From assembly GCA_001692895.1 (NCBI GenBank), contig KV748194.1, positions 1,360,746 through 1,424,745 of the forward strand: 64,000 nt of DNA, given 5' to 3'. Position 1 is the stretch's first letter, and each line of letters starts with the position of its first letter. Of the stretch, positions 1-64,000 are shown piece after piece. Source of the DNA: Cenococcum geophilum 1.58. Its lineage: Eukaryota; Ascomycota; Dothideomycetes; Gloniales; Gloniaceae. The notes beneath the pieces were generated by a model, which saw only the letters and a list, made by a program, of their open reading frames with translations, did no database searches and was not told the DNA's origin. Both the position numbers and the translations under genes were made by a program.

Positions 1-756
1 CTTTTTTTAGATTATTAATGCGGTTATTACCCTACTTATTTTTCTAATAGAATCTACCTCCGGAGTTTTCTCTTAACTTCTTAAAGTATTCCTATAAAGG
101 TGCCGGACGGGTATTAGGTTAGCCCTAGAAGTTTTTCCCGTTATTTAAGGTTCCTAACTTTAACCCTTCTAAAGTTCTCTTTAAGAACGGCTTCTTTAAA
201 GGTTAGGTCTACCCTATATTATTACTAAAGTGCCCGCGCTTCTAGTGACCCCTTAGCTTCCTACTGGAAGAGGTCTAGTTCCTTACCGTATCTTTAGCGT
301 TTAGAACTACTCGTTTAAAATCCATATATATAGTAATCCATAAGAAGGCTCCCACGCGCTTTATTTCGTCACAAATTGCTAGCTTAATTCTAGCCCAGAT
401 AAACCCAATCTTCTCCTTCTTACGGATACTACCGTCTTTATTTTTAAAGAGCTCTAAATCTATTTACTAAGCACAAGTTTCTACAAAGTTTATAAACTAG
501 CGAAAGTTATAGCGGTCTAGCTATATCCTATTCTAGAATAGCTTTATATTATTATATTATACGATATATAGATCTTAAGTCTATTTCTTTAGGAAGGTTT
601 ACAGCTATAGCCATATAGTAATTTACTTTTTATTAAGCTAATTAAGTGCAATCTAGTTTAGCGATTGGTCTTTAATCTTACTAATAATCTAGCATATACG
701 CTCTTTGGTATTATCTTATATTATTAATATCTTAAAGAAGTTATCTACCTTATAAA
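1..756. other. RIP-degraded DNA, no gene recognised
   Basis: TpA-rich, CpA/TpG-poor sequence with stops in every frame. I recognise no protein motif and no terminal repeat. It is probably the body of a transposon that extends off the left edge of the window. Confidence 0.5.
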
Positions 757-1964
757 CCTAATTGTCTAACTACTAGGCGTTGGGTCTGTAGCGGAGTTCT
801 AGACTACTAAAGGCCTTAGCCAGTCGGTTTATATCCTTTTTCTATTTATAGCGTAGATAACTCTCTAAGTCTTCTATACCTCCTTAGGTAGGTACTAGGT
901 AGCTCCTAGAAAGCCCTTAGCCTTAACTAGGTTATAAAAGAATTTACCTAGCTTAGATTAGACCCTACTAGATCTAGATTTACCCTTAGAGGATTCTAAT
1001 ATATTTATTAGTAGCTTTCTCCCACATAGCTTCTAAGAGCCTTATAATAGCTTCCCAATATCCGTCTTAAAGGAGATTAGTATAGGGCTCTTAACCTTCT
1101 AAACTCGGGCCTAGGGAGGCTCCTGCTATAGAGGTAGTGTTAGTATTAGTAGCTAGTATAGGCTTCCCAACGAGGCTTAGGTCTTAAGTTAGTAATTAGC
1201 TTAAATTGCCTAAAGGGGTAGGCCTACTTAGCTCGTAAGTAGTTTGTATACCGCTACTATGCCAATTATAGGCCAGTAGTCTTCTAGGAGGGTTCCGGTT
1301 AGTTCCCTAGTTAGATATATTAATATATTCCTCTAGCATTTTTAGCTTAAGGGAAGATCTTAGAGTTACCTCTAGCGCTTAATCTTCTAATTGGCCTAGG
1401 TGGGGCTAGAGGGGTTCCGGTTACTTTCTGGTAGCATTGCGACCGTTATAAAGGGTATCTGCGTTTTCCTTAGCGGTAACTATAGGTGTATGAGAGTCTT
1501 TAAGCTCCTGGAGCATCTAGGTATTAGGGCTTATTTAGCCGTCTTACCTAGAGGGTTATATTGTCGCAATCTCTCGCTATTAGAGGGACCTTTCTACCTT
1601 TACGCGACGGCTTTCTATAAGGTATCCGTAGAGTTTCTATTTAGGTTATTACGAGATTTTAAGGGAGGATGGTAGTTATAAATAAAAGATATAAATAAAC
1701 AATCTGGTCCTTAAAGCCGACTACCCTTCTAAAAAGAGTAGGAAGGATTTAAATATAAGGGGATCTTATAAACAGGGGGCTATAAGGACACGATTGGAAT
1801 AGGATAGATTGGTAAGAGAGACGAATCCTTAAGGAGGTAAGGCCTCTGGGATTGTGGAGACTATATACTACGGGTATATGCCTCCGGCACGTAACCGGCG
1901 ACCATCTAAGGGGCGTCCGGGGGTTGTCCTGAGGGCAACCCAAGGTGTCCGCAATAATATCCCT
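757..1964. repeat. Dispersed repeat R1, copy 1
   Basis: This stretch recurs as a direct copy at 3302-3406 plus 5644-6742. Both copies start with a sequence like CCTAATTGTCTAACTACTAG, share the block around 'gcggagttct', and end in 'ccgcaataatatccctta'. The copies differ mainly by C/T and G/A transitions, as expected after RIP. A 91-codon open frame at 1400-1675 lies inside it but has no recognisable domain and is broken in the sister copy, so I do not call it a gene. The identity of the repeat (long LTR or transposon body) is unknown. Confidence 0.65.
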
Positions 1965-1987
1965 TACACTTTATCAACTCCGTAATA

Positions 1988-3102
1988 CTACGTTTAATCC
2001 CCTACCTACTAGTATTGTATTGCCGGACTGGTTGTAGGCCGCAGTGCTACGGCCGCATTGCAATAACTGTATAGTGGGTAGCCATACTGCCGCTAGCTGC
2101 GAGGCTAGAAGCAATATTGGTACCGTCGTCTGTATACGATAGGAAGGGTACTTACTAGTATATTACTGCCCTTCGGTTTAACCTAATAGCTCGCATCCTA
2201 CTATATAACGAACACGAACATGGAAGCTAGCACCTTACTACTGTCCTACCGACCTGCACTATTACTGCCCTATAACTGACAAGACCTCGTGCCAATACGC
2301 CTACGAAACGACCTATTACTGGCACCGTACTGCCACCTACACGAATATGTCGCTTATATCGTACTGCTACCTACCCAAACTAACAAGCCTCGTGCCGATA
2401 TGCCTACGAGACGACCCCGTCGCTGGTACCGTACTGCTACCCAAACTGATAAGCTCTGTGCCGATTTGCCTACGGACCCCAAACCTGTCGCTGGTATTAT
2501 ACTGCTACCCGAACCTATTAATAAGACCTCGTACCGATATGCCTGCAAGCCGAATATAACTAGGTTAAGCCTTGCTCCCTAGACCCCTAAACCTATTACT
2601 AGCACTATACTAATATACTTATGGAACCTAAACCGATAAGCTCTATACCGATCTGCCTACGAAAATAACCCTAATCTAGCACCGATAAGTTAATTAATAC
2701 CGCTAAAAACGCCCGTTTTAGACCATATTTTAGACCAAAAATAACGGATTTTTAGAATAATTTTTTAGGGGGCCTAGTATGGATAATAGGAAGCCGTAGA
2801 GCTGCTAAGAGTAAGTAAGGGGACCGTATAAGCTCTAGTATATAGCGTCTCCTAGCAGTAAGAACTGTAGCGAAGCTGGCGATAGAGGCTAGGGCTATAC
2901 TTCGGGCTAAATAAGCTAGTGGCTTAACAATTAAGTAAGGAGGCCTAAACTAGTAAAGCTATATAGGCGGAGAATATAGAGGCGTTAGAGCAAGGCTAAT
3001 ATAGCTTTAGCTTTTACCTACCTACCTTCTCCTTTCCTTTTCTATCTTTTCTTTTTATATATATACCCGTCTTGTAGGAGCTCGAGTTTAAAAGGGGGGT
3101 AC
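1988..3102. repeat. Internal part of a short LTR-type remnant with a tandem array
   Basis: This lies between a sequence ending ACTCCGTAATA (to 1987) and an LTR-like sequence at 3103-3301. From about 2220 to 2650 it holds degenerate tandem units of about 60 bp, each with 'gcctacg', 'ctggta' and 'ctgctaccc' blocks. The same unit type occurs in the internal region of the copia-type element near 51,700-51,980. It is less RIP-mutated than its surroundings. I see no credible gene; small open frames here only translate the tandem unit. Confidence 0.5.
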
Positions 3103-3301
3103 TATTATGGGAGTTACCTGCGCACGTTCGTCTCGTGACACCTACGCATATACTATTACTACCCTTATATCTTTAACCACGTTTCCTAATCTATTCCTAT
3201 TCTATATTAAACGTCTTAAACTATTACGCGTTAATGTACTTAGCATGGTCAATAGCTAGCAATTAAGCTTATTTATAAACTGCTTTATTAACTCCGTAAT
3301 A
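3103..3301. repeat. LTR-like sequence (tentative)
   Basis: It starts TATTATGG directly after a purine tract (AAAAGGGGGG plus TAC) and ends ACTCCGTAATA. This mirrors the layout of the better-supported gypsy LTR at 30997-31367, which also follows AAAGGGGGGGTAC and ends CCGTAATA. The 5' partner appears only as a fragment ending at 1987. I cannot see a convincing target duplication. Confidence 0.4.
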
Positions 3302-3406
3302 CCTAGTTATCTAGTTATTAGGCGTTAGGTCTATAGCGGAGTTCTAAACTACTAGAGGCCTTAGCTAGTTAGACTATATAGATACCCCTTTAAGTCTTCT
3401 ATACCT

Positions 3407-5643
3407 TCTTTTTTTATTATTATCTATTGTATTATACTATATATAATACTGCGTATATAGCCTTAGGCTATAGCGCTATAGTTTTATATATATAAATCCT
3501 TTTTAAGCAGCTTAATATATACTAGTAGCTATATCCTAGTAGTTTATAAACCCCTAAACTAGGAGTTTATAGTTCCTTAGTAAAATACTAAGTTACTATA
3601 ACTACTAGAGAATGAGAAAATAGTAGGAAAAATTATAAGAAATTCTAACCCCTATCCCTATCCTTTTGCAATTTATTTTTATCTTTTTACTCTTTACTAT
3701 CTTTTACCTAAAAGCCTAGTAGGAGTTACCTCCTTCTAGAATCCTATTTATTTTATTCTTTTATAAAATCCTCTAAGCTAGTATCTACTAATTTAGCTAC
3801 TTTAAGAGTCTTGTAGTCTTTACTATTAGCAAAGCGTTTTTCTTTACAATTAATGCAAAGGGGGGCAGTATGTTTATAAGACTTGCCCATTGTTAAGCAA
3901 ATGGGGCAGTAATGGTTTTTAGATAAATATACAGCCGCATAAAATCTATAGGCCCTAGTAGAGTATCTATCTCCTATATAGCCAAATTTTTAGCAGCTAG
4001 TACACTGCGTAATAGAAGAGACTTCTAAGTATTTTACTACCTTAGTAGCTGTACGGAGGTGCTTTTTAAAAGTCTTTGCCGGCCCTGCCTAGGTTAAGCT
4101 TAAAGAGCCTATATATAGCCAAAAATTAGGCGCATTTTAAGCCGGTTCTAAGGGACCTTAGGCGCTATTAGGCGGCTTTTAGTCCGTTACCCTACTAACC
4201 TTAAGGCAGCCACCGCCTATAAGACCGCCTAATAAGGGGCGGCGAAGACTTTTAAAACGCACCTCCGTACCCATAATTAGAATTTCTTTTTACTTAAAAT
4301 TTTCTTATCTTTTCTCCTCGTTCTCTATAGTAAAAACTATAAAGCCAAATCTGGTTTATAGATTATGTCTTTTTTCACTAAATAAGATCTATTTAGGTAG
4401 TTCTTGTATCCCTATTGAATTAAAGGTCTTAATTTCTTCTTTTAGAAGCTTAGAGCCCCCCTTTCCTAGGAAAGGTAGAGTAGGAACCCTATAGGCTATA
4501 ATTTAAACCCAAGGTTCTAGTTTTTATTCTCTTTAAAAGGTAAAGCAGTTATACTAGATTTCCTTATATTTAACTAGAAAATCTACATTATACTCTTCTA
4601 TAGTTGTAAGAAGAATATTTTATTTTCCTTTAGTTCTAGCTATAGACCCTAAAACTGGCTTTTTTACTTATAGTTTTAATGCAAATAGTTAATTGACTTT
4701 GTTTTGTATAGAGAATATATCTAAAGGTTAGTCCTTTTAGTCCGTAATTAAGACTAGCTTCCTTTCTTATAGTTGCTTTTTCTTACTTCTAGTAGAAGTA
4801 GAAGGGGTAGGGGATAGTAGTAGTAATAAGAAGGGTAGGGAGGACAAAGAAGGGAGGTCCTTCTTTAACCTCTCTATATAGGTTTCCTTAGTAGGGGCTA
4901 CCTCCTTACGGAGAGCTCTTACTTCTTTAACCAGTCCTTTTAGGACATTTTTTGTCTTTTCTTTTCCTTTTATAAAGGGATTTTCTCCTACTAAAATACT
5001 ACGTATATAGTCCTCTAGCTATTTAACCTGTTCCTTTTTATTTTTTTTATTTTTCTTCTTCTAGCCCTTTATAGGCCTAGGTTAGGCTATCTAGAGCCTT
5101 TTATAGGTATTGTTCTAGAGAAAGGGGGGAGAAGGATATACTAGGTATACTAACCGTAAAAGTTATTAATTTAGTTGTCTTTTTTACAGGTTTTTAGTTT
5201 TCTTTTTTAGTAGAAGACTAAGAATGTCCTCTTTTTCTCCTATCCTAAATAGGCTAGGAGAAGGAAAAGGGGCAGAAAAAGTAAATATAGATATAGACTT
5301 ATTATTACTTATTTCTATAAGAGGTTTCTTTTTAGGCCTACTGGGCCTTGGCATTTTATATTTTATAGGGGGGTTTCCTAGTTTTTACAGTAGATAATAA
5401 CCCCCTTAGGTCTCTTATCTCCTAGTCCTAGAGGTAAAAAACTAGGCAAAAAGCCTTGCTAGTTTTTACTGTCCTTTTACGCCCTTTCTCTTTAGAGAAG
5501 GGGGTAAAAAGGCAAATAAATCCACCTCTAGCTCGTTAGGCAGTAGGAATTGGGTCTTAAAAGTTGGAAAATTGATTGTTTTTAGTGGTAAGATGGATAT
5601 GCGTAAGTTTTGAAGTGCGGCGCTACCTTTTGGTAAGGTTGCA
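3407..5643 (-). mobile_element. LINE-type retrotransposon insertion (ORF1 only)
   Basis: A 2.24-kb insertion bounded by the 9-bp duplication TCTATACCT. On the minus strand its 3' end is A-rich (T-rich run at 3407-3415 on the plus strand), as in target-primed LINE insertion. It carries an ORF1/gag-like reading frame but no reverse transcriptase, so it appears internally deleted. Its tail (about 3430-3545) is shared with the tail of the LINE at 16074-18004, and a block around 3718-3742 also occurs near 12,690 in a third LINE fragment. It is heavily RIP-mutated. Confidence 0.7.
3753..5354 (-). pseudogene. LINE ORF1 (gag-like) remnant
   Basis: The frame starts at an ATG at 5354 with a basic, Pro/Lys-rich beginning (MPRPSRPKKK). 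It can be followed with interruptions to a TAA at 3753. The middle is Lys/Glu-rich. Near the C-terminus (about 3800-4020) cysteines lie in zinc-knuckle-like spacing (CPIC, then CINCK), and several expected Cys/His positions read Tyr, consistent with C-to-T or G-to-A damage. Stops interrupt it many times. In LINEs of the Tad/I type ORF1 binds element RNA in a ribonucleoprotein. It cannot be functional here. Confidence 0.55.
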
Positions 5644-6742
5644 TCTATACCTCCTTAGGTAAATACTAAGTAGCCCCTAAAAAGCCCTTAACCTTAGCTG
5701 GGTTATAAAAGATTTTATCTAGTTTAGATTAAGCTTTACTAGATCTAAACTTACCCCTAAAGGTTTCTAATATGCTTATTAGTAGCTTCTTCCTATATAG
5801 CTTCTAAAAGCCTAACGGCAGCTTTCTAATATCCTTCTTAAAGAAAATTGGTATAGGGCTCTTAACTTTCTAACCCTAGGCCTAGGGAAGCTCTAGCTAT
5901 AAAGGTAGTGTTAGCACTAGTAGCTAGAATAGGCTTCCTAACAAAGCTTAAGTCTTAAGTTAGTATTTAGGTTAGATTATCTAAAGGGGTAGGCCTACTT
6001 AGCTTATAAATAGTCTATATACCGCCACTATACTAATTATAGGCCGATAGTCTTCTAGGAGGGTTCTAGTTAGATCCCTAATTAAACGCATTAGTATATT
6101 CCTTTGGCATTTTTAGCTTAGGGGAAGATCCTAAAGTTACCTCTAGCGCCTAATCTTCTAATTAGCCTAAATAGGGCTAGGAGGGTTCCGGCTACTTTAG
6201 TAGCGTTATCACTATTATAGAGGGTATTTATATTCTCCTTAGCGTTTCCGGTAACCGTAGGTATATAAAAGTCTTTAAGCTCCTAGTGCATCTAGGTATT
6301 AGGGCTTATTCGGCCATCTTACCTAAAGGTTTATATTATCGCAATTTCTTACTATTAAAGGGACCTTTCTACCTTAGCGCAACGGCTTTCTATAAGGTGT
6401 CCATAGAGTTCCTATTTAGGTTATTATAAGATTTTTAAGAGAGGATAGTGGATATAAATAAAAGATATAAACAAATAATCTGGTCCCTAAGCCAGCTGCC
6501 CTTTTAAATAAAGTAGGAAGGATTTAAATATAAGGTGACTTTATAGATAGAGGGCTATAAGGTATAATTATAGAAATAAATTAATTATAAAGGAGATAAA
6601 TCCTTAAGGAGGTAAGGCCTCTGGGATTATAAAGACTATATACTATAAGTATATACCTCTAGCACGTAACCAGCGACTATCTAAAGGGCGTCTAGGGGTT
6701 GTCTTAGGGGCAACCCAAAGTAACCGCAATAATATCCCTTAT

Positions 6743-8364
6743 AGTAATATTGCTTTAAATTTACAACACCTAAATAAGCTCTATTCCTATATTAAGGCGT
6801 TTTAGTTACTATAGTAAAATAACTATTTAAATATTCTTATAAAGCTAATCTAAAGAACGCCGGCTTTATAGCTATTCTAGCTAGTTAATAGCCTATTTTT
6901 TATCTCTTACTATACCGTCCTCTACGCGCCGTCTTATATCCTTAATTATCCTACGGCAACGGCTATATAATATAGCCTCGCCGTTAACCCACTAGCGCGC
7001 CCCTTAGTAGCAATTAAGAGCTTTAATTAACGGCCTACCTGCTAGCTTTAAAGTCTACTTAACCTAAAGCTAGAATACTAAATTACTGCCCTAAAGCATC
7101 TTATATTTTCTTAGCGCCACCTATAGGTTAAGGATAAATAGAAGAGATTAAGTATTAGCTTATAGCAGCGGTGGTAACAGCGGTAGCAATAGCGATAATA
7201 GTAGTAGTAGGGTTATAGTAGATATTATAGGAGATAGCTAAACAGGCTCTATAGTAGTAAATAATTAATTATCTATAGTAGATACAAGCCTCTTTAAAGG
7301 ACCCCTTAGTGTCTCTCTAAGGGTCGCATATATAGGAAAAAGTTTATCTAAAGACAGAACTTAGCCGTTAGCGGATTTAGAAACGGACTTAAGTATAGGT
7401 ATAGATATAAATACGGATATAAGGCCGTCTAAAGGTGGATATATAGACTTTATAGGCTCTATCTAGATACCTATTATCCCTTACTAAATCTATATAGGTG
7501 CAAATAATACTAATAACCTTTCTATCCCGCTAAGTCGTTTTAAAATCGTCTATACGCGTAATTAAACACCCTTTATCTTAGAGATCGCGGCCTTATATCT
7601 TAGCTTAGCTACAGCCTTATAGGCAGGCTAGTATTTCTATATTATTAGTTTATCCGGCGTTACTATATTAGCTAGCGAGCTTTCTACCTATATAGTACAC
7701 CTTTAGTACACCTTATAGCTAAAGAGGGGGTCCTTTTATAGGGGGTAGAGCAGAAACTACTTATATATAATTACTAAGTCCTATAATAGGATTACCCTAA
7801 GTATATAGAGAAAGCGTAGAAATCCCAAGCCTATAAAATTAAGCCGTATAACCTTATTATTGGCCCTACTTAGGTAGTAAGCATCTATACATTTTAGCTA
7901 AATATTAATCTTAGGCTATATCTTTAAATAAAGGGCTTTTTTTAGCACCTCCTGTATATAGGGAAGAAAGTAGCCCTTTCCTTTCTTTAGGAAGCCGGTA
8001 ATTAACCGCATAAATATATAGGGTAATAGCTAAAGTAGGCTCCTATTATTATATCTATATTCTAGCGTCCGGCCTATTTAATTTAGGTCTCCTTAACGCC
8101 GCTAAGCTTAGTATGCTAAACGCCCTACTTATAGGCACTATAGGTCTTCTCCTTTAAGTAAATTCCTACCCCCTAAAACATTCTTTTATTCTATTTAAAC
8201 TGCGTATAATAGCTTAGCGTCTATTATAGTACTTTAATACTACTAGGGAAAATATATAGGTTATAGTAATCCTCTAGCTGCCGAAAAGATAGAAAGCTCT
8301 TAGCACTATTTTTACCCTAGCAGTTAAAGAAGTAAAAGGCTATTATAGAAAAGGGGTAGAGAAT
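6743..8364. other. RIP-degraded DNA, nothing recognised
   Basis: TpA-rich sequence with stops in all frames. There are simple-sequence patches such as a GTAGTAGTAG run near 7200. I could not recognise a protein motif on either strand or a bounded element. Confidence 0.4.
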
Positions 8365-8372
8365 AGAGTTAG

Positions 8373-10381
8373 CAGTATGTCTAAGAGCTAGCTACGCTGT
8401 TAGCTTCGCTGCCAAGAGGCTGATAATATAAGCAGTTAGCGAGCTTATAGAGTTATAACAGTTAGTTAGCTATAAAACTGCAGCTAGCTAGCAGCTCGCT
8501 GTCTTGGCGGTAAGATTTGGTAGTAAGTTAAAGCTTTTATTAGAAGTTAAGGATATTTAGATCTTTAGCTAAGATTTAGTTAAGCTTACTAGCAAATATA
8601 AATACTAAGTTATTAGTAAGCAGTTACTATTAAGTAAAGCTCCTATATTACTAATATAGAAACATAAAGTAACCCTTTTTTAAGATAGTCTTTTAGGTAA
8701 AAAGAGGCTCTAGCTTAAAACGACGTGCTTTGCTTATAATTTATGGCAATAATTATATTAATAGCTATTTAAAATTAAAGTATAACCTTATTATTAACTT
8801 TAAAAGTTATAGTAGTTATAAACGCTAGCTGTTTTAAATAGCTAGCTACATTTAAGCCTATATTAATTAAATAATCCTATAAGATATTACCATCCGTTAA
8901 GCTATAAGTCCTTTTACACGCGCTCTACTAATATTTGACTATCTTTAAATCTAGGACTATCTTATAAAGGCGCCTATATTACTAAGCAATTAGATTAAAA
9001 CTATATTTAAATAGCGACGTATTAATATTAAAGACCTTCCTCTTACCGTACTTAGTAAAATTAATCTTATCTATAATATCTAGATACCTATAAATAGAAT
9101 ATTACTACTTAGTATNGTAGCTTATTTTATTAATAAAAGTAAAAGGCTTTAATTAGTACTTTTAGACCTTTTATAACTATAAGGATTATACTTTACTAAG
9201 AATATATTAACGGCCCTAGTACTAGTAATTTAAAATTATTAATTTAATTATAAGCTTAGTCTCTTAATAGCTAATAATACTAGTAATAATAATAAGCTCT
9301 ATAACTACCTTTTATAAAGCCTCTTAGTAGCTAAAACGGAGTAGCTTTAATGCGTTAGCTATATTATTAACCTTAGGCTTAAAGAAAGTCTGTTAATATT
9401 AGCTATAATCTATTATAGGACGCGTTTACTAATAAAAATTAGTAGTAACTAAAGTAGCTTATTAAAATCTTAAAGCCTTTTATATTAGCTACTAAGCGTA
9501 TATAAGATAATACTAATATTCCTAGCGTTAACGGCTTATACAGCGCTTTATAGGAGTTAATTACTAATATAAAGCCTTAAGAATAAATACAACTTCTTTT
9601 TTAAATTAGGCGTTGATAGAGCTATTAAAAATATTAATTAATATATATAGTTCTTAGCTATAGATAGGAGTTTTACTTCTTATTTTAATTCGTCTTAAAG
9701 TATAATTAAAAACGTATTAAGCTTACTAGTAAGCTTAACCACTACTATAATATAGGCCCTAAGTCTATTAAGATTAATTTTAATAATAGTAATAAGTGGA
9801 ATATTATTGTTTCTAATTCTCTTAACTAGTTGCTTAAAATTAGTTAAATTCTTTATCTAATAATTACTAAAATTACTTTTAATATATTCTCTATCCTTAT
9901 AATATTCTCTATATATATAAACGAGTCTTTAATTAAGATAAAAGAATTATTATTAATAAGCGTAATAGACTATTAGCCGATATAATTAAAGTAGATTGAT
10001 ATTAGAAGTAGTAGTTAATTAAAGGCCTTTTATTAAGTAGTTTAATTAAATCTAATATAGAAATAAAGCCTCTAGAGCCTTTATTACCAACTATTCTACC
10101 TACTTTTTTTAAGCTTTTATAAGCATATAGAATAAATTTAGCTATATTTAATTACTATATTAGGTAAATTAAGGTTAAATTTTAATTTAGTAAAAGTAAT
10201 ATTTATATATAGAGAGGTACTGCTAAAATCCGCAATAAAATACTATAAAGTCTATACTACTTTCCTAATTAGGACAGCTAGCTGGCAGCTTTACAGTTAG
10301 CGGACAGCGAGCGATCTAATTGACGTAGTCAGTCAGCTATTTTTCTCAAGATCGCAGCTAAGCTGACTGTTAGATACACTG
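8373..10381 (+). mobile_element. hAT-type DNA transposon, RIP-degraded
   Basis: About 2.0 kb bounded by imperfect terminal inverted repeats beginning CAGTATGTCTAA on the left and CAGTGTATCTAA on the reverse strand of the right end, both followed by GCTAGCT/GCTTAGCT-like stretches. The flanks carry an 8-bp duplication, AGAGTTAG at 8365-8372 and AGGGTTAG at 10382-10389, differing by one G/A transition as RIP would give. An 8-bp duplication and CAG-type ends are hallmarks of hAT elements. The interior encodes a decayed transposase. A single N lies at 9116. Confidence 0.7.
8560..10080 (+). pseudogene. hAT transposase remnant
   Basis: The plus-strand frames contain scattered transposase-like segments. 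The clearest is near 9950-10000, which reads NKRNRLLADIIKVD and resembles the conserved C-terminal dimerisation region of hAT transposases (R-N-R-L-x-A-D followed by acidic residues). The frame is broken by many TAA/TAG codons of the kind made from CAA/CAG by C-to-T change. The limits given are approximate. There is no chance of a functional product. Confidence 0.5.
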
Positions 10382-10389
10382 AGGGTTAG

Positions 10390-11177
10390 CGTTCTATATA
10401 TAGCCTATATACTTAACCTTACTATACTAATTTTACTTCCCTTATATTATTAATATAATTATATATAGCGCTAACTTATTTAGTTTAGGCCCTTTATTCT
10501 CTAGTTTAATAAGACTAAAGTTAGTAAGCTAAATATCTCGTCTACTTTTACTATAGGTAATAGTAGTATGGCCTAAGGAATAGGTTAGAAAATAGTAGCT
10601 ATATAAACTAAATAGGGTATATATAAACCTAATAAATACTTAGCTATAGTTTAAAGGTATAACTTAACTAAACTTAGCTTTTTAGAGCCCGTCTTCCAGT
10701 ACTAAGTAATTACCTTTTAAAGCCCTTTAATATTATAGCCGCTGGTAATTATAAATAGGCCTTAATTAATAAAGTTAATACGTTAAATCTAGTCCTTATT
10801 ATAGCGGATGCTATTTAGTACTACTAAAAGCTTTGCCCTCTATAGTAACTATAAGGTTTTACCTTTTAACTACTATATATAAAGCTTAGTAATAGCGAAG
10901 ACGTAGCTATTTATAACTAAGTATTAGACTATCTTATTAAATAGGGCATCTAAAGCCTCTTTATCTTATACCTCCCCTTCCTCTTTTATAGTTTCCCTCT
11001 CTATACCTACAGCTGCCCCTATAGCTACCCCTATAGCTACCTTCCCCCCTAGCTACCTTACCTACTTAACCATCTTCTACCTCTTCTCTACCTACTTACT
11101 ATTTTTCTATATCTCTTTCCGTTTTAACTTCCGTTTTTAATAGCTAGCAGCCTATAATTCTTAGTTAATAACTTGCT
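10390..11177. other. RIP-degraded DNA left of the gypsy element
   Basis: No gene recognised. It has a Pro-coding C-rich patch (CCCCTATAGCTA repeats) near 11,005-11,050. This DNA and the stretch at 31,373-32,080 were contiguous before the gypsy element inserted, because the ACTCT duplication flanks that element. Confidence 0.4.
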
Positions 11178-11182
11178 ACTCT

Positions 11183-11553
11183 TATTACGGGATACCCCCG
11201 TAACACCTTGCACACGTCTACCTGTTTTTATTAACTTAGCAATTAGAGACTAACCGCGAAATAGCAATTTAATGGCAATCTAATGGTAATCTAATAGCAA
11301 TCTACGGCATTCTGCTATATTTTACTAAGTTCTACTAAGTTCTGCTAAGTTCTGCTAGGACTATAACCTAAACCCTATTCTACCCTATATATATATTAAC
11401 TAAGCAACTAAGTTAATAATATATACCCTTTCTTCCTGTTTTTCTACCTTCTTTCCTTATATAATATCTTAACCTCCTTATATAGTTTATATATATAGCT
11501 TAATAATATCTACCTTGCTATATATTATCGTCACTTATACTTACTCCGTAATA
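11183..11553 (+). repeat. 5' LTR of the gypsy element
   Basis: Begins TATTACGG and ends CCGTAATA, which are probable RIP forms of TGTTACGG and CCGTAACA inverted ends. It is collinear and equal in length with 30997-31367, and most differences are transitions. The sequence just inside reads CTACGTTATATT. Confidence 0.85.
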
Positions 11554-11589
11554 CTACGTTATATTAACTACCTATACTATTATTAATAT

Positions 11590-12595
11590 GCAGAACGAAC
11601 CTAAAGCCCCTATAACGGCCACTAGTATTATATCTACATTTTAAGAACAATTTATTAGGATATAGAAGCCTTTTATAGACGCCCTTAAATAGAACTAAAC
11701 TACTTTAAATTAATAATAAGCCGAATAAGAAGTATAATACTAGCAATTAATTAAGGACCTCTAAGAAGAAGTCTGTGCCTTTAAGATGCCTACGCTAGGA
11801 CCTTAAGACTAAATACTATCTCTAGAGATAAATACGCGGAACGCAAGCCCTAAACCTATAGTAGTTACTTACCCTAAGCTAACTACTACACTAAAACAAT
11901 CTAAATAACTATTAGATCCTCTAGTATTTACTAGTAAATAATAAGAGCTTTAATTATTTCTAAGCTAGCTTAAAAATAAGCTAACTAGTAATGCTAACTG
12001 TTACCTAACTAAAGCTAACTAACTCTGTTACGCCCTAAGTTAACTAAGAGAAGATATAGCTAACCTTATTAAACCCTTTTAGCCAAACTTAGTGTAAAGC
12101 CTAGTTATACTTCTTAAAGCTATATATAGTAACCTAAACTACTAAGCTACTACTTAAAGAAAGATAAACTACATAACTTAAGGAACGAAAAGTTTCCTAG
12201 TATACTTTTTTTAATTTAACCATTACGTAAAGGAAATAGGCTAGAATAACTCCGTACTAATTAACAGCCTTATTAAATCCCTAAGTCCTAAACTAAAACC
12301 CTCCCTAATAGGCGTAGACCTACTAGGAGCCCTTAATACCTACATAAATGTTATTAATAAATGGTATAATAATATACTACGCCTAATACTAAAGTCCGCT
12401 CCTTAATATAATATAATAACCCCGTAAACATTTACTAAGTTATTATTTTAGCCTAAGCACCCTAACGCTATAGATATTAACACTAGGACCCTAGGGTACG
12501 CCTTACTAGGGTCCTTTAAATAAGAATAACGTATTAAGCTAGGCCTCTGCTTTAAATATAGAAGTAGCTCCTACCTCTCCAACTATTACTCCGTC
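11590..12595 (+). pseudogene. Gypsy gag remnant
   Basis: A plus-strand frame with many stops. Near its end (about 12,535-12,590) it reads LGLCFKYRSSSYLSNYY. This matches a gag CCHC zinc knuckle in which later Cys and His positions have become Tyr by transition. It lies directly after the 5' LTR and before protease, as expected. A LINE fragment follows at about 12,600. Confidence 0.55.
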
Positions 12596-12599
12596 TCTA

Positions 12600-13480
12600 T
12601 ACCTAAATCCTAACGCCTGCCCCTGTACATTTTATAGTTTATTTCTGTTCTTTTGCTCACTACTATCTATTTACTAAACGTCTAGTAGGAGTTACCTCCT
12701 TCTAAAGCTTCTGCTTCCATTAGCCACTTTCTAGTAGCTATTTTTGTCTTACTTAGAAATAGGAAAAGCGCCCTTCTTCCTTTCTCTGTATAAAAGAGCT
12801 TCTCTAGGGAGAGAGAAGAGCTTAATTGTCTTTATATTTCTTTTCTCTCTTCCCAGTATAGTCTATATTCTAGTAATAGGCGCTTAGAAGTCTATATAGC
12901 TCTATAGTCCTTAAAGTATCTACCTTCTTTATCCTTCCCTATTGTCTTAGAGAAGGATTTAAAGAAGCCTTTTCCTAGTTTTAGTTAAAAGAAAGCTGAT
13001 TATAACCTTTTAGGATATTTATCCTTAGGGGCTTTAAGAGATAAAGAGTAGTTTTCTCTAGAGATCCTAGTATAGTATTTTCCTTTGTTTTTTTCTATTG
13101 CCAGTTGCTTTTCCACTATCTTAGTATTTTTTCTCTTGCTACTCTCCCTATATAGGCTAGGGATGTATAAGAAGATTATATTTTTCTTCTAGAGAGGCCC
13201 TTTTTAGCTAGCTTATTTACTATTTCGTTTCCATAGATTTCTAGGTAGCTAGGAACCCAGTAAAAGTTAATAGAGATATTCTTACTAGCTAGATAAGAGC
13301 AGCTTTACGTAATTTTAAAGACTAGTTCTTATCCCCCTATAAGAGAATTAAGCTCTAATCTTTTAATAGCTGCTTGGCTATCTATAAAGATAGCCCTGTA
13401 TTTAATAAGCACTATTTATAAGAATAAAGCTATAACTGATATCCTATAAGAACTCCACCTTAATTACCTCTAAAAGGAAG
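12600..13480 (-). pseudogene. LINE fragment: RNase H end and 3' tail
   Basis: The minus strand between about 13,465 and 13,190 reads an RNase H-like segment: IFIDSQAAIKRLE (the D-S-Q core), then WVPSYLEIYGNEIVNKLAKK, corresponding to the W-V-P-G-H-x-G-I-x-G-N-E motif of LINE ORF2 RNase H with Gly and His positions mutated. The tail near 12,690 shares a block with the LINE at 3407-5643. It interrupts the gypsy gag/protease region. I could not fix its exact ends or a target duplication. Confidence 0.55.
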
Positions 13481-13559
13481 GTTTTAAAGCTAAGTTACTC
13501 TTTAGGAAGGCTTTACTATAGAATCTTATTAAACGCATTTAACGTTATAAACTCTAACC

Positions 13560-16063
13560 CTTAGGACCGTAGCATAACTATTAACTACTATCTTTGGCAG
13601 AATAGTTAATAGGCTAACGCTTAAATCCTAATTAATATAGGAGCTAGCGGTATAGGATTTATTAATAAAAATCTTTATATAAGATAATAGTTTTACCTTA
13701 ACCCCCCTTAACTAGTATATTAACGTATTTGGATTTAATAGTAAACGCACTATCTTAGGCTGTATTACCTACGTAGTATTCCTAAGACTCTAATACCTAA
13801 ACTATAAAGAATTAATTAAACTTTTTATTACCATCCTGGGTTACTTAATAATCCTTAAACAACCCTAGATAAAGCTATATAAGGTAACTATTAATTAGGA
13901 TAACCTTAAGCTTCTATTTACCGCCTTCTATTATAAGTAGAAGTACCTTATAACTTGCTACTTAGACCTAAAACTAAAATTTAAAAAATCCACCAGGATC
14001 TACTAGTCTAAAATTTCTATAACTATCTACCCTATACCTAAGAAATCTACCAGATTCCACTAAATTTTATTAATATAAGATTTCTACTAATATCTACTCT
14101 ACGCCTAAGGAATTCACTAGATTCCACCAGTATAAAAATTCCACTAATATCTACTAAGGATCTGAAAACTCCACTAAATTCCATAAGTTATTACTAAGCA
14201 CTATACCGCCCCGAGCTAAGTAAAAGCTTAAGCTTTATACACAAAATACTAGAAAAACTGGTATTTTACCATAAAAAGGATTCTTAAAGAACCCGAACCT
14301 AAATCTAATACTAACTCTATACTTAATACCGAACCTAAACCTAAATAAGAAACTATAGATAATCTAAATAAGCCTAACATCCTAGATATCCGCATAATTA
14401 GAGCTATACTATTAGCGTAACTTGCTAAGAAACCTAAGTATACAATCTTTGCTATTATAATAGCCGATATTAAGAAGGCCTTAGCACTAAAGAAGTACAC
14501 CAACCCTACTATAAAGGTACTAGTAGAGTATTATTATCGCCTAGATATATTCTTATAAAAGGAAGCTAATAAGCTACTAAAACACCGACTATATAACTAT
14601 AAGATTATACTTAAAGAAGGAAAGTAGCCTAGATTTAAACCCTTATATAGAATGTCCTAAAATAAACTCTAAGTGTTATAAAAGTATTTAGATAAGAACC
14701 TAAGCAAAGGATTTATTAGAGCAAACTTGTCGCCTATAGCCGTACTAGTAATCTTTGTTAAGAAACCTAGTAGTAGTCTACGCTTCTATATAGACTACTA
14801 AGCTCTTAACGCCATTACCGTTAAGAACTAATATCCGATCCTATTAATATAAAAGACGCTAAACTAACTAAGTAAGGCTTATTACTACACAAAGCTCAAT
14901 ATTATCTCTATATTTAACCGTCTCCGCATTATAAAAGGAGATAAATAGCTTACTGCATTTCGTACTCAATATAGACTATTTAAGTACTTAGTAATACCCT
15001 TTAGCCTCACAAACACTCCGAGCTCGTTTTAACATTATATAAATAATACCCTACGTCCCTACCTAGATATCTTCTATACTGCTTATATTGACAACATCCT
15101 AATATATAGTAATAACCTAACCGAGTATTAGAAATATGTTAACCTTATCCTATAAGCCCTATATAATACTAGTTTATAATTAGATATAGATAAATATAAG
15201 TTCTATAAAACGGAAGTCCTATACCTTAGACTCCTTATTTCTATAAATGGTATATAAATAGACCTAAAGAAAGTTAAAGTAATTGTAAACTAGCAAGAAC
15301 TTAAGAACGTTAAGGACGTAAGAGCCTTTATAGGATTTACTAATTTCTACTAATAGTTTATTAATAACTTTTTCGCCCTAGTTTTACCCCTTATAGCTTT
15401 AATCTAAAAGGATAAAGTCTTTATCTTTAATAAGGAATGTAAAAAGGCCTTTACCTATTTAAAGGTTATATTTACTACTGCGCCTATACTCTAACACTTT
15501 AACCTAAACTAAATAAGTATTATAGAAGCCAACTTATCTAACTACGTCACTAGAGGCATCCTGTCTTAATATAACGAGGATAAAGTATTATACCCTATAG
15601 TATACTTCTTAAAATAACTAAGTTTAGCTAAATATAACTACGAGATCTACGATAAGGAATTATTAGCTATTATTAGATATTTTAAACAATGGCAACCTAA
15701 ACTAGAAGGCGCTGGATTTTTAATTAAGGTCCTTGGCAACTATAAGAACCTATAGTACTTTACAACTATAAAACAACTAAGTTATTATTAGGCCCGCTAG
15801 TTAGAATATCTATCTCGTTTCTAATTTTTAATTATATACTACCTTATTGTTTAAGGTTAGAAGCCTAATGCTCTAACCTAACGCTTATAAGACGCGCTAG
15901 CCCTAAAAAAAGCACGCTCTTACTAAAATTAGACCCTACTTTGCCCTAAACTATTTAACCCTCCTACTAAAGATTTTACGGTATACGTCCTTAAAATAAC
16001 TAATTAATTAATTAAATAGATTATATCTAACAAATACCTAAATAATGAGTTTATCTAAGAGAC
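13560..16063 (+). pseudogene. Gypsy protease, reverse transcriptase and RNase H remnant
   Basis: The plus strand reads in order: a protease core INIGASG near 13,640 (the D-S/T-G-A-S-G motif with the catalytic Asp lost), reverse transcriptase near 14,740-15,400 (KKPSSSLRFYIDY; RIIKGDK near 14,930; AYIDNILIYS near 15,085 where Y-x-D-D is expected, the second Asp now Asn), and RNase H near 15,640 ([13 protein letters not shown]). Stops interrupt it throughout. The gene would copy the element's RNA into DNA; this copy is dead. It is cut off at 16,063 by a LINE insertion, and the integrase resumes at 18,015. Confidence 0.75.
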
Positions 16064-16073
16064 GCTTAAGCTA

Positions 16074-18004
16074 TTTTTTTTTAAATCCGATTGTACCACA
16101 CTACGTATAATACTGCGCATGCAGCCTCTAGGCTATAGCGCTATAGTTCTATATACATGAATCCTTTCTAGGCAGCTTAATATGTACTAGTAGCTAAGTG
16201 GACACTCTAGCCCGTTTTAAATACTAGGGGGAGCTTCTAGCCTATTAGTGTTTTGTCCTGATATTTTGCTCACTATAGTCCAGTTTATACCAAGAAAATC
16301 GCACTAAGGAAATCCTGGCTCTTTTATCTATTTCTGCCGTATTCTGCCGTTCCTAGAGTAGAAAAAGCGCTCTAAAAGATAGTTTTTTAATATAGTTTTA
16401 TATATAAGAATAAGAGAAACCATATAGCTTACTAGCTTGAAAGTAGCTACCAATTACCCCCATACGACTGTTTAATTCTATACCCTATTCCTCCTCCTTA
16501 CTAAAGAAATAGGTAGGGAATTAGTAATTAATAGGTACTCTCCCTAAAAGTAACCTACTAATTCTAGATTTACGTTCTAGAAAACGGGTATTTTATAAGG
16601 GCGAACCTCGTTACATAAACCTACTCCCATAGGAAAATTTTTTATAAGGTTGTCTGTATAGGGTATAAACACCAATTCGCCTATACACCTTATATTTAAC
16701 GTGCTAATAGTAACACGGGCCGGTCCCCTTCCCCTATCCCCTACTATAGCTACCCTAGCAGTGCATTATCTGCGGTGCGCCTGCGGCACGCCTGCGGTCC
16801 TCTATAGTCTGATTGCCTATAGCGCGATAGCCGTGGACCGGTTACAGTAGAGGTCGTCTGCTCTGCAGCAGACTGGTTATAGGAGGTCGTCTACTCTACA
16901 GCAGACTGGTTATAGAGGCAGGTAGTTATATATTAGCTAGTAATACAGTAAAGTTCTATATGCCTACTTATCTAGGCCTCTACGCTAGTTTTCTAGTGCT
17001 TTAGTCCTAGTCTATAAGCAGTTGGCTGCCACCACCCATAATATGGGGAATCTCACTAGTTCTTTCGGATATCTTATAACGGGATTAGCCCGAGTACTAG
17101 TCCGCCCCCTAGCGGTCTATATAAGAGTTTCCTCCTAGAGTTGGTACGCTTTCGCACGGCTTAGGAGCCTTCCATAGCCTCTAGTTTTACGCCTCTCTTT
17201 ATCGTTTCCGCCGGCATGGGCATAAGCTACCATTTGCAGGGGTCGCAACTCCCATCTTATGCGCCTACTGGCGTAATCCTATAAGGGCGTCGTGGCTGCA
17301 TCCTGTAATATAGCTAGGTATACCTTTTACGGTTGAGGCCTAGCCAAAGCCTCTCCCGCCTGAGTAACTCCTGTTTGCTCCTTAAGCGTCCCTCACTAGC
17401 GTACTGCCCTAGCGAGCAGTCCCGTCTATTGGTACACCGATACGCGCATCCGTTCTCTCAAGCTACGTAGTAGTCTCTTTAGCCAGGACGTGATCCTGCC
17501 TGCCTACTAGGTGCACTAGGGGTTAGAGCCTAGCTAAGGGGTAAGGTCCCTAGAGCCAGCAGTGGCTACTACGCACTACGCCGCGCGGGAGGTTTTAATT
17601 CCCGTTTCGCGTTGCCTGTAAGAGTCTCCTCATAATAGGCCGACCGTGTCTTGCAGGAGGGGGCCGTAGACTAGGTCCCGTGCCAGGCGACCTACTTCCC
17701 CCTCTCCTACTAACCGAGCTTGTGTCCCCCCTTCCTATAAGCTGGCCTGTGTCTCTAACTGTCGAGTCCTTGTACGACTGGCCTGTGTTTCCTTAGAGCC
17801 TCCCCCATATATATATGCGCAGGTTGCGTGCACTACGCCTATTAAGACCCTCCTGTGAGTCACCTGGTCGCCATGGGGCCGTTAAAGCTGGCCTGTGTTT
17901 CCGCTGCCTAGAGCTTTGCCCGTGTTTCCACCTCGTTAAGCCGTCTGGTCGCCGTCGCGTCGCTGTCGCGTCTCTGTCGACCAGGTCGCGCGTACTACGC
18001 CTAT
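16074..18004 (-). mobile_element. LINE insertion between RNase H and integrase of the gypsy element
   Basis: 1.93 kb flanked by the perfect 10-bp duplication GCTTAAGCTA (16064-16073 and 18005-18014). A run of T at 16074-16082 is the poly(A) tail of a minus-strand insertion. The tail region 16095-16200 matches that of the LINE at 3407-5643. The 5' two thirds (16,915-18,000) recur at 56,695-57,900. I see no reverse transcriptase, so this too looks internally deleted. It is much less RIP-mutated than the host gypsy element, so it is younger. Two 33-bp units ending in 'gcagactggttatag' repeat at 16,851-16,916. Confidence 0.7.
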
Positions 18005-18014
18005 GCTTAAGCTA

Positions 18015-18877
18015 ATATAAGATAGCATTAGACGTTTTAAAAAGATTTCTTTAAGTAAATGCGAAGCCTGCGGAAACCGCTTATATTACTAAAACCGCCT
18101 AGTTATACCTAACTATAACAAACTTAAGCTTAAGCTCCTTAAATATATACACGATCTACCAATAGCCGGCTACCTAGGCTAAGGAAAAACCCTAGAACTG
18201 CTTTAATAAGAATACTATTGGCCGAATATATATAATATAAGACGAAGGTATATCTCTAGCTGCTATATTTACTAACGAGCTAAAGCTTTATATAAGACGT
18301 AAAACGGCCTTCTAAAGCCACTGCCTGTTCTAAACCAAAGATAAAAGGACATCTTAATTAACTTTATTATTGACCTCCCTATAAGTAAGGGCTATATAAA
18401 TATTATAGTAGTTATAAACCGACTATTTAAGATAAGACACTTAATCGCCTACCTTAATATATTAACACCTACCGTCGTTTAACTATTCTTAGATTATATA
18501 TAGAAACTCTACAAACTCCCTAAAATAATTATCTCTAATAAAGGTAGCCAGTTTATCTCTATATTTTAGAAAAAACTAACTACCTAACTCTGTATTAAAG
18601 CACTATTATTTATAGCATACTATTTAGAAACGGATAGCTAAATAGAATATATAAATACTATAATAAAATAGTATATTTAGATATATACGTCGTACTTATA
18701 AGATAACTGGATTAACTGGCTTATATTTACTAAGTTTACTATAAATAATTCCGTCTTAAAAACTATAAAAGTCTCCCCGTTCCTAGCTAACTACGGCTAG
18801 TATCTATAAATAGGTTTTAAACCCTTTAGTAATGTTCCTTACCTTGCTTATTATACCTTATAAGTTATAAAAGCAAA
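18015..18877 (+). pseudogene. Gypsy integrase remnant, N-terminal and catalytic part
   Basis: The plus-strand frame reads HDLPIAGYLGQGKTLELL near 18,150 (the zinc-binding and H-x-G-x-x-K-T region), YYWPNI, then a core with DLPISKGYINIIVVINRL, IISNKGSQFIS and DSQIEYIN. These are the three blocks of the D,D-35-E integrase fold; D-G-S-Q-F has become N-K-G-S-Q-F. CAG/CAA-derived stops are common. The gene is split by the 11.5-kb insertion and continues at 30,420. Confidence 0.75.
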
Positions 18878-19060
18878 TAAATTTAGGACAGCGGTGGAGG
18901 GACACCCCCTAATTGATACACGGACACCCCCTAATTGATACGCGGACACCCCCTAATTGATACGCGGACACCCCCCACTGATTGAGTTTAGTTTCTCCCT
19001 AATTAAGTTAGAATATCACGTGAATTTAGGTTGTTTGTGTCTGCATCGCGAAAATTAAAT

Positions 19061-19197
19061 GATAGGGTCTATAGGGAGTCACGTGACCCACGGCGCACGG
19101 CTTGAAGTCTCTTTATTGAGAACTTTAAGCAGCAATAACATTATCTAATTGAATTCGAATATGCTAGTTCTCGTTAATTAAAGCTACTGTTAATTTA
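19061..19197 (+). repeat. Split direct repeat A1
   Basis: Matches A2 at 24030-24166 from 'atagggtctatagggag' to 'gttaattta'. A1 keeps CpA and TpG sites (for example CACGTGACC) that are TpA-type in A2, so A1 is less RIP-mutated. Confidence 0.75.
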
Positions 19198-19201
19198 TTT
19201 A

Positions 19202-19924
19202 GGTCGCCACTATTCATACACCCCCTAAATGATACACGTACACCCCCCAATTGATATGCATACACCCCCTACCTCATTTGGTTTAGATGCATCCTTATTA
19301 AGTTAGATGTATCCTCATTAAGTTAGATGCATCCTCATTAAGTTAGAATATTACGTGCGTTTGACTTGTTTGCGCCTACATTACGAAAATTAAAGTGCGA
19401 GTTCATAGTATTTCGCTCAAATGCTGAGGGCTCTCTACGAGTTGATCTGTTGACGCGATTGGCAATTGTAGAGCTAGCTATAGGGTTAATTGGCCGACTG
19501 CCGCGACGCTCTATAATTGTAGGCTCTTAAATGCGAAGCAGAGGTGTTGATTTAGGTCCCACCGGGCGCAGGCGCGGGCGCGGGCGTGGGCGTAGGCGTG
19601 GGCGCGAAGCAGAGCAGCACCCAAATTAGTTTGCGCGACGCCTCACAAAGCACTGCGCAATCCAATTAATTGACTCAGGCGCGATTCAAATTTAGACTCT
19701 ACTACTTATACTATAACTAAAATCAAGACTTAATCGTGATGTTGCAGCCACAAAACTTACATTGCGCGCACTTTGATTTTCGCGATGCAGGCGCAAACAA
19801 GTCAAACGCACGTGATATTCTAACTTAATGAGGAAGCATCTAAACCAAATGAGGTAGGGGGTGTATGCGTATCAATTGGGGGGTGTACGTGTATCATTTA
19901 GGGGGTGTACGAATAGTGGCGACC
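19202..19924. mobile_element. 723-bp TIR element, small relative of the 11.5-kb element
   Basis: Ends are inverted copies beginning GGTCGCCACTATTCATACAC and GGTCGCCACTATTCGTACAC, flanked by the perfect 8-bp duplication TTTATTTA (19194-19201 and 19925-19932). Subterminal units CACCCCCTAAATGATACACG and the block TTAAGTTAGAATATTACGTG match those of the 11.5-kb element, so both belong to one superfamily. The centre (about 19,565-19,615) holds a GGGCGC/GGGCGT hexamer array. There is no coding capacity. It inserted into the YR retrotransposon, which itself lies in the larger relative. Confidence 0.8.
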
Positions 19925-20115
19925 TTTATTTATCCTAATCTAACTTAACTGTTAAGTCTCCTCCCTTAAAGCCTCGAATTTAGGCCGTTGCTATTACTTC
20001 TTTTTATCTACTTTATATAATAGACCCTTTTAAAGACGCCCCCGCATATAGTACACGCTCTTATTCTTATGTTCCCGATAGTAAAGGCTTATAGATATGT
20101 CGCCCCTCTATAACT

Positions 20116-23100
20116 ATGGCCCCTACGCCCTCTACCATAGCCGTAACGGCAGCTAAAAAGCGCCTATAGGACACTTATAAATAAGAGCTAAAAGACTGTA
20201 AGTAGGAGTGTACTTATAAGGCAGCTTTAAACTAGGCTACCCTTAAAGCACTTATTGCTTTTATAGCCTAGGCAAAGTTAGCTATAAAAGAAATACACTA
20301 GGCTTGGCTCGCCGCTATTAAGAAGAACTCTACTATAATTAACACGGTAAAGGTTAACTCCAGTAAGTCTTCTCTTCCTTTTATAGTAAAGAGCCTAGAC
20401 CTACTTCTTCCTAGGATCCCAGTCTCCAAAGTTACTATAATTTAAAAGGGTATATTTATTCTAGAGAACCTTATAAAGCTACGCAATAACCTATCTAGGA
20501 TTAACTCCAATTAAATAGAGTTAATAGTAGATGGAAGAGTTATTACCTCTAGTAATAGCTTTAGAAAGGACTTCTCCTCTATAGGTATTTAGCTTAAGGG
20601 CTTTACTAACTATAGTATTATCGTCTAAACCCTCTAGGCTATATTAACCCCCTTAGCTATCACGATGGTAAAATTCCACTAAGCTATTATAGGCTTCTTT
20701 GCACAGTTTATCTAAAACAGCGTCCTTAATTTAGCTATAGTTGTCTACTAAAGAGCTATAAGGCTTAGTTAAACTAACCCTACTAACTAGGCTATCCCTA
20801 TTAAACTACAAATAGCTAACTATAACTTTACCACTTTACGCCTAGCCCTATTATTCTCCTATAGTAGCTTATTATTAAAACGCCCTTAGGCAGATATATC
20901 TACCTTATCCCTATAGGGCTAGGTATATAGTAATTAGAATATAGGCCGGCCGTGCTTTAAATTACTATGTTCCTATTAATATCTCTATAAAGTATATAGA
21001 GGGAATTACATTAAGAAAGACTATAAGGGGTCTCCGTAATAATTTATACCCCCTTTATACCCAAATTTAACGCTAAGATTTAAGGCGTTTACCCTAGAGT
21101 ATTTACTTTATACTTTACTATCGCTATTAAACGTATTGGCCTAGAGGGATAAGCTACTTCTATACCCTAGAGATCTTGGCCCCCTAATTAAGGGTATCCT
21201 AACGTATAGCGCGCGGATTAGAGTTACTACCTTACTACTAGCGCGTACGTGTTTAAATTAACTCCCTTCTAATGCCGACCCTAGGGTAATTACTATAAAA
21301 ATTGCTATTAATCTGCCCATCGGCCGCATTACTATTCGTCCGCCTAAAGCAACCTACTGCTTCCCCTTAGGACTTATACCTAAGCTAGATGGAACCTTCC
21401 GCCGTATTTATAATCTTTCTTCACCTAAGCCTCGCTAAGGCCTCTCCATTAACGCTGCTATTCTAGAGGCCTACTCTACCCTTATTTATAGTACCGTAGA
21501 TAATATTTTAGCGCTTATCCTCCTCGCTAGAAGAGGCGCCGTTATCTTTAAACGCGATCTTAAAGACGCTTTTTGGAATATCCTAGTCGCTATTACTAAT
21601 TAACGCCTACTAGGATTTAAGTAGGAGAAGATAGTATACGTTAAATACTGCCTTCCCTTTAGTCTAGCCACTGCGCCTTTTCTCTTTAACCTCTTTATAG
21701 AAGCCCTATATTAGGTCCTTAAACGCCACCTCTATCTAATTATTGCCTTCTTTACACTAGTTTATTATCTAAATAACTTTATATTTATTTTACGCCTAGA
21801 CATAGGTACGCACTAGTAGTTTGCGTATATAACTTTATAATTATACTACTTAGTTTCTCTTTTAATGCTGTAAAAGACTCCTATAGCATGGTGTTAGACA
21901 TATTAGGCTATTAGATTAACATTAATATCTTCTCCCTATCCCTTAGCCCTGCTAAGTAGATAGCACTATAAAATATACTTACCTCCTTTGTTCTTAGGCC
22001 CTAAGTCTCTCTTAAATAGTGCTAGTAACTTAGAGGCAGCCTTACTTAGGCCATAAAAGTTATCTAGTTAGGGCGATTTTATTTAAGATCGCTATAGGAC
22101 CTTATTATAGCTTTCTCTCTTATAAACCGCCGTACTTTGCCTATCTTACTAGCGGTAATCTTTAACCTAGCTTAGTAGAGTAAAGCCCTAGCGCTTTAAA
22201 ATGGGGTTTGTTTCTTTTAGGAGGATATTACTTACCCCTAGATCTATCTCTTTACAGACGCCTTATCTAAATACGGTTATACTAGCTTCTTCTATAGCTG
22301 CCTAGGCTACTCCTTCGCCGAGACCTATTCTACTCCTTATAGTTAATAGCGCCCTTACGCCTCCGCGCTGCTATAAGATAACCTCTTTATAGCATCCCCT
22401 ACCCCTAAGCACCTCTATACCCATATTAATATGCTTAAAGTACTCGCTATTACTGACGTATTTGTAAAATAGAGCCCTACCTAGTAATATTTATTTATTT
22501 ACGTCTATATGGACAATATAGTTACCCTTATAGGCCTGCAAAATATAGTGCTTAAAGGCCTTACCAATTTGCTCCTTTAATAAATCTTAGTCTAGGCTAC
22601 CGCATTTAATATCTAGTTATAATCTTCCTAGATTTTATCTAAAGATAATATACTAGCTAACGTACTCTCCCGCTTTAACTGGGCTATAACTAAAAATCTC
22701 TGTCCTTAAATTGATCTCTTAGTGCTAACGGCTTATCTTTAGGCTCGTTAATCGACCTACTGGGCCCGCCGCCTGCGTTTATTACCTAATTAGGCCAATC
22801 TTACTTAGTTTTAAGCCTTTTATGGCACGGCATTAAGCCTAGCACCTGTAAGACGTACGCCTTAGGTATAAAGTCATGGGAGTTCTTCTGTGCTATAAGG
22901 GCTGTAGCGCTATACCTAGCCTAGTTATCTAACCTTATAGAATGGGTAGCATAGAGAACGTATAGCAATAGTTCTCCGTATATAGGTAGGGTAGCTTTAA
23001 AGACCATACGCTTATACCTCGCCGTAATCCGCTTTATATACATTAACTACGTTCTCCTAGTTACAGTATTTAAGAATACGTTACTTTGTTATATACTAGA

Positions 23101-23770
23101 TAGGGCAACCTCTTTTAACCCTAGCCTAAAAGAAGCTACTCTAAAGTTGCTAATCTTACGCAGTATCCTCGCTAAGATTGCAACTAGCAGCAACTTAATC
23201 TAAGAGGTAAATACTAACGCTGCCTTCTGCCTTGCCTTCGCAGGGTGCCTCTATATAGGTGAGATCTCCTATACTAATAAGCAACGGTCTAAACTATTAT
23301 TTGCCGCGACTAAGGCTACCCGCTTAGACGTACAGATTAGCCCCTCTAAAGATTACCTTACCTTCCATCTTAAATGGAGTAAGACTAATAAGGATAAGTA
23401 GGGCATTTAAATTATAGTAGCCGCCACGTTTAACGCGGTTTGCCCTATAGCAGCGCTATAAAGGCTTTTTCTCCTAGACCCCTAGGCTCCCTTTACGCCA
23501 CTATTTACCGCATCTAGTAGCGCGGTGTTCTCCGCCTTATATGCGCAGAGGATGCTTAAATTAAGGCTAACCCTCTATAGTATCTAAGCCGCATAGTATA
23601 TAGGTTACAGCTTTTATAGGGGCGCGGCCTAATACGCCCTAAACTATAGCTTCTCTAATGAGGTCTAACGCCTAGGCCGCTAGTTATTAAATGCCTTTCG
23701 CCTTTATTACTTAACCTTATAGGCTAACGCCTTCCGACTTTTACGGAGGTTTTAACTAGGCACCCCGCTA
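20116..23770 (+). pseudogene. YR retrotransposon polyprotein remnant: RT, RNase H, tyrosine recombinase
   Basis: From an ATG at 20116 the same frame runs, through many TAG/TAA stops, into reverse transcriptase near 21,340-21,800: FPLGLIPKLDGTFRRIYNLS, FKRDLKDAFW, CLPFSLATAPFLFNLF, and YYLNNFIF where Y-L-D-D is expected. RNase H follows in another frame (FTDALSKYGYTSFF near 22,251). The last part (about 23,140-23,760) reads as a tyrosine recombinase: CLAFAGCLYIGEISY, then GYSFYRGAAQYA (the H-x-x-R box with His now Tyr) and LGRQLLNAFRLYY with the candidate nucleophile Tyr. The recombinase would insert circular cDNA. The copy is not functional. Confidence 0.75.
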
Positions 23771-23871
23771 GCGTTTTCTTTAACTTAGCCTTGCGTATAA
23801 GGCTAACACCTAAAATATATCTTTTTACATATATTTTCTCCTAATTTGGCTATAGTTATGCTTTGCTCTTC

Positions 23872-24029
23872 TTAGACTATAGGCTTATAAGTTTAGGGCT
23901 ATTTTTCCTACCTTTTTATAGTAAAAACAGCTTATAAAAGCTGGAAAATAAGCCCGCTATTTATAGGCCCCTAAGCCGCAGCTACTAATTAAAAAATTAA
24001 TAAAAAATTATGTATATAAAGAGATAGAT
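23872..24029 (+). repeat. Split direct repeat B1
   Basis: Matches B2 at 24487-24643, from 'ttagactat' to 'agagatagat'. It directly abuts A2. B1 is the more RIP-mutated copy. Confidence 0.75.
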
Positions 24030-24166
24030 AATAGGGTCTATAGGGAGTTACGTAACCCATAGCGCACGGCTTAAAGTCTCTTTATTAAGAACTTTAAGTA
24101 GTAATAATATTATCTAATTAAATTCGAATATGCTAGTTCTCGTTAATTAAAGCTGCTGTTAATTTA
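24030..24166 (+). repeat. Split direct repeat A2
   Basis: Direct copy of A1 (19061-19197) placed immediately after B1. The B1-A2 junction is the internal hallmark of split direct repeats. The 320 bp between A2 and B2 hold no gene I recognise. Confidence 0.75.
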
Positions 24167-24486
24167 CCCGCCTACCTAAGCGTTCGCTTCTTTACTTTAT
24201 ATATATATATATTGGGACGGTGCTAGGGCATACCACCTACTACGTCCTATTCTACCACTATCGTTATATAATTGGGCTTGCGTAGAATTACGTAGAAACT
24301 AGCTAATTAGGATTTTCCATTCCCGGGATAAAAAATCGCTATTAGCTCGCTTACTACTAGCGCCTTAGCGGCCCCCTCTTCTTCTTCTCTTTAGCTTAGC
24401 ATCTTTATATAGTTTAGACGCACTTATATAAGCCCGTTATATATATAGCTTATGCCCTACTTCTTATAAGTACGCACCTTCGCTAG

Positions 24487-24643
24487 TTAGACTATGGGCT
24501 TGCAAGTTTAGGGCTATTTTTCCTGCCTTTTTACAGTAAAAACAGCTTACAAAGGCTGGAAAATAAGCCCGCCATTTGCAGCCCCTGAGCCGCAGCCACC
24601 AATCAAAAAATTGACAAAAAATCACGTGTATGAAGAGATAGAT
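24487..24643 (+). repeat. Split direct repeat B2, right end of the YR element
   Basis: Direct copy of B1 with little RIP damage. After it the sequence resumes as interior of the 11.5-kb element. Confidence 0.7.
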
Positions 24644-24870
24644 TACTCTTATGACCGTAACACCTCGATTGCGCAGTACTCTGTGAGGCGCCGTATGAAT
24701 TTATTTAGGTGCTGCTACCTCTGCTTAATGTTTACGAATTGCCTGTACAGTGCCAAGACATTAGTCTGTGCACACACGAATTCTCACCAAAATTGACACG
24801 ACTTTGAACAATCGCACAACGCCGCAGCAATTAAATGCAGCCAAATCAGTATGAGATTATTTAATTATAG

Positions 24871-25785
24871 TTAATACTTTATCTGCCAGCCATGCGCTTT
24901 TTTTACTGCCTCCAGCCTTCGGTCCATACTGTCGATTAATTGTCGCATAAGGCCTTAATCGATAGCCAACCACGCCTCTTTATATGCCTCAATTAAACGC
25001 TCTAAATCCTCCTTACTTTGTCCCATCTGTTTAAGCTCTAGATAAAGCTTAAGAATCTTCCGTTTTAGTGCTAGCCAAAGGTGCTTAATTGGATTAAGAT
25101 CGGGCGAGTATAGGGGGAAATCCAGCGTCCAAATACCGTGTATTTCCAACTACTCTTTTATAAGATTCGACATATGGATTGGAGCGTTATCCATTTAGTA
25201 GATATCTAAAGGCTTATAGACTGGCATAAGACCCTCTTCTAGGGCCCAAATATAGCTTCGGGCGCTATAGCCTTCCTTCCACGCTAAAACGTCTCTTTCT
25301 ATAGTAATTAACTCCGAACGGCCATCGTACTAAAAAGCGGCGTAGATTATCTATATAAGATCCTTTTCGTTAGACACCTCTATAATAAAGTCATAATTCT
25401 ACTTTTATAGAGACGTCCGGAAGACCCAGACAGGCTTCTTTCCTAAGCCTCGTTCGTATAAGCATTCATCAGAAAACTTAACACGTCTCTAAGGGAATCC
25501 CTTATACTTTCGAGCCCAAAGATACCTCAATTAAGCTACCGCTGGCGTCAGCTTTAGTCTCTTTTTGGCGAGCCACTTCGTAATATAGTGTTTTTTAAAT
25601 AGACGTTGCAAAGTTCTATGCTTAACAGTGACCCCTACAGCCTGACACTTAAGAGCTGCATAGTCGATTCGAGGGTTCCTGCGTACAATTCGAAGAAGTA
25701 GACGCTTCTGCCGTCGAGTAAGCTTTTCGGGCTGTCCGGGTCTTGGTAGAGATTTAAGCGTGTGGTGGTTATTCCATCGATCGAT
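24871..25785 (-). pseudogene. Tc1/mariner-type (DDE_3) transposase remnant
   Basis: The minus strand reads almost continuously with only a few stops. There is a helix-turn-helix region with GQPEKLTRRQKRLLLRIVRR, then KFSDECLYE (first catalytic Asp), MDNAPIH (second), and LYSPDLNPIKHLW near 25,090. In that last motif the residue after N-P-I is normally the third catalytic Glu and here is Lys, a single G-to-A change. It ends at a TAA at 24,871. The transposase would cut and paste its own element at TA sites. It is younger than the gypsy remnants, because far fewer stops are present. I could not locate its terminal repeats. Confidence 0.75.
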
Positions 25786-27022
25786 TGTATTATTGACCCG
25801 AGGTACGAGTGGTCTATACTTTCAGGTGTAGGTGTTCAAATTTTCAAACCCCCGCCAAGCTAGCTTCTGATTGGTTGGAAATCCGGCTTCTAATTGGTTA
25901 GAAAAAAAGTCGCGGGCGGTATCTACCTGCAAAATACACGTGACGAACTTCAAAACATTGGGTTTAACTAAAGCTCTGCAAAAGCTCTGCAAAAGCTCTG
26001 CATCGAGCTCTACTAAAGCCCTGCAAGAGCTCTGCACGAAGCTCCGTACGAAGCTCTGCAAAAGCTCTACCAAAAGCTCTACCAAAGGCTTTACAGCACC
26101 TCTGCCCACTCAGTGTACTAGCTACGTAGTGAATGGAGCACGCAGTGCGCAGGGGGGTCTAAGGGGGTCTCCCCCTTGAAGCTCTGCTCGAAGCTCTGCT
26201 CGAAGCTCTGCTTGAAGCTGTACTCGAAGCCCTATACGGAGCTCCAAAGCTCTACTAACACGCAGCACTAATATACTAGGAAGTCTCACAATCGTCTCGA
26301 TGAACGTCTCTACAAACACCTCTACGACGGCTCTACAATTGCCTGTATAATCGTCTGTACAAACGGCTCTACAAACGGCTCTACAAACGTCTACACGATC
26401 GCCCATACGAACACATACGATCGATTAATCAAACGTCTATACGATCAATCGACCAGACGCCTATACAATTAATCAGACGCCCGTATAAACGTCTCTACGA
26501 GTGTCTATAAACGTCTCTACGAAGGTCTACAATCGCCTATACAATCATCCGTACGAACGTCCGTACGAATGCCTACACGAACGTCTGCACGAACGCCTGC
26601 ACGAACGCCTGCACAAACGCCTATACAAAGCTCTGCTCAAAGCTCTATACAAAGTCGTTTATAAGGCTTTCAAAAACAAGCCTAAATACAAGCTCTATCA
26701 AAGCTCTACATAAGGCTCTATCAAAGCTCTGCATGGAGCTCTACTAAAGCTCTACAAAAGCTCTGCACGAAGCTCCGTACAAAGCTCTACAAAAACTCTG
26801 CATAAACCTCCGTACGAAGCTCTGCAAAAGCTCTACTAAAAGCTCTACTAAAGCCTCTACCAAAGCCTCTGCAAGAGCTCTGCCCACGCAGTAAATAGAG
26901 CACGCAGTGCGAAAGGGGGGGGGGTCCAAGGGGGTCTCCCCCTTAAGCCCAAAGTTCTACTCGGAGCTCTACTTAAAGCTTAATACGGAGCTCTAAAGCT
27001 CTACTAATACGCATTACTAATA

Positions 27023-27334
27023 TCCCTTAACACGTCAATTCGGGTCCTCAGGTTATCGATAAGGAGTAACCAATCAGATCGCCTGAATTTGGTGCCTGTA
27101 CTCAGGAATATGAGGCCGGTGATATTCGTAATATTTTATACAAAATTAATATATAAGCTTAATCTTTGGAGTTAGATCGCTTAATATGAGGCCTCCAGCA
27201 GTCGTCCTTCCTGCAGAACGGTATTTTGCATATACTGCAGCCAAAATGAGTCCTTGGAGGATGCGTACGCGTTGATTTGAAAACGGTGTTCCCGCACGGG
27301 CCACTTACTCTGAGGACCCTGACGTGTTAAGGGA
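27023..27334. mobile_element. 312-bp inverted-repeat element in the minisatellite
   Basis: Ends TCCCTTAACACGTCA in inverted orientation, followed on both sides by GGGTCCTCAG, and flanked by TA (27021-27022 and 27335-27336). Neighbouring array units read CTAATATACTAGG without the insertion, which gives an internal empty site. The interior ('ctttggagtta', GGTATTT, a GTGGCCCGTGCG block near one end) resembles the ends of the piggyBac-like elements at 58,659 and 61,892, so this is probably a deletion derivative of that family. Confidence 0.7.
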
Positions 27335-28743
27335 TACTAGGAAGGTTCTATAATTAGCCGTACAAACATCCAGACGATTAATCGCCGTATAATTGTCTCT
27401 ACGAACGGCTCTACGAACGGCTCTATAAACGTCTATACAATCGCCCGTACAAACGCCCATATAAACGATCAATTAAACGTCCATATGATTAACAATCAAA
27501 CGTCTATACAATTACCTATACGATCGTCTCTATAAACGTCTACAATTAATCGCCTATACGAACGTCTACATGCCTATATATAGCTCTATAGAAGCTCTAT
27601 ACGAAGCTTTATATAAAGCTCTACACAAAGCTCTACACGAAGCTCCGTAAAAGCTCTACTAAACGCTCTACTAAAGCCTCCGCAAGAGCTCCGCCTACGC
27701 AGTAAACGGAGCACGCAGTGCGCAGGGGGGGTCCAAGGGGGTCTCCCCCTTGAGCTTAAAACTCTACTTAAAGCTTAATACGGAGCTCTAAAGCTCTACT
27801 AACACGCAGCACTGATATACTAGGAAGGCTTATAATCATCTACACAAACGGCTCTACAAACGGCTCTACGAACGTCTGTACAATCGCCCATACGAACGCC
27901 TATACAATCAATTAATTAATTAAACGCCCATATAATCGATCAATCTAACGCCCATACGAACGATCAATCAAACGTCCATGCAATTGCCTATACAATCATC
28001 TCTACAAATGTCTCTACAGTTAATCGCCCGTGCAAACGCCTGCATGTAGCTCCGTATAAGGCTCTACACGAAGCTCCGCACGAAGCTCTACTAAAGCTCT
28101 ATACGAAGCTCTACCGAAGCTCTACCGAAGCTCTACATAGGGCTCTACAAAAGCTCTACAAAAGCTCTACATAAACCTCTATATAGAGCTCTGCAAACGC
28201 TCTACTAAATACTCTACTAAAGCCTCTACAAGAGCTCTGCCTACGCAGTAAATAGAGCACGTAGTTCGCGGGGGGGGGGGGTCTAAGGGTGTCTCCCCCT
28301 TAAGCTTAAAGCTCTACTTAAAGCTCTACTTAAAGCTTAATACGGAGCTCTAAAGCTCTACTAATATACAGCACTAATATACTAGGAAGGCTCTGTAATT
28401 ATCTACACAAACAGCTCTATAAACGGCTCTACGAACGTCTATACAATCGCCCATATAAACACCTATATAATTAGTCAATTGATCGATCAATTGCCTATAT
28501 AAACGCCTATACAATTAATCAATTAATTAACTAAACGCCCGTACGAATATCTCTACAAACGGCTCTACAAATAGCACTATGCACGGCTTTACGCACAGCT
28601 CTATAAACGTCTATACAATTAATTAATCAATTAATTGCCTATATAAACGCCCATACAAACGATTAATTAAACACCTATACAATTGCCTATATAATTATCT
28701 CTATAAATATCTCTGCAATTAATCGCCAGAATAAATAGCTATA

Positions 28744-28936
28744 TGTGACGGCTCGAACTATCAAACAAATGTCTCAATAGAGACTTAAACGAATGCTTGC
28801 AAGATCAAGCGAACGAATGCTGTATTACGAAGATATTAAGCTAAGGAGCAAGAGAAGGTGGTGAGGCGACGTCTATATACACATGCCAAGTCTTACGCGA
28901 ACCCCTAACTAGGTGACGCGCTCCAGCGCCGTCACA
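28744..28936. repeat. Solo LTR, gypsy type
   Basis: 193 bp beginning TGTGACGGC and ending GCCGTCACA, with a perfect 5-bp duplication CTATA on both sides (28739-28743 and 28937-28941). It has no RIP signature and normal composition. The ends and the duplication are those of an LTR retrotransposon lost by LTR-LTR recombination. Confidence 0.8.
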
Positions 28937-29060
28937 CTATATATCTACACGCCTATATATAGCTCTGCGCAAGGCTCTACACAAAGCTCCGTATAAGGCT
29001 CTACTAAAGCTCTGTATAAGGCTCTACTAAAGCTCTATATAAGCCTCTATTAAAGCTCTA

Positions 29061-29760
29061 TATAAGCCTCTACCTAAAGCTTACCCCTTACTATAAAGTA
29101 GCCCCCACAGCGTAATACAACGGAGGTATATATATATTACTTCTAAATTAAGCCTAACTTAAGTAGGGCGCCTTAGTTACTATAGTAGATCCTTTTAATA
29201 AGATAATACTACCTAGCAGTAACTAAGGCGCTTTAGCTTTACTACTACTTCTAAAAGCTCTATAAGGGGGGGTCTAGGGGTCTCCCTCTAGAAATCCTTA
29301 TATATATATACAAATATTAATTAGACTCTATATTACTTCTAAATTAAGCTTAACTTAAGTAGGGTGCCTTAGTTACTATAATAGATCCTCTTAGTAAGAT
29401 AATATTACTTAGTAGTAACTAAGGCGCCTTAGCCTTACTACTACTTTTATTAAACTAAAAACAAGAAGGTTAGGAAGACTTATATATAGATTAATCTATA
29501 AAGAAATAGAGACTATATATATATAAGGTAGCTACGTAATAAATAGGTAATAGAAACAGGTGTGTAAGATATTAGCAGGGTAGTAAGATATAGTAGTAGG
29601 GAAACCTAATTTAGGTTAACAACTTTTAAATTAAGTAAAAGCTTTATAAAGGGGGGGTCTAGGGGTCTCCCCCTAGAAAACCTTATATCTATATATATAT
29701 TAATATATTAATTAAACTCTATATATAAGGCTTTAAGTTAAAGCTTTTAAACTCGGGTCA
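29061..29760. repeat. Paired hairpin repeats beside the minisatellite
   Basis: Two direct copies (about 29,140-29,265 and 29,325-29,450), each containing GGCGCCTTAGTTACTATA and, about 60 bp on, TAGTAACTAAGGCGC, so each can form a hairpin. Each is followed by a G-run cassette with TCTAGGGGTCTCC (29,265 and 29,655). No gene recognised. Confidence 0.55.
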
Positions 29761-30240
29761 AAGTTTACGTAGGGTACCTAACGTTCCGCATGTTAAATAA
29801 CGCGACGACTGACGCGATACCTCGCCGCGATTTTAGTCTTCTCCTCCCCTGCTTCTACTGCACTAAGGATTCTGGCTCTTTATGCATCTAAAAGCTCTGC
29901 CCCAGGCCTTCGATTTCCGCTAATTTCTGTGCCAAACGAGCGTTGCATTGTAATGTAGGAAATGATTGAATTTGGTGACAATATTGCGATCGTGTGGTGT
30001 TGGTTCGCGTGTGCATAGACTAATGTCTTGGCACTGTAAGCATGCCCGCACTCGCGCCTGCGCCCACACCTGCACCCGCGCCCGCGCCCGCACCAGCGCC
30101 CACGACTATGCCCACGCGTAGCATACCCAGTGTTCTGTGCGAATGCTAATAGCTCGCGCGACAAGTTAATGTGTTAATGCAAACAGAGCCAGCCGGGCGG
30201 CCGCGGAGGCGCTCAGCAGTTAGAGGCTGGGGTGGGAATA
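29761..30240. other. Right interior of the 11.5-kb element
   Basis: Sequence of normal composition with little RIP. A C/G-rich hexamer array (GCGCCC/GCACCC) at about 30,050-30,125 mirrors the array at 19,565-19,615. The block around 29,990-30,035 is the inverted copy of 24,745-24,780. A 94-codon minus-strand frame (29,880-30,164) is mostly the translated hexamer array and is not called as a gene. Confidence 0.5.
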
Positions 30241-30419
30241 GGGAAGGCAAATGCGAGGTAATATTTTGGGTATGGGCACGCGACGTGCGCACTAATGCAG
30301 ATGCAAACAACCTAAATTCACGTGATATTCTAACTTAATCAGGGAGGAACTAAACTCAATCAGTGGGGGGTGTCCGTGTATCAATTAGGGGGTGTCCCTC
30401 TACCGCTGTCCTAAATTTA

Positions 30420-30990
30420 TAGGGAAGATAGAGGAACTATAACAGTTTCTTACTAACGAAATAATATGGGCTTAATTTATCTATAAAACCGTAGCGAATA
30501 AGAAACGAATCCTAGCACTAGCCTACTAAATTGGTAACTTTATTTAGCTAAATATAAGAAATCTAAATATAAAATAACCTGCTAAGAAGCTTAATTAGAA
30601 AAACGCTAGCCCTTATAAGGTTAAAAAGGTTATCTCCTTCTACGCCTACTAACTAAAGCTCCCTAATACGGTTAAAATCCACACCGTATTTTACACGTTA
30701 GTCCTCCGCCCCGCTACCTCTATATTAAACGCCCTACCCAAACAGATATAAGATCCTCCCCTACTAGTTAAAGTAGATAGTAAGAACGAATATTTTATTA
30801 AAAAAATTAATGACGTTAAGTATAATAAATAGAAACGCTAATATATATATCTTATAAAATAAAGAGGCTTTATTAAGTCCTTATAAGAACCTATTAACTC
30901 TATAGGACTTATATAAGCTATAGAAGACTTTTATAAACTTCACCTAGAACTACTATAGCCCTATCTTGTAAAAGCTTAAGTTTAAAGGGG
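30420..30990 (+). pseudogene. Gypsy integrase C-terminus and chromodomain
   Basis: Continues the integrase frame after the TAAATTTA duplication. It reads SPYKVKKVIS and then, from about 30,787, NEYFIKKINDVKYNK, YIYLIK, RGFIKSL and EPINSI. This matches a chromodomain (E-Y-x-V-E-K-I-L... Y-L-V-K-W-x-G... W-E-P) with Trp codons turned to stops. Chromodomains direct integration to modified chromatin in this gypsy lineage. Broken by RIP-type stops. Confidence 0.7.
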
Positions 30991-30996
30991 GGGTAC

Positions 30997-31367
30997 TATT
31001 ATAGGACACCCCCGTAATACCTTGCACACGTCCACCTATTTCTACCAACTTAGTAATTAGAGACTAACCGTAAAATGGCAATTTAATAGCAATCTAATAG
31101 CAATCTAACGGCAATCTATGGCATTCTGCTATATTCTGCTAAGTTCTACTAAATTCTGCTAAGTTCTGCTAGGGCTATAACCTAAACCCTATTCTGCCCT
31201 ATATATATATTAATTAAGCAACCAAGTTAACAATATATGCCCTTTCTTCCCGTTTTCCTACCTTCTTTCCTTACGTAACGTCTTAACCTCCTTATACAGT
31301 TTATGTATATAGCTTAATAATATCTACCTTGCTATATATTATCGTCGCTTATACTTACTCCGTAATA
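30997..31367 (+). repeat. 3' LTR of the gypsy element
   Basis: Collinear with the 5' LTR at 11183-11553 and the same length. It follows a polypurine tract AAAGGGGGGG and is followed by ACTCT, the same five bases that precede the 5' LTR. Confidence 0.85.
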
Positions 31368-31372
31368 ACTCT

Positions 31373-32528
31373 AAAAATAGGTAAAGCTTATCTTTTATTA
31401 TCTAGGCGCCATCTATATTACCTTTTAGTCTTATATACTAGTCTTCCTACTTTTTCTACTTTAGCTTATACGCCCTTATAGTATTCATTAAGCGCTAGGC
31501 CTTATAAATATCCTATAGCTATTACGGCACCGTAACGGATCTAGTCATGGGGCTTGCTTAAGCCTTAGCATATGTATATAGACGTATCCTTTTCCACCTT
31601 CTGCTCCTTATCTTAATATCTAAGTCTATAGACTACCAATTGTACAGGCTTGCGCTCGTTGTATTACAGTGCTAGAGTCTTAATTAACTAAGTCGCCGTG
31701 ATAATAGCCGCGCTATTTAGGCCTTAAATATGTTTTAAAGGCTATAGAAGGAGGAGGAGGAGGCTAGGGGGGCTTTCTTTAACTATAAGGTAGACCGTAG
31801 GGTAAAAAGATTTTTAAAAAAACTCTATCTCCGCAAGAGGTTAGGGGAAAGACGCGTAAGCGCGGCGTGGGTACGGGTAAATAAAGCCACTAAACGCGTA
31901 AATATTACAGGAGGAGAAGAGGGCTCTATATTGTAGAATTAGAATCATAGTAGGCCTTTCTATATAAAATTAGAAGCCCTATATAAGCTAAGAGCTAGCG
32001 CGGGTATAAGAACAGAAAGAGGGTTAAAAAATATATTGTTAAGGCGACAATAAGGTTAAAGGCGCAATGAGGACCTCTATACTAACCTAGTACTAACCTA
32101 GGCCTCAAAAACGCGTCCGAAAAGTAGGGGCCACCCCCTAAAGGGGGGGGGGGATATATGGACGATATGTCACGGACCTTGGGGGGTCGTGCGTAACCTA
32201 AGGTTACACCAAGCTTAACCCGGACCTCCGATACTATCGTAGTGTCGTAGACACCTAAAGCCAACTAGACGCTTAGCTTGTACTGTTCATGTCCCCTGAT
32301 ATCAGAAAGGATCGGGAGATCGAGTTGCCTTCTAAAACCGACTCTCTTTGGAATTAGGACGATTGTGCTGGAATTGCTTCTTGCGTGTTCTCCAGCTATT
32401 GCCTCAGACGTCTTTGGTGAACAGGTGCTTCGCGTTTGCTGTCGTCACTCAGCGTATCTTCGCTTGACGCCCGGCATCTCCCCTCCATCAACCCCGAATC
32501 TTAAAGTCATTAAACCTTCTGCCACTCT
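31373..32528. other. RIP-degraded remnant and boundary of the gene island
   Basis: From 31,373 to about 32,080 is RIP-like sequence; the plus-strand frame near 31,740-31,930 gives a Lys/Arg-rich stretch of unknown origin. Between about 32,080 and 32,280 the composition changes and there is a run of ten G near 32,145. From 32,280 to 32,528 is the 3' flank of the DUS1 gene. No other gene seen. Confidence 0.4.
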
Positions 32529-34427
32529 TCACCCACAGACCACGCCCTCCCTAGGCACTTCGACCTCCCTCCCCTCCCTCCCATCTTTTACCCCATCTGG
32601 CCCTTCCTCCACCACTTCGACCTTCTCAACCCTCCCCTCCGGCTCTAACCCCACCGCCCTAACCTCCGCCTCTTCTTTCGCCAACCGCGCCTTCTCCTTC
32701 TTACTCAGCGTCATCGACCCCTTCTCCAGCGCCTCTTTCGGCAACGGCCTGACATACGGCTGGCACACCCACCACGGCCGCTTACACCGCGCCACAGCCG
32801 CCAGCGACGACGTGTACGGATCGACCTCTGCCTCCCCCTCTCCCTCTCCCTGTCCCTCTCCCTCCACCCCAGCACCCGCACCCTCATCTCCAGCCCCATT
32901 CTCATACTCCACCAATCCCACTCTCACCGCCTCCTCCACCAGCCGCAACACGTTCTCAAACGCCGTAATGTCCCCGACGCGGCAGCGCGCCAAGGCGTCG
33001 CGCACGTTGTGGTGCCGCGAGACGAGCGAGCGCAGCAGGTGGAAGAGGTGCGCCTGCATAGCGGCCAAGTTGGGGCTGCTGACCCTCTGCAGCCTCTTGT
33101 CCGCCCTGCTCCGCTTCTGCTTCTTGGCGGGGGGTTCGGCGGACGCGGGGGATTCCGGGCGGGGGCGCGCGGGCGCGTCTCCGGGCAGTCCCGGCGAGTT
33201 GGGGGGGTCTGGGTCTGGGTCTGGGACGGAGACGGGGATGGCGCCGGGGGTCGGGTCCGAGGGCAGGAAGAGCGGCGCCCGCGCGGGCGGCGCGACGTCC
33301 AGGACGTACGTGTATACGATGTCCATGTACCGACGTATGACTGCGTCGACCCTGAACCCGCCCTTCCCGTCGCGCCCACGCCAGTACTCGCGCCCTTCGT
33401 CCCCCCTCGGCACCGGGTCCGCGAAGATGGTCGGGTCGGACAGATTGCCCTCGGCGCTCATGACACCGTCCGCGCCCGTCGCCTCCAGACAGGCGTCGAT
33501 GTCGCCCCGCTGCAGGATGTTCCCGTTCGCGAAGATGACCGTTTCGGGCGGGAGGTTGTCGCGCAGATACCGCAGCACGCTCCAGTCCGCCAGCCCCGTG
33601 TTATGCCCCTTTTGCTCGCGCCGTCGCCCATGCACCGTGATAATGCTCGCGCCCGCCTCCAGGACCATCCGCGCATACGCCAGGCTCTTCTCCTTGGTCT
33701 CCAGAATCCGCATCTTCGCGGTAACCGGGACGTCCAGCTCCGCATGCAGCGTGCCGATCATGGATGAAATTAACCCCCAGTCCTCCTGCAGAAACGCCCC
33801 GTAGTGCCCGCGCCGCGCGATCCCCTGCGGGCAGCCGAGATTCAGGTCGATGGCGTCGCAGAAGGGCTGGACGAGGCGCGCGGCCGCGAGCAGGTCCGCG
33901 GGGGTGTTCGAGCAGAACTGCACGAAGAGCGGGCGGTCGAGCGCCGGGTTGCCGTCTAGATAGCGGTCCGCGGCGGCAGGGGGGATCTGTGGCATGTGGG
34001 GGGAGGCGTCTGGGGGCGGCGAGGGCAGTGCGGTCTTGAGAGGCTGGAAGTGCGAGGCGCGGTAAGGGGGGGTGTCGGCGAACATGCGCGAGTGGAACAT
34101 GGGCGTGTAGGTTAGGAGGGACTTGGAGCGGGTCGGCGGGAGGAAGGAGCGCGTGAGCATGCGCCAGGCCTGGTTTTAGGGTGTCGTTAAGCTGGGGATT
34201 CTTATATCTAGGAATTTTTTTTATACTTCGGTGGGGGAGTTGATGGGACGTACGAACTCTGACTGGTCTACCATGGGCGCAAGGATGAATTTTGGACTCC
34301 CGAGACTCTCGTAGAATGTTCGGCCGTGTAGCTTTGCCTTTTGGGCTGGCTTTGACGAGGCTGCTCCATTGCTGTTCCCAAGAGGGGGTGGAGTTGGGAC
34401 CGCGGGTGCGGCGTCGGAGGTGCTCAT
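32529..34427 (-). CDS. DUS1: tRNA-dihydrouridine synthase, Dus1 type
   Basis: Flavin enzyme that reduces uridine to dihydrouridine in the D-loop of tRNAs (Dus1 acts at positions 16/17). Two exons are inferred: 34427-34254 and 34169-32529. The 84-nt intron (34253-34170, GTACGT...CCAG) joins APMVDQSEF to AWRMLTR, which restores the conserved N-terminal motif. Product about 604 residues. Seen are PMVDQSE (51-57), the catalytic Cys in DLNLGCPQG (about Cys171), AKMRI, THGRRREQKG-type substrate loop (VHGRRREQKGHNTG), ANGNI and GADGVMSAEGNL (FMN phosphate site). It is longer than yeast Dus1 because of a Pro-rich insertion after the first strand and a Ser/Glu-rich C-terminus. A 508-codon open frame on the other strand is a GC-rich shadow. 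Confidence 0.92.
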
Positions 34428-35665
34428 GTCGCGGAGGAATCGTCGAAATTGGAGACGTAAGGTCCAACGCCAGGCCGCAAGGACCTCTGAGGCCCTTGGG
34501 TATAGAGAGAGTATGGCGAAGGGGAGCTCAGAGGCTCTTTGGGTCGGTGGTAGTCAGTGTTGGGGTGAGTAATAACTAGGAGAAGCACACCTTGAGGAAA
34601 AATATTGGATCCCTGGGTAAAGTTCGGTGATGGAATATTAATATTTTCAACCAATGAAACGTTTATATTTGTCGATTTTTGCAATTCTTTTCCCTTCACG
34701 TTTCACCCTTTTTTTTTAGTTTTCAGCACCCTCAGCAAGCAGGCCTTTATTTTGTTATATTATATGCGCATTATTTCAATATCCTCTGCATGTATGGCTC
34801 CTACTTAAGGATGGATAGTTCGACTGTCAATAGCTCTTTTATGCAACCTTGGCCGAAAAACTTAGCATTATCGAAATAGGCAGTCCTCCAACGCCACGCC
34901 GATTACCGGGATTGAAATCCTATACCCATACTTTACTTCCTCAGCTTCTCAAAGCACAATGGGTCAAACGATGAGTTACTAAACACAAAGATTCCACCAG
35001 CATAATATTGTCGCATACAGAGTACTGACGGCAAGCACGATCACTCATACAAGCACTAAGAGCTTACGGTAGAACCATTTATATTTACCATCTCCATTAT
35101 CATTATACGCACACCGTGGTTCTCATAATCAGCCTATCTTCCCGAACGCCCTGGTCACAAGGAAACCAGCATTACACAAGAATGAACCCATGCAATCCCA
35201 AACCAGAGATCCTCCAACGCCGACACCAAACACCAAGCGCCGCATTCCGGTCCAATCCCCTTCTTCTAAACGAAGGGTAGAATAAGACGAAATTCTAGAT
35301 GAGCAACCAGCTGCTGCAGTTTTCTTTTCTTTAAAAAAAAAGACAAACCGTGATCTGGGATATACGCAAGTCGTGTTGAAAATAAAACCCGAAGAAAAAC
35401 CAAACAATACAGGATGTCTAGGATGGATATCGTCTCTGGAAGAGTTCGCTGAAGCGGAAATCGTAGAGAAAATGCAGGCCTAGAAACACCAAGACCGAGA
35501 GACGCCGATGCCAGGCCGCTGAGAGGCTGGATGCAGAAACATTGGTGGGAATGGAGAAGCAGGAACGATGTTGAGTCCGTGAGAAATGGGTATTGTGGGT
35601 ATGATTACCGTAACGCCATGAAATCGAGTCGCTTCGCTCGAAGCGATTCAGAGAAGTGGCCGTGT
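34428..35665. other. Intergenic: DUS1 promoter and FYVE gene 3' flank
   Basis: Non-coding as far as I can see. It has AT-rich patches near 34,650-34,760 and a short run of A at 35,332. Open frames here are short, without motifs, and overlap each other. No repeat is obvious. Confidence 0.5.
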
Positions 35666-36980
35666 TCAGAAGGTACTCCAAGCCCAATTTGATGGTACGC
35701 TGGAGGCTAGGCTCCCAACGCGCAGTGCATCGGGGCGTTTGGCAGCAGTAGGAGAGTCGATGCAAACTGCATTGCTACTCCCAGAGTTCTCGCTACCCGC
35801 AATGCTCTTTCGCCGAGATTCCCAGTCTCTGTAGTTACTGAAGCAGCGGTCGCAAGCACGGTAGTACGAACCACTGGGGTGGAAAAGAGCATGCTGGTTC
35901 AGTCGAACATTGTTCAAGCTATGGGCGCCACAGAAAATGCCACCACAGCGTCTGCAATGGTGTCGACGATCGAAGAAGGAGAAAGGCTTGTGGCAAGCGG
36001 AGGCGCTGCAGACGGAGGTCGAATTGTCAGGCTGGAGTTTGAACAGGGTCAGCATGATTGGACAAGAGCATGTTTGGGGTTATAAAGATGCACAGTAAAA
36101 AGTGGGGAAGCGAAGGTGTGATGAAGGGGGCCAGTTGCGCGTAGGCGAAAGGAGTTAGCGTGGGGGTAAATGAAAGAGTGAGACGGCTCGTGGACCTTAT
36201 AATGCGGGATGGCGCAATTCAGTCAACAGGAGTCGTAAGGGTCTCGCTTCATTAGAAAGGGGAGAGTGCGCCGCTGTTACCTCCGAGTTACACGGAACCA
36301 CAGACTTCTCATGCTTTTTGCACTTTCGCATTTTCGCAAAGTTGTGCGGAATCCCGAAAACCCGCGAAGAGGAACGCAAAGAAATCCGGCCCGGCACTAG
36401 AGGAGCATTGTACGTAACGGCAAAAAAAAGGTGGAAGGGTGACGAAAACAATACAAAGGAAAGCACGCGACATGCTAATAGTACGCTAACAGAGTGGTAG
36501 AAGTACGAGATTGTTGCGAGATTGTTGCAAGACTGTTGCGAAATGTTGCGAAATACATACCTTCCAGTGGTTTCGTGACGGAGGTCCCGTCACTGGACCC
36601 TGAATCTCCTCATTCCACTCCTCGGTGACAACTCTAGATATGCCCGATTCCAGACTATCACCCGTCGCGCGCCGTCCTGATGCACTCCAGCTGCTATCGG
36701 CGCTATCCAAGCCAGAGTCCGCATTCTTCGGTGGCGACTGCCGAGCTGGCTTCTCCGTCGGGCGCAACACGGCTGGCACGTAGAGTGGTGACTTGGGAGG
36801 TCGCATGTGAAGGTGAAGCGTCGAGAGGTTGCTGGTATTTCGTGGAGATGTGGGTGAGACGTTTGCGGGAGTAGTTGTGCCCGAAGTCATGGGTGTGTAG
36901 GGTGCAGATGTCTTGTAGGCATGCTGCTGGAACGCTGGAGGCGATACAACAGCCGGTGCAGTCGAGAAATCGGCAGCCAT
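35666..36980 (-). CDS. FYVE zinc-finger protein
   Basis: Likely binds phosphatidylinositol 3-phosphate on endosomal membranes. Two exons: 36980-36561 (140 codons) and 36031-35666, with a 529-nt intron (36560 GTATGT ... CTCCAG 36032). Product about 261 residues. The N-terminal half is low-complexity Ser/Pro/Thr-rich. The FYVE finger follows directly after the splice: the W-x-x-D motif (WKPD) is split by the intron between K and P, then RRHHCRRCG and CDRC; the usual R-V-C is RAC. It ends NWAWSTF. The joined frame and the WKPD motif support the splice, although the intron is long for this genome type. The cargo or partner is unknown. Confidence 0.82.
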
Positions 36981-38253
36981 GGTGAGAGTGTCGAGTGTAG
37001 AAGGTATTGCAACGGCGCGACGCTGCGAGATGTATTAATTAAGATATTAAGACGGTCGGAGGGCTCCGGGGAGTCGAGTGGAAGCTCCGGGAGGTGAATC
37101 GAAGTGAATCGGGTTGTTATCTGGAGGCTCGTTTCGAGCACGGTGACGGATCGTGTGCTCGCAAGAGGCAAAAAGAGTAGGGACGAGGTAGGAGTGTCGG
37201 AGGTCAGAGTCCTGGTCGAGCAGTCGAAGCAGGAGGTTTTACAGTCGGTTCTGCAGCAGGCCCACAGCCAGAAGAGAGAGGCTGTCCGGCTGTACAGGCT
37301 GGGGAGCTCTGCTAAAAAGACGCTCGTCTGAGGTTTGGCGATTGTTGAGGTCGACCGGCGATTGGCGACGCTGACGTGCAGGCGCGGACGCGGTGAGCGA
37401 TAAGGATGGGCGAAGGGATGCAACGAGGACCTAATCGATACGTCGCTCAATGCAATTGCTAGCAGAGCATTACTCGCAGGACGGCAACGCTCTGACAGCG
37501 CGGTTCTTTAGTTTCGCAGCACTGCATGGTCGGGGGAATACGGTGGAGAGAAATAAAGAATAACGGTCTGCACATCGAGGCTGAAGGGTCCACGATCAAT
37601 CAGAACGATGGCTGTTCTGGGCAGTTCCGTCCAGTCGAGATGCCTGCAGGTGGGTACCACCGGAGCGCTTCTACCGTGGTAGCCAAAGCGGTTTAATTTC
37701 TTTGGGCAACTGCTCACGCTCCACGGCCGACAATGGCCGCTATAGAGCCCAAGACAAACCGCTGTGATTCATGTAGTGGTGATGTTATGTGGTGTTTCGC
37801 CACGGATTTCGGCCCGCGCGGAGCAGTCATGACAGCGAACGGCCGCCTTTTCTCTCAGCAATTCCATCTCGTTGACACCTGCCCACTCTGAACCGCCTCG
37901 TGGGAAGAACTCCTTCCGCCGGGATCATCCCGGATTGCCCGCTGCACGCCAAGCTTGCCATTGCCGCTTTGGGGCCCGGTGACTGGAGCCTTATCTCTGT
38001 CCAATCAGAGTGCCTTCCAGCTTGCCTCTCGCTTAGAACCGGGTGATGCGGGTCTCCAGACCCCAGCCCGCCACCTTGATCAATTTCACCGTAGGCCCAG
38101 TCTCCCGTTTGGATTTTTATATAAGCTATATAACAATTCTCGAGCTCAAATTAAGTAATAACTATAACTTATATGCTTTAAAAGGTAATTTTATTAAAAA
38201 GAACATAGAGAATAATATACTATTAAGTTGTTTACTTAATTTTTCTTAGTTAT
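36981..38253. other. Intergenic: upstream region of the FYVE gene
   Basis: On the gene strand the first 450 bp are pyrimidine-rich (CT tracts near 37,030-37,400), typical of a fungal promoter/5' leader. An open frame at 36887-37450 on that strand is Ser/Thr/Leu-rich, overlaps the start codon, and is more likely leader than protein. From about 38,100 the sequence becomes AT-rich. No gene recognised. Confidence 0.45.
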
Positions 38254-38479
38254 TGTAAGGGATAAAATCCCTACTGCCCGAAGCCTTGCCCAAGGCCTAC
38301 TCAGGGGTAGGTCAAGGCCTAGCCTTTGGCTGGGCTTGGCACCTCCTGATAAGCACCTTCCTCTGTACGAGGTTTTGCCTCAGGTATACTCTTTACCATA
38401 TCGTCCTCTTACATCGACTCCTATAACTCTTGCTCGCCTTGCCTGCTCCCTACCGTTTACCTGGCAATTATGCCTTACA
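38254..38479. repeat. Solo LTR (probable)
   Basis: 226 bp with inverted ends TGTAAGG (38254-38260) and CCTTACA (38473-38479). Flanking 5-mers are GTTAT (38249-38253) and GTCAT (38480-38484), a target duplication with one C/T transition. Size and ends fit a solo LTR. The family is unknown. Confidence 0.6.
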
Positions 38480-38543
38480 GTCATTTTATTATTAATATAG
38501 AAGCTTTATATAGACAGGAACCTAAATCCAATCCCTTGCAGCG

Positions 38544-38738
38544 GTACTACGGTATCAGGCATAAGTTTCGTTAGTATGGTGGCGTTCTTGGCTTGCAGTG
38601 GTAACTTTATAATAAATAGTTAGTAAGAGCGCTGAAAGATCTTATAGGACTGATTGGTAGAAAATCCTAGTAAGAATCCTGGCTAATATTTCACGCTAAT
38701 TTTCGTACTAACGAAACTTATGCCTGATACCGTAGTAC
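38544..38738. repeat. Perfect 33-bp inverted repeat with 129-bp loop
   Basis: The left arm 38544-38576 (starts GTACTACGGTATCAGG) and the right arm 38706-38738 are exact reverse complements. No RIP differences separate the arms. It could be a small foldback element or a transcribed hairpin. No clear target duplication and no internal gene seen. Confidence 0.8.
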
Positions 38739-38739
38739 A

Positions 38740-39547
38740 ATTCGTCCCGCTGCTATCGATAAGATTCAGCCCAATCGGATTAAGTCGGAAAGCCTAATTG
38801 TTGTTTTGCCAGCGCACGGATCACCTGATGGTAGGACGCAACCGTTGCATAGGATAATAACTGCTAGGCTATTTTAAATATTTTATTAGGCTCTACAACT
38901 TTATATTGCCTAAATTTTAGTAAAACCGTTCATTCTTCCCAGCGCTCGCTTCTACCAAAAAATTGAACAGCATGTCAGACGATGAGGGAAGCTTATCTAA
39001 TCTGCACGTGATGGCCGTCTTGCAGTGAGATAAACAGAACGGCCGTCTAAGCTTCATTGCTAAGTCGTCTGTGCCACCTCCCTCGGTTCGTCAGGATTCA
39101 AGTCCCTCAGGCACAACACTAAGCTAGGCCTGCGTCTCCCGCATTTGTATGCGTGACAGACGGATGCCCTCCGCATACGCACGTATTCACCCCATGCCCC
39201 GCTGGATCGGCTTGGTAAAGCACGGGGAGCCACTGGACCCCATTTATGCATCTTACACCCTCTCGTCAATTCCGTTGGTTAGCGCAGCCACGTCTGCACG
39301 GCTTTTTTGAAGGGGAAGTTTTGGTATTTTTGCTGTTTAAGGGAAAGTTAATAAAACACGCTAACCACCGGACGCGCCTGGGTGCTGTACTTTGAGGGGC
39401 AGCCCGATACTGGGTGCAGTTGATGTCTGGTGTGAGCCGGAGACAGCCAATCAAACTGGCCGACGGTCAACAACAAAAACACCTATAACGCCCACTAATG
39501 GACTAAGCTAAGCCTCGAGGAAGCAAGCTTCACGACATTCTCCAAAT
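38740..39547. other. Intergenic: upstream region of the fatty alcohol oxidase gene
   Basis: AT-rich to about 38,960, then normal composition. Short open frames at 39,060-39,454 on the minus strand have no recognisable motif. I see no promoter element that I would name with confidence. Confidence 0.4.
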
Positions 39548-42043
39548 ATGTCAGCTCTTCCCACCGAGACGGCTACGCCAAAGGCTGCACCTCTTCAGCC
39601 TCTTCCGGAGGTTGATCCTCTGACCCCGGCGCAATGGAAGACACTCCTAGCCATTACCGACGCCGTTATACCATCGATTCAGCCCTTCACTAAGGCCAAT
39701 CCAAGCTTAGAGCTGGCCATCACGGATAATGGCTACTCCACAGCCTTGAACACGTTGAAAGGGCTCGCCCCACAGGGGACGGACGATGCAGTTGTAACGG
39801 CTTACCTGAAGGAAAATGCGTCATCGGACCCTGCATTCCAACAGACGCTTTACCGTCTGTTCGGGTTTTACATGCCGCAAAGTACCAAGAAGGGACTGAC
39901 TTTGGTCCTGAACATTCTCAAGTAAGCCAGGATCGTTTCGCTGACTACTCTACACTAGCTGTTCGCAAGTCTTTGAGATCCATATATCCCAGCTACTAGT
40001 CATGAATCTCTATTCAAAATCTAAAAAAAATGCAATGAGTGTTCCACCATCTCAGTGTCGATCAAGCATGTCTTCTGTAACAACCACATGACTCAACACT
40101 AACACGCAATTCAGTAATCGTGCTGGATCGTTGGTGATGACAGGATACACAACCCCGATTTCGGAGCAGCCAACTCACATCCGCGAGGCCATTGTCCAAA
40201 GCTGGCTACAGCAAGGCTGCCACTGCTTCGACAGCTCTATCGGTCATTGACGATGCTCTCTAAGCAAACCTGGCTAAAAGTCAGCCCAACTCTCCCTCGT
40301 GTGCTCGGCTATCCGCGGGTTCCAGTTGGCATGACTCCAGGCAAAGGATTCGATTACGAGTTCATTCAGGTCCCACCAGGAAGCGGTGCGGAGACCATTG
40401 AGACAGATGTAGTCATTATCGGTAGTGGGTGCGGTGGAGGAGTCGGCGCAAAGAACCTCTCGGAAGCTGGACACCGAGTGCTTGTTGTTGAGAGGTCGTA
40501 TCACTGGACTCCGGAACATTTTCCCATGACAGAGACAGGCGCTTCCAACCATTTGTTCATGAATGGAGCTTTCATATCTTGTATGGCCTTTTCTATAAAC
40601 ATCATTTACACTAACATCGGCTAACATTGACCAGCGGATGACACCACCGTGAGCGTGGTAGCAGGGCAGGCTTGGGGTGGTGGAGGCACGGTCAATTGGT
40701 CCGCATCTCTTCAAACCCAAGGCTACGTTCGCAAAGAATGGGCGGAACGAGGTCTCCCTTTCTTCACATCAGCAGAATTCCAGACGTGTCTGGACCGCGT
40801 GTGTGATCGCATGGGCGTATCAGCTGACTACGTCAAGCAAAACTACACAAACAAGGTCCTTTTAGAAGGCGCAAGGAAGCTCGGCTGGACCAATAGGCCC
40901 GTACCGCAAAACACAGGAGGCAAACAGCACTACTGTGGCCACTGCACACTCGGCTGCGGATCGTGTGAGAAACAGGGACCTGTGGTTTCATTCCTTCCAG
41001 ACGCAGCCCGAAGCGGTGCCAAATTCATCGAGGGGTTTAGCGCACAAGAAATCCTATTCGAAATGAAAAATGGGAAGAAAACAGCAGTTGGTGTGAAGGG
41101 CGTTTGGGCTTCTCGCGACGTAAACGGAGGCGTTGCCGGGCCTTCAACGACGAAGCGGGATGTCCTGATTCGCGCAAAGAGGGTTATTGTATCTGCTGGC
41201 ACGATGCAGGGCCCGTTGCTTCTCCTCCGCTCCGGCGTCAAGAATTACCACATCGGGCGGAACCTCCACTTGCATCCCGTGTCGCTAGTTGGAGCCATCC
41301 ACAAGGAAGAAGTCAAACCCTGGGAAGGTGCGATTCTGACAGCAATCGTCAGCGAGTACGAGAACCTAGACGGGAATGGCCACGGAATCAAGCTGGAAGC
41401 GACAAACATGATCCCATCATCCTGGCTCATCTGGCTGCCGTGGAAAGGCGGACTCGACTACAAGGTCTCGGCAGCACGAATGAAGCACATGGTCGGATAC
41501 ATCTCGATCTCGCGCGACCGCGACACCGGACAGGTCTATCCCGACCCCGTTGACGGCCGCGTCCGACTCAAATACCACCCGTCGGCCTTTGACAAACGCC
41601 ACATCCTGGAAGGCGTTGTCGCACTCGCCAAGATCCAGTATGTTGCTGGCGCGACCGAGATCTTCACCGTCATCCCAGGCGTGTCAACTTTTGTTCGCGA
41701 CATCAATCCCGCCGACGATGTGGACGGCATCAACGACGTGCGGTTCAACGCATGGCTAAATGAGATCAGGAACACAGGCTTCCCATCCCCAGAGTCCATG
41801 TTTGTGTCGGCCCACCAGATGGGCACGTGCCGGATGAGCTCGAGCGCTAAGACAGGCGTTGTGGACCCGACTGGCAAGGTATGGGGCACAGAGGGGTTAT
41901 TTATAGCAGACGCGAGCGTGTTTCCCAGCGCGAGCGGGGTGAATCCTATGGTCACGAACATGGCGATTTCAGATTGGATATCGAGGAATATTGGACGAGA
42001 GCTCCAGAGGGAGAGTGTGGTGCAGGAGGGTGCAAAACTGTAG
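39548..42043 (+). pseudogene. Long-chain fatty alcohol oxidase (GMC family) with a single frameshift
   Basis: FAD enzyme oxidising long-chain fatty alcohols to aldehydes in the alkane/fatty alcohol pathway. Three exons: 39548-39921, 40115-40580, 40635-42043. Introns of 193 nt (GTAAGC, branch CACTAAC) and 54 nt (GTATGG, branch GGCTAAC) fit the family. Exons total 2249 nt, one short of a multiple of three: in exon 2 the frame runs to REAIVQSW, and the next family-like segment (TARLPLLRQLYRSLT) is in another frame, so one base is missing near 40206. Otherwise about 749 residues, a normal length. Seen: FAD loop DVVIIGSGCGGG, GQAWGGGGTVNW, and HQMGTCRM with the active-site His (about residue 674). 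The C-terminus AKL is a peroxisomal PTS1-type signal. The lesion may be real or a base-calling error. Confidence 0.85.
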
Positions 42044-42837
42044 TAGGGAAAAACTCGACTGAGTATTGTAAACTTGAGACTTGTAAATTATGCTAGATGG
42101 TTTGGCGTCGCCCTATCGGATATATAAACTCGCTCCCTTCGCTAGTTTATCACTTATCACGTAGGGTGCACAGGTATCAAAACTCCATGAGGTGAAGGTC
42201 GCCGTTGGCGACGAATGTGTACGAACGCAATCATGCAGTAGCCTGCAATACGTAGAACGTAGTTCTAGCCCGCAGTGGAGCTCTGCGTTCTAACATAAGT
42301 AAACAGTATCCTTAAGGTACTCCAATATAAATTAGTAATAGAGCCTATAGATGCTAGCAGACGTCATTCTAAAGGCTCGGCATGGTCAGAGGATCAGTAG
42401 GCATTGAATTTATACCATAAAGTTGCCCTATGGTCTGATATTCGACTATCACCCTTTGGTTCTTGCCGGCGCAGAAAAACTCTATGGCAGCGGCTCTAGC
42501 AGCGTTAAACTCTCTACAACCAAGAAATGCGGCGTTCAAACTTGGAATTCCACCAGTTGCCGTTATTGGATGCAAAGTAAACCCTGAACAACAGTCAGTC
42601 GGTGTGATTTAAAGGGAGGGACGGGTACTCCATAGACGAAAGATTACAGAAGACTTACTATTCGAGTACGAGCGGAATTGGTTTGCTGCAACGTGACTGC
42701 GACGACTTCGAATTCTTATCTAAAAGAGAGTTTCCATTCATCTTCATACCCGATAGGCATCTTCTCGGGTGCGGACTTCGGCAACTAACTTCGAAACAAC
42801 CAGACAAAACCTTGGATCACGTCCCTCCGATGATCCA
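42044..42837. other. Intergenic between two convergent genes
   Basis: 3' flanks of the oxidase gene and of the kinase-Cdc24-like pseudogene. A 68-codon minus-strand frame at 42369-42575 has no motif. Nothing else recognised. Confidence 0.45.
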
Positions 42838-44055
42838 TCAAGGATGATAGAATAGGTCCATTGCAAGCAACCTTTTGCCAGCAAGCTGGTCCGGGTCCGC
42901 ATGTTGACCAAACCCAACCCACCAGGTCCGGAAAGCGGCGGCCAGTTCTCCGTCGGACTGGATGATAACAGTTTCGTCTCGGTCGATGTATTTCAACTTA
43001 TGGGGTACAACATCTTGGGGATATAGCACTTCCACTTCGATGAGGTGTCGTATATCCTCGAAGCGAATTGTTGGCTGTACTTCCAGGGCTCGAAAACCGT
43101 ATATGGCAGAATAATGCACCTGGATTTTGATCAATGATGGCAAGGGGAGTGGAAGGACAAATAAGGGAGCTAGAGCAATCAGCTTCAGCAATTCAGAGTT
43201 TCTCGCCCTCAATCGAGTATATTCCACCATGCCATACGGAGAAATGAAAGGCTATGCGTCTTCGGCCTTCAGCGGATCAGGCTTCTGCGAGGTAGTGCCA
43301 GGCTTTGATCATAATTCTAGTAGCAGAGCCATAATATCGTCCCCTTCGTCCACATCGTCGTCGCTGGAAAAGTACTCTTGAGCGTGCAAGTCAGAGACGG
43401 GCATTCCGCCAGCGTTTCTGAAGAAAGGAGAGGACAGCGTTGCAAGTTCTTTCCATGCTTGTCTTTGGGCATCAATCTGGCTTTTCCATTTCCTCATCAT
43501 CTCGTCTGTTGTGAAACGTATAGCCAGAAATTTGAATTTTGCTGCTTCACCCAGAAATATTTGTAAATCATAATGTCCTGCACATTGTGCCGTCAGATTA
43601 AATCTTTAAAATATCTAAACCAAAGCTGAGATCAAGGGACATACCGGAGGATCTTCTCAGCGACATAGTCCCCGTGATTCTTTTAATCCACACAACACCG
43701 CATAAGCGAAGCGTCGAACTCACTGTTCCGCCGGAAAGCTTCTTGCGAATCCTACCTGGAAATTCCTCTAACAAGAAGAATAGAATGAACTCAAAAAGAT
43801 AAATTTTGTACTATTCGGAAACTCGGTTATTAGTCCTCGCATTCGAACGCGCAGTGTAACGCAAAATTATACCACATCACCGGCAAAAATTGAATAAGCA
43901 TGTACGGATATAATTCTCTTACCTCGCGCGGGCGTCCGTCGACATCTTTTTGCACTTGGAAAGTGCCATGAAGTATTAGTTTTCCGTAGTCTCCAAGACA
44001 CATGCCTTTCCTATCCTTTACTCGGCGCACAAAATCGGTCGCTACGTCTCCGAGC

Positions 44056-44947
44056 CAGTGATGCAAATGGACCGGTTCTATTTTGGATTGGTTCGGTTTT
44101 CCAATATTCAAATCTTGAACCGGTTCGGAGCTTTGATTGGTCTAATTTGGATCGGTTTTGGAGCTTGACGCGAACCGGTTCAACCAGTAAAACCAGATCT
44201 AGAGGTAGTATAGAGCCTAAGTAGTGAGCCTAAGGAGCCGAGCCTATTGAATCTGCTATACACTTACCAAGCTGTATATCAAGGATTGTTCTGTAGTGCA
44301 GCGACACCCCGATTTGATCCGCTGAAGCCTTGTAGATAATCCTCATCGCGTCACTCTCGCGTCGCTCTCGTCGCGTCGCTCTTATCGCGTCGCCCTTATC
44401 TTGGCACTCTTACTGTCGCCCTTATTGCTGCCCTCATTGTTTAATACCGCCAATCCTATGGAGAGCTCCGTCACTGCGACCGGCCGAACAACGCGTGGAG
44501 GTGGTAGTAGTCATGCTAGTAGTAGCCGTGCTACGGGCAAGGCTCCTGCTCAAAAGCGCATTAGTAAGGTCTCTGGTAGTAGAAAGCAGAAGCACCAGAA
44601 GATGGGGACAAATGCAGTTGAGCCAGAATCTCTCACCTGCTTCTCAACACCATGCCAAGACTAGTGATAGTAAATCCGCGCCTCTTATCAATTCGTTAAC
44701 CATTAAACTAGCCGCTAACGTCGCTCAAGCTAGATAGGTCCTAAACCGTTTTATATCTCTATTTAACTACTCCTTCCCTCCCTTAAACTCTTCTACTACT
44801 TTATATAGTACATTATACTCAAATATATACTATTTTATCTGGTTTATCTGGTTGAACCGGTTCTAGAACCGGTTTGGAGCTTTAATTTGATTTTTGGATC
44901 GGTTTGAAGGCAAATTCTAGAACCGGTCCAAACCGGTTACATCACTG
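44056..44947. mobile_element. Non-autonomous hAT element inside the kinase-Cdc24 gene
   Basis: 892 bp with inverted ends CAGTGATG, flanked by the perfect 8-bp duplication CTCCGAGC (44048-44055 and 44948-44955). Inside both ends are repeated ACCGGTT palindromes (for example near 44,070, 44,118, 44,175, 44,855, 44,870, 44,920), a typical subterminal binding-site pattern for hAT transposases. Two overlapping open frames of about 85 codons (44401-44737), Ser/Gly/Lys-rich, have no transposase motif, so the element cannot move itself. It has little RIP damage and is therefore young. Confidence 0.88.
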
Positions 44948-45653
44948 CTCCGAGCTTCTCTCGGGCTACTACTAGGCTAGCATGACCAATAATTTCCGAT
45001 AACGCCTCTATTGCTACCGTCATTTCGTCGTTCTCATTTGTGCCAAGCTCCAGAGTGCTGCGAAATTGCTGTATACGGTAAGCACGAGAATGAAATAGCT
45101 GATCAAAGAGTTTTGCACCATTAGAAATGACCGATATCTCACTAAGCGTTGCACTGGCCGCAATAGAGAGGATATTACATGGCTATGTTCTGTGATTGAT
45201 TCGAAGAGCTTCACTGGTGCTCCTGCTGTTGTAAAATATTTATCGAGATTTCGTGTCGCCACCCCTACATTACCTTTTGAATCATGCAGGAAAGGTAACA
45301 ATGCACCACCGAACGCTTGGCCTTGAAAATAGAAAATCTGTGTCCAATTCCGCCGATGTTCTGGAAGAGCATACATTTGCTCGATCCGGAGTAACAGGCG
45401 ATATTGAAATTCCAAGGTTGAGCGTAGCCCAAACAAAATTCCACGGGCGTCGTCATTGAGGATTATGTCTCTTTTCTTAGCAATTTCTTTGAACGAATAT
45501 AAAACCTCGAGATCCTGGACGTATTCGCGTTCGCTGCTGACAAACTCGTCAACGATGCGCACTCTTTCCGAGCTATTTCGGACATGAGGATTCCCATTGC
45601 TAGAACCAGTTTCTTTATGTATCCGCAGAATCGATTTCGATGCTATAACATTG

Positions 45654-45872
45654 ACATGTTCAGGCCTTAGAACGCTTGCTTGATCTAAGAGGTTGAGGAT
45701 ATGATCGACCAACTTAAAGACCTGTAACATGTTCAGGCCTTAGAACGCTTGCTTGATCTAAGAGGTTGAGGATATGATCGACCAACTTAAAGACCTGTAA
45801 CATGTTCAGGCCTTAGAACGCTTGCTTGATCTAAGAGGTTGAGGATATGATCGACCAACTTAAAGACCTGTA
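45654..45872. repeat. 73-bp segment in three tandem copies at an intron-exon boundary
   Basis: Three essentially identical copies of period 73 (starts 45654, 45727, 45800). Each copy holds the first codons of exon 3 (VFKLVDHILNLL...), and each junction recreates TTACAG|GTC on the minus strand. Three candidate 3' splice sites thus precede exon starts at 45867, 45794 and 45721. 73 is not a multiple of three, so only the most distal site (45721; intron 45955-45722) keeps the frame into the DH domain. Confidence 0.9.
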
Positions 45873-48027
45873 AATAAATGTATTAGTTCAGGTCGCTTCG
45901 GCCGTTTCACGCTTTCGTCAACAGTAAAGAGGAGCATACAAGAAAAAGTGCTCACCTTCTTGAATCCTACCACATCATCATTAAACAGGTCGTTGGGGCA
46001 AAAGTATAGAAAATCATCAATCTTGGGATCTTTCTCGCAAGCGTCTAAGAACGAGTCGACGGCCCATGCTCTCTGCTCCTCCGCCAGATCTGGTTTTATA
46101 GCTATCTGACGAGCAGGGTCTAGAGCGTTATACAGCCTTACCAAGGGAATCCCTTGTCTGAAAATCTGCCAGAGCGAAGTAACTGGGCCCAGTGTTGTCT
46201 TGATGTTTGAGATGCTTTGGTTATTGTCTTCCCACCAATGATCTAATCCGGGAACTCTACTGAGTCGCTCCTGAAGAGCAGCGCACCGATGATACAGAGA
46301 TACAACTCTCCTGCTATTCATCGTCCTGCCATTTTTTTCCATCCCCTCAGTCTCCTTAACAAGACTCTCGGCGGAGAACGGATCCGGGCCAGTACCCAAA
46401 AGGCAGCATGGGGTGGGAGCTTCGAGCCAGGAAACCACAGTATCTGCAGAGGGACGGCGAAGTGGGTTGGCATCGATCATTTGCCAAATCCTATCCCGTA
46501 ACGGGCTGAGTTCGATGAAATGAGGACTACAATTATTAAGCCCATTAATCTCCCGCAGCCACTGGGTCACAAGCGGAATGTTTCCATGATACGATCTGGG
46601 CTGTTCCTCATCAGCCGAAAGAACTGCTAGCAAGTCTTTTCGCTTTGATTCATTATCTGATTCAGCAAAGACGGCTAACATTTCTGTGAAAACGCATCCA
46701 AGAGAGAAAATGTCGGCGCTTAGTCCTCGCTTGCGTTGGTCAACAACTTCCGGAGCAGCGTATAACGGTGTAAAGGAGGTGGGCGAATCAGTTTCAGCAT
46801 CGGCGGCGCGCTTGTACGAACGCGTAATTCCAAAGTCGGCGATATAGATCTTATAAGGACCTTGAGAAGAAAGCGAGTTGTAGCGTAAATCCTTTATAAG
46901 TAAGTTCTTCGGTTTAATATCCATATGCTTCGTAGCATTGCTATGAAGAAAGTTGATGGCCCGACTAAGGCACGAAAAGAAGGTTACCATCGCCCGTAAC
47001 TTTGGCTGAGTTTCCTCCTTGTGAAGATAGTTGGTCGAGCCAGGGGATTCGGCAAGTATAGACTCCATAAACGTCTCCAAATTGAATTCAGCTGCAGGAT
47101 ATAACAGGATAGCAAGGTCTTGCTTAAATGTATAAGTTCCAATAACCTGAACTATATGAGAATGCTGAGACCGTTTTAGTTGTTGTACCTCTCTAATTGC
47201 ATCAGTACGTTTCATTCGACGGTTGCAATATATGGTTTTTCGGGCGAGAAGAAGTCTTCTACATCGAACACTTTCAACGAGAGCATATGCTGAGTGTCCT
47301 AAGCGCTCCTCCACTACTAGCAGCTCCGATATCTTGGACGCTTCATTCGGTTGGAACTCGGCATGTTCGCCTCTACCAGACCAGTCTTTCTCGTCCAGAG
47401 GGTCTGGAATTAAATCCTCGGACTTGAGCCAATTATACCATGAACTCCTGCAAGATCTTGTTAGTATTGTACTAATTAGAATTCAATCCTAAAGAGGATA
47501 GTGTTGCACCTTGACAGTGTAGACTCGCGGTTGATGCTACGCTGTCCTGACGTTGCCGTCTCGAAAGTTGCTACGCTACTACGGATACTTCTCGCAGTGA
47601 TATAAGTTGAGCTACTGGATCTTTTGCTTCCCACGGTATGGACGCTAACTGAAGTTAGCCGCTTCAGGTTTCGTTCGTCGGATATGCTGTCGTTCGATAT
47701 CTTCGAGCCCTCTGGGACGATTTCTGCAGCAGCCGAACTAGCAATACGTCCATGCATCGGACGCAATCCGGGCTGGGGTTCTAGCTCAGACGTGCAATCC
47801 GCAGCACTGTTTGCAGCTGGTTCCAACTTCAGAGCTGACCCAATTGTTCCAACCGTTGAAATGCTCTTCCTCCTAATTTCCGGTTCAGGAGGGGTCTGCG
47901 GAACACATAGCTCAATAGACTCGCGTGTAGCCGATGTTCGAGCAGATCTAGACCCTTCTGCGACCCCAGCCTTCTCTTTAACCTGGAATTCCCCCTCAAC
48001 ATGATTCATAGCCATTGTACGTCTCAT

Positions 48028-49164
48028 TATGAGCCGAGGACCAGAGAAGCCTAATGATGTGATAAGAGAGGTCTTGTTCGAGGATATGGTACGAGAGCAG
48101 AGGGGAGAGTATCTTCACGGGGATCGGGTAGTTGAACACAGGGTCTCCCACTACTGCTCGTATTAGCTAATGAATGTACACAATACGATACAGAAATGGA
48201 TTGGCCTACTCGAGCGGCCCAAAATTGAAGAGCAGACCACCGCAGCATCGAAACCAGGACTTAAGAGAGCCAGAAGAGCCCGTCGAAAGTAGTTGTAACA
48301 GGACCAACCCCCGTGAAATGGTAGATGAGGCTCCGAGGCCCACCATCTCTCGTAAGACTTTCTTATGTTGGTCCGTGCTTACATTTTGTTGACATCCAGA
48401 ACGTGATCATTTGATACTTCGGTACTGATGCTAGATCCAATGGACATGGCTGCTCCAACTTGGTCTAAAAGTCCTTTCAGAAACTCCACAAGCGGCAGAG
48501 AAACAAGAAACATATATCCCCTTTCGGCGACCAATTCACATGTCCTTAGAGTCCAGTTGTACTTCTATGTTGTGCTTGTAGCTAAAAATGTATTGGTTGC
48601 TCTTGGTTGCTATTGGCTGCTCTCAAATCAGCCGCTTCGTGCCTGAGGCCGCCAAGTTGGACCCCGAAAAGCCGGGCTAAAATCAGGGTCCAGAAGCTCC
48701 CATGCGGCGACGTCATACCCTTTCAGACCGCCTGACACAACACTACACGCTCTGGCGACAATCCCGCCATCGCCATCCCGCTACCCCGCCATCCCCTCCT
48801 TAGTAGTTCTGTAATAAAAACCCCGGGGTCCAACGGGAACGGCCTAACAGACTTTTCCATCTCATGTGTTTTTCTTGGCTGCAGGGCGTCAGCCCATGTG
48901 GTGTGCCTTGTTAAAATACACCTAATCCACGCCCTTTAATCCTTCAGAGTCTTTTTCCCAACCTACAAACAACACATCCCCACTCGCAGTCTCACAAGGT
49001 GGAGCGCCCTTCGGACTGCTGACGCTACTCCAATAAACTCAAAAAGAAAAAGACTCCGGTCCTACAATAACGACCATCTGAGCGCCCCAGCGCGCTCCTC
49101 AATATAAAACCGAGCACCCACCTCCTCCGCGCTTTGCAACCACAGCTTCCATCTCACCTACATC
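48028..49164. other. Divergent promoter region
   Basis: Lies between the start of the kinase-Cdc24 pseudogene (minus) and the acetyltransferase (plus). Short open frames here lack motifs. Apart from the TATA box listed separately I see no named element. Confidence 0.5.
49103..49109 (+). promoter_or_regulatory. TATA box of the acetyltransferase gene
   Basis: TATAAAA, 56 bp before the ATG at 49165, in a C-rich region. The spacing fits a short 5' leader of about 25-30 nt. Confidence 0.6.
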
Positions 49165-50022
49165 ATGTCCACCGAATTCCTAACCCTCCTCCCACCCCCT
49201 GGCGCCGCCCTCGCCGCCTACAACCGCACCAAACGCTCCGACCAACAACCCGGCTCGATCCCCCAGCTCTTTAAAGACGCAATGTCCGTACGCGAAGCCG
49301 TCTACGTAGAAGAGCAAGGCGTGCCCCTCGCGAACGAGCTTGACGATGACGACGCCCGCAGCTGGCACTGGATCGTATATGCATCCGTCGGCACAACTTC
49401 CACCAGCAGCAGCAGGTCGCCGCCAAAATCCCACACCTGGCACAAAAGGAGAGCGAGCAAGGAGGACCAGGAGGATGCGGACCGCCGCCGCAGCTCAGCC
49501 ACCGCGTCCCGCGTCCCCGTCGGCACAATCCGCCTCATTCCGCCGCCGCACCCACCGAACCCTTACATCACGCACGACCTGCACTCCCTTACAACATCGA
49601 CAACAACAGCAGCAGCAGCAGCAGCACACGACCCGCACCCGGACGCCGACCCCCCCACTCCCGTCCCGCTCCCCACCGAGCCCTTCGTCAAGCTCGGCCG
49701 CCTCGCCACCCTCCCCGCCTACCGCAAACTCGGGCTGTCGCGGCTGCTAATCAACGCGGCGCTCGAATGGGCCGCCGCCAACCCGACGCAGGTACTGCGG
49801 CCGCCGTCGCCGGCGACCTTGGAGGCGGCGCGGCTGGAGGGCCGCGAGGAGGAGGAGCGGTGGCGCGGGTTGGCGATGGTGCATGCCCAGGTTAGTGTCG
49901 AGGGGTTGTGGGCGAGGTTTGGGTTCAGGGAGGAGTTCGAGGGGGTGCCGAAAGAGGGGAGGTGGTGGGAGGAAGGGATTGAGCATTTGGGGATGTGGAG
50001 AAGGTTGAGGGTTAAGGAGTAA
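49165..50022 (+). CDS. GNAT-family N-acetyltransferase
   Basis: Single-exon gene, 285 residues. GNAT enzymes move an acetyl group from acetyl-CoA to an amine; the substrate cannot be told from sequence. Seen: a fungal-type N-terminal part with FKDAMSVREAVYVEEQGVP (start of the fold), the central strand VPVGTIRLIPPP, the acetyl-CoA loop motif FVKLGRLATLPAYRKLGLS (R-x-x-G-x-G/S type) followed by helix LLINAALEWAA, and the last strands VHAQVSVEGLWARFGF. Between strands lies a variable, Ser/Arg- and Ala-rich insertion that includes a CAG triplet run (about 49,605-49,625) coding for alanine. The start fits the TATA box position. Codon use is GC-rich, like DUS1. Confidence 0.85.
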   Translation: MSTEFLTLLPPPGAALAAYNRTKRSDQQPGSIPQLFKDAMSVREAVYVEEQGVPLANELDDDDARSWHWIVYASVGTTSTSSSRSPPKSHTWHKRRASKEDQEDADRRRSSATASRVPVGTIRLIPPPHPPNPYITHDLHSLTTSTTTAAAAAAHDPHPDADPPTPVPLPTEPFVKLGRLATLPAYRKLGLSRLLINAALEWAAANPTQVLRPPSPATLEAARLEGREEEERWRGLAMVHAQVSVEGLWARFGFREEFEGVPKEGRWWEEGIEHLGMWRRLRVKE

Positions 50023-51139
50023 AGGGGGTACGGGGGTTTTGGGGAGTTGGGGTGGTGAGTGACTGTTGGCAGGCCAGATTGGGTTCGCTTTCCTACTCTC
50101 GTCTCTTGCGTTCTTGGGCCTTTTGGATGTGGAGGTGGAGGGGAGGAGTGCCGGGGTGAAAAGCTCGGTGGAGCGTCTCTTTTGCATCTTTTCATGACTT
50201 ACGGTCGTTTATGATTACGACCAGACTTACTAACAAGCAAACCGATCCAATCAACCAGAAAGGTTCAAATTTTGCAATCAATCAAGCTTTTGAAGCTATG
50301 ATTCACTGATTGAAAGCATATTGATTTTATATGTATATAGGTGGCGAATATAAAGTTTGTGGTAAAATTTTGTATTGACTTTGTTGTAGGGCTGGGTGCA
50401 AATATAGCAAGCATACCGCTTTAGGCAGCTGGAAGCACACGGGGTTCAAAAAGGTCACTGATTTGATGAGTAAGTAGAGCAATTTATCTTGAGGCAGTAG
50501 CTAACGATGCAACAGGTGCCTCTTGCACTCCTGCGTCCACTCCGCGAGCCTCGACACTATGCCAAGATATAGACCCTTCCTCTGTATGAGCTGCCCCATC
50601 AGCCTTGCGACTCCAACGATTGATACATCATAATTGGCAAGATTTCAGCTACTGGAGGACCTTTTGTGCACCGCTCTGCCATATAGCGAAGCTATGTCGA
50701 ATTTGGTGTAGGCTCCATAATCTATACAATCAATCAATCAATCAATCAGTCGAGAGACCGCCCAGATAGGCAATCAATCAAGCCGAAGGCTTGCGGGATT
50801 GATTGGTTGGTTGTTAGCAAGTCTGATCACGACTCTGTGGCACTCTTAATAGACAATATCCTGGATTCCGCTTGGCTTATGTAGACCAAAAGTTGCCGCT
50901 TTACGCTCAGAATAGCTCGATTCGTTTTGGTAAAGTAGTGGTAGGAGTTAGACCGAGATGCTTGGGATCAGTGTGGTCATCGGCTGTCGACCTGTGAAAC
51001 TTTAGAAGTCGCATCAGCCCTTGATCAAATCACTGACGTTTGAGGCTTTAACTAAGTAACCAAATACGTCGCAGATCAAATGAAGCTAACGACGACTTCT
51101 TGACGTATATAGAGGCCCTAGAGCCATATTCAATACAGC
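50023..51139. other. Intergenic with CAAT microsatellite
   Basis: 3' flank of the acetyltransferase gene, then non-coding sequence. A (CAAT)n run lies at 50727-50748. A hairpin-capable stretch follows at about 50,771-50,810 (AATCAATC ... AGCC GAA GGCT ... GATTGATT). No gene recognised. Confidence 0.55.
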
Positions 51140-51144
51140 AGAGT

Positions 51145-51373
51145 TGTCGACCTGAGTCGGGTGTCATGCCGCCGACTCAGTTACCTACCCCTTGACTCGG
51201 TCACCGACTCGGTCACCGACTCGGTCACCGACTCAGTCACCGACTCCCTATTACGTACCCCCCCCCCTGTACCTGCATCTACCTTATGTATATATAGCCT
51301 CTTTTTCTTCATAGATCAATCGACACACGAGTTCTTCTTTTCTTACAATNGGTGCACGGACTACCGATTGACA
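51145..51373 (+). repeat. LTR 1 of the compound copia-type element
   Basis: 229 bp, the least RIP-mutated of the three LTRs. It contains four tandem 12-bp units GACTCGGTCACC (about 51,195-51,245), then a run of nine C. Confidence 0.85.
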
Positions 51374-51383
51374 GTTATGAGCC
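51374..51383 (+). other. Primer binding site (half initiator tRNA-Met)
   Basis: GTTATGAGCC begins immediately after the LTR. It is the complement of the GGCUCAUAAC anticodon-loop segment of fungal initiator tRNA-Met, as in copia-type priming from a tRNA half. Confidence 0.65.
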
Positions 51384-51559
51384 TGGGGTTGTTTCCTATG
51401 CGCCGATTATTCTTTTAATCAGCTGTTCCTATAGGCTCGTGTCCGGGTACTTTAGCCATTAACGTACTTAAGATTACCTTTATATTAAACGACGTCCTTC
51501 TACCAATATTACGACCGACGATGCCTATAGTGCTATAGCTAGTAGAGCGCGCCAGAGAC

Positions 51560-52000
51560 GAGACAGCTAGATATAAGGCAGGTGCCAGGAGCTAGACACG
51601 AGGCAGCAGAGCTAGACACGAGGCAGGTGCCGGGTGCTAAACACAAGGCAAGAGTTAGAGACGAAGCCGCTTAAGAGTTTAAGCTTATGGGGTAGCGACC
51701 TAGTATTAGATAGGACTAGACGCTGGCACCGTACTACTAAGGACTGACAAGACTCCGCGCTGATTTGCCTACGGATACTAACCAGTCGCTAGTATTGTAC
51801 TGCTATTCTACCTCGGAGCTAGCACCTTACTACTACGTTATTATAAAGCTGGCGCATTGCCACTTTACCCTAGAGCTAGCACATTGCCGCTTTTACCTAG
51901 AGCTTGCACTTTACTGCTATGTTACCCTAGAGCTAGCACCTTACTGCTATATTATATTAATGCTAGCACTGTACTGCTAAGGATAAGATAATAACTAAGC
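51560..52000 (+). repeat. Tandem motifs in the internal region
   Basis: 'agctagacacgaggca' units at 51,560-51,665, and GAGCTAGCACCTTACTGCTA-like units of about 30 bp at 51,815-51,975. The block at 51,735-51,800 (GATTTGCCTACGGA ... GTCGCTAGTATTGTACTGCT) is homologous to the tandem units at 2220-2650. Confidence 0.65.
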
Positions 52001-52315
52001 TACTACGGCGTAGCTAGATATTAGATGGATAATTATTAGACAGTATAGGAGGATCTAGGTATAGATAGACGATTATTAGAGTGTATAGGAGGATCTAGGC
52101 ATAAATGGATAATTGCTAAACTGTATATAAGAATCTAAATACTAGTACGGCTAGTATTAACTAGACGAAGACTAATAACGTAGCTACTGACCTGCGGCCT
52201 TATTAATAAAGTTGGCCTATATATAGCCTTACCGACGATATCCTATTTAAGATTTGGATTTGGATTTAATTTTAATTATTAGCTTAAGTAGCACTGCTGC
52301 TAAGCTAGGAGGGTG

Positions 52316-52533
52316 TGTTGACCTAAGTCGGGTGTTATACCGCCGACTTAGTTACCTACCCCTTAACTTGGTTACTGACTTAGTTACCGACTTAGTTATT
52401 AACTCCCTATTACGTACCCCCCCCCCTTATACCTACATCTACCTTATATATATATAGCCTCTTTTTCTTTATAGATTAATTAATATATAAGTTCTTCTTT
52501 TTTTATAATTAGTATATAGACTTCCGATTAATA
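52316..52533 (+). repeat. LTR 2 of the compound copia-type element
   Basis: Starts TGTTGACC and ends GATTAATA; heavily RIP-mutated compared with LTR 1 and LTR 3, with fewer and degraded 12-bp units. Confidence 0.85.
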
Positions 52534-53505
52534 GTTATAAGCCTAGGGTTGTTTCCTATACGCCGATTATTTTTTTAATTAGCTATTCCTATAGGCTTAT
52601 ATCTAGGTACTTTAGTTATTAATATACTCGTAATTACCTTTACATTAAACGACGTCCTTTTACTAATATTATAACCAATAATACCTATAGTGCTATAGCT
52701 AGTAGAGCGCGCTAGAGACGAGACAGCTAGATATAAGGTAGGTACTAAAAGCCAGATATAAGGCAGTAAAGCTAAATATAAGGTAGGTACTAGGTGCTAG
52801 ATATAAGGTAAGAGTTAAAGATAAAGCTATTTAAGAGTTTAAGCTTATAGGGTAGCGACCTAGTATTAGATAGGACTAGACGCTAGTACTGTACTATTAA
52901 GGACCAACAAGACTCCGCGCTAATTTGCCTATAGATACTAACTAGTTACTAGTATTATATTACTATTCTACCTTAGAGCTAGTACCTTACTACTACGTTA
53001 TTATAAAGCTGGCGTATTACCGCTTTACCCTAGAGCTAGTATATTACCGCTTTTACCCAGAGCTTATACCTTACTACTACGTTACCCTAGAGCTAGTACC
53101 TTACTACTATATTACCCCAGAGCTAGTACCTTACTGCTATGTTATATTAACGCTAGTACCGTATTACTAAGGATAAGATAACAACTAAGCTACTACAGCG
53201 TAGCTAGATATTAGATAGGCAATTATTAGATAGTGTAGGAGGATCTAGGCATAGATAGACAATTACTAAAGTGTATAGGAGGATCTAGGTATAGATAGAC
53301 GATTGCTGAACTGTATATAAGGATCTAAACACTAGTACGGCTAGCATTAACCAGACGAAGACTAATAACGTAGCTACTAACCTACGGCCTTATTAACAAA
53401 GTTGGCCTATATATAGCCTTACCGACGATATCCTATCTAAGATTTGGATTTGGATTTAATTTTGATTATTAGCTTAAGCAGCACTGCTGCTAAGCTGGGA
53501 GGGTG

Positions 53506-53722
53506 TATCGACCTAAGTCGGGTGTTATGCCGCCAACTCAGTTACCTACCCCTTGACTCGGTCACCGACTCGGTCACCAACTCAGTTACCGACTTCCTAT
53601 TACGTACCCCCCCCCCTGTACCTGCATCTACCTTATATATATATAGCCTCTTTTTCTTCATAGATCAATCGACACACAAGTTCTTCTTTTCTTACAATTG
53701 GTGCACGGACTTCCGATTAACA
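53506..53722 (+). repeat. LTR 3 of the compound copia-type element
   Basis: Starts TATCGACC (G-to-A in the second base) and ends GATTAACA, followed by the duplication AGAGT. It is intermediate in RIP damage. Confidence 0.85.
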
Positions 53723-53727
53723 AGAGT

Positions 53728-54668
53728 CCTCATTCTTAATCGTCCTGTTTGACATCGGCTAACCCTAAACTAAACGTTTTAAGCCACGACTTATTAGTAA
53801 ACCCTGCTTAGACGAATTGATGGGATTTATACTACGTGTAACCAAGCAGTATGTAGTTTAGTAGATAATTGCAATAAAGAGCTGCTATTATTATCTTAAG
53901 AATTTTAGAAATATTATTCACCCGTGTAATATAGAAAAATATATACTTTTAAGTTCTTACTTAATACTACGCTCTGCTATATAGTATTAATCCAAGTTAA
54001 TCGGTTCATTGACCACGCTGCTTAGGATGGTCGAGGAGAAGTACTAGTTCGTGCTTCTAGGTCAATATCTAAATATAAGTTTTAGAGCAGAGCTGTCGAC
54101 CTAAATCGGAGTTCCATACTACCACAGTTGTATTATATAATAGTTAAGTAGCAGACCCCCAGCAAAGGTCTTTCGCCTTTTCTTTTTTTTTGGTTTTTTA
54201 TTTCCATTCTCTTTAAAATATTTAAAGTTTTTATCTCCTATATCTGTTCCTTAGCCACTACTTATTTTATATAAAGTTTTCCATTTTTATATTTTATATT
54301 CCTAATAGCCCTTTTATATTTAAATTTATTATTATTTTTAGACCTTTCTTTATTCTCTTTAATCGGCTATATACTTTTTATAAGCCAGCTATATATATTA
54401 TATTTACTACATTAAATTTAATTTTTAATTATCCTAGCTTTAAACTAACTGTAGCTATCTATAGGGGTCTTTTTACTAAGCAACCCCTCCTTTATATCCT
54501 TTATATCCTTTATATCCCTTATATTTTTATTCAATCTAGCGATTTTATATAGCATTGCTTTTAGCTTATTAAGGCTTGGGATAGCCTAATATTAAAGGTA
54601 AAAAATGCCAAAAAGCCGCCTACATCCCCCTAGTATATTATCTATTATTTTTATTTATATAACTTAGC
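53728..54668. other. AT-rich flank with an LTR-like fragment
   Basis: At 54,095 a sequence beginning TGTCGACCTAAATCGG resembles the start of the copia-type LTR but diverges within about 40 bp, so it may be a truncated relative. The rest is pyrimidine- and TA-rich, without a gene. Confidence 0.4.
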
Positions 54669-54948
54669 ATAACGTAAGTAACAGAGTTATAACGGCGATA
54701 GGGTTATAACAATCGGCTACTACCGCCTTCCTAATATAGATAGAACACCAAAATACTGCCAAAATGCCTTATAAGTTGCCGTTGGGTCGTGCACAATACG
54801 ACAGCGTGCACGACCCGACGGCGTGTACGACCCAACGGCTACTTCTGAGGCATTTTGGCAGTATTTTGGTGTTCCATCTACATTAGGAAGGCGGTAGTAG
54901 CCGACCGTCATAACCCTATCGCCGTCATAACTCTGTCACTTACGTTAT
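54669..54948. mobile_element. 280-bp near-perfect palindrome (foldback/MITE-like)
   Basis: The whole segment is one inverted repeat with arms of about 138 bp meeting near 54,810. The outer ends read ATAACGTAAGT on both strands, and further in both arms share GGCTACTACCGCCTTCCTAAT and CACCAAAATACTGCC. Differences between arms are mainly G/A in the left arm, as after RIP of one strand. TA lies at each end, so a TA-targeting family is plausible, but the palindrome makes the duplication ambiguous. Open frames on both strands simply mirror each other. Confidence 0.8.
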
Positions 54949-56694
54949 AATTATTCCCGTAGCTATTAGGCCTTTGCCTTCCATCTCCTATATTTTATAT
55001 AGTTTTTTCTTTCTTATGCCTTATATATGCTTTAATAGCAGTTTATGCATTTTACTTAGTTTTAATTTTTATAATATCTTGTATTATAAGGGCCTGTACA
55101 ATAGCTATACAGTAAAAACTAGTTAGTACAATACGGTTTATACGGCTAAGCGTATCGTTATACTAATAGTATTGTTATATAAAGAGTTACGTTGGATTAA
55201 TAAGCAATAAATAGGGGGGCTTTATACTTAAAAAGGCTTAGAGCGTCTACCTTGCTAGCTAAATTAGGCTCCCTCCCATAGAAAATCTCTACTAGTTATA
55301 CCGATTTTGGTAGGAGAGACTTAACAATATTATCAAAAGTTAGAATATCGTAATATTATACCAAAAACACTTTAATTGGGGGATGTAGATCATAATATAG
55401 AGTATATCATTGTAATTAGATATCGTACTAATCAGTTTTTACTATAAAATATTTGTATTGCATATGTGGATTAGATATAGCCCTATTATAAGCAGTAATA
55501 ATATTAATTTAAGTATAGGCTGTAGTTATAAAGTCTTATATTGTATATAAAGCCATTTATAATGATTCCTTTTTAAATAAGAAGTTTTTGCATTCCTAAT
55601 GTATATATACTAACAATAAAGGAACTATATATTTGTCTAGTGTTTTTTTAGCAAGTTTTTATATAACAGAATCCCCTAGAAGGTACATATTAGATAAGAC
55701 CGTAGGAGGTTTTATTTATATTCTATCTACGTCCTAAAAGACATAGTTAGATAGATAAGGGGTAAAGGATTTTATTAGTATCCCAGAAGGATTATATAGA
55801 GAGCTAGTTCTCCTCTAGAGAAGAGCTAGTAATTAGTCTCTAAATAGAAGAGGTTAAAAAGCATTTATCCTTTATTATATAAAGATTATTCTACCTTAAC
55901 TTATCTTCTACTTACCTATAACTCTTATTTTATACTATTAATTAAATAATTAATTAATTCTTCTTTAATTAACGTCTGATATAGATACTATCTAGCCCTA
56001 CGCAGACTACTCCGTATATAAGGGAAAAGTAATATTAACGGGAAAAAACCCTTGCTGCTAGGGGGGAGGAAAAACCCTATAAGCCACCTCAGTAGGATGA
56101 AAAACCCCGATTTACCATATCTGTCCATAGCGGCGGCCCTACGGGTCTACGGCTACGTCCTGTCCTCCTTAGATGTTCGAACTCCTTAGGAACCACTACT
56201 TTCTTCTCTAGCTTACCCTAGCTAGGGTTTACTACGTCCCAGCTAGGCCTTACCAATTAATTGCCGTACTGCTGTTTCCCGTATCTTAGCTATCCCCTAT
56301 ATACTATTTCTTGTCTAACTATTACCATATACGCTATGCCTTCCCCCCCCTAGGGCCTATTAAAGGCGTAAGGGGGATTTATCCGTTCTAACTACCGTAA
56401 TACTAATAAGCGAGCGGGATATTGTATATTTGGGTATCTTTTATGCCTAGGCCCCAGCTAGGCCCTTTCTAAGGGTCACCACTCCGTTAAAAGAAGACAG
56501 GGAAAACCGTGGGTCGCAATCCAGGCTGCTAAGTAGTATTTGGTAGAAAAAACGGCGAGTGACTGCATACTCCGCGGGCGATCGCCCTAGGGGTTAGGAG
56601 GGGCCGTATATTTACTCATTTGTCTACTTATTCGCTCGCGATCGCTTATTTATTAATATAAGAGGTCGTTAATGCTTTCTATTAGGGGTCAGGG
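54949..56694. other. RIP-degraded DNA, nothing recognised
   Basis: AT-rich to about 56,040, then a more GC-rich stretch (56,040-56,650) with G and C runs. I found no protein motif, rRNA similarity that I could support, or bounded element. Confidence 0.4.
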
Positions 56695-57900
56695 GCAGGT
56701 AGTTATATATTAGCTAGTAATATAGTAGAGTTTAATATACCTGCTTATCTAAGCCTCTACCCCAGTTTTTTAGTGCTTTAGTCCTAGTCTATAAGCAGTT
56801 AGCTGCCACTACCACTTATATAGGGAATTTCACTATTCTTTTAGATATCTTATAACGGGTTATTAGCCTAAGTACTAGTTTACCCCCCAGCAGTCTATAT
56901 AAGAGTCTCCTCCTAAAGTTAGTATACTTTTATATAGTTTAGAAGCCTTCTATAGCCTTTAGTTTTACGCCTTTTCTATTATTTCTACTGGTATAGGCAT
57001 AAGCTGCCATTTCTAGGGGTCGTAACTCCCGTTTTACGCGCCTACTGGCGTAATCCTATAAAGGCGTTATAGCTATATCCTGCAATGTAGACTTAGGCGC
57101 ACTTTCTATAATTAGGCCTAGCTAAAACCTTCCTACCTAAGTAACTCCTATTTGCTCCTTAAGTATATCTTACTAGCATACCGCCCTAAAGATGGACGGT
57201 TCCGTTTATTAATATACCAACACGCGCATCTATTCTCTTAAGCCATATAGTAGTCTCTTTAGCTAGGACGTAATCCTATCTACCTACTAGGTGCACTAAG
57301 GGTTAGAGCCTAGCTAAGGGGTAAGGTCCTTAAAGCCAGTAGTAGCTACTATACACTACGCCCCACGGGAGGTTCCCGTTTTATATTACCTATAAGAGTT
57401 TCCTTATAATAGGCCGACCGTGTCTTATAGGAAAGGGGCTGTAGAGATACTAGGTCCCGCACCGGACAACCTACTCCCCCCTCTCCTACTAATTAAGCTT
57501 ATATCCCCCCCTTTTATAAGCTGGCCTATATCTCTAACTATTAAGACCTTATCTAACTGGCCTGTGTTTCCCCTATAGCCTCCCCTATATATATGCATTA
57601 GGTTACATATACTACGCCTATTAAGACCCTCCTATAAGTCGCCTTATATATATGCGCATTAGGTTACGTATACTACGCCTATTAAGACCCTCCTATAAGT
57701 TACCTATAAGTTAACTAAGTTGTACGCCATAGGGCCGTTAAAGCTGGCCTGTGTTTCCGCTGCCTAGAGCTTTACCCGTGTTTCTACCTTATTAAGCCGT
57801 TTAGTCGCCGTTACGTCGCCATTATATCGCTATTACGTTGCTATCGTCCAGGTCGCGCGTACTATGCCTATTAAGACCCTCTTTTAAGTTACCTAGGTAT
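56695..57900 (-). repeat. Second copy of the 5' region of the LINE at 16074-18004
   Basis: Collinear with 16,915-18,000 from 'ggcaggtagttatatatt' to 'ggtcgcgcgtact'. It is more RIP-mutated than that copy and has a local duplication of 'tactacgcctattaag' units at 57,610-57,700. No ends or duplication could be set. Orientation is given as for the other copy. Confidence 0.65.
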
Positions 57901-58656
57901 ACCGGATACTAGATAGGCCCTCGTAGAGGGGCCTTAATAAGTTCTTTGGGTAGGGCCTTAATAAGTTCTTCACGGTGGCCTTAGGGTCTTAATAAGTTTT
58001 GTATAAAGTATCTGCGACGCGTTAACCTTAATAAGTTCTTATAAAAAGAGGTTCCCTACACCCTTACCGTATCCTCTTGGTCTTAGAGCTAGTATAAGCC
58101 TAAGGGTGTCCTGTTATACGCCTAGGGCGCGTCTACGTTAACTAGCTAAATAAGGCTAGTTTCGGGCCTAGCTGCGAGCTAGGTAGTTATACGTTAGGCG
58201 GTTTTCGTATCCTAGTTTCCCTTAATAGCCCCCCTAGATGGTATGGCAGGAGCCCTAAGTAGGGGCAGTAGGACTCCTAGTGTTGTTAAGGGCGATATAC
58301 GCGTCGTAGGCTTAATACCACAGAGTCGCAACACCAGCGCGCTGCGCGCGCTGCGACGGCTCTCCTCTATCGCCTCTGCACTTAGCCATTATAGGGAATG
58401 ATTTCCCGATAATGTTTCCACCCGCGGCGACGTGGACGCGTGCAGTAGGGCTTCGCAGGCTAATTAAATAATTATATATTCTAGTTAGACTAGCCTCTTA
58501 TAATTTTAATTACTTATAATCCTTTATAGAAGGAACGTATGGCTATTAATTAACGATAACGGGCTATACTTCCTTACCCCCTAAAATAACGCCCCTACCG
58601 TAAGAGGCTTAGAGAGTCTCCCTAAAGGAGTATATTCCCTTTTCCTATAAAGAAGC
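57901..58656. other. RIP-degraded DNA left of the piggyBac-like copy 1
   Basis: Contains three or four 'ccttaataagttctt' units at 57,930-58,045 and a GC-rich palindromic patch (CAGCGCGCTGCGCGCGCTG) at about 58,332. No gene recognised. Confidence 0.4.
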
Positions 58657-58658
58657 TA

Positions 58659-60901
58659 TCCCTTACATAGATAGATTCGTCCGTAGAATGGTGGCCCAAG
58701 CTTAACCAATTAAACAGCTGCGTTTGTTAGCGGTAAGGCGTTCTGCTATACACTTAAGATTTGTATAAAGCTTTAAATATATATAAATATTGTCTATCTA
58801 CAGTTAATCTTTGGTGTTAATTTAATCGATATATTCCTGCTAGTAAGGCCCTAATTTACAGAGCGGTATTTGGTAGAGTCTACACCCAAATTTAGTCCTA
58901 GCAGTCCTTTAAGGTCTCTTCCACTACTTACGAGGTTTCCGAACGGTATTTATTACTAAATCGCCTAAAGGCTTCCTACCACCTAATCTCTTAGTAGAAG
59001 CTTTTCTTTCTGCTTTAGAGCACGCTAAGCAAGCTATATCTTTATTGTTTATCTTCTTTAGCTTATATCTATACTCTACCGCTAGGTACTATTATATTTG
59101 GCTTATAGGAACGCGCTAGCGGGAGGCCTTAGTGACGCGCATTAAGTGCTTAAAGAGGGAGTTAACGAGTCATTCGATAAAGGCTTTATGGCTAGCCTTA
59201 TTTAGCTAGCTTAAAGCAGCAAAGGAGGACATCTTAAAGCAGTTGGTGACGATTATATTAATAAAGAAGTAAAATAGCGGTTTTTAAGTCTTCTGGTAAC
59301 GCTTAAGAGAGGAATAATATAACCTTATCTAGTTAGTAGCATTAATACCTTTTATAAAGCGATTATAGAAGTTAATAAACGCTGGTATCTATAACTACTT
59401 CCTGGCGTTATTGCCAAAGATCTTCCGAGTCTGTGTAGCGCCGCTAGCCGTTATAGCTGGCCGTCTTTATAGTCGCTTAACCTTTTCTAAAGCTAGTAAT
59501 ATATAACGTTATTAGCTCGCGGGTATGGTATTAAGGTTTTAGAAATTAAATACACTTACTATTAGCGATAGTACTTATAAATAGGACCACCTAAGCGTCC
59601 TTTTAGGCGAACTCTATTACCGTACTATCCTCTAAAGTCTCTGCGTATAACGTACCCCAAGGAATTTAAGAGTTGTGTATTAATTTTAGGTCGGCTAGCA
59701 ACGAGTTAATTTACTTAATTGGCGGTAGATTTGTTCCTAAATTTAATACTATTTTTTGCTCTCTAGCCTCCTCCTACTCCTTACGTTTTGTTCTAGTTAT
59801 ATAAACAGTGCCTATACCGCCAATTCCAAGCTTTTAAAGTTGTTAAAGAAGTCGGATAAATGTAAATAGATTATTAAGCCAAACTATATACTTATTAGGA
59901 GGATAAAGGCGCTCGCCGGTAACATTGTCTCGCTATATAAGGAAATTAAGCACTACTGCCTGCGTCTTTAAAAAGCCTTTATCTTAATGCTAGTGTAGAT
60001 CTAAATTATATAGGCCTCCTTTGCTGCCTTTTATATAAAATATCTAATTAAGTACGTAGCCCTAATTGCCTAATACCTATATTTTAAAGCCCTCTAGCGT
60101 TAGCTTAGTAGGAATATTTACTATTTTAGGTACACGGCCGGTAAAGCCTTTAATTGTCTTATTAACGGCGAGGTTAATTCCTAGCTAATAGAACTCCCTA
60201 TAGTAAAGGCGGAGGTACTCGCTAAGGTTCTATATTCTTTTAAAAGTATTCTAGAAGTCCTTATTGTCTTCCTCCCTTAGTATGGTGCAGTAAAAGTAGT
60301 AATTAATTTGCTGCTACCGGTTGCATCCTATATATTGTCTAATAATATACATTATACTATAGCTAAAGTCTTTATACCAGTAATCCTTAATAGTAGGTTC
60401 TATATGTAAGCCTATATATATAAGCACTGCTAAATACACATAAAGCTCTAGCCTATATACCGGTTTCCATAGCTAAGGACTATCTTTTAGTTTCTTCTCT
60501 TTAGGCGTTAGGTGCAGCTTAGCGTTTTAGTTTATAAACTTTATAAGCTTATCTAGTAGCTTGTTAGTCTAAAACAGTTTAAATATTTAATAGGGATTAC
60601 TAGAATTGATATAGTGTGGAAGCTTTAGGGTGCTATAGGTGTTTTTATTATAGATAGGCAGAGGCTCAAAATAAGGCAGTGGTTTTAGCGTAGGTGGTAG
60701 TTTTTTTCTTTATCCAACGCGATAACTTAGGATATTAAGTGGGCGGAACAAAGTCCTTATTGTTAGACGTACGATTTCTGACTATATTAGTGGTTTATTT
60801 AATTAATGAAGCTATCTAGTTGCTACTAGTGTTAAGGAAGTTAATGTTCTTTATTTGGTGTGCATGGGCCATATCTATACGGCACCTATCTATATAAGGG
60901 A
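58659..60901 (-). mobile_element. piggyBac-like DNA transposon, copy 1
   Basis: Inverted ends TCCCTTACATAGATAG (left) and TCCCTTATATAGATAG (right, reverse strand), each followed some 25 bp in by a TGGCCC block, flanked by TA (58657-58658 and 60902-60903). Length is 2243 bp. The minus strand encodes a decayed DDE_Tnp_1_7-type transposase. The TA flanks differ from the TTAA normally duplicated by piggyBac, so the exact end assignment deserves checking. Confidence 0.65.
58900..60700 (-). pseudogene. piggyBac-like transposase remnant, copy 1
   Basis: The minus strand near 60,235-60,090 reads LAVNKTIKGFTGRVPKIVNI, matching the piggyBac-family segment around the first catalytic Asp (D-E-x-I-x-R-F-x-G-R; here Asp reads Asn), then LEGFKI and GYVLN, and KTQAVVLNFL near 59,960. 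Stops and missense changes of RIP type are frequent. The domain limits are approximate. It would catalyse cut-and-paste transposition; this copy is dead. Confidence 0.6.
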
Positions 60902-60949
60902 TAGCTAGTCTATCTAACCTTGCGAGACCTTTAAAAAAATTACCGCTAG

Positions 60950-61890
60950 GGAGTTATTAGAGTAGTTATTACGCGAAACCCTATAAAAAATAAAGAAGTT
61001 GGAGATATAATTAAGATAAGTATATTAAGACTACTAAGAACAATTGTAAGTATAATTAAGAAAAGTATAAATACCCCAGACACGAAGCGGACTTAAAGGG
61101 GTAACGCTATACTACGTTATAACGTTAGAAAACCCTAAATTCCGTATAAAGGAACCTAATAAGTATAATAGTAATAGTCTCTAGAACTGTAATTGTTTTA
61201 TCTATTAATATAAAATTAAGTTTTAGCTAGATCCGAAACGTTACTTTAATAAGTATAATTAGATACTAATTGCTTTTATCTTCCTATATAGCACTGTTAA
61301 GAGCTTATAGACATGCTATAAGAAGAAACTTACTATACCCCTTAAATTTAGCGAACTTAAGTCCTAGTTAGTTAATTAGGTTTAAGACCATACTAATTAA
61401 AAAATAGATTATAACTAGTAATACTATAACGCTAAATAGCAAGAAGGCTAGAGTATAGTCTAGTTTATAAACTACTTAGAAGAACTAGAAGATAATATAC
61501 CCTACTTAAACTTATAGAATAATACTATATAACTTTACTAGCTACTTACTAAGTTATAACCTAAGATTTAATAGGCTATATAAGAGAAGGGCGAAATTCC
61601 TACCTTTTAAGAAAAGCTTATCTCTAAAGCTACTTGGATTAAAAATACTAAAAGAGACTATTTAGGCAAGTAAAAGGAATAAGACGCTAATAATAAAGAG
61701 CGTAGGACTAAACCTAGCTTAAATAATAGGGGTAGATTCCAACTTAACTACTCTATAAAAGAATAATATAAGTAGGCTTTAAAGCCCTAGAGTAATGTTA
61801 GTTAGCCTTAGAATAATAATAGGTAAAAACCTAATCTAAATAGGTAGAACTAAGAGTTACGCGTTTATTATAACTGCGGTAAAAAGGGCT
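60950..61890 (+). pseudogene. Retrotransposon gag remnant
   Basis: A plus-strand frame with stops, Lys/Asn/Gln-rich. It has a gag-like segment (YLEELEDNIPYLNL near 61,470) and, at its end (61,855-61,890), YYNCGKKG, the start of a CCHC zinc knuckle whose first Cys reads Tyr. The piggyBac-like copy 2 starts at 61,892, inside this knuckle. The superfamily cannot be assigned from this part alone. Confidence 0.5.
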
Positions 61891-61891
61891 A

Positions 61892-64000
61892 TCCCTTACA
61901 CCGATAATAACGTCCTATAAAATGTGGCCCGTGCGCACCAATTATATATGGGCGGTAAGTCGTTCTGCCGCATCACTAGAACTCTTAAATAAAGTTACAA
62001 ATATATTGAAATATTGGTATATATTGTATATAGAGCTTTATTCTTTGGAGTTAAGTTAATCTACATACTCCTGCTAACATAGGCCATCTTTACATAGTGG
62101 TATTTAATAGAGTTTACACCCGTACATTGTTCTTAACGCCCTTTAAGGTCTCTTAAAGTCCTTACTATCGCGCGGTCTCTTTATTATATTTACTAAAAGA
62201 TCGCATAGAGGCTTCCTGTTTAAAAGCTTCTTTATATAGCTCTTCCTTCCTGCCGCTAAGCATATAGAGTAAGCCTTCTACTTCCGATTGATCTTAACTG
62301 CTTTATATCCATAATATACTACTAGGTACTACTATATATCCTGAATAGAAACCTATACACGGTCAGCTTAAGCTTAAGAGGCAGAGTGTTTAAATAGAGA
62401 GTTAACAAGAGCTTCGCGGAAAGCTTTATAGCCGGCACAGTGCACCCAGCCACGGGTACACATAGAGGATAATTTATAGGAGTTGGTAACAGTCGTATTA
62501 AGGAGGAAGTAGAAGAGAGGCTTCTAGGTACGGCGGTGGATCTTAAGTAAGGTGTAATAGGATCTTATTTAGTTAGTAGTATTAACGCCTTTTATAAAGC
62601 AATTATATATATTAATAAACTCTAGTATTGGTAACCACTTCCTAGCTACATCTCCGGATACTTTACAAGTCTATTAGGCGCCGCTAGAGGTAGTAGCAGG
62701 TTATTATCGCTTACATTTAACAAAGTTTAAACTTATAATATATAACGTCATTAACCATAAAGCCTTAAAGTTAAATTTAAGTACAAACCATCGCTAATAG
62801 TACTTATAAATAAGACCATATTAGCGTCCTTCTAGGCAAATTCTATAACTGTTCCGTCTTTAGAAAGCCTTCTATATAATTTGCCCCATTCAATCTGGCT
62901 CTAGTATATTAATTTAAGCTCAACAAGCTATCGGTCAATTTGCTCGATCGGTAATTAATTTTATACCTTTTTCCCCTGCCCTTTTTTATTGCCTTTTACC
63001 TCATCTAATTCCTTACGCTTCGTTTTAGTTGTCCGTACCATTCCTATACCCCTAATTCTAAGCTTCCGAAGTTACTAAAGTAGTTTAATAGAGGTAAAGA
63101 GGTTATCTAGCCAGATGATGTGCATATTTGGCTAATAGAGACACTGGCCCGTCTTTAGATCTTCCTAAGTTAACAGATCTATTACTACTACCTATATCTT
63201 TAAAAAGCCTTCTTCCTCTATCCAAAACTTATCTAGATCTACTAGGCCTTTATTATTACCTTTTATATAAAATATCTAATTAAGAATATAGCCTTAGTTA
63301 CCTAATAGCTATATCTTAAAGCCCTTTAGTATAGGCTTCGTCGGTATATTTACAATCTTAAGAGCGCAACCAGTAAAGCGTTTAATTATCTTATTAACGG
63401 TAAGGTAGATTCTGGGTTTATAGTACTTTATTAAGGTAAGGTGTAGTTCCTTACTAAGTTCCTTAATCCTCTTAAATATATTCTAGAAGGCTTTATCGTC
63501 TTTAGACCTTAGCTTAGTGCAGTAGAAGTAGCGATTAAGTTGCTGCTATTAATTTGCTAAAATATAGTTTCGAAGAATATGCATTATTTTATAGCTAAAG
63601 TCCTTATACTAATAGTCCTTAATAGAGCTTTCTATGTGCAAGCCTATATGAATTAGCACTGCCAAATATGTATATAGCTCCTGCCGCGATATAGGCTTTC
63701 ACCTACGAGGGAAGTCCTTATCCTTAGGAAGTGGGTAGAGCTTTATATTCTTATTCGTATGCTTTATAAGCCGGTTAATTAATTCGTCCGTCTAAAACAG
63801 CTTAAACAGCTGCCAAGGATCCTCAATTATTGATATTATCTAGAAGATTTGGCTTACTGTATTCGTTCTCGTTGTATATAGGGAGAGGATTAAAAGGAGG
63901 TAGTGGTTCAGACTCTAGCGGTAGCTTTTTTGCAACCTAATTTTTGGAAATAATATATTGGGTAGGCCGGGCAGTCTCCGGGCACATTCATCCCACATAT
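61892..64000 (-). mobile_element. piggyBac-like DNA transposon, copy 2 (runs off the window)
   Basis: The left end TCCCTTACACCG, with TA before it (61890-61891), is followed by GTGGCCCGTGCG as in the 312-bp element at 27023-27334. Compared with copy 1 the right end should lie about 140 bp beyond the window. The minus strand encodes a piggyBac-like transposase. Confidence 0.65.
62150..63950 (-). pseudogene. piggyBac-like transposase remnant, copy 2
   Basis: The minus strand reads AVLIHIGLHIESSIKDY near 63,650, LTVNKIIKRFTGCALKIVNI near 63,400 (first catalytic region, Asp now Asn), IIWLDNLFTSIKLL near 63,110 (second, Asp kept) and GVNTTNQIRSYYT near 62,570 (third, Asp now Asn). This order is that of DDE_Tnp_1_7 transposases. 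It is clearer than copy 1 but still stopped several times. A Lys-rich segment lies near 62,990. Confidence 0.7.

Follow-up and report, generated by a model that had tools for sequence, protein, structure and literature searches.

A predicted kinase-Cdc24 fusion gene and a second copy in Cenococcum geophilum 1.58, with a possible docking role

Does a single gene in this region of the Cenococcum geophilum genome join a protein kinase to the fungal exchange factor Cdc24 and, if so, what could such a protein do? The gene lies at positions 42838..48027, on the minus strand, of the window, by which we mean the whole stretch of 64,000 nucleotides that was analysed. Pfam profile searches of its translations give the domain order kinase-CH-DH-PH-PB1, the PH in pieces under the cut-off, and we conclude that the predicted product is a kinase joined to a nearly full-length Cdc24 copy.

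Architecture of the window gene

The junction lies within exon 2 (45956..47447, minus strand), in which a Pfam Pkinase domain, a linker and the Cdc24 CH domain share one frame. A single 498-residue open frame at 45953-47446(-) matches Pkinase over residues 45-338 (7.4e-31) and the CDC24 calponin family over residues 420-498 (4.8e-14); the CH match scores 52.8 bits against a cut-off of 21.3, and likeness to ordinary Cdc24 begins at exon residue 369. The sequence-only reading had kinase motifs running straight into the Cdc24 CH region within one exon, and was right in this as in coordinates and strand. Upstream, exon 1 (47510..48027, minus strand) is open from an ATG and encodes a Ser-rich N-terminal segment, ending in phase 2 at the donor AAG/GTGCAA, which is followed by a 62-nt intron. 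By eye, its final ~35 residues resemble exon 1 of a second fused gene, C23, described below.

The DH, PH and PB1 domains follow on the same minus strand. Exon 3 (45119..45721), in frame from the third acceptor, carries the first part of the DH domain and aligns with Cdc24 and other DH domains, the RhoGEF match reaching 36 bits against a cut-off of 27.6 (1e-8 at 45020-45739). Exon 4 (43923..45068) holds the remainder of DH and the start of PH, and resembles Cdc24 and C23 on either side of an insert. The middle of the PH domain, which aligns with Cdc24, is in exon 5 (43645..43810) and its end in exon 6 (43312..43577), together with an acidic linker that runs to an in-frame stop. Because the PH domain is split across three exons, PH_10 is matched only in three pieces (E 0.16, 0.0026 in exon 5 and 0.0063 in exon 6), all under the curated cut-off. 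The PB1 domain (42838..43251; 27.0 bits against a cut-off of 23.6, 4.5e-6) lies in the frame of exon 6, beyond two in-frame stops.

The introns are GT..AG, two of them with weak donors (GTGCAA), and their phases are compatible, being 2 ahead of the kinase exon, 0 at the introns behind CH, within DH and near the start of PH, and 1 later in PH. The proposed Cdc24 order with fitting splice phases is upheld. All the intron positions except the one before the kinase exon are also found in the ordinary Cdc24 of this genome, giving four in common. An Rfam search of the window gave no match at gathering scores, and a single-sequence AlphaFold model of the kinase-CH exon was unusable (mean pLDDT 33.4).

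A second fused copy and the origin of the fusion

Searches of the 177-Mb genome identify three matches to the Cdc24 CH family, two of which are each joined in one open frame to a kinase, both kinases being of one subfamily, so the pairing is not a matter of chance. C23 is the second such gene, with an identical junction and matching intron positions; over residues 1-495 of exon 2 the two copies are 49% identical. Beside them the genome has one separate, ordinary Cdc24 and, among the 86 kinase-search matches listed, the only one adjoining that locus is Cdc24's own CH domain. These comparisons agree with the earlier suggestion that a paralogue of Cdc24 shares its chain with a kinase. The presence of another gene with this architecture leads us to conclude from the sequences that the fusion is genuine and old. 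That a kinase gene and a neighbouring Cdc24 paralogue have been misread as one is hardly credible, and we reject it, since no stop separates the domains at either locus and the same junction is found twice, each time inside one open frame; at the sequence level neither locus resolves into two separate genes.

The kinase tree unites the two fused kinases in one clade (95/98 support), and pairing either of them with the stand-alone kinase C102 fits worse, with moderate p-AU values of 0.037 and 0.034. C102 belongs to the same subfamily, is 51% identical over residues 1-307 and shares the type of Gly-loop and the HMDIKPKN motif; unlike the fusions, its frame ends after the kinase, and all three Cdc24 CH matches lie elsewhere. 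The single clade makes one fusion followed by duplication the simplest account, as we infer it, in which a kinase from a subfamily with stand-alone members would have been placed once ahead of a Cdc24 gene that had been duplicated. This Cdc24 half came from a genomic copy, since it shares with ordinary Cdc24 the introns that follow CH, fall within DH and lie near the start of PH; a retrocopy origin was rejected on the same retention of introns at Cdc24 positions. In five of six three-way pieces both Cdc24 halves lie closer to ordinary Cdc24 than to one another, a pattern that two separate fusions would also give, and in the sixth, DH2a (33-44 codons), the window copy is marginally nearer to C23 by identity. 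This comparison is unrooted, the Cdc24 sequences at hand from other fungi being the yeast PB1 chains in the PDB.

Unequal divergence and damage

The characteristic kinase residues Lys, Glu, HxD, DFG and APE are present in both fused genes; alignment and translation confirm the HMDIKPKN, DFG and APE motifs first read in the window copy. Its GxGxxG loop lacks the second Gly, and the sequence-only reading saw in this degenerate loop a possible loss of activity. The same Gly is absent throughout the subfamily, whose six members in the genome include stand-alone kinases. Because the loss is subfamily-wide, we reject it as a sign of decay in the window gene, and such a loop does not exclude kinase activity. 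The two fused kinases are 59% identical (bootstrap range 54-64%) and differ at 116/77/238 first, second and third codon positions, so constraint appears to have persisted long after duplication. The best PDB sequence matches to the fused kinase are CDK3 (E 4e-14) and DAPK1 (E 2e-12), a weak, superfamily-level likeness.

The Cdc24 halves have diverged much further. Against 59% for the kinase, the identity between the window copy and C23 is 28% in CH, 28% in DH1 and 27% in PB1; between the window copy and ordinary Cdc24 the corresponding values are 37%, 33% and 30%. In three-point comparisons of dN over four pieces the branch to ordinary Cdc24 is the shortest (0.14-0.27, versus 0.33-0.58 for the fused copies), and the order recurs in the two parts of the second DH exon (0.17 and 0.21 for Cdc24, 0.37-0.58 for the fused copies). 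Saturation of synonymous sites affects most pieces, and no dN/dS ratio was used.

Could both halves nevertheless be active, giving a self-contained polarity module with a working kinase and a working Cdc42/Rac exchange factor in one chain? Every Cdc24 domain is retained in order, with intron positions in common, and the glutamate of the first DH region is kept in both copies. The RhoGEF score of the first DH exon, however, falls from 96 bits in Cdc24 to 60 in C23 and 36 in the window copy, and DH1 diverges far more than the kinase. The asparagine equivalent to Tiam1 N1232, present in ordinary Cdc24, is Ser/Thr in both fused copies, as is the case in the C21 RhoGEF, which also aligns Ser there. 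The CR3 block is likewise altered in both, although the Arg that replaces its lysine is also found in the C16a and C21 RhoGEFs. We consider a doubly active protein unlikely. The eroded part of the fused genes, as far as their sequences tell, is the exchange factor and not the kinase Gly-loop, and the pattern suggests that exchange on Cdc42/Rac is reduced. Of the earlier idea that kinase activity and Cdc42/Rho activation were built into one chain, the joining is supported by the identical junction in C23, and the activation is weakened by the lower DH scores and the substituted asparagine.

Both genes have also been damaged. Exon 4 of the window copy is interrupted by an 892-bp mobile-element-like insert (44056..44947, minus strand) between perfect 8-bp target duplications, GCTCGGAG on both sides; both its ends begin CAGTGATG and agree at 18 of their first 30 positions. 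At least 48 matching stretches in the genome mark it as one of a repeated family, which we take to be hAT-like from the size of the target site. A 73-bp unit, triplicated exactly at 45654..45873 (Tandem Repeats Finder, 3.0 copies, 100%), covers the splice acceptor and the start of the DH exon; each copy has the acceptor TACAG/GTC, and the unit length is not a multiple of 3. Two in-frame stops also stand between PH and PB1, if no short intron takes them out. All these lesions bear out the view that the window gene is broken. C23 likewise has an insert of a repeated family inside an exon, with perfect 8-bp target duplications, and in its exon 1 the first ATG tried meets a stop, so that a later one is needed. 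As assembled, neither copy should yield a full-length product without unusual splicing.

Such damage would be expected of a dying family, a once-working fusion now unconstrained in this lineage and without present function, in which both copies carry inserts and the window copy also has stops and a triplication. Relaxed constraint ahead of gene death, with no docking role, could likewise underlie the rate differences. Lesions aside, however, the kinase-CH, DH, PH and PB1 blocks are open in both copies, the codon-position pattern of the kinase points to long constraint after duplication, and intact alleles may exist in other strains; we regard this explanation as quite unlikely.

A rapidly changing, modified version of a core protein joined to a conserved output domain could also mark a recognition-type kinase, in which the Cdc24 half serves as bait or sensor for attack on the polarity machinery, or for incompatibility, and the kinase gives the output. 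The wider kinase family is modular: among 10 open frames scanned of 18 (the fused pair aside), HET, WD40 and EH each occur once. The kinases joined to HET or WD40 lend circumstantial backing to the possible recognition or fusion role that the sequence-only reading put forward. Integrated decoys have a precedent in a passage that proposes them for fungal NLRs (PMC12258605). Relaxed constraint accounts for the fast change equally well, however, and no Pfam match to NACHT or NB-ARC was found in eight window pieces (E up to 1) or in four C23 pieces without exon 1 (E up to 0.1). We judge a decoy improbable. More doubtful still is its extended form, in which a kinase of a recognition expansion carries a fast-evolving, exchange-dead Cdc24 as a sensor or decoy for polarity or NADPH oxidase outside the NLR framework, lost or retained strain by strain through mobile-element insertions.

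A possible docked kinase and its known relatives

We put forward, with belief and doubt in about equal measure, a single-origin fusion in which the Cdc24 domains dock the kinase at Bem1/NoxR-type scaffolds and exchange is weak or absent. The kinase-CH-DH-PH-PB1 product would attach through the acidic (OPCA) surface of PB1, PH and CH would help to retain it at polarity or NADPH-oxidase sites, the kinase would phosphorylate partners there, and the drifted DH would exchange nucleotide weakly or not at all. The genome offers candidate partners in a NoxR-type TPR-PB1 gene on C14 and, on C37, a Bem1-type SH3-SH3-PX gene, at which the PB1 search detected no PB1. Docking may itself be weak, since the PB1 of C23 scores 18.0 bits, under the Pfam cut-off of 23.6 (its PH, at 63.4 bits, is a clear match), and some acidic OPCA positions of the window PB1 are lost, by eye. 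A PDB look-up with the window PB1 gave no match at E 1.

According to passages of one study, NoxR, BemA and Cdc24 interact in Epichloe, and Cdc24 is reported as essential for a number of filamentous fungi (PMC5785021). Ordinarily Cdc24 acts as a single polarity regulator, and a kinase-headed form would tie phosphorylation directly to the Bem1/NoxR scaffold; if it no longer exchanges nucleotide, it would amount to a pseudo-GEF that serves as an address tag. The two paralogues, each struck by a mobile element, are also good subjects for surveying presence and absence among strains.

The fusion would provide an example from fungi in which one chain unites a kinase with an exchange factor. The animal RhoGEFs Trio and Kalirin likewise combine a kinase with DH-PH; neither is known to have the CH or PB1 of Cdc24, and we assume an independent origin. 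Trio differs in that its kinase, of calmodulin-kinase type, is at the C-terminal end, accompanied by spectrin repeats and SH3 domains, and the passages concerned describe its activity as not yet reported (PMC9372627). In Dictyostelium, one LISK and one unique STE-group kinase carry RhoGEF domains, and thus pair kinase and RhoGEF as the fusion does; the CH-PB1 set is not mentioned in the passage describing them (PMC1420674). Among fungi, a literature search of titles, abstract openings and passages found no kinase-Cdc24 fusion, and the main text of a survey of fungal kinase domains is without Cdc24, PB1, DH-domain, guanine-nucleotide or RhoGEF terms (PMC2838846). Excerpts on fungal PB1 proteins give four families across 12 proteomes (PMC7051960) and, for three fungi, NoxR together with the architectures SH3-SH3-PX-PB1, CDC24-RhoGEF-PB1 and CBS-PB1 (PMC2121648). 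The nearest relative is Cdc24 itself, the fungal CH-DH-PH-PB1 exchange factor, with the same four domains in the same order; in the fused copies about the first 86 Cdc24 residues are replaced by the kinase, the DH asparagine and CR3 block are changed, and evolution has been faster.

Architecture and origin of the fused genes

The window carries, on the minus strand, a kinase-Cdc24 fusion gene (48027-42838), in which six coding exons precede a PB1 block. As the sequence-only reading had proposed, exon 2 (47447-45956) is a single open frame that encodes both a protein kinase and the calponin-type (CH) domain of Cdc24, and it is followed by DH (RhoGEF), PH and PB1 blocks in the order found in Cdc24. 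The introns are of the GT..AG type, two of the donors (GTGCAA) being weak. Neighbouring genes encode a GMC oxidoreductase (40631-42043), a GNAT acetyltransferase (49108-50022) and a dihydrouridine synthase (32529-34175); G+C ranges from 0.27 to 0.63 in 2-kb blocks across the window (1-64000), and the fusion lies in a G+C-richer part.

The fusion is not a one-off. Searches of the window's own genome (177.2 Mb, 162 contigs) matched the Cdc24 CH domain at three places. The ordinary, unfused Cdc24 on contig C2 scores 109 bits, a second fused gene, on C23, 59 bits, and that of the window 58 bits. Kinase and CH share one exon in the C23 gene also; over 495 residues this exon and its window counterpart are 49% identical. 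The two genes share intron positions: a phase 2 intron precedes the kinase, and others follow CH, interrupt DH and fall near the start of PH. A further PH intron is present in the window gene and in ordinary Cdc24 and absent from the C23 gene. Among the 86 kinase-exon matches scored and listed, from 121 candidates, none represents a kinase adjoining ordinary Cdc24, where only Cdc24's own CH is matched. The same junction in C23, and an ordinary Cdc24 without a kinase among the matches listed, support the earlier view of a Cdc24 paralogue with a kinase in the same chain.

Likeness to ordinary Cdc24 starts at exon residue 369 (Cdc24 residue 86), ∼50 residues ahead of the CH model, with 35% identity over 133 columns; the kinase therefore replaced only the N-terminal tail of Cdc24. 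Because the Cdc24 intron positions are kept, the Cdc24 half must derive from a genomic duplicate. The two fused kinases pair with each other (support 95/98) in a tree of the 20 best kinase matches. They are nested in a subfamily of six (97/93); the other four, on C102, C7, C25 and C15, lie at none of the three Cdc24 CH matches. Placing either fused kinase beside the C102 member gives trees of poorer fit (p-AU 0.037 and 0.034), which lends moderate support to the grouping. The subfamily kinase at C15 (460301-461233) is decayed and carries several in-frame stops.

Lesions in both copies

Exon 4 of the window gene is interrupted by an 892-bp insert (44056-44947) with identical 8-bp flanking duplications, both ends of which begin CAGTGATG. 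It has at least 48 matching stretches in the genome, several of them pieces of one copy. End matches lie ∼10-11 kb apart on C33 (1384925-1396422) and C32 (1143858-1155345), and ∼2-3 kb apart on C12 and C28, a spacing that would fit an insert derived from larger elements by internal deletion. In the C23 gene a 450-bp insert, also with identical 8-bp duplications and with 27 of 30 end positions alike, occupies the very end of the CH exon; its 75 matching stretches include inverted self-matches. Duplications of eight bases, as at both inserts, fit hAT-type elements. Past the insert the C23 exons stay open as far as the stop codon. Translation of its exon 1 from the first ATG tried runs into a stop, so that the start must be a later ATG.

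The window gene has two in-frame stops between PH and PB1, which share one frame, and a short intron there could conceivably remove both. An exact triplication of a 73-bp unit (45654-45873) covers the DH acceptor, which is thus copied three times; the third copy still opens into the DH frame, and the array may provide alternative acceptors, this third being the one that preserves the frame. Upstream of ordinary Cdc24 (6172-6394 of its locus, L005) a 74-bp unit is present in three near-exact tandem copies (99% matches); both arrays are triplications of a ∼73-74-bp unit, and the units differ.

Divergence and the key residues

Over 345 codons the window and C23 kinases are 59% identical and differ at 116 first, 77 second and 238 third codon positions, whereas the CH domain (89 codons), first DH exon (187) and PB1 (89) show only 27-28% identity; a second set of comparisons of Cdc24-half pieces gave 24 to 35%. 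For four pieces (CH, first DH exon, first PH piece and PB1) ordinary Cdc24 has the shortest branch, and summing gives the same branch order for both parts of the second DH exon. The Cdc24 halves of both fusions therefore evolved faster than either ordinary Cdc24 or their own kinases.

A bolder, less likely reading is that the Cdc24 half may be an integrated decoy carried on the kinase. In such a decoy a conserved output domain should carry a rapidly evolving, modified version of a core protein, as it does in the fusions, and other kinases of the wider family are joined to different partners. Ten open frames, with ends set by introns and locus limits, were scanned: the kinase stands alone in six of these cut frames, and elsewhere is accompanied by HET (C79), WD40 (C13), EH (C1) or a weak TPR match (C40). 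The HET frame (C79:729566) is open throughout both domains; the WD40 and EH frames lie at C13:1615141 and C1:3743870. A study of expanded families in another fungus places HET and WD40 among domains linked to self/non-self recognition (PMC5023957).

Both fused copies retain intact kinase motifs. The degenerate Gly-rich loop had been taken as a sign that activity may have been lost or altered in this gene; however, all six subfamily members lack the second glycine of GxGxxG, which makes this a family trait. In the DH domain the first-region glutamate is kept and the Cdc24 block LLKPFQRLAKYPLLLK is altered in both copies. The position of Tiam1 Asn1232 is of general weight in catalysis; the DH alignment places Ser there in the window gene and Thr in the C23 gene. 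Across eight aligned RhoGEF loci of the genome this residue is Asn in four, Asp in one and Ser or Thr in three, the third of these being a RhoGEF on C21 (1315998) with Ser, so that the replacement also occurs outside the fusions. A simulation study reports that N1232 bonds with Rac1 R66 (PMC7884829). Of the proposal that kinase activity and Cdc42/Rho activation were built into one chain, the kinase part is compatible with the intact motifs, whereas the altered DH weakens the part on Cdc42/Rho activation.

Proposed docking on polarity scaffolds

We favour a kinase that would be addressed to NoxR- or Bem1-type scaffolds by the docking domains of Cdc24, with exchange by its DH domain predicted to be weak or absent. 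Its weak points are the low score of the C23 PB1 (18.0 bits) and the partial loss of acidic residues from the window PB1. Candidate partners are a TPR-PB1 gene on C14, of NoxR type by its architecture, and an SH3-SH3-PX gene on C37, at which the PB1 search of the genome detected no PB1. The latter is called Bem1-type from the Bem1 architecture outlined in PMC4010548. These partners, together with interactions known from Epichloe, lead us to prefer the scaffold-addressed kinase: in that fungus NoxR, BemA and Cdc24 interact, and Cdc42 and RacA probably share Cdc24 as their exchange factor (PMC5785021).
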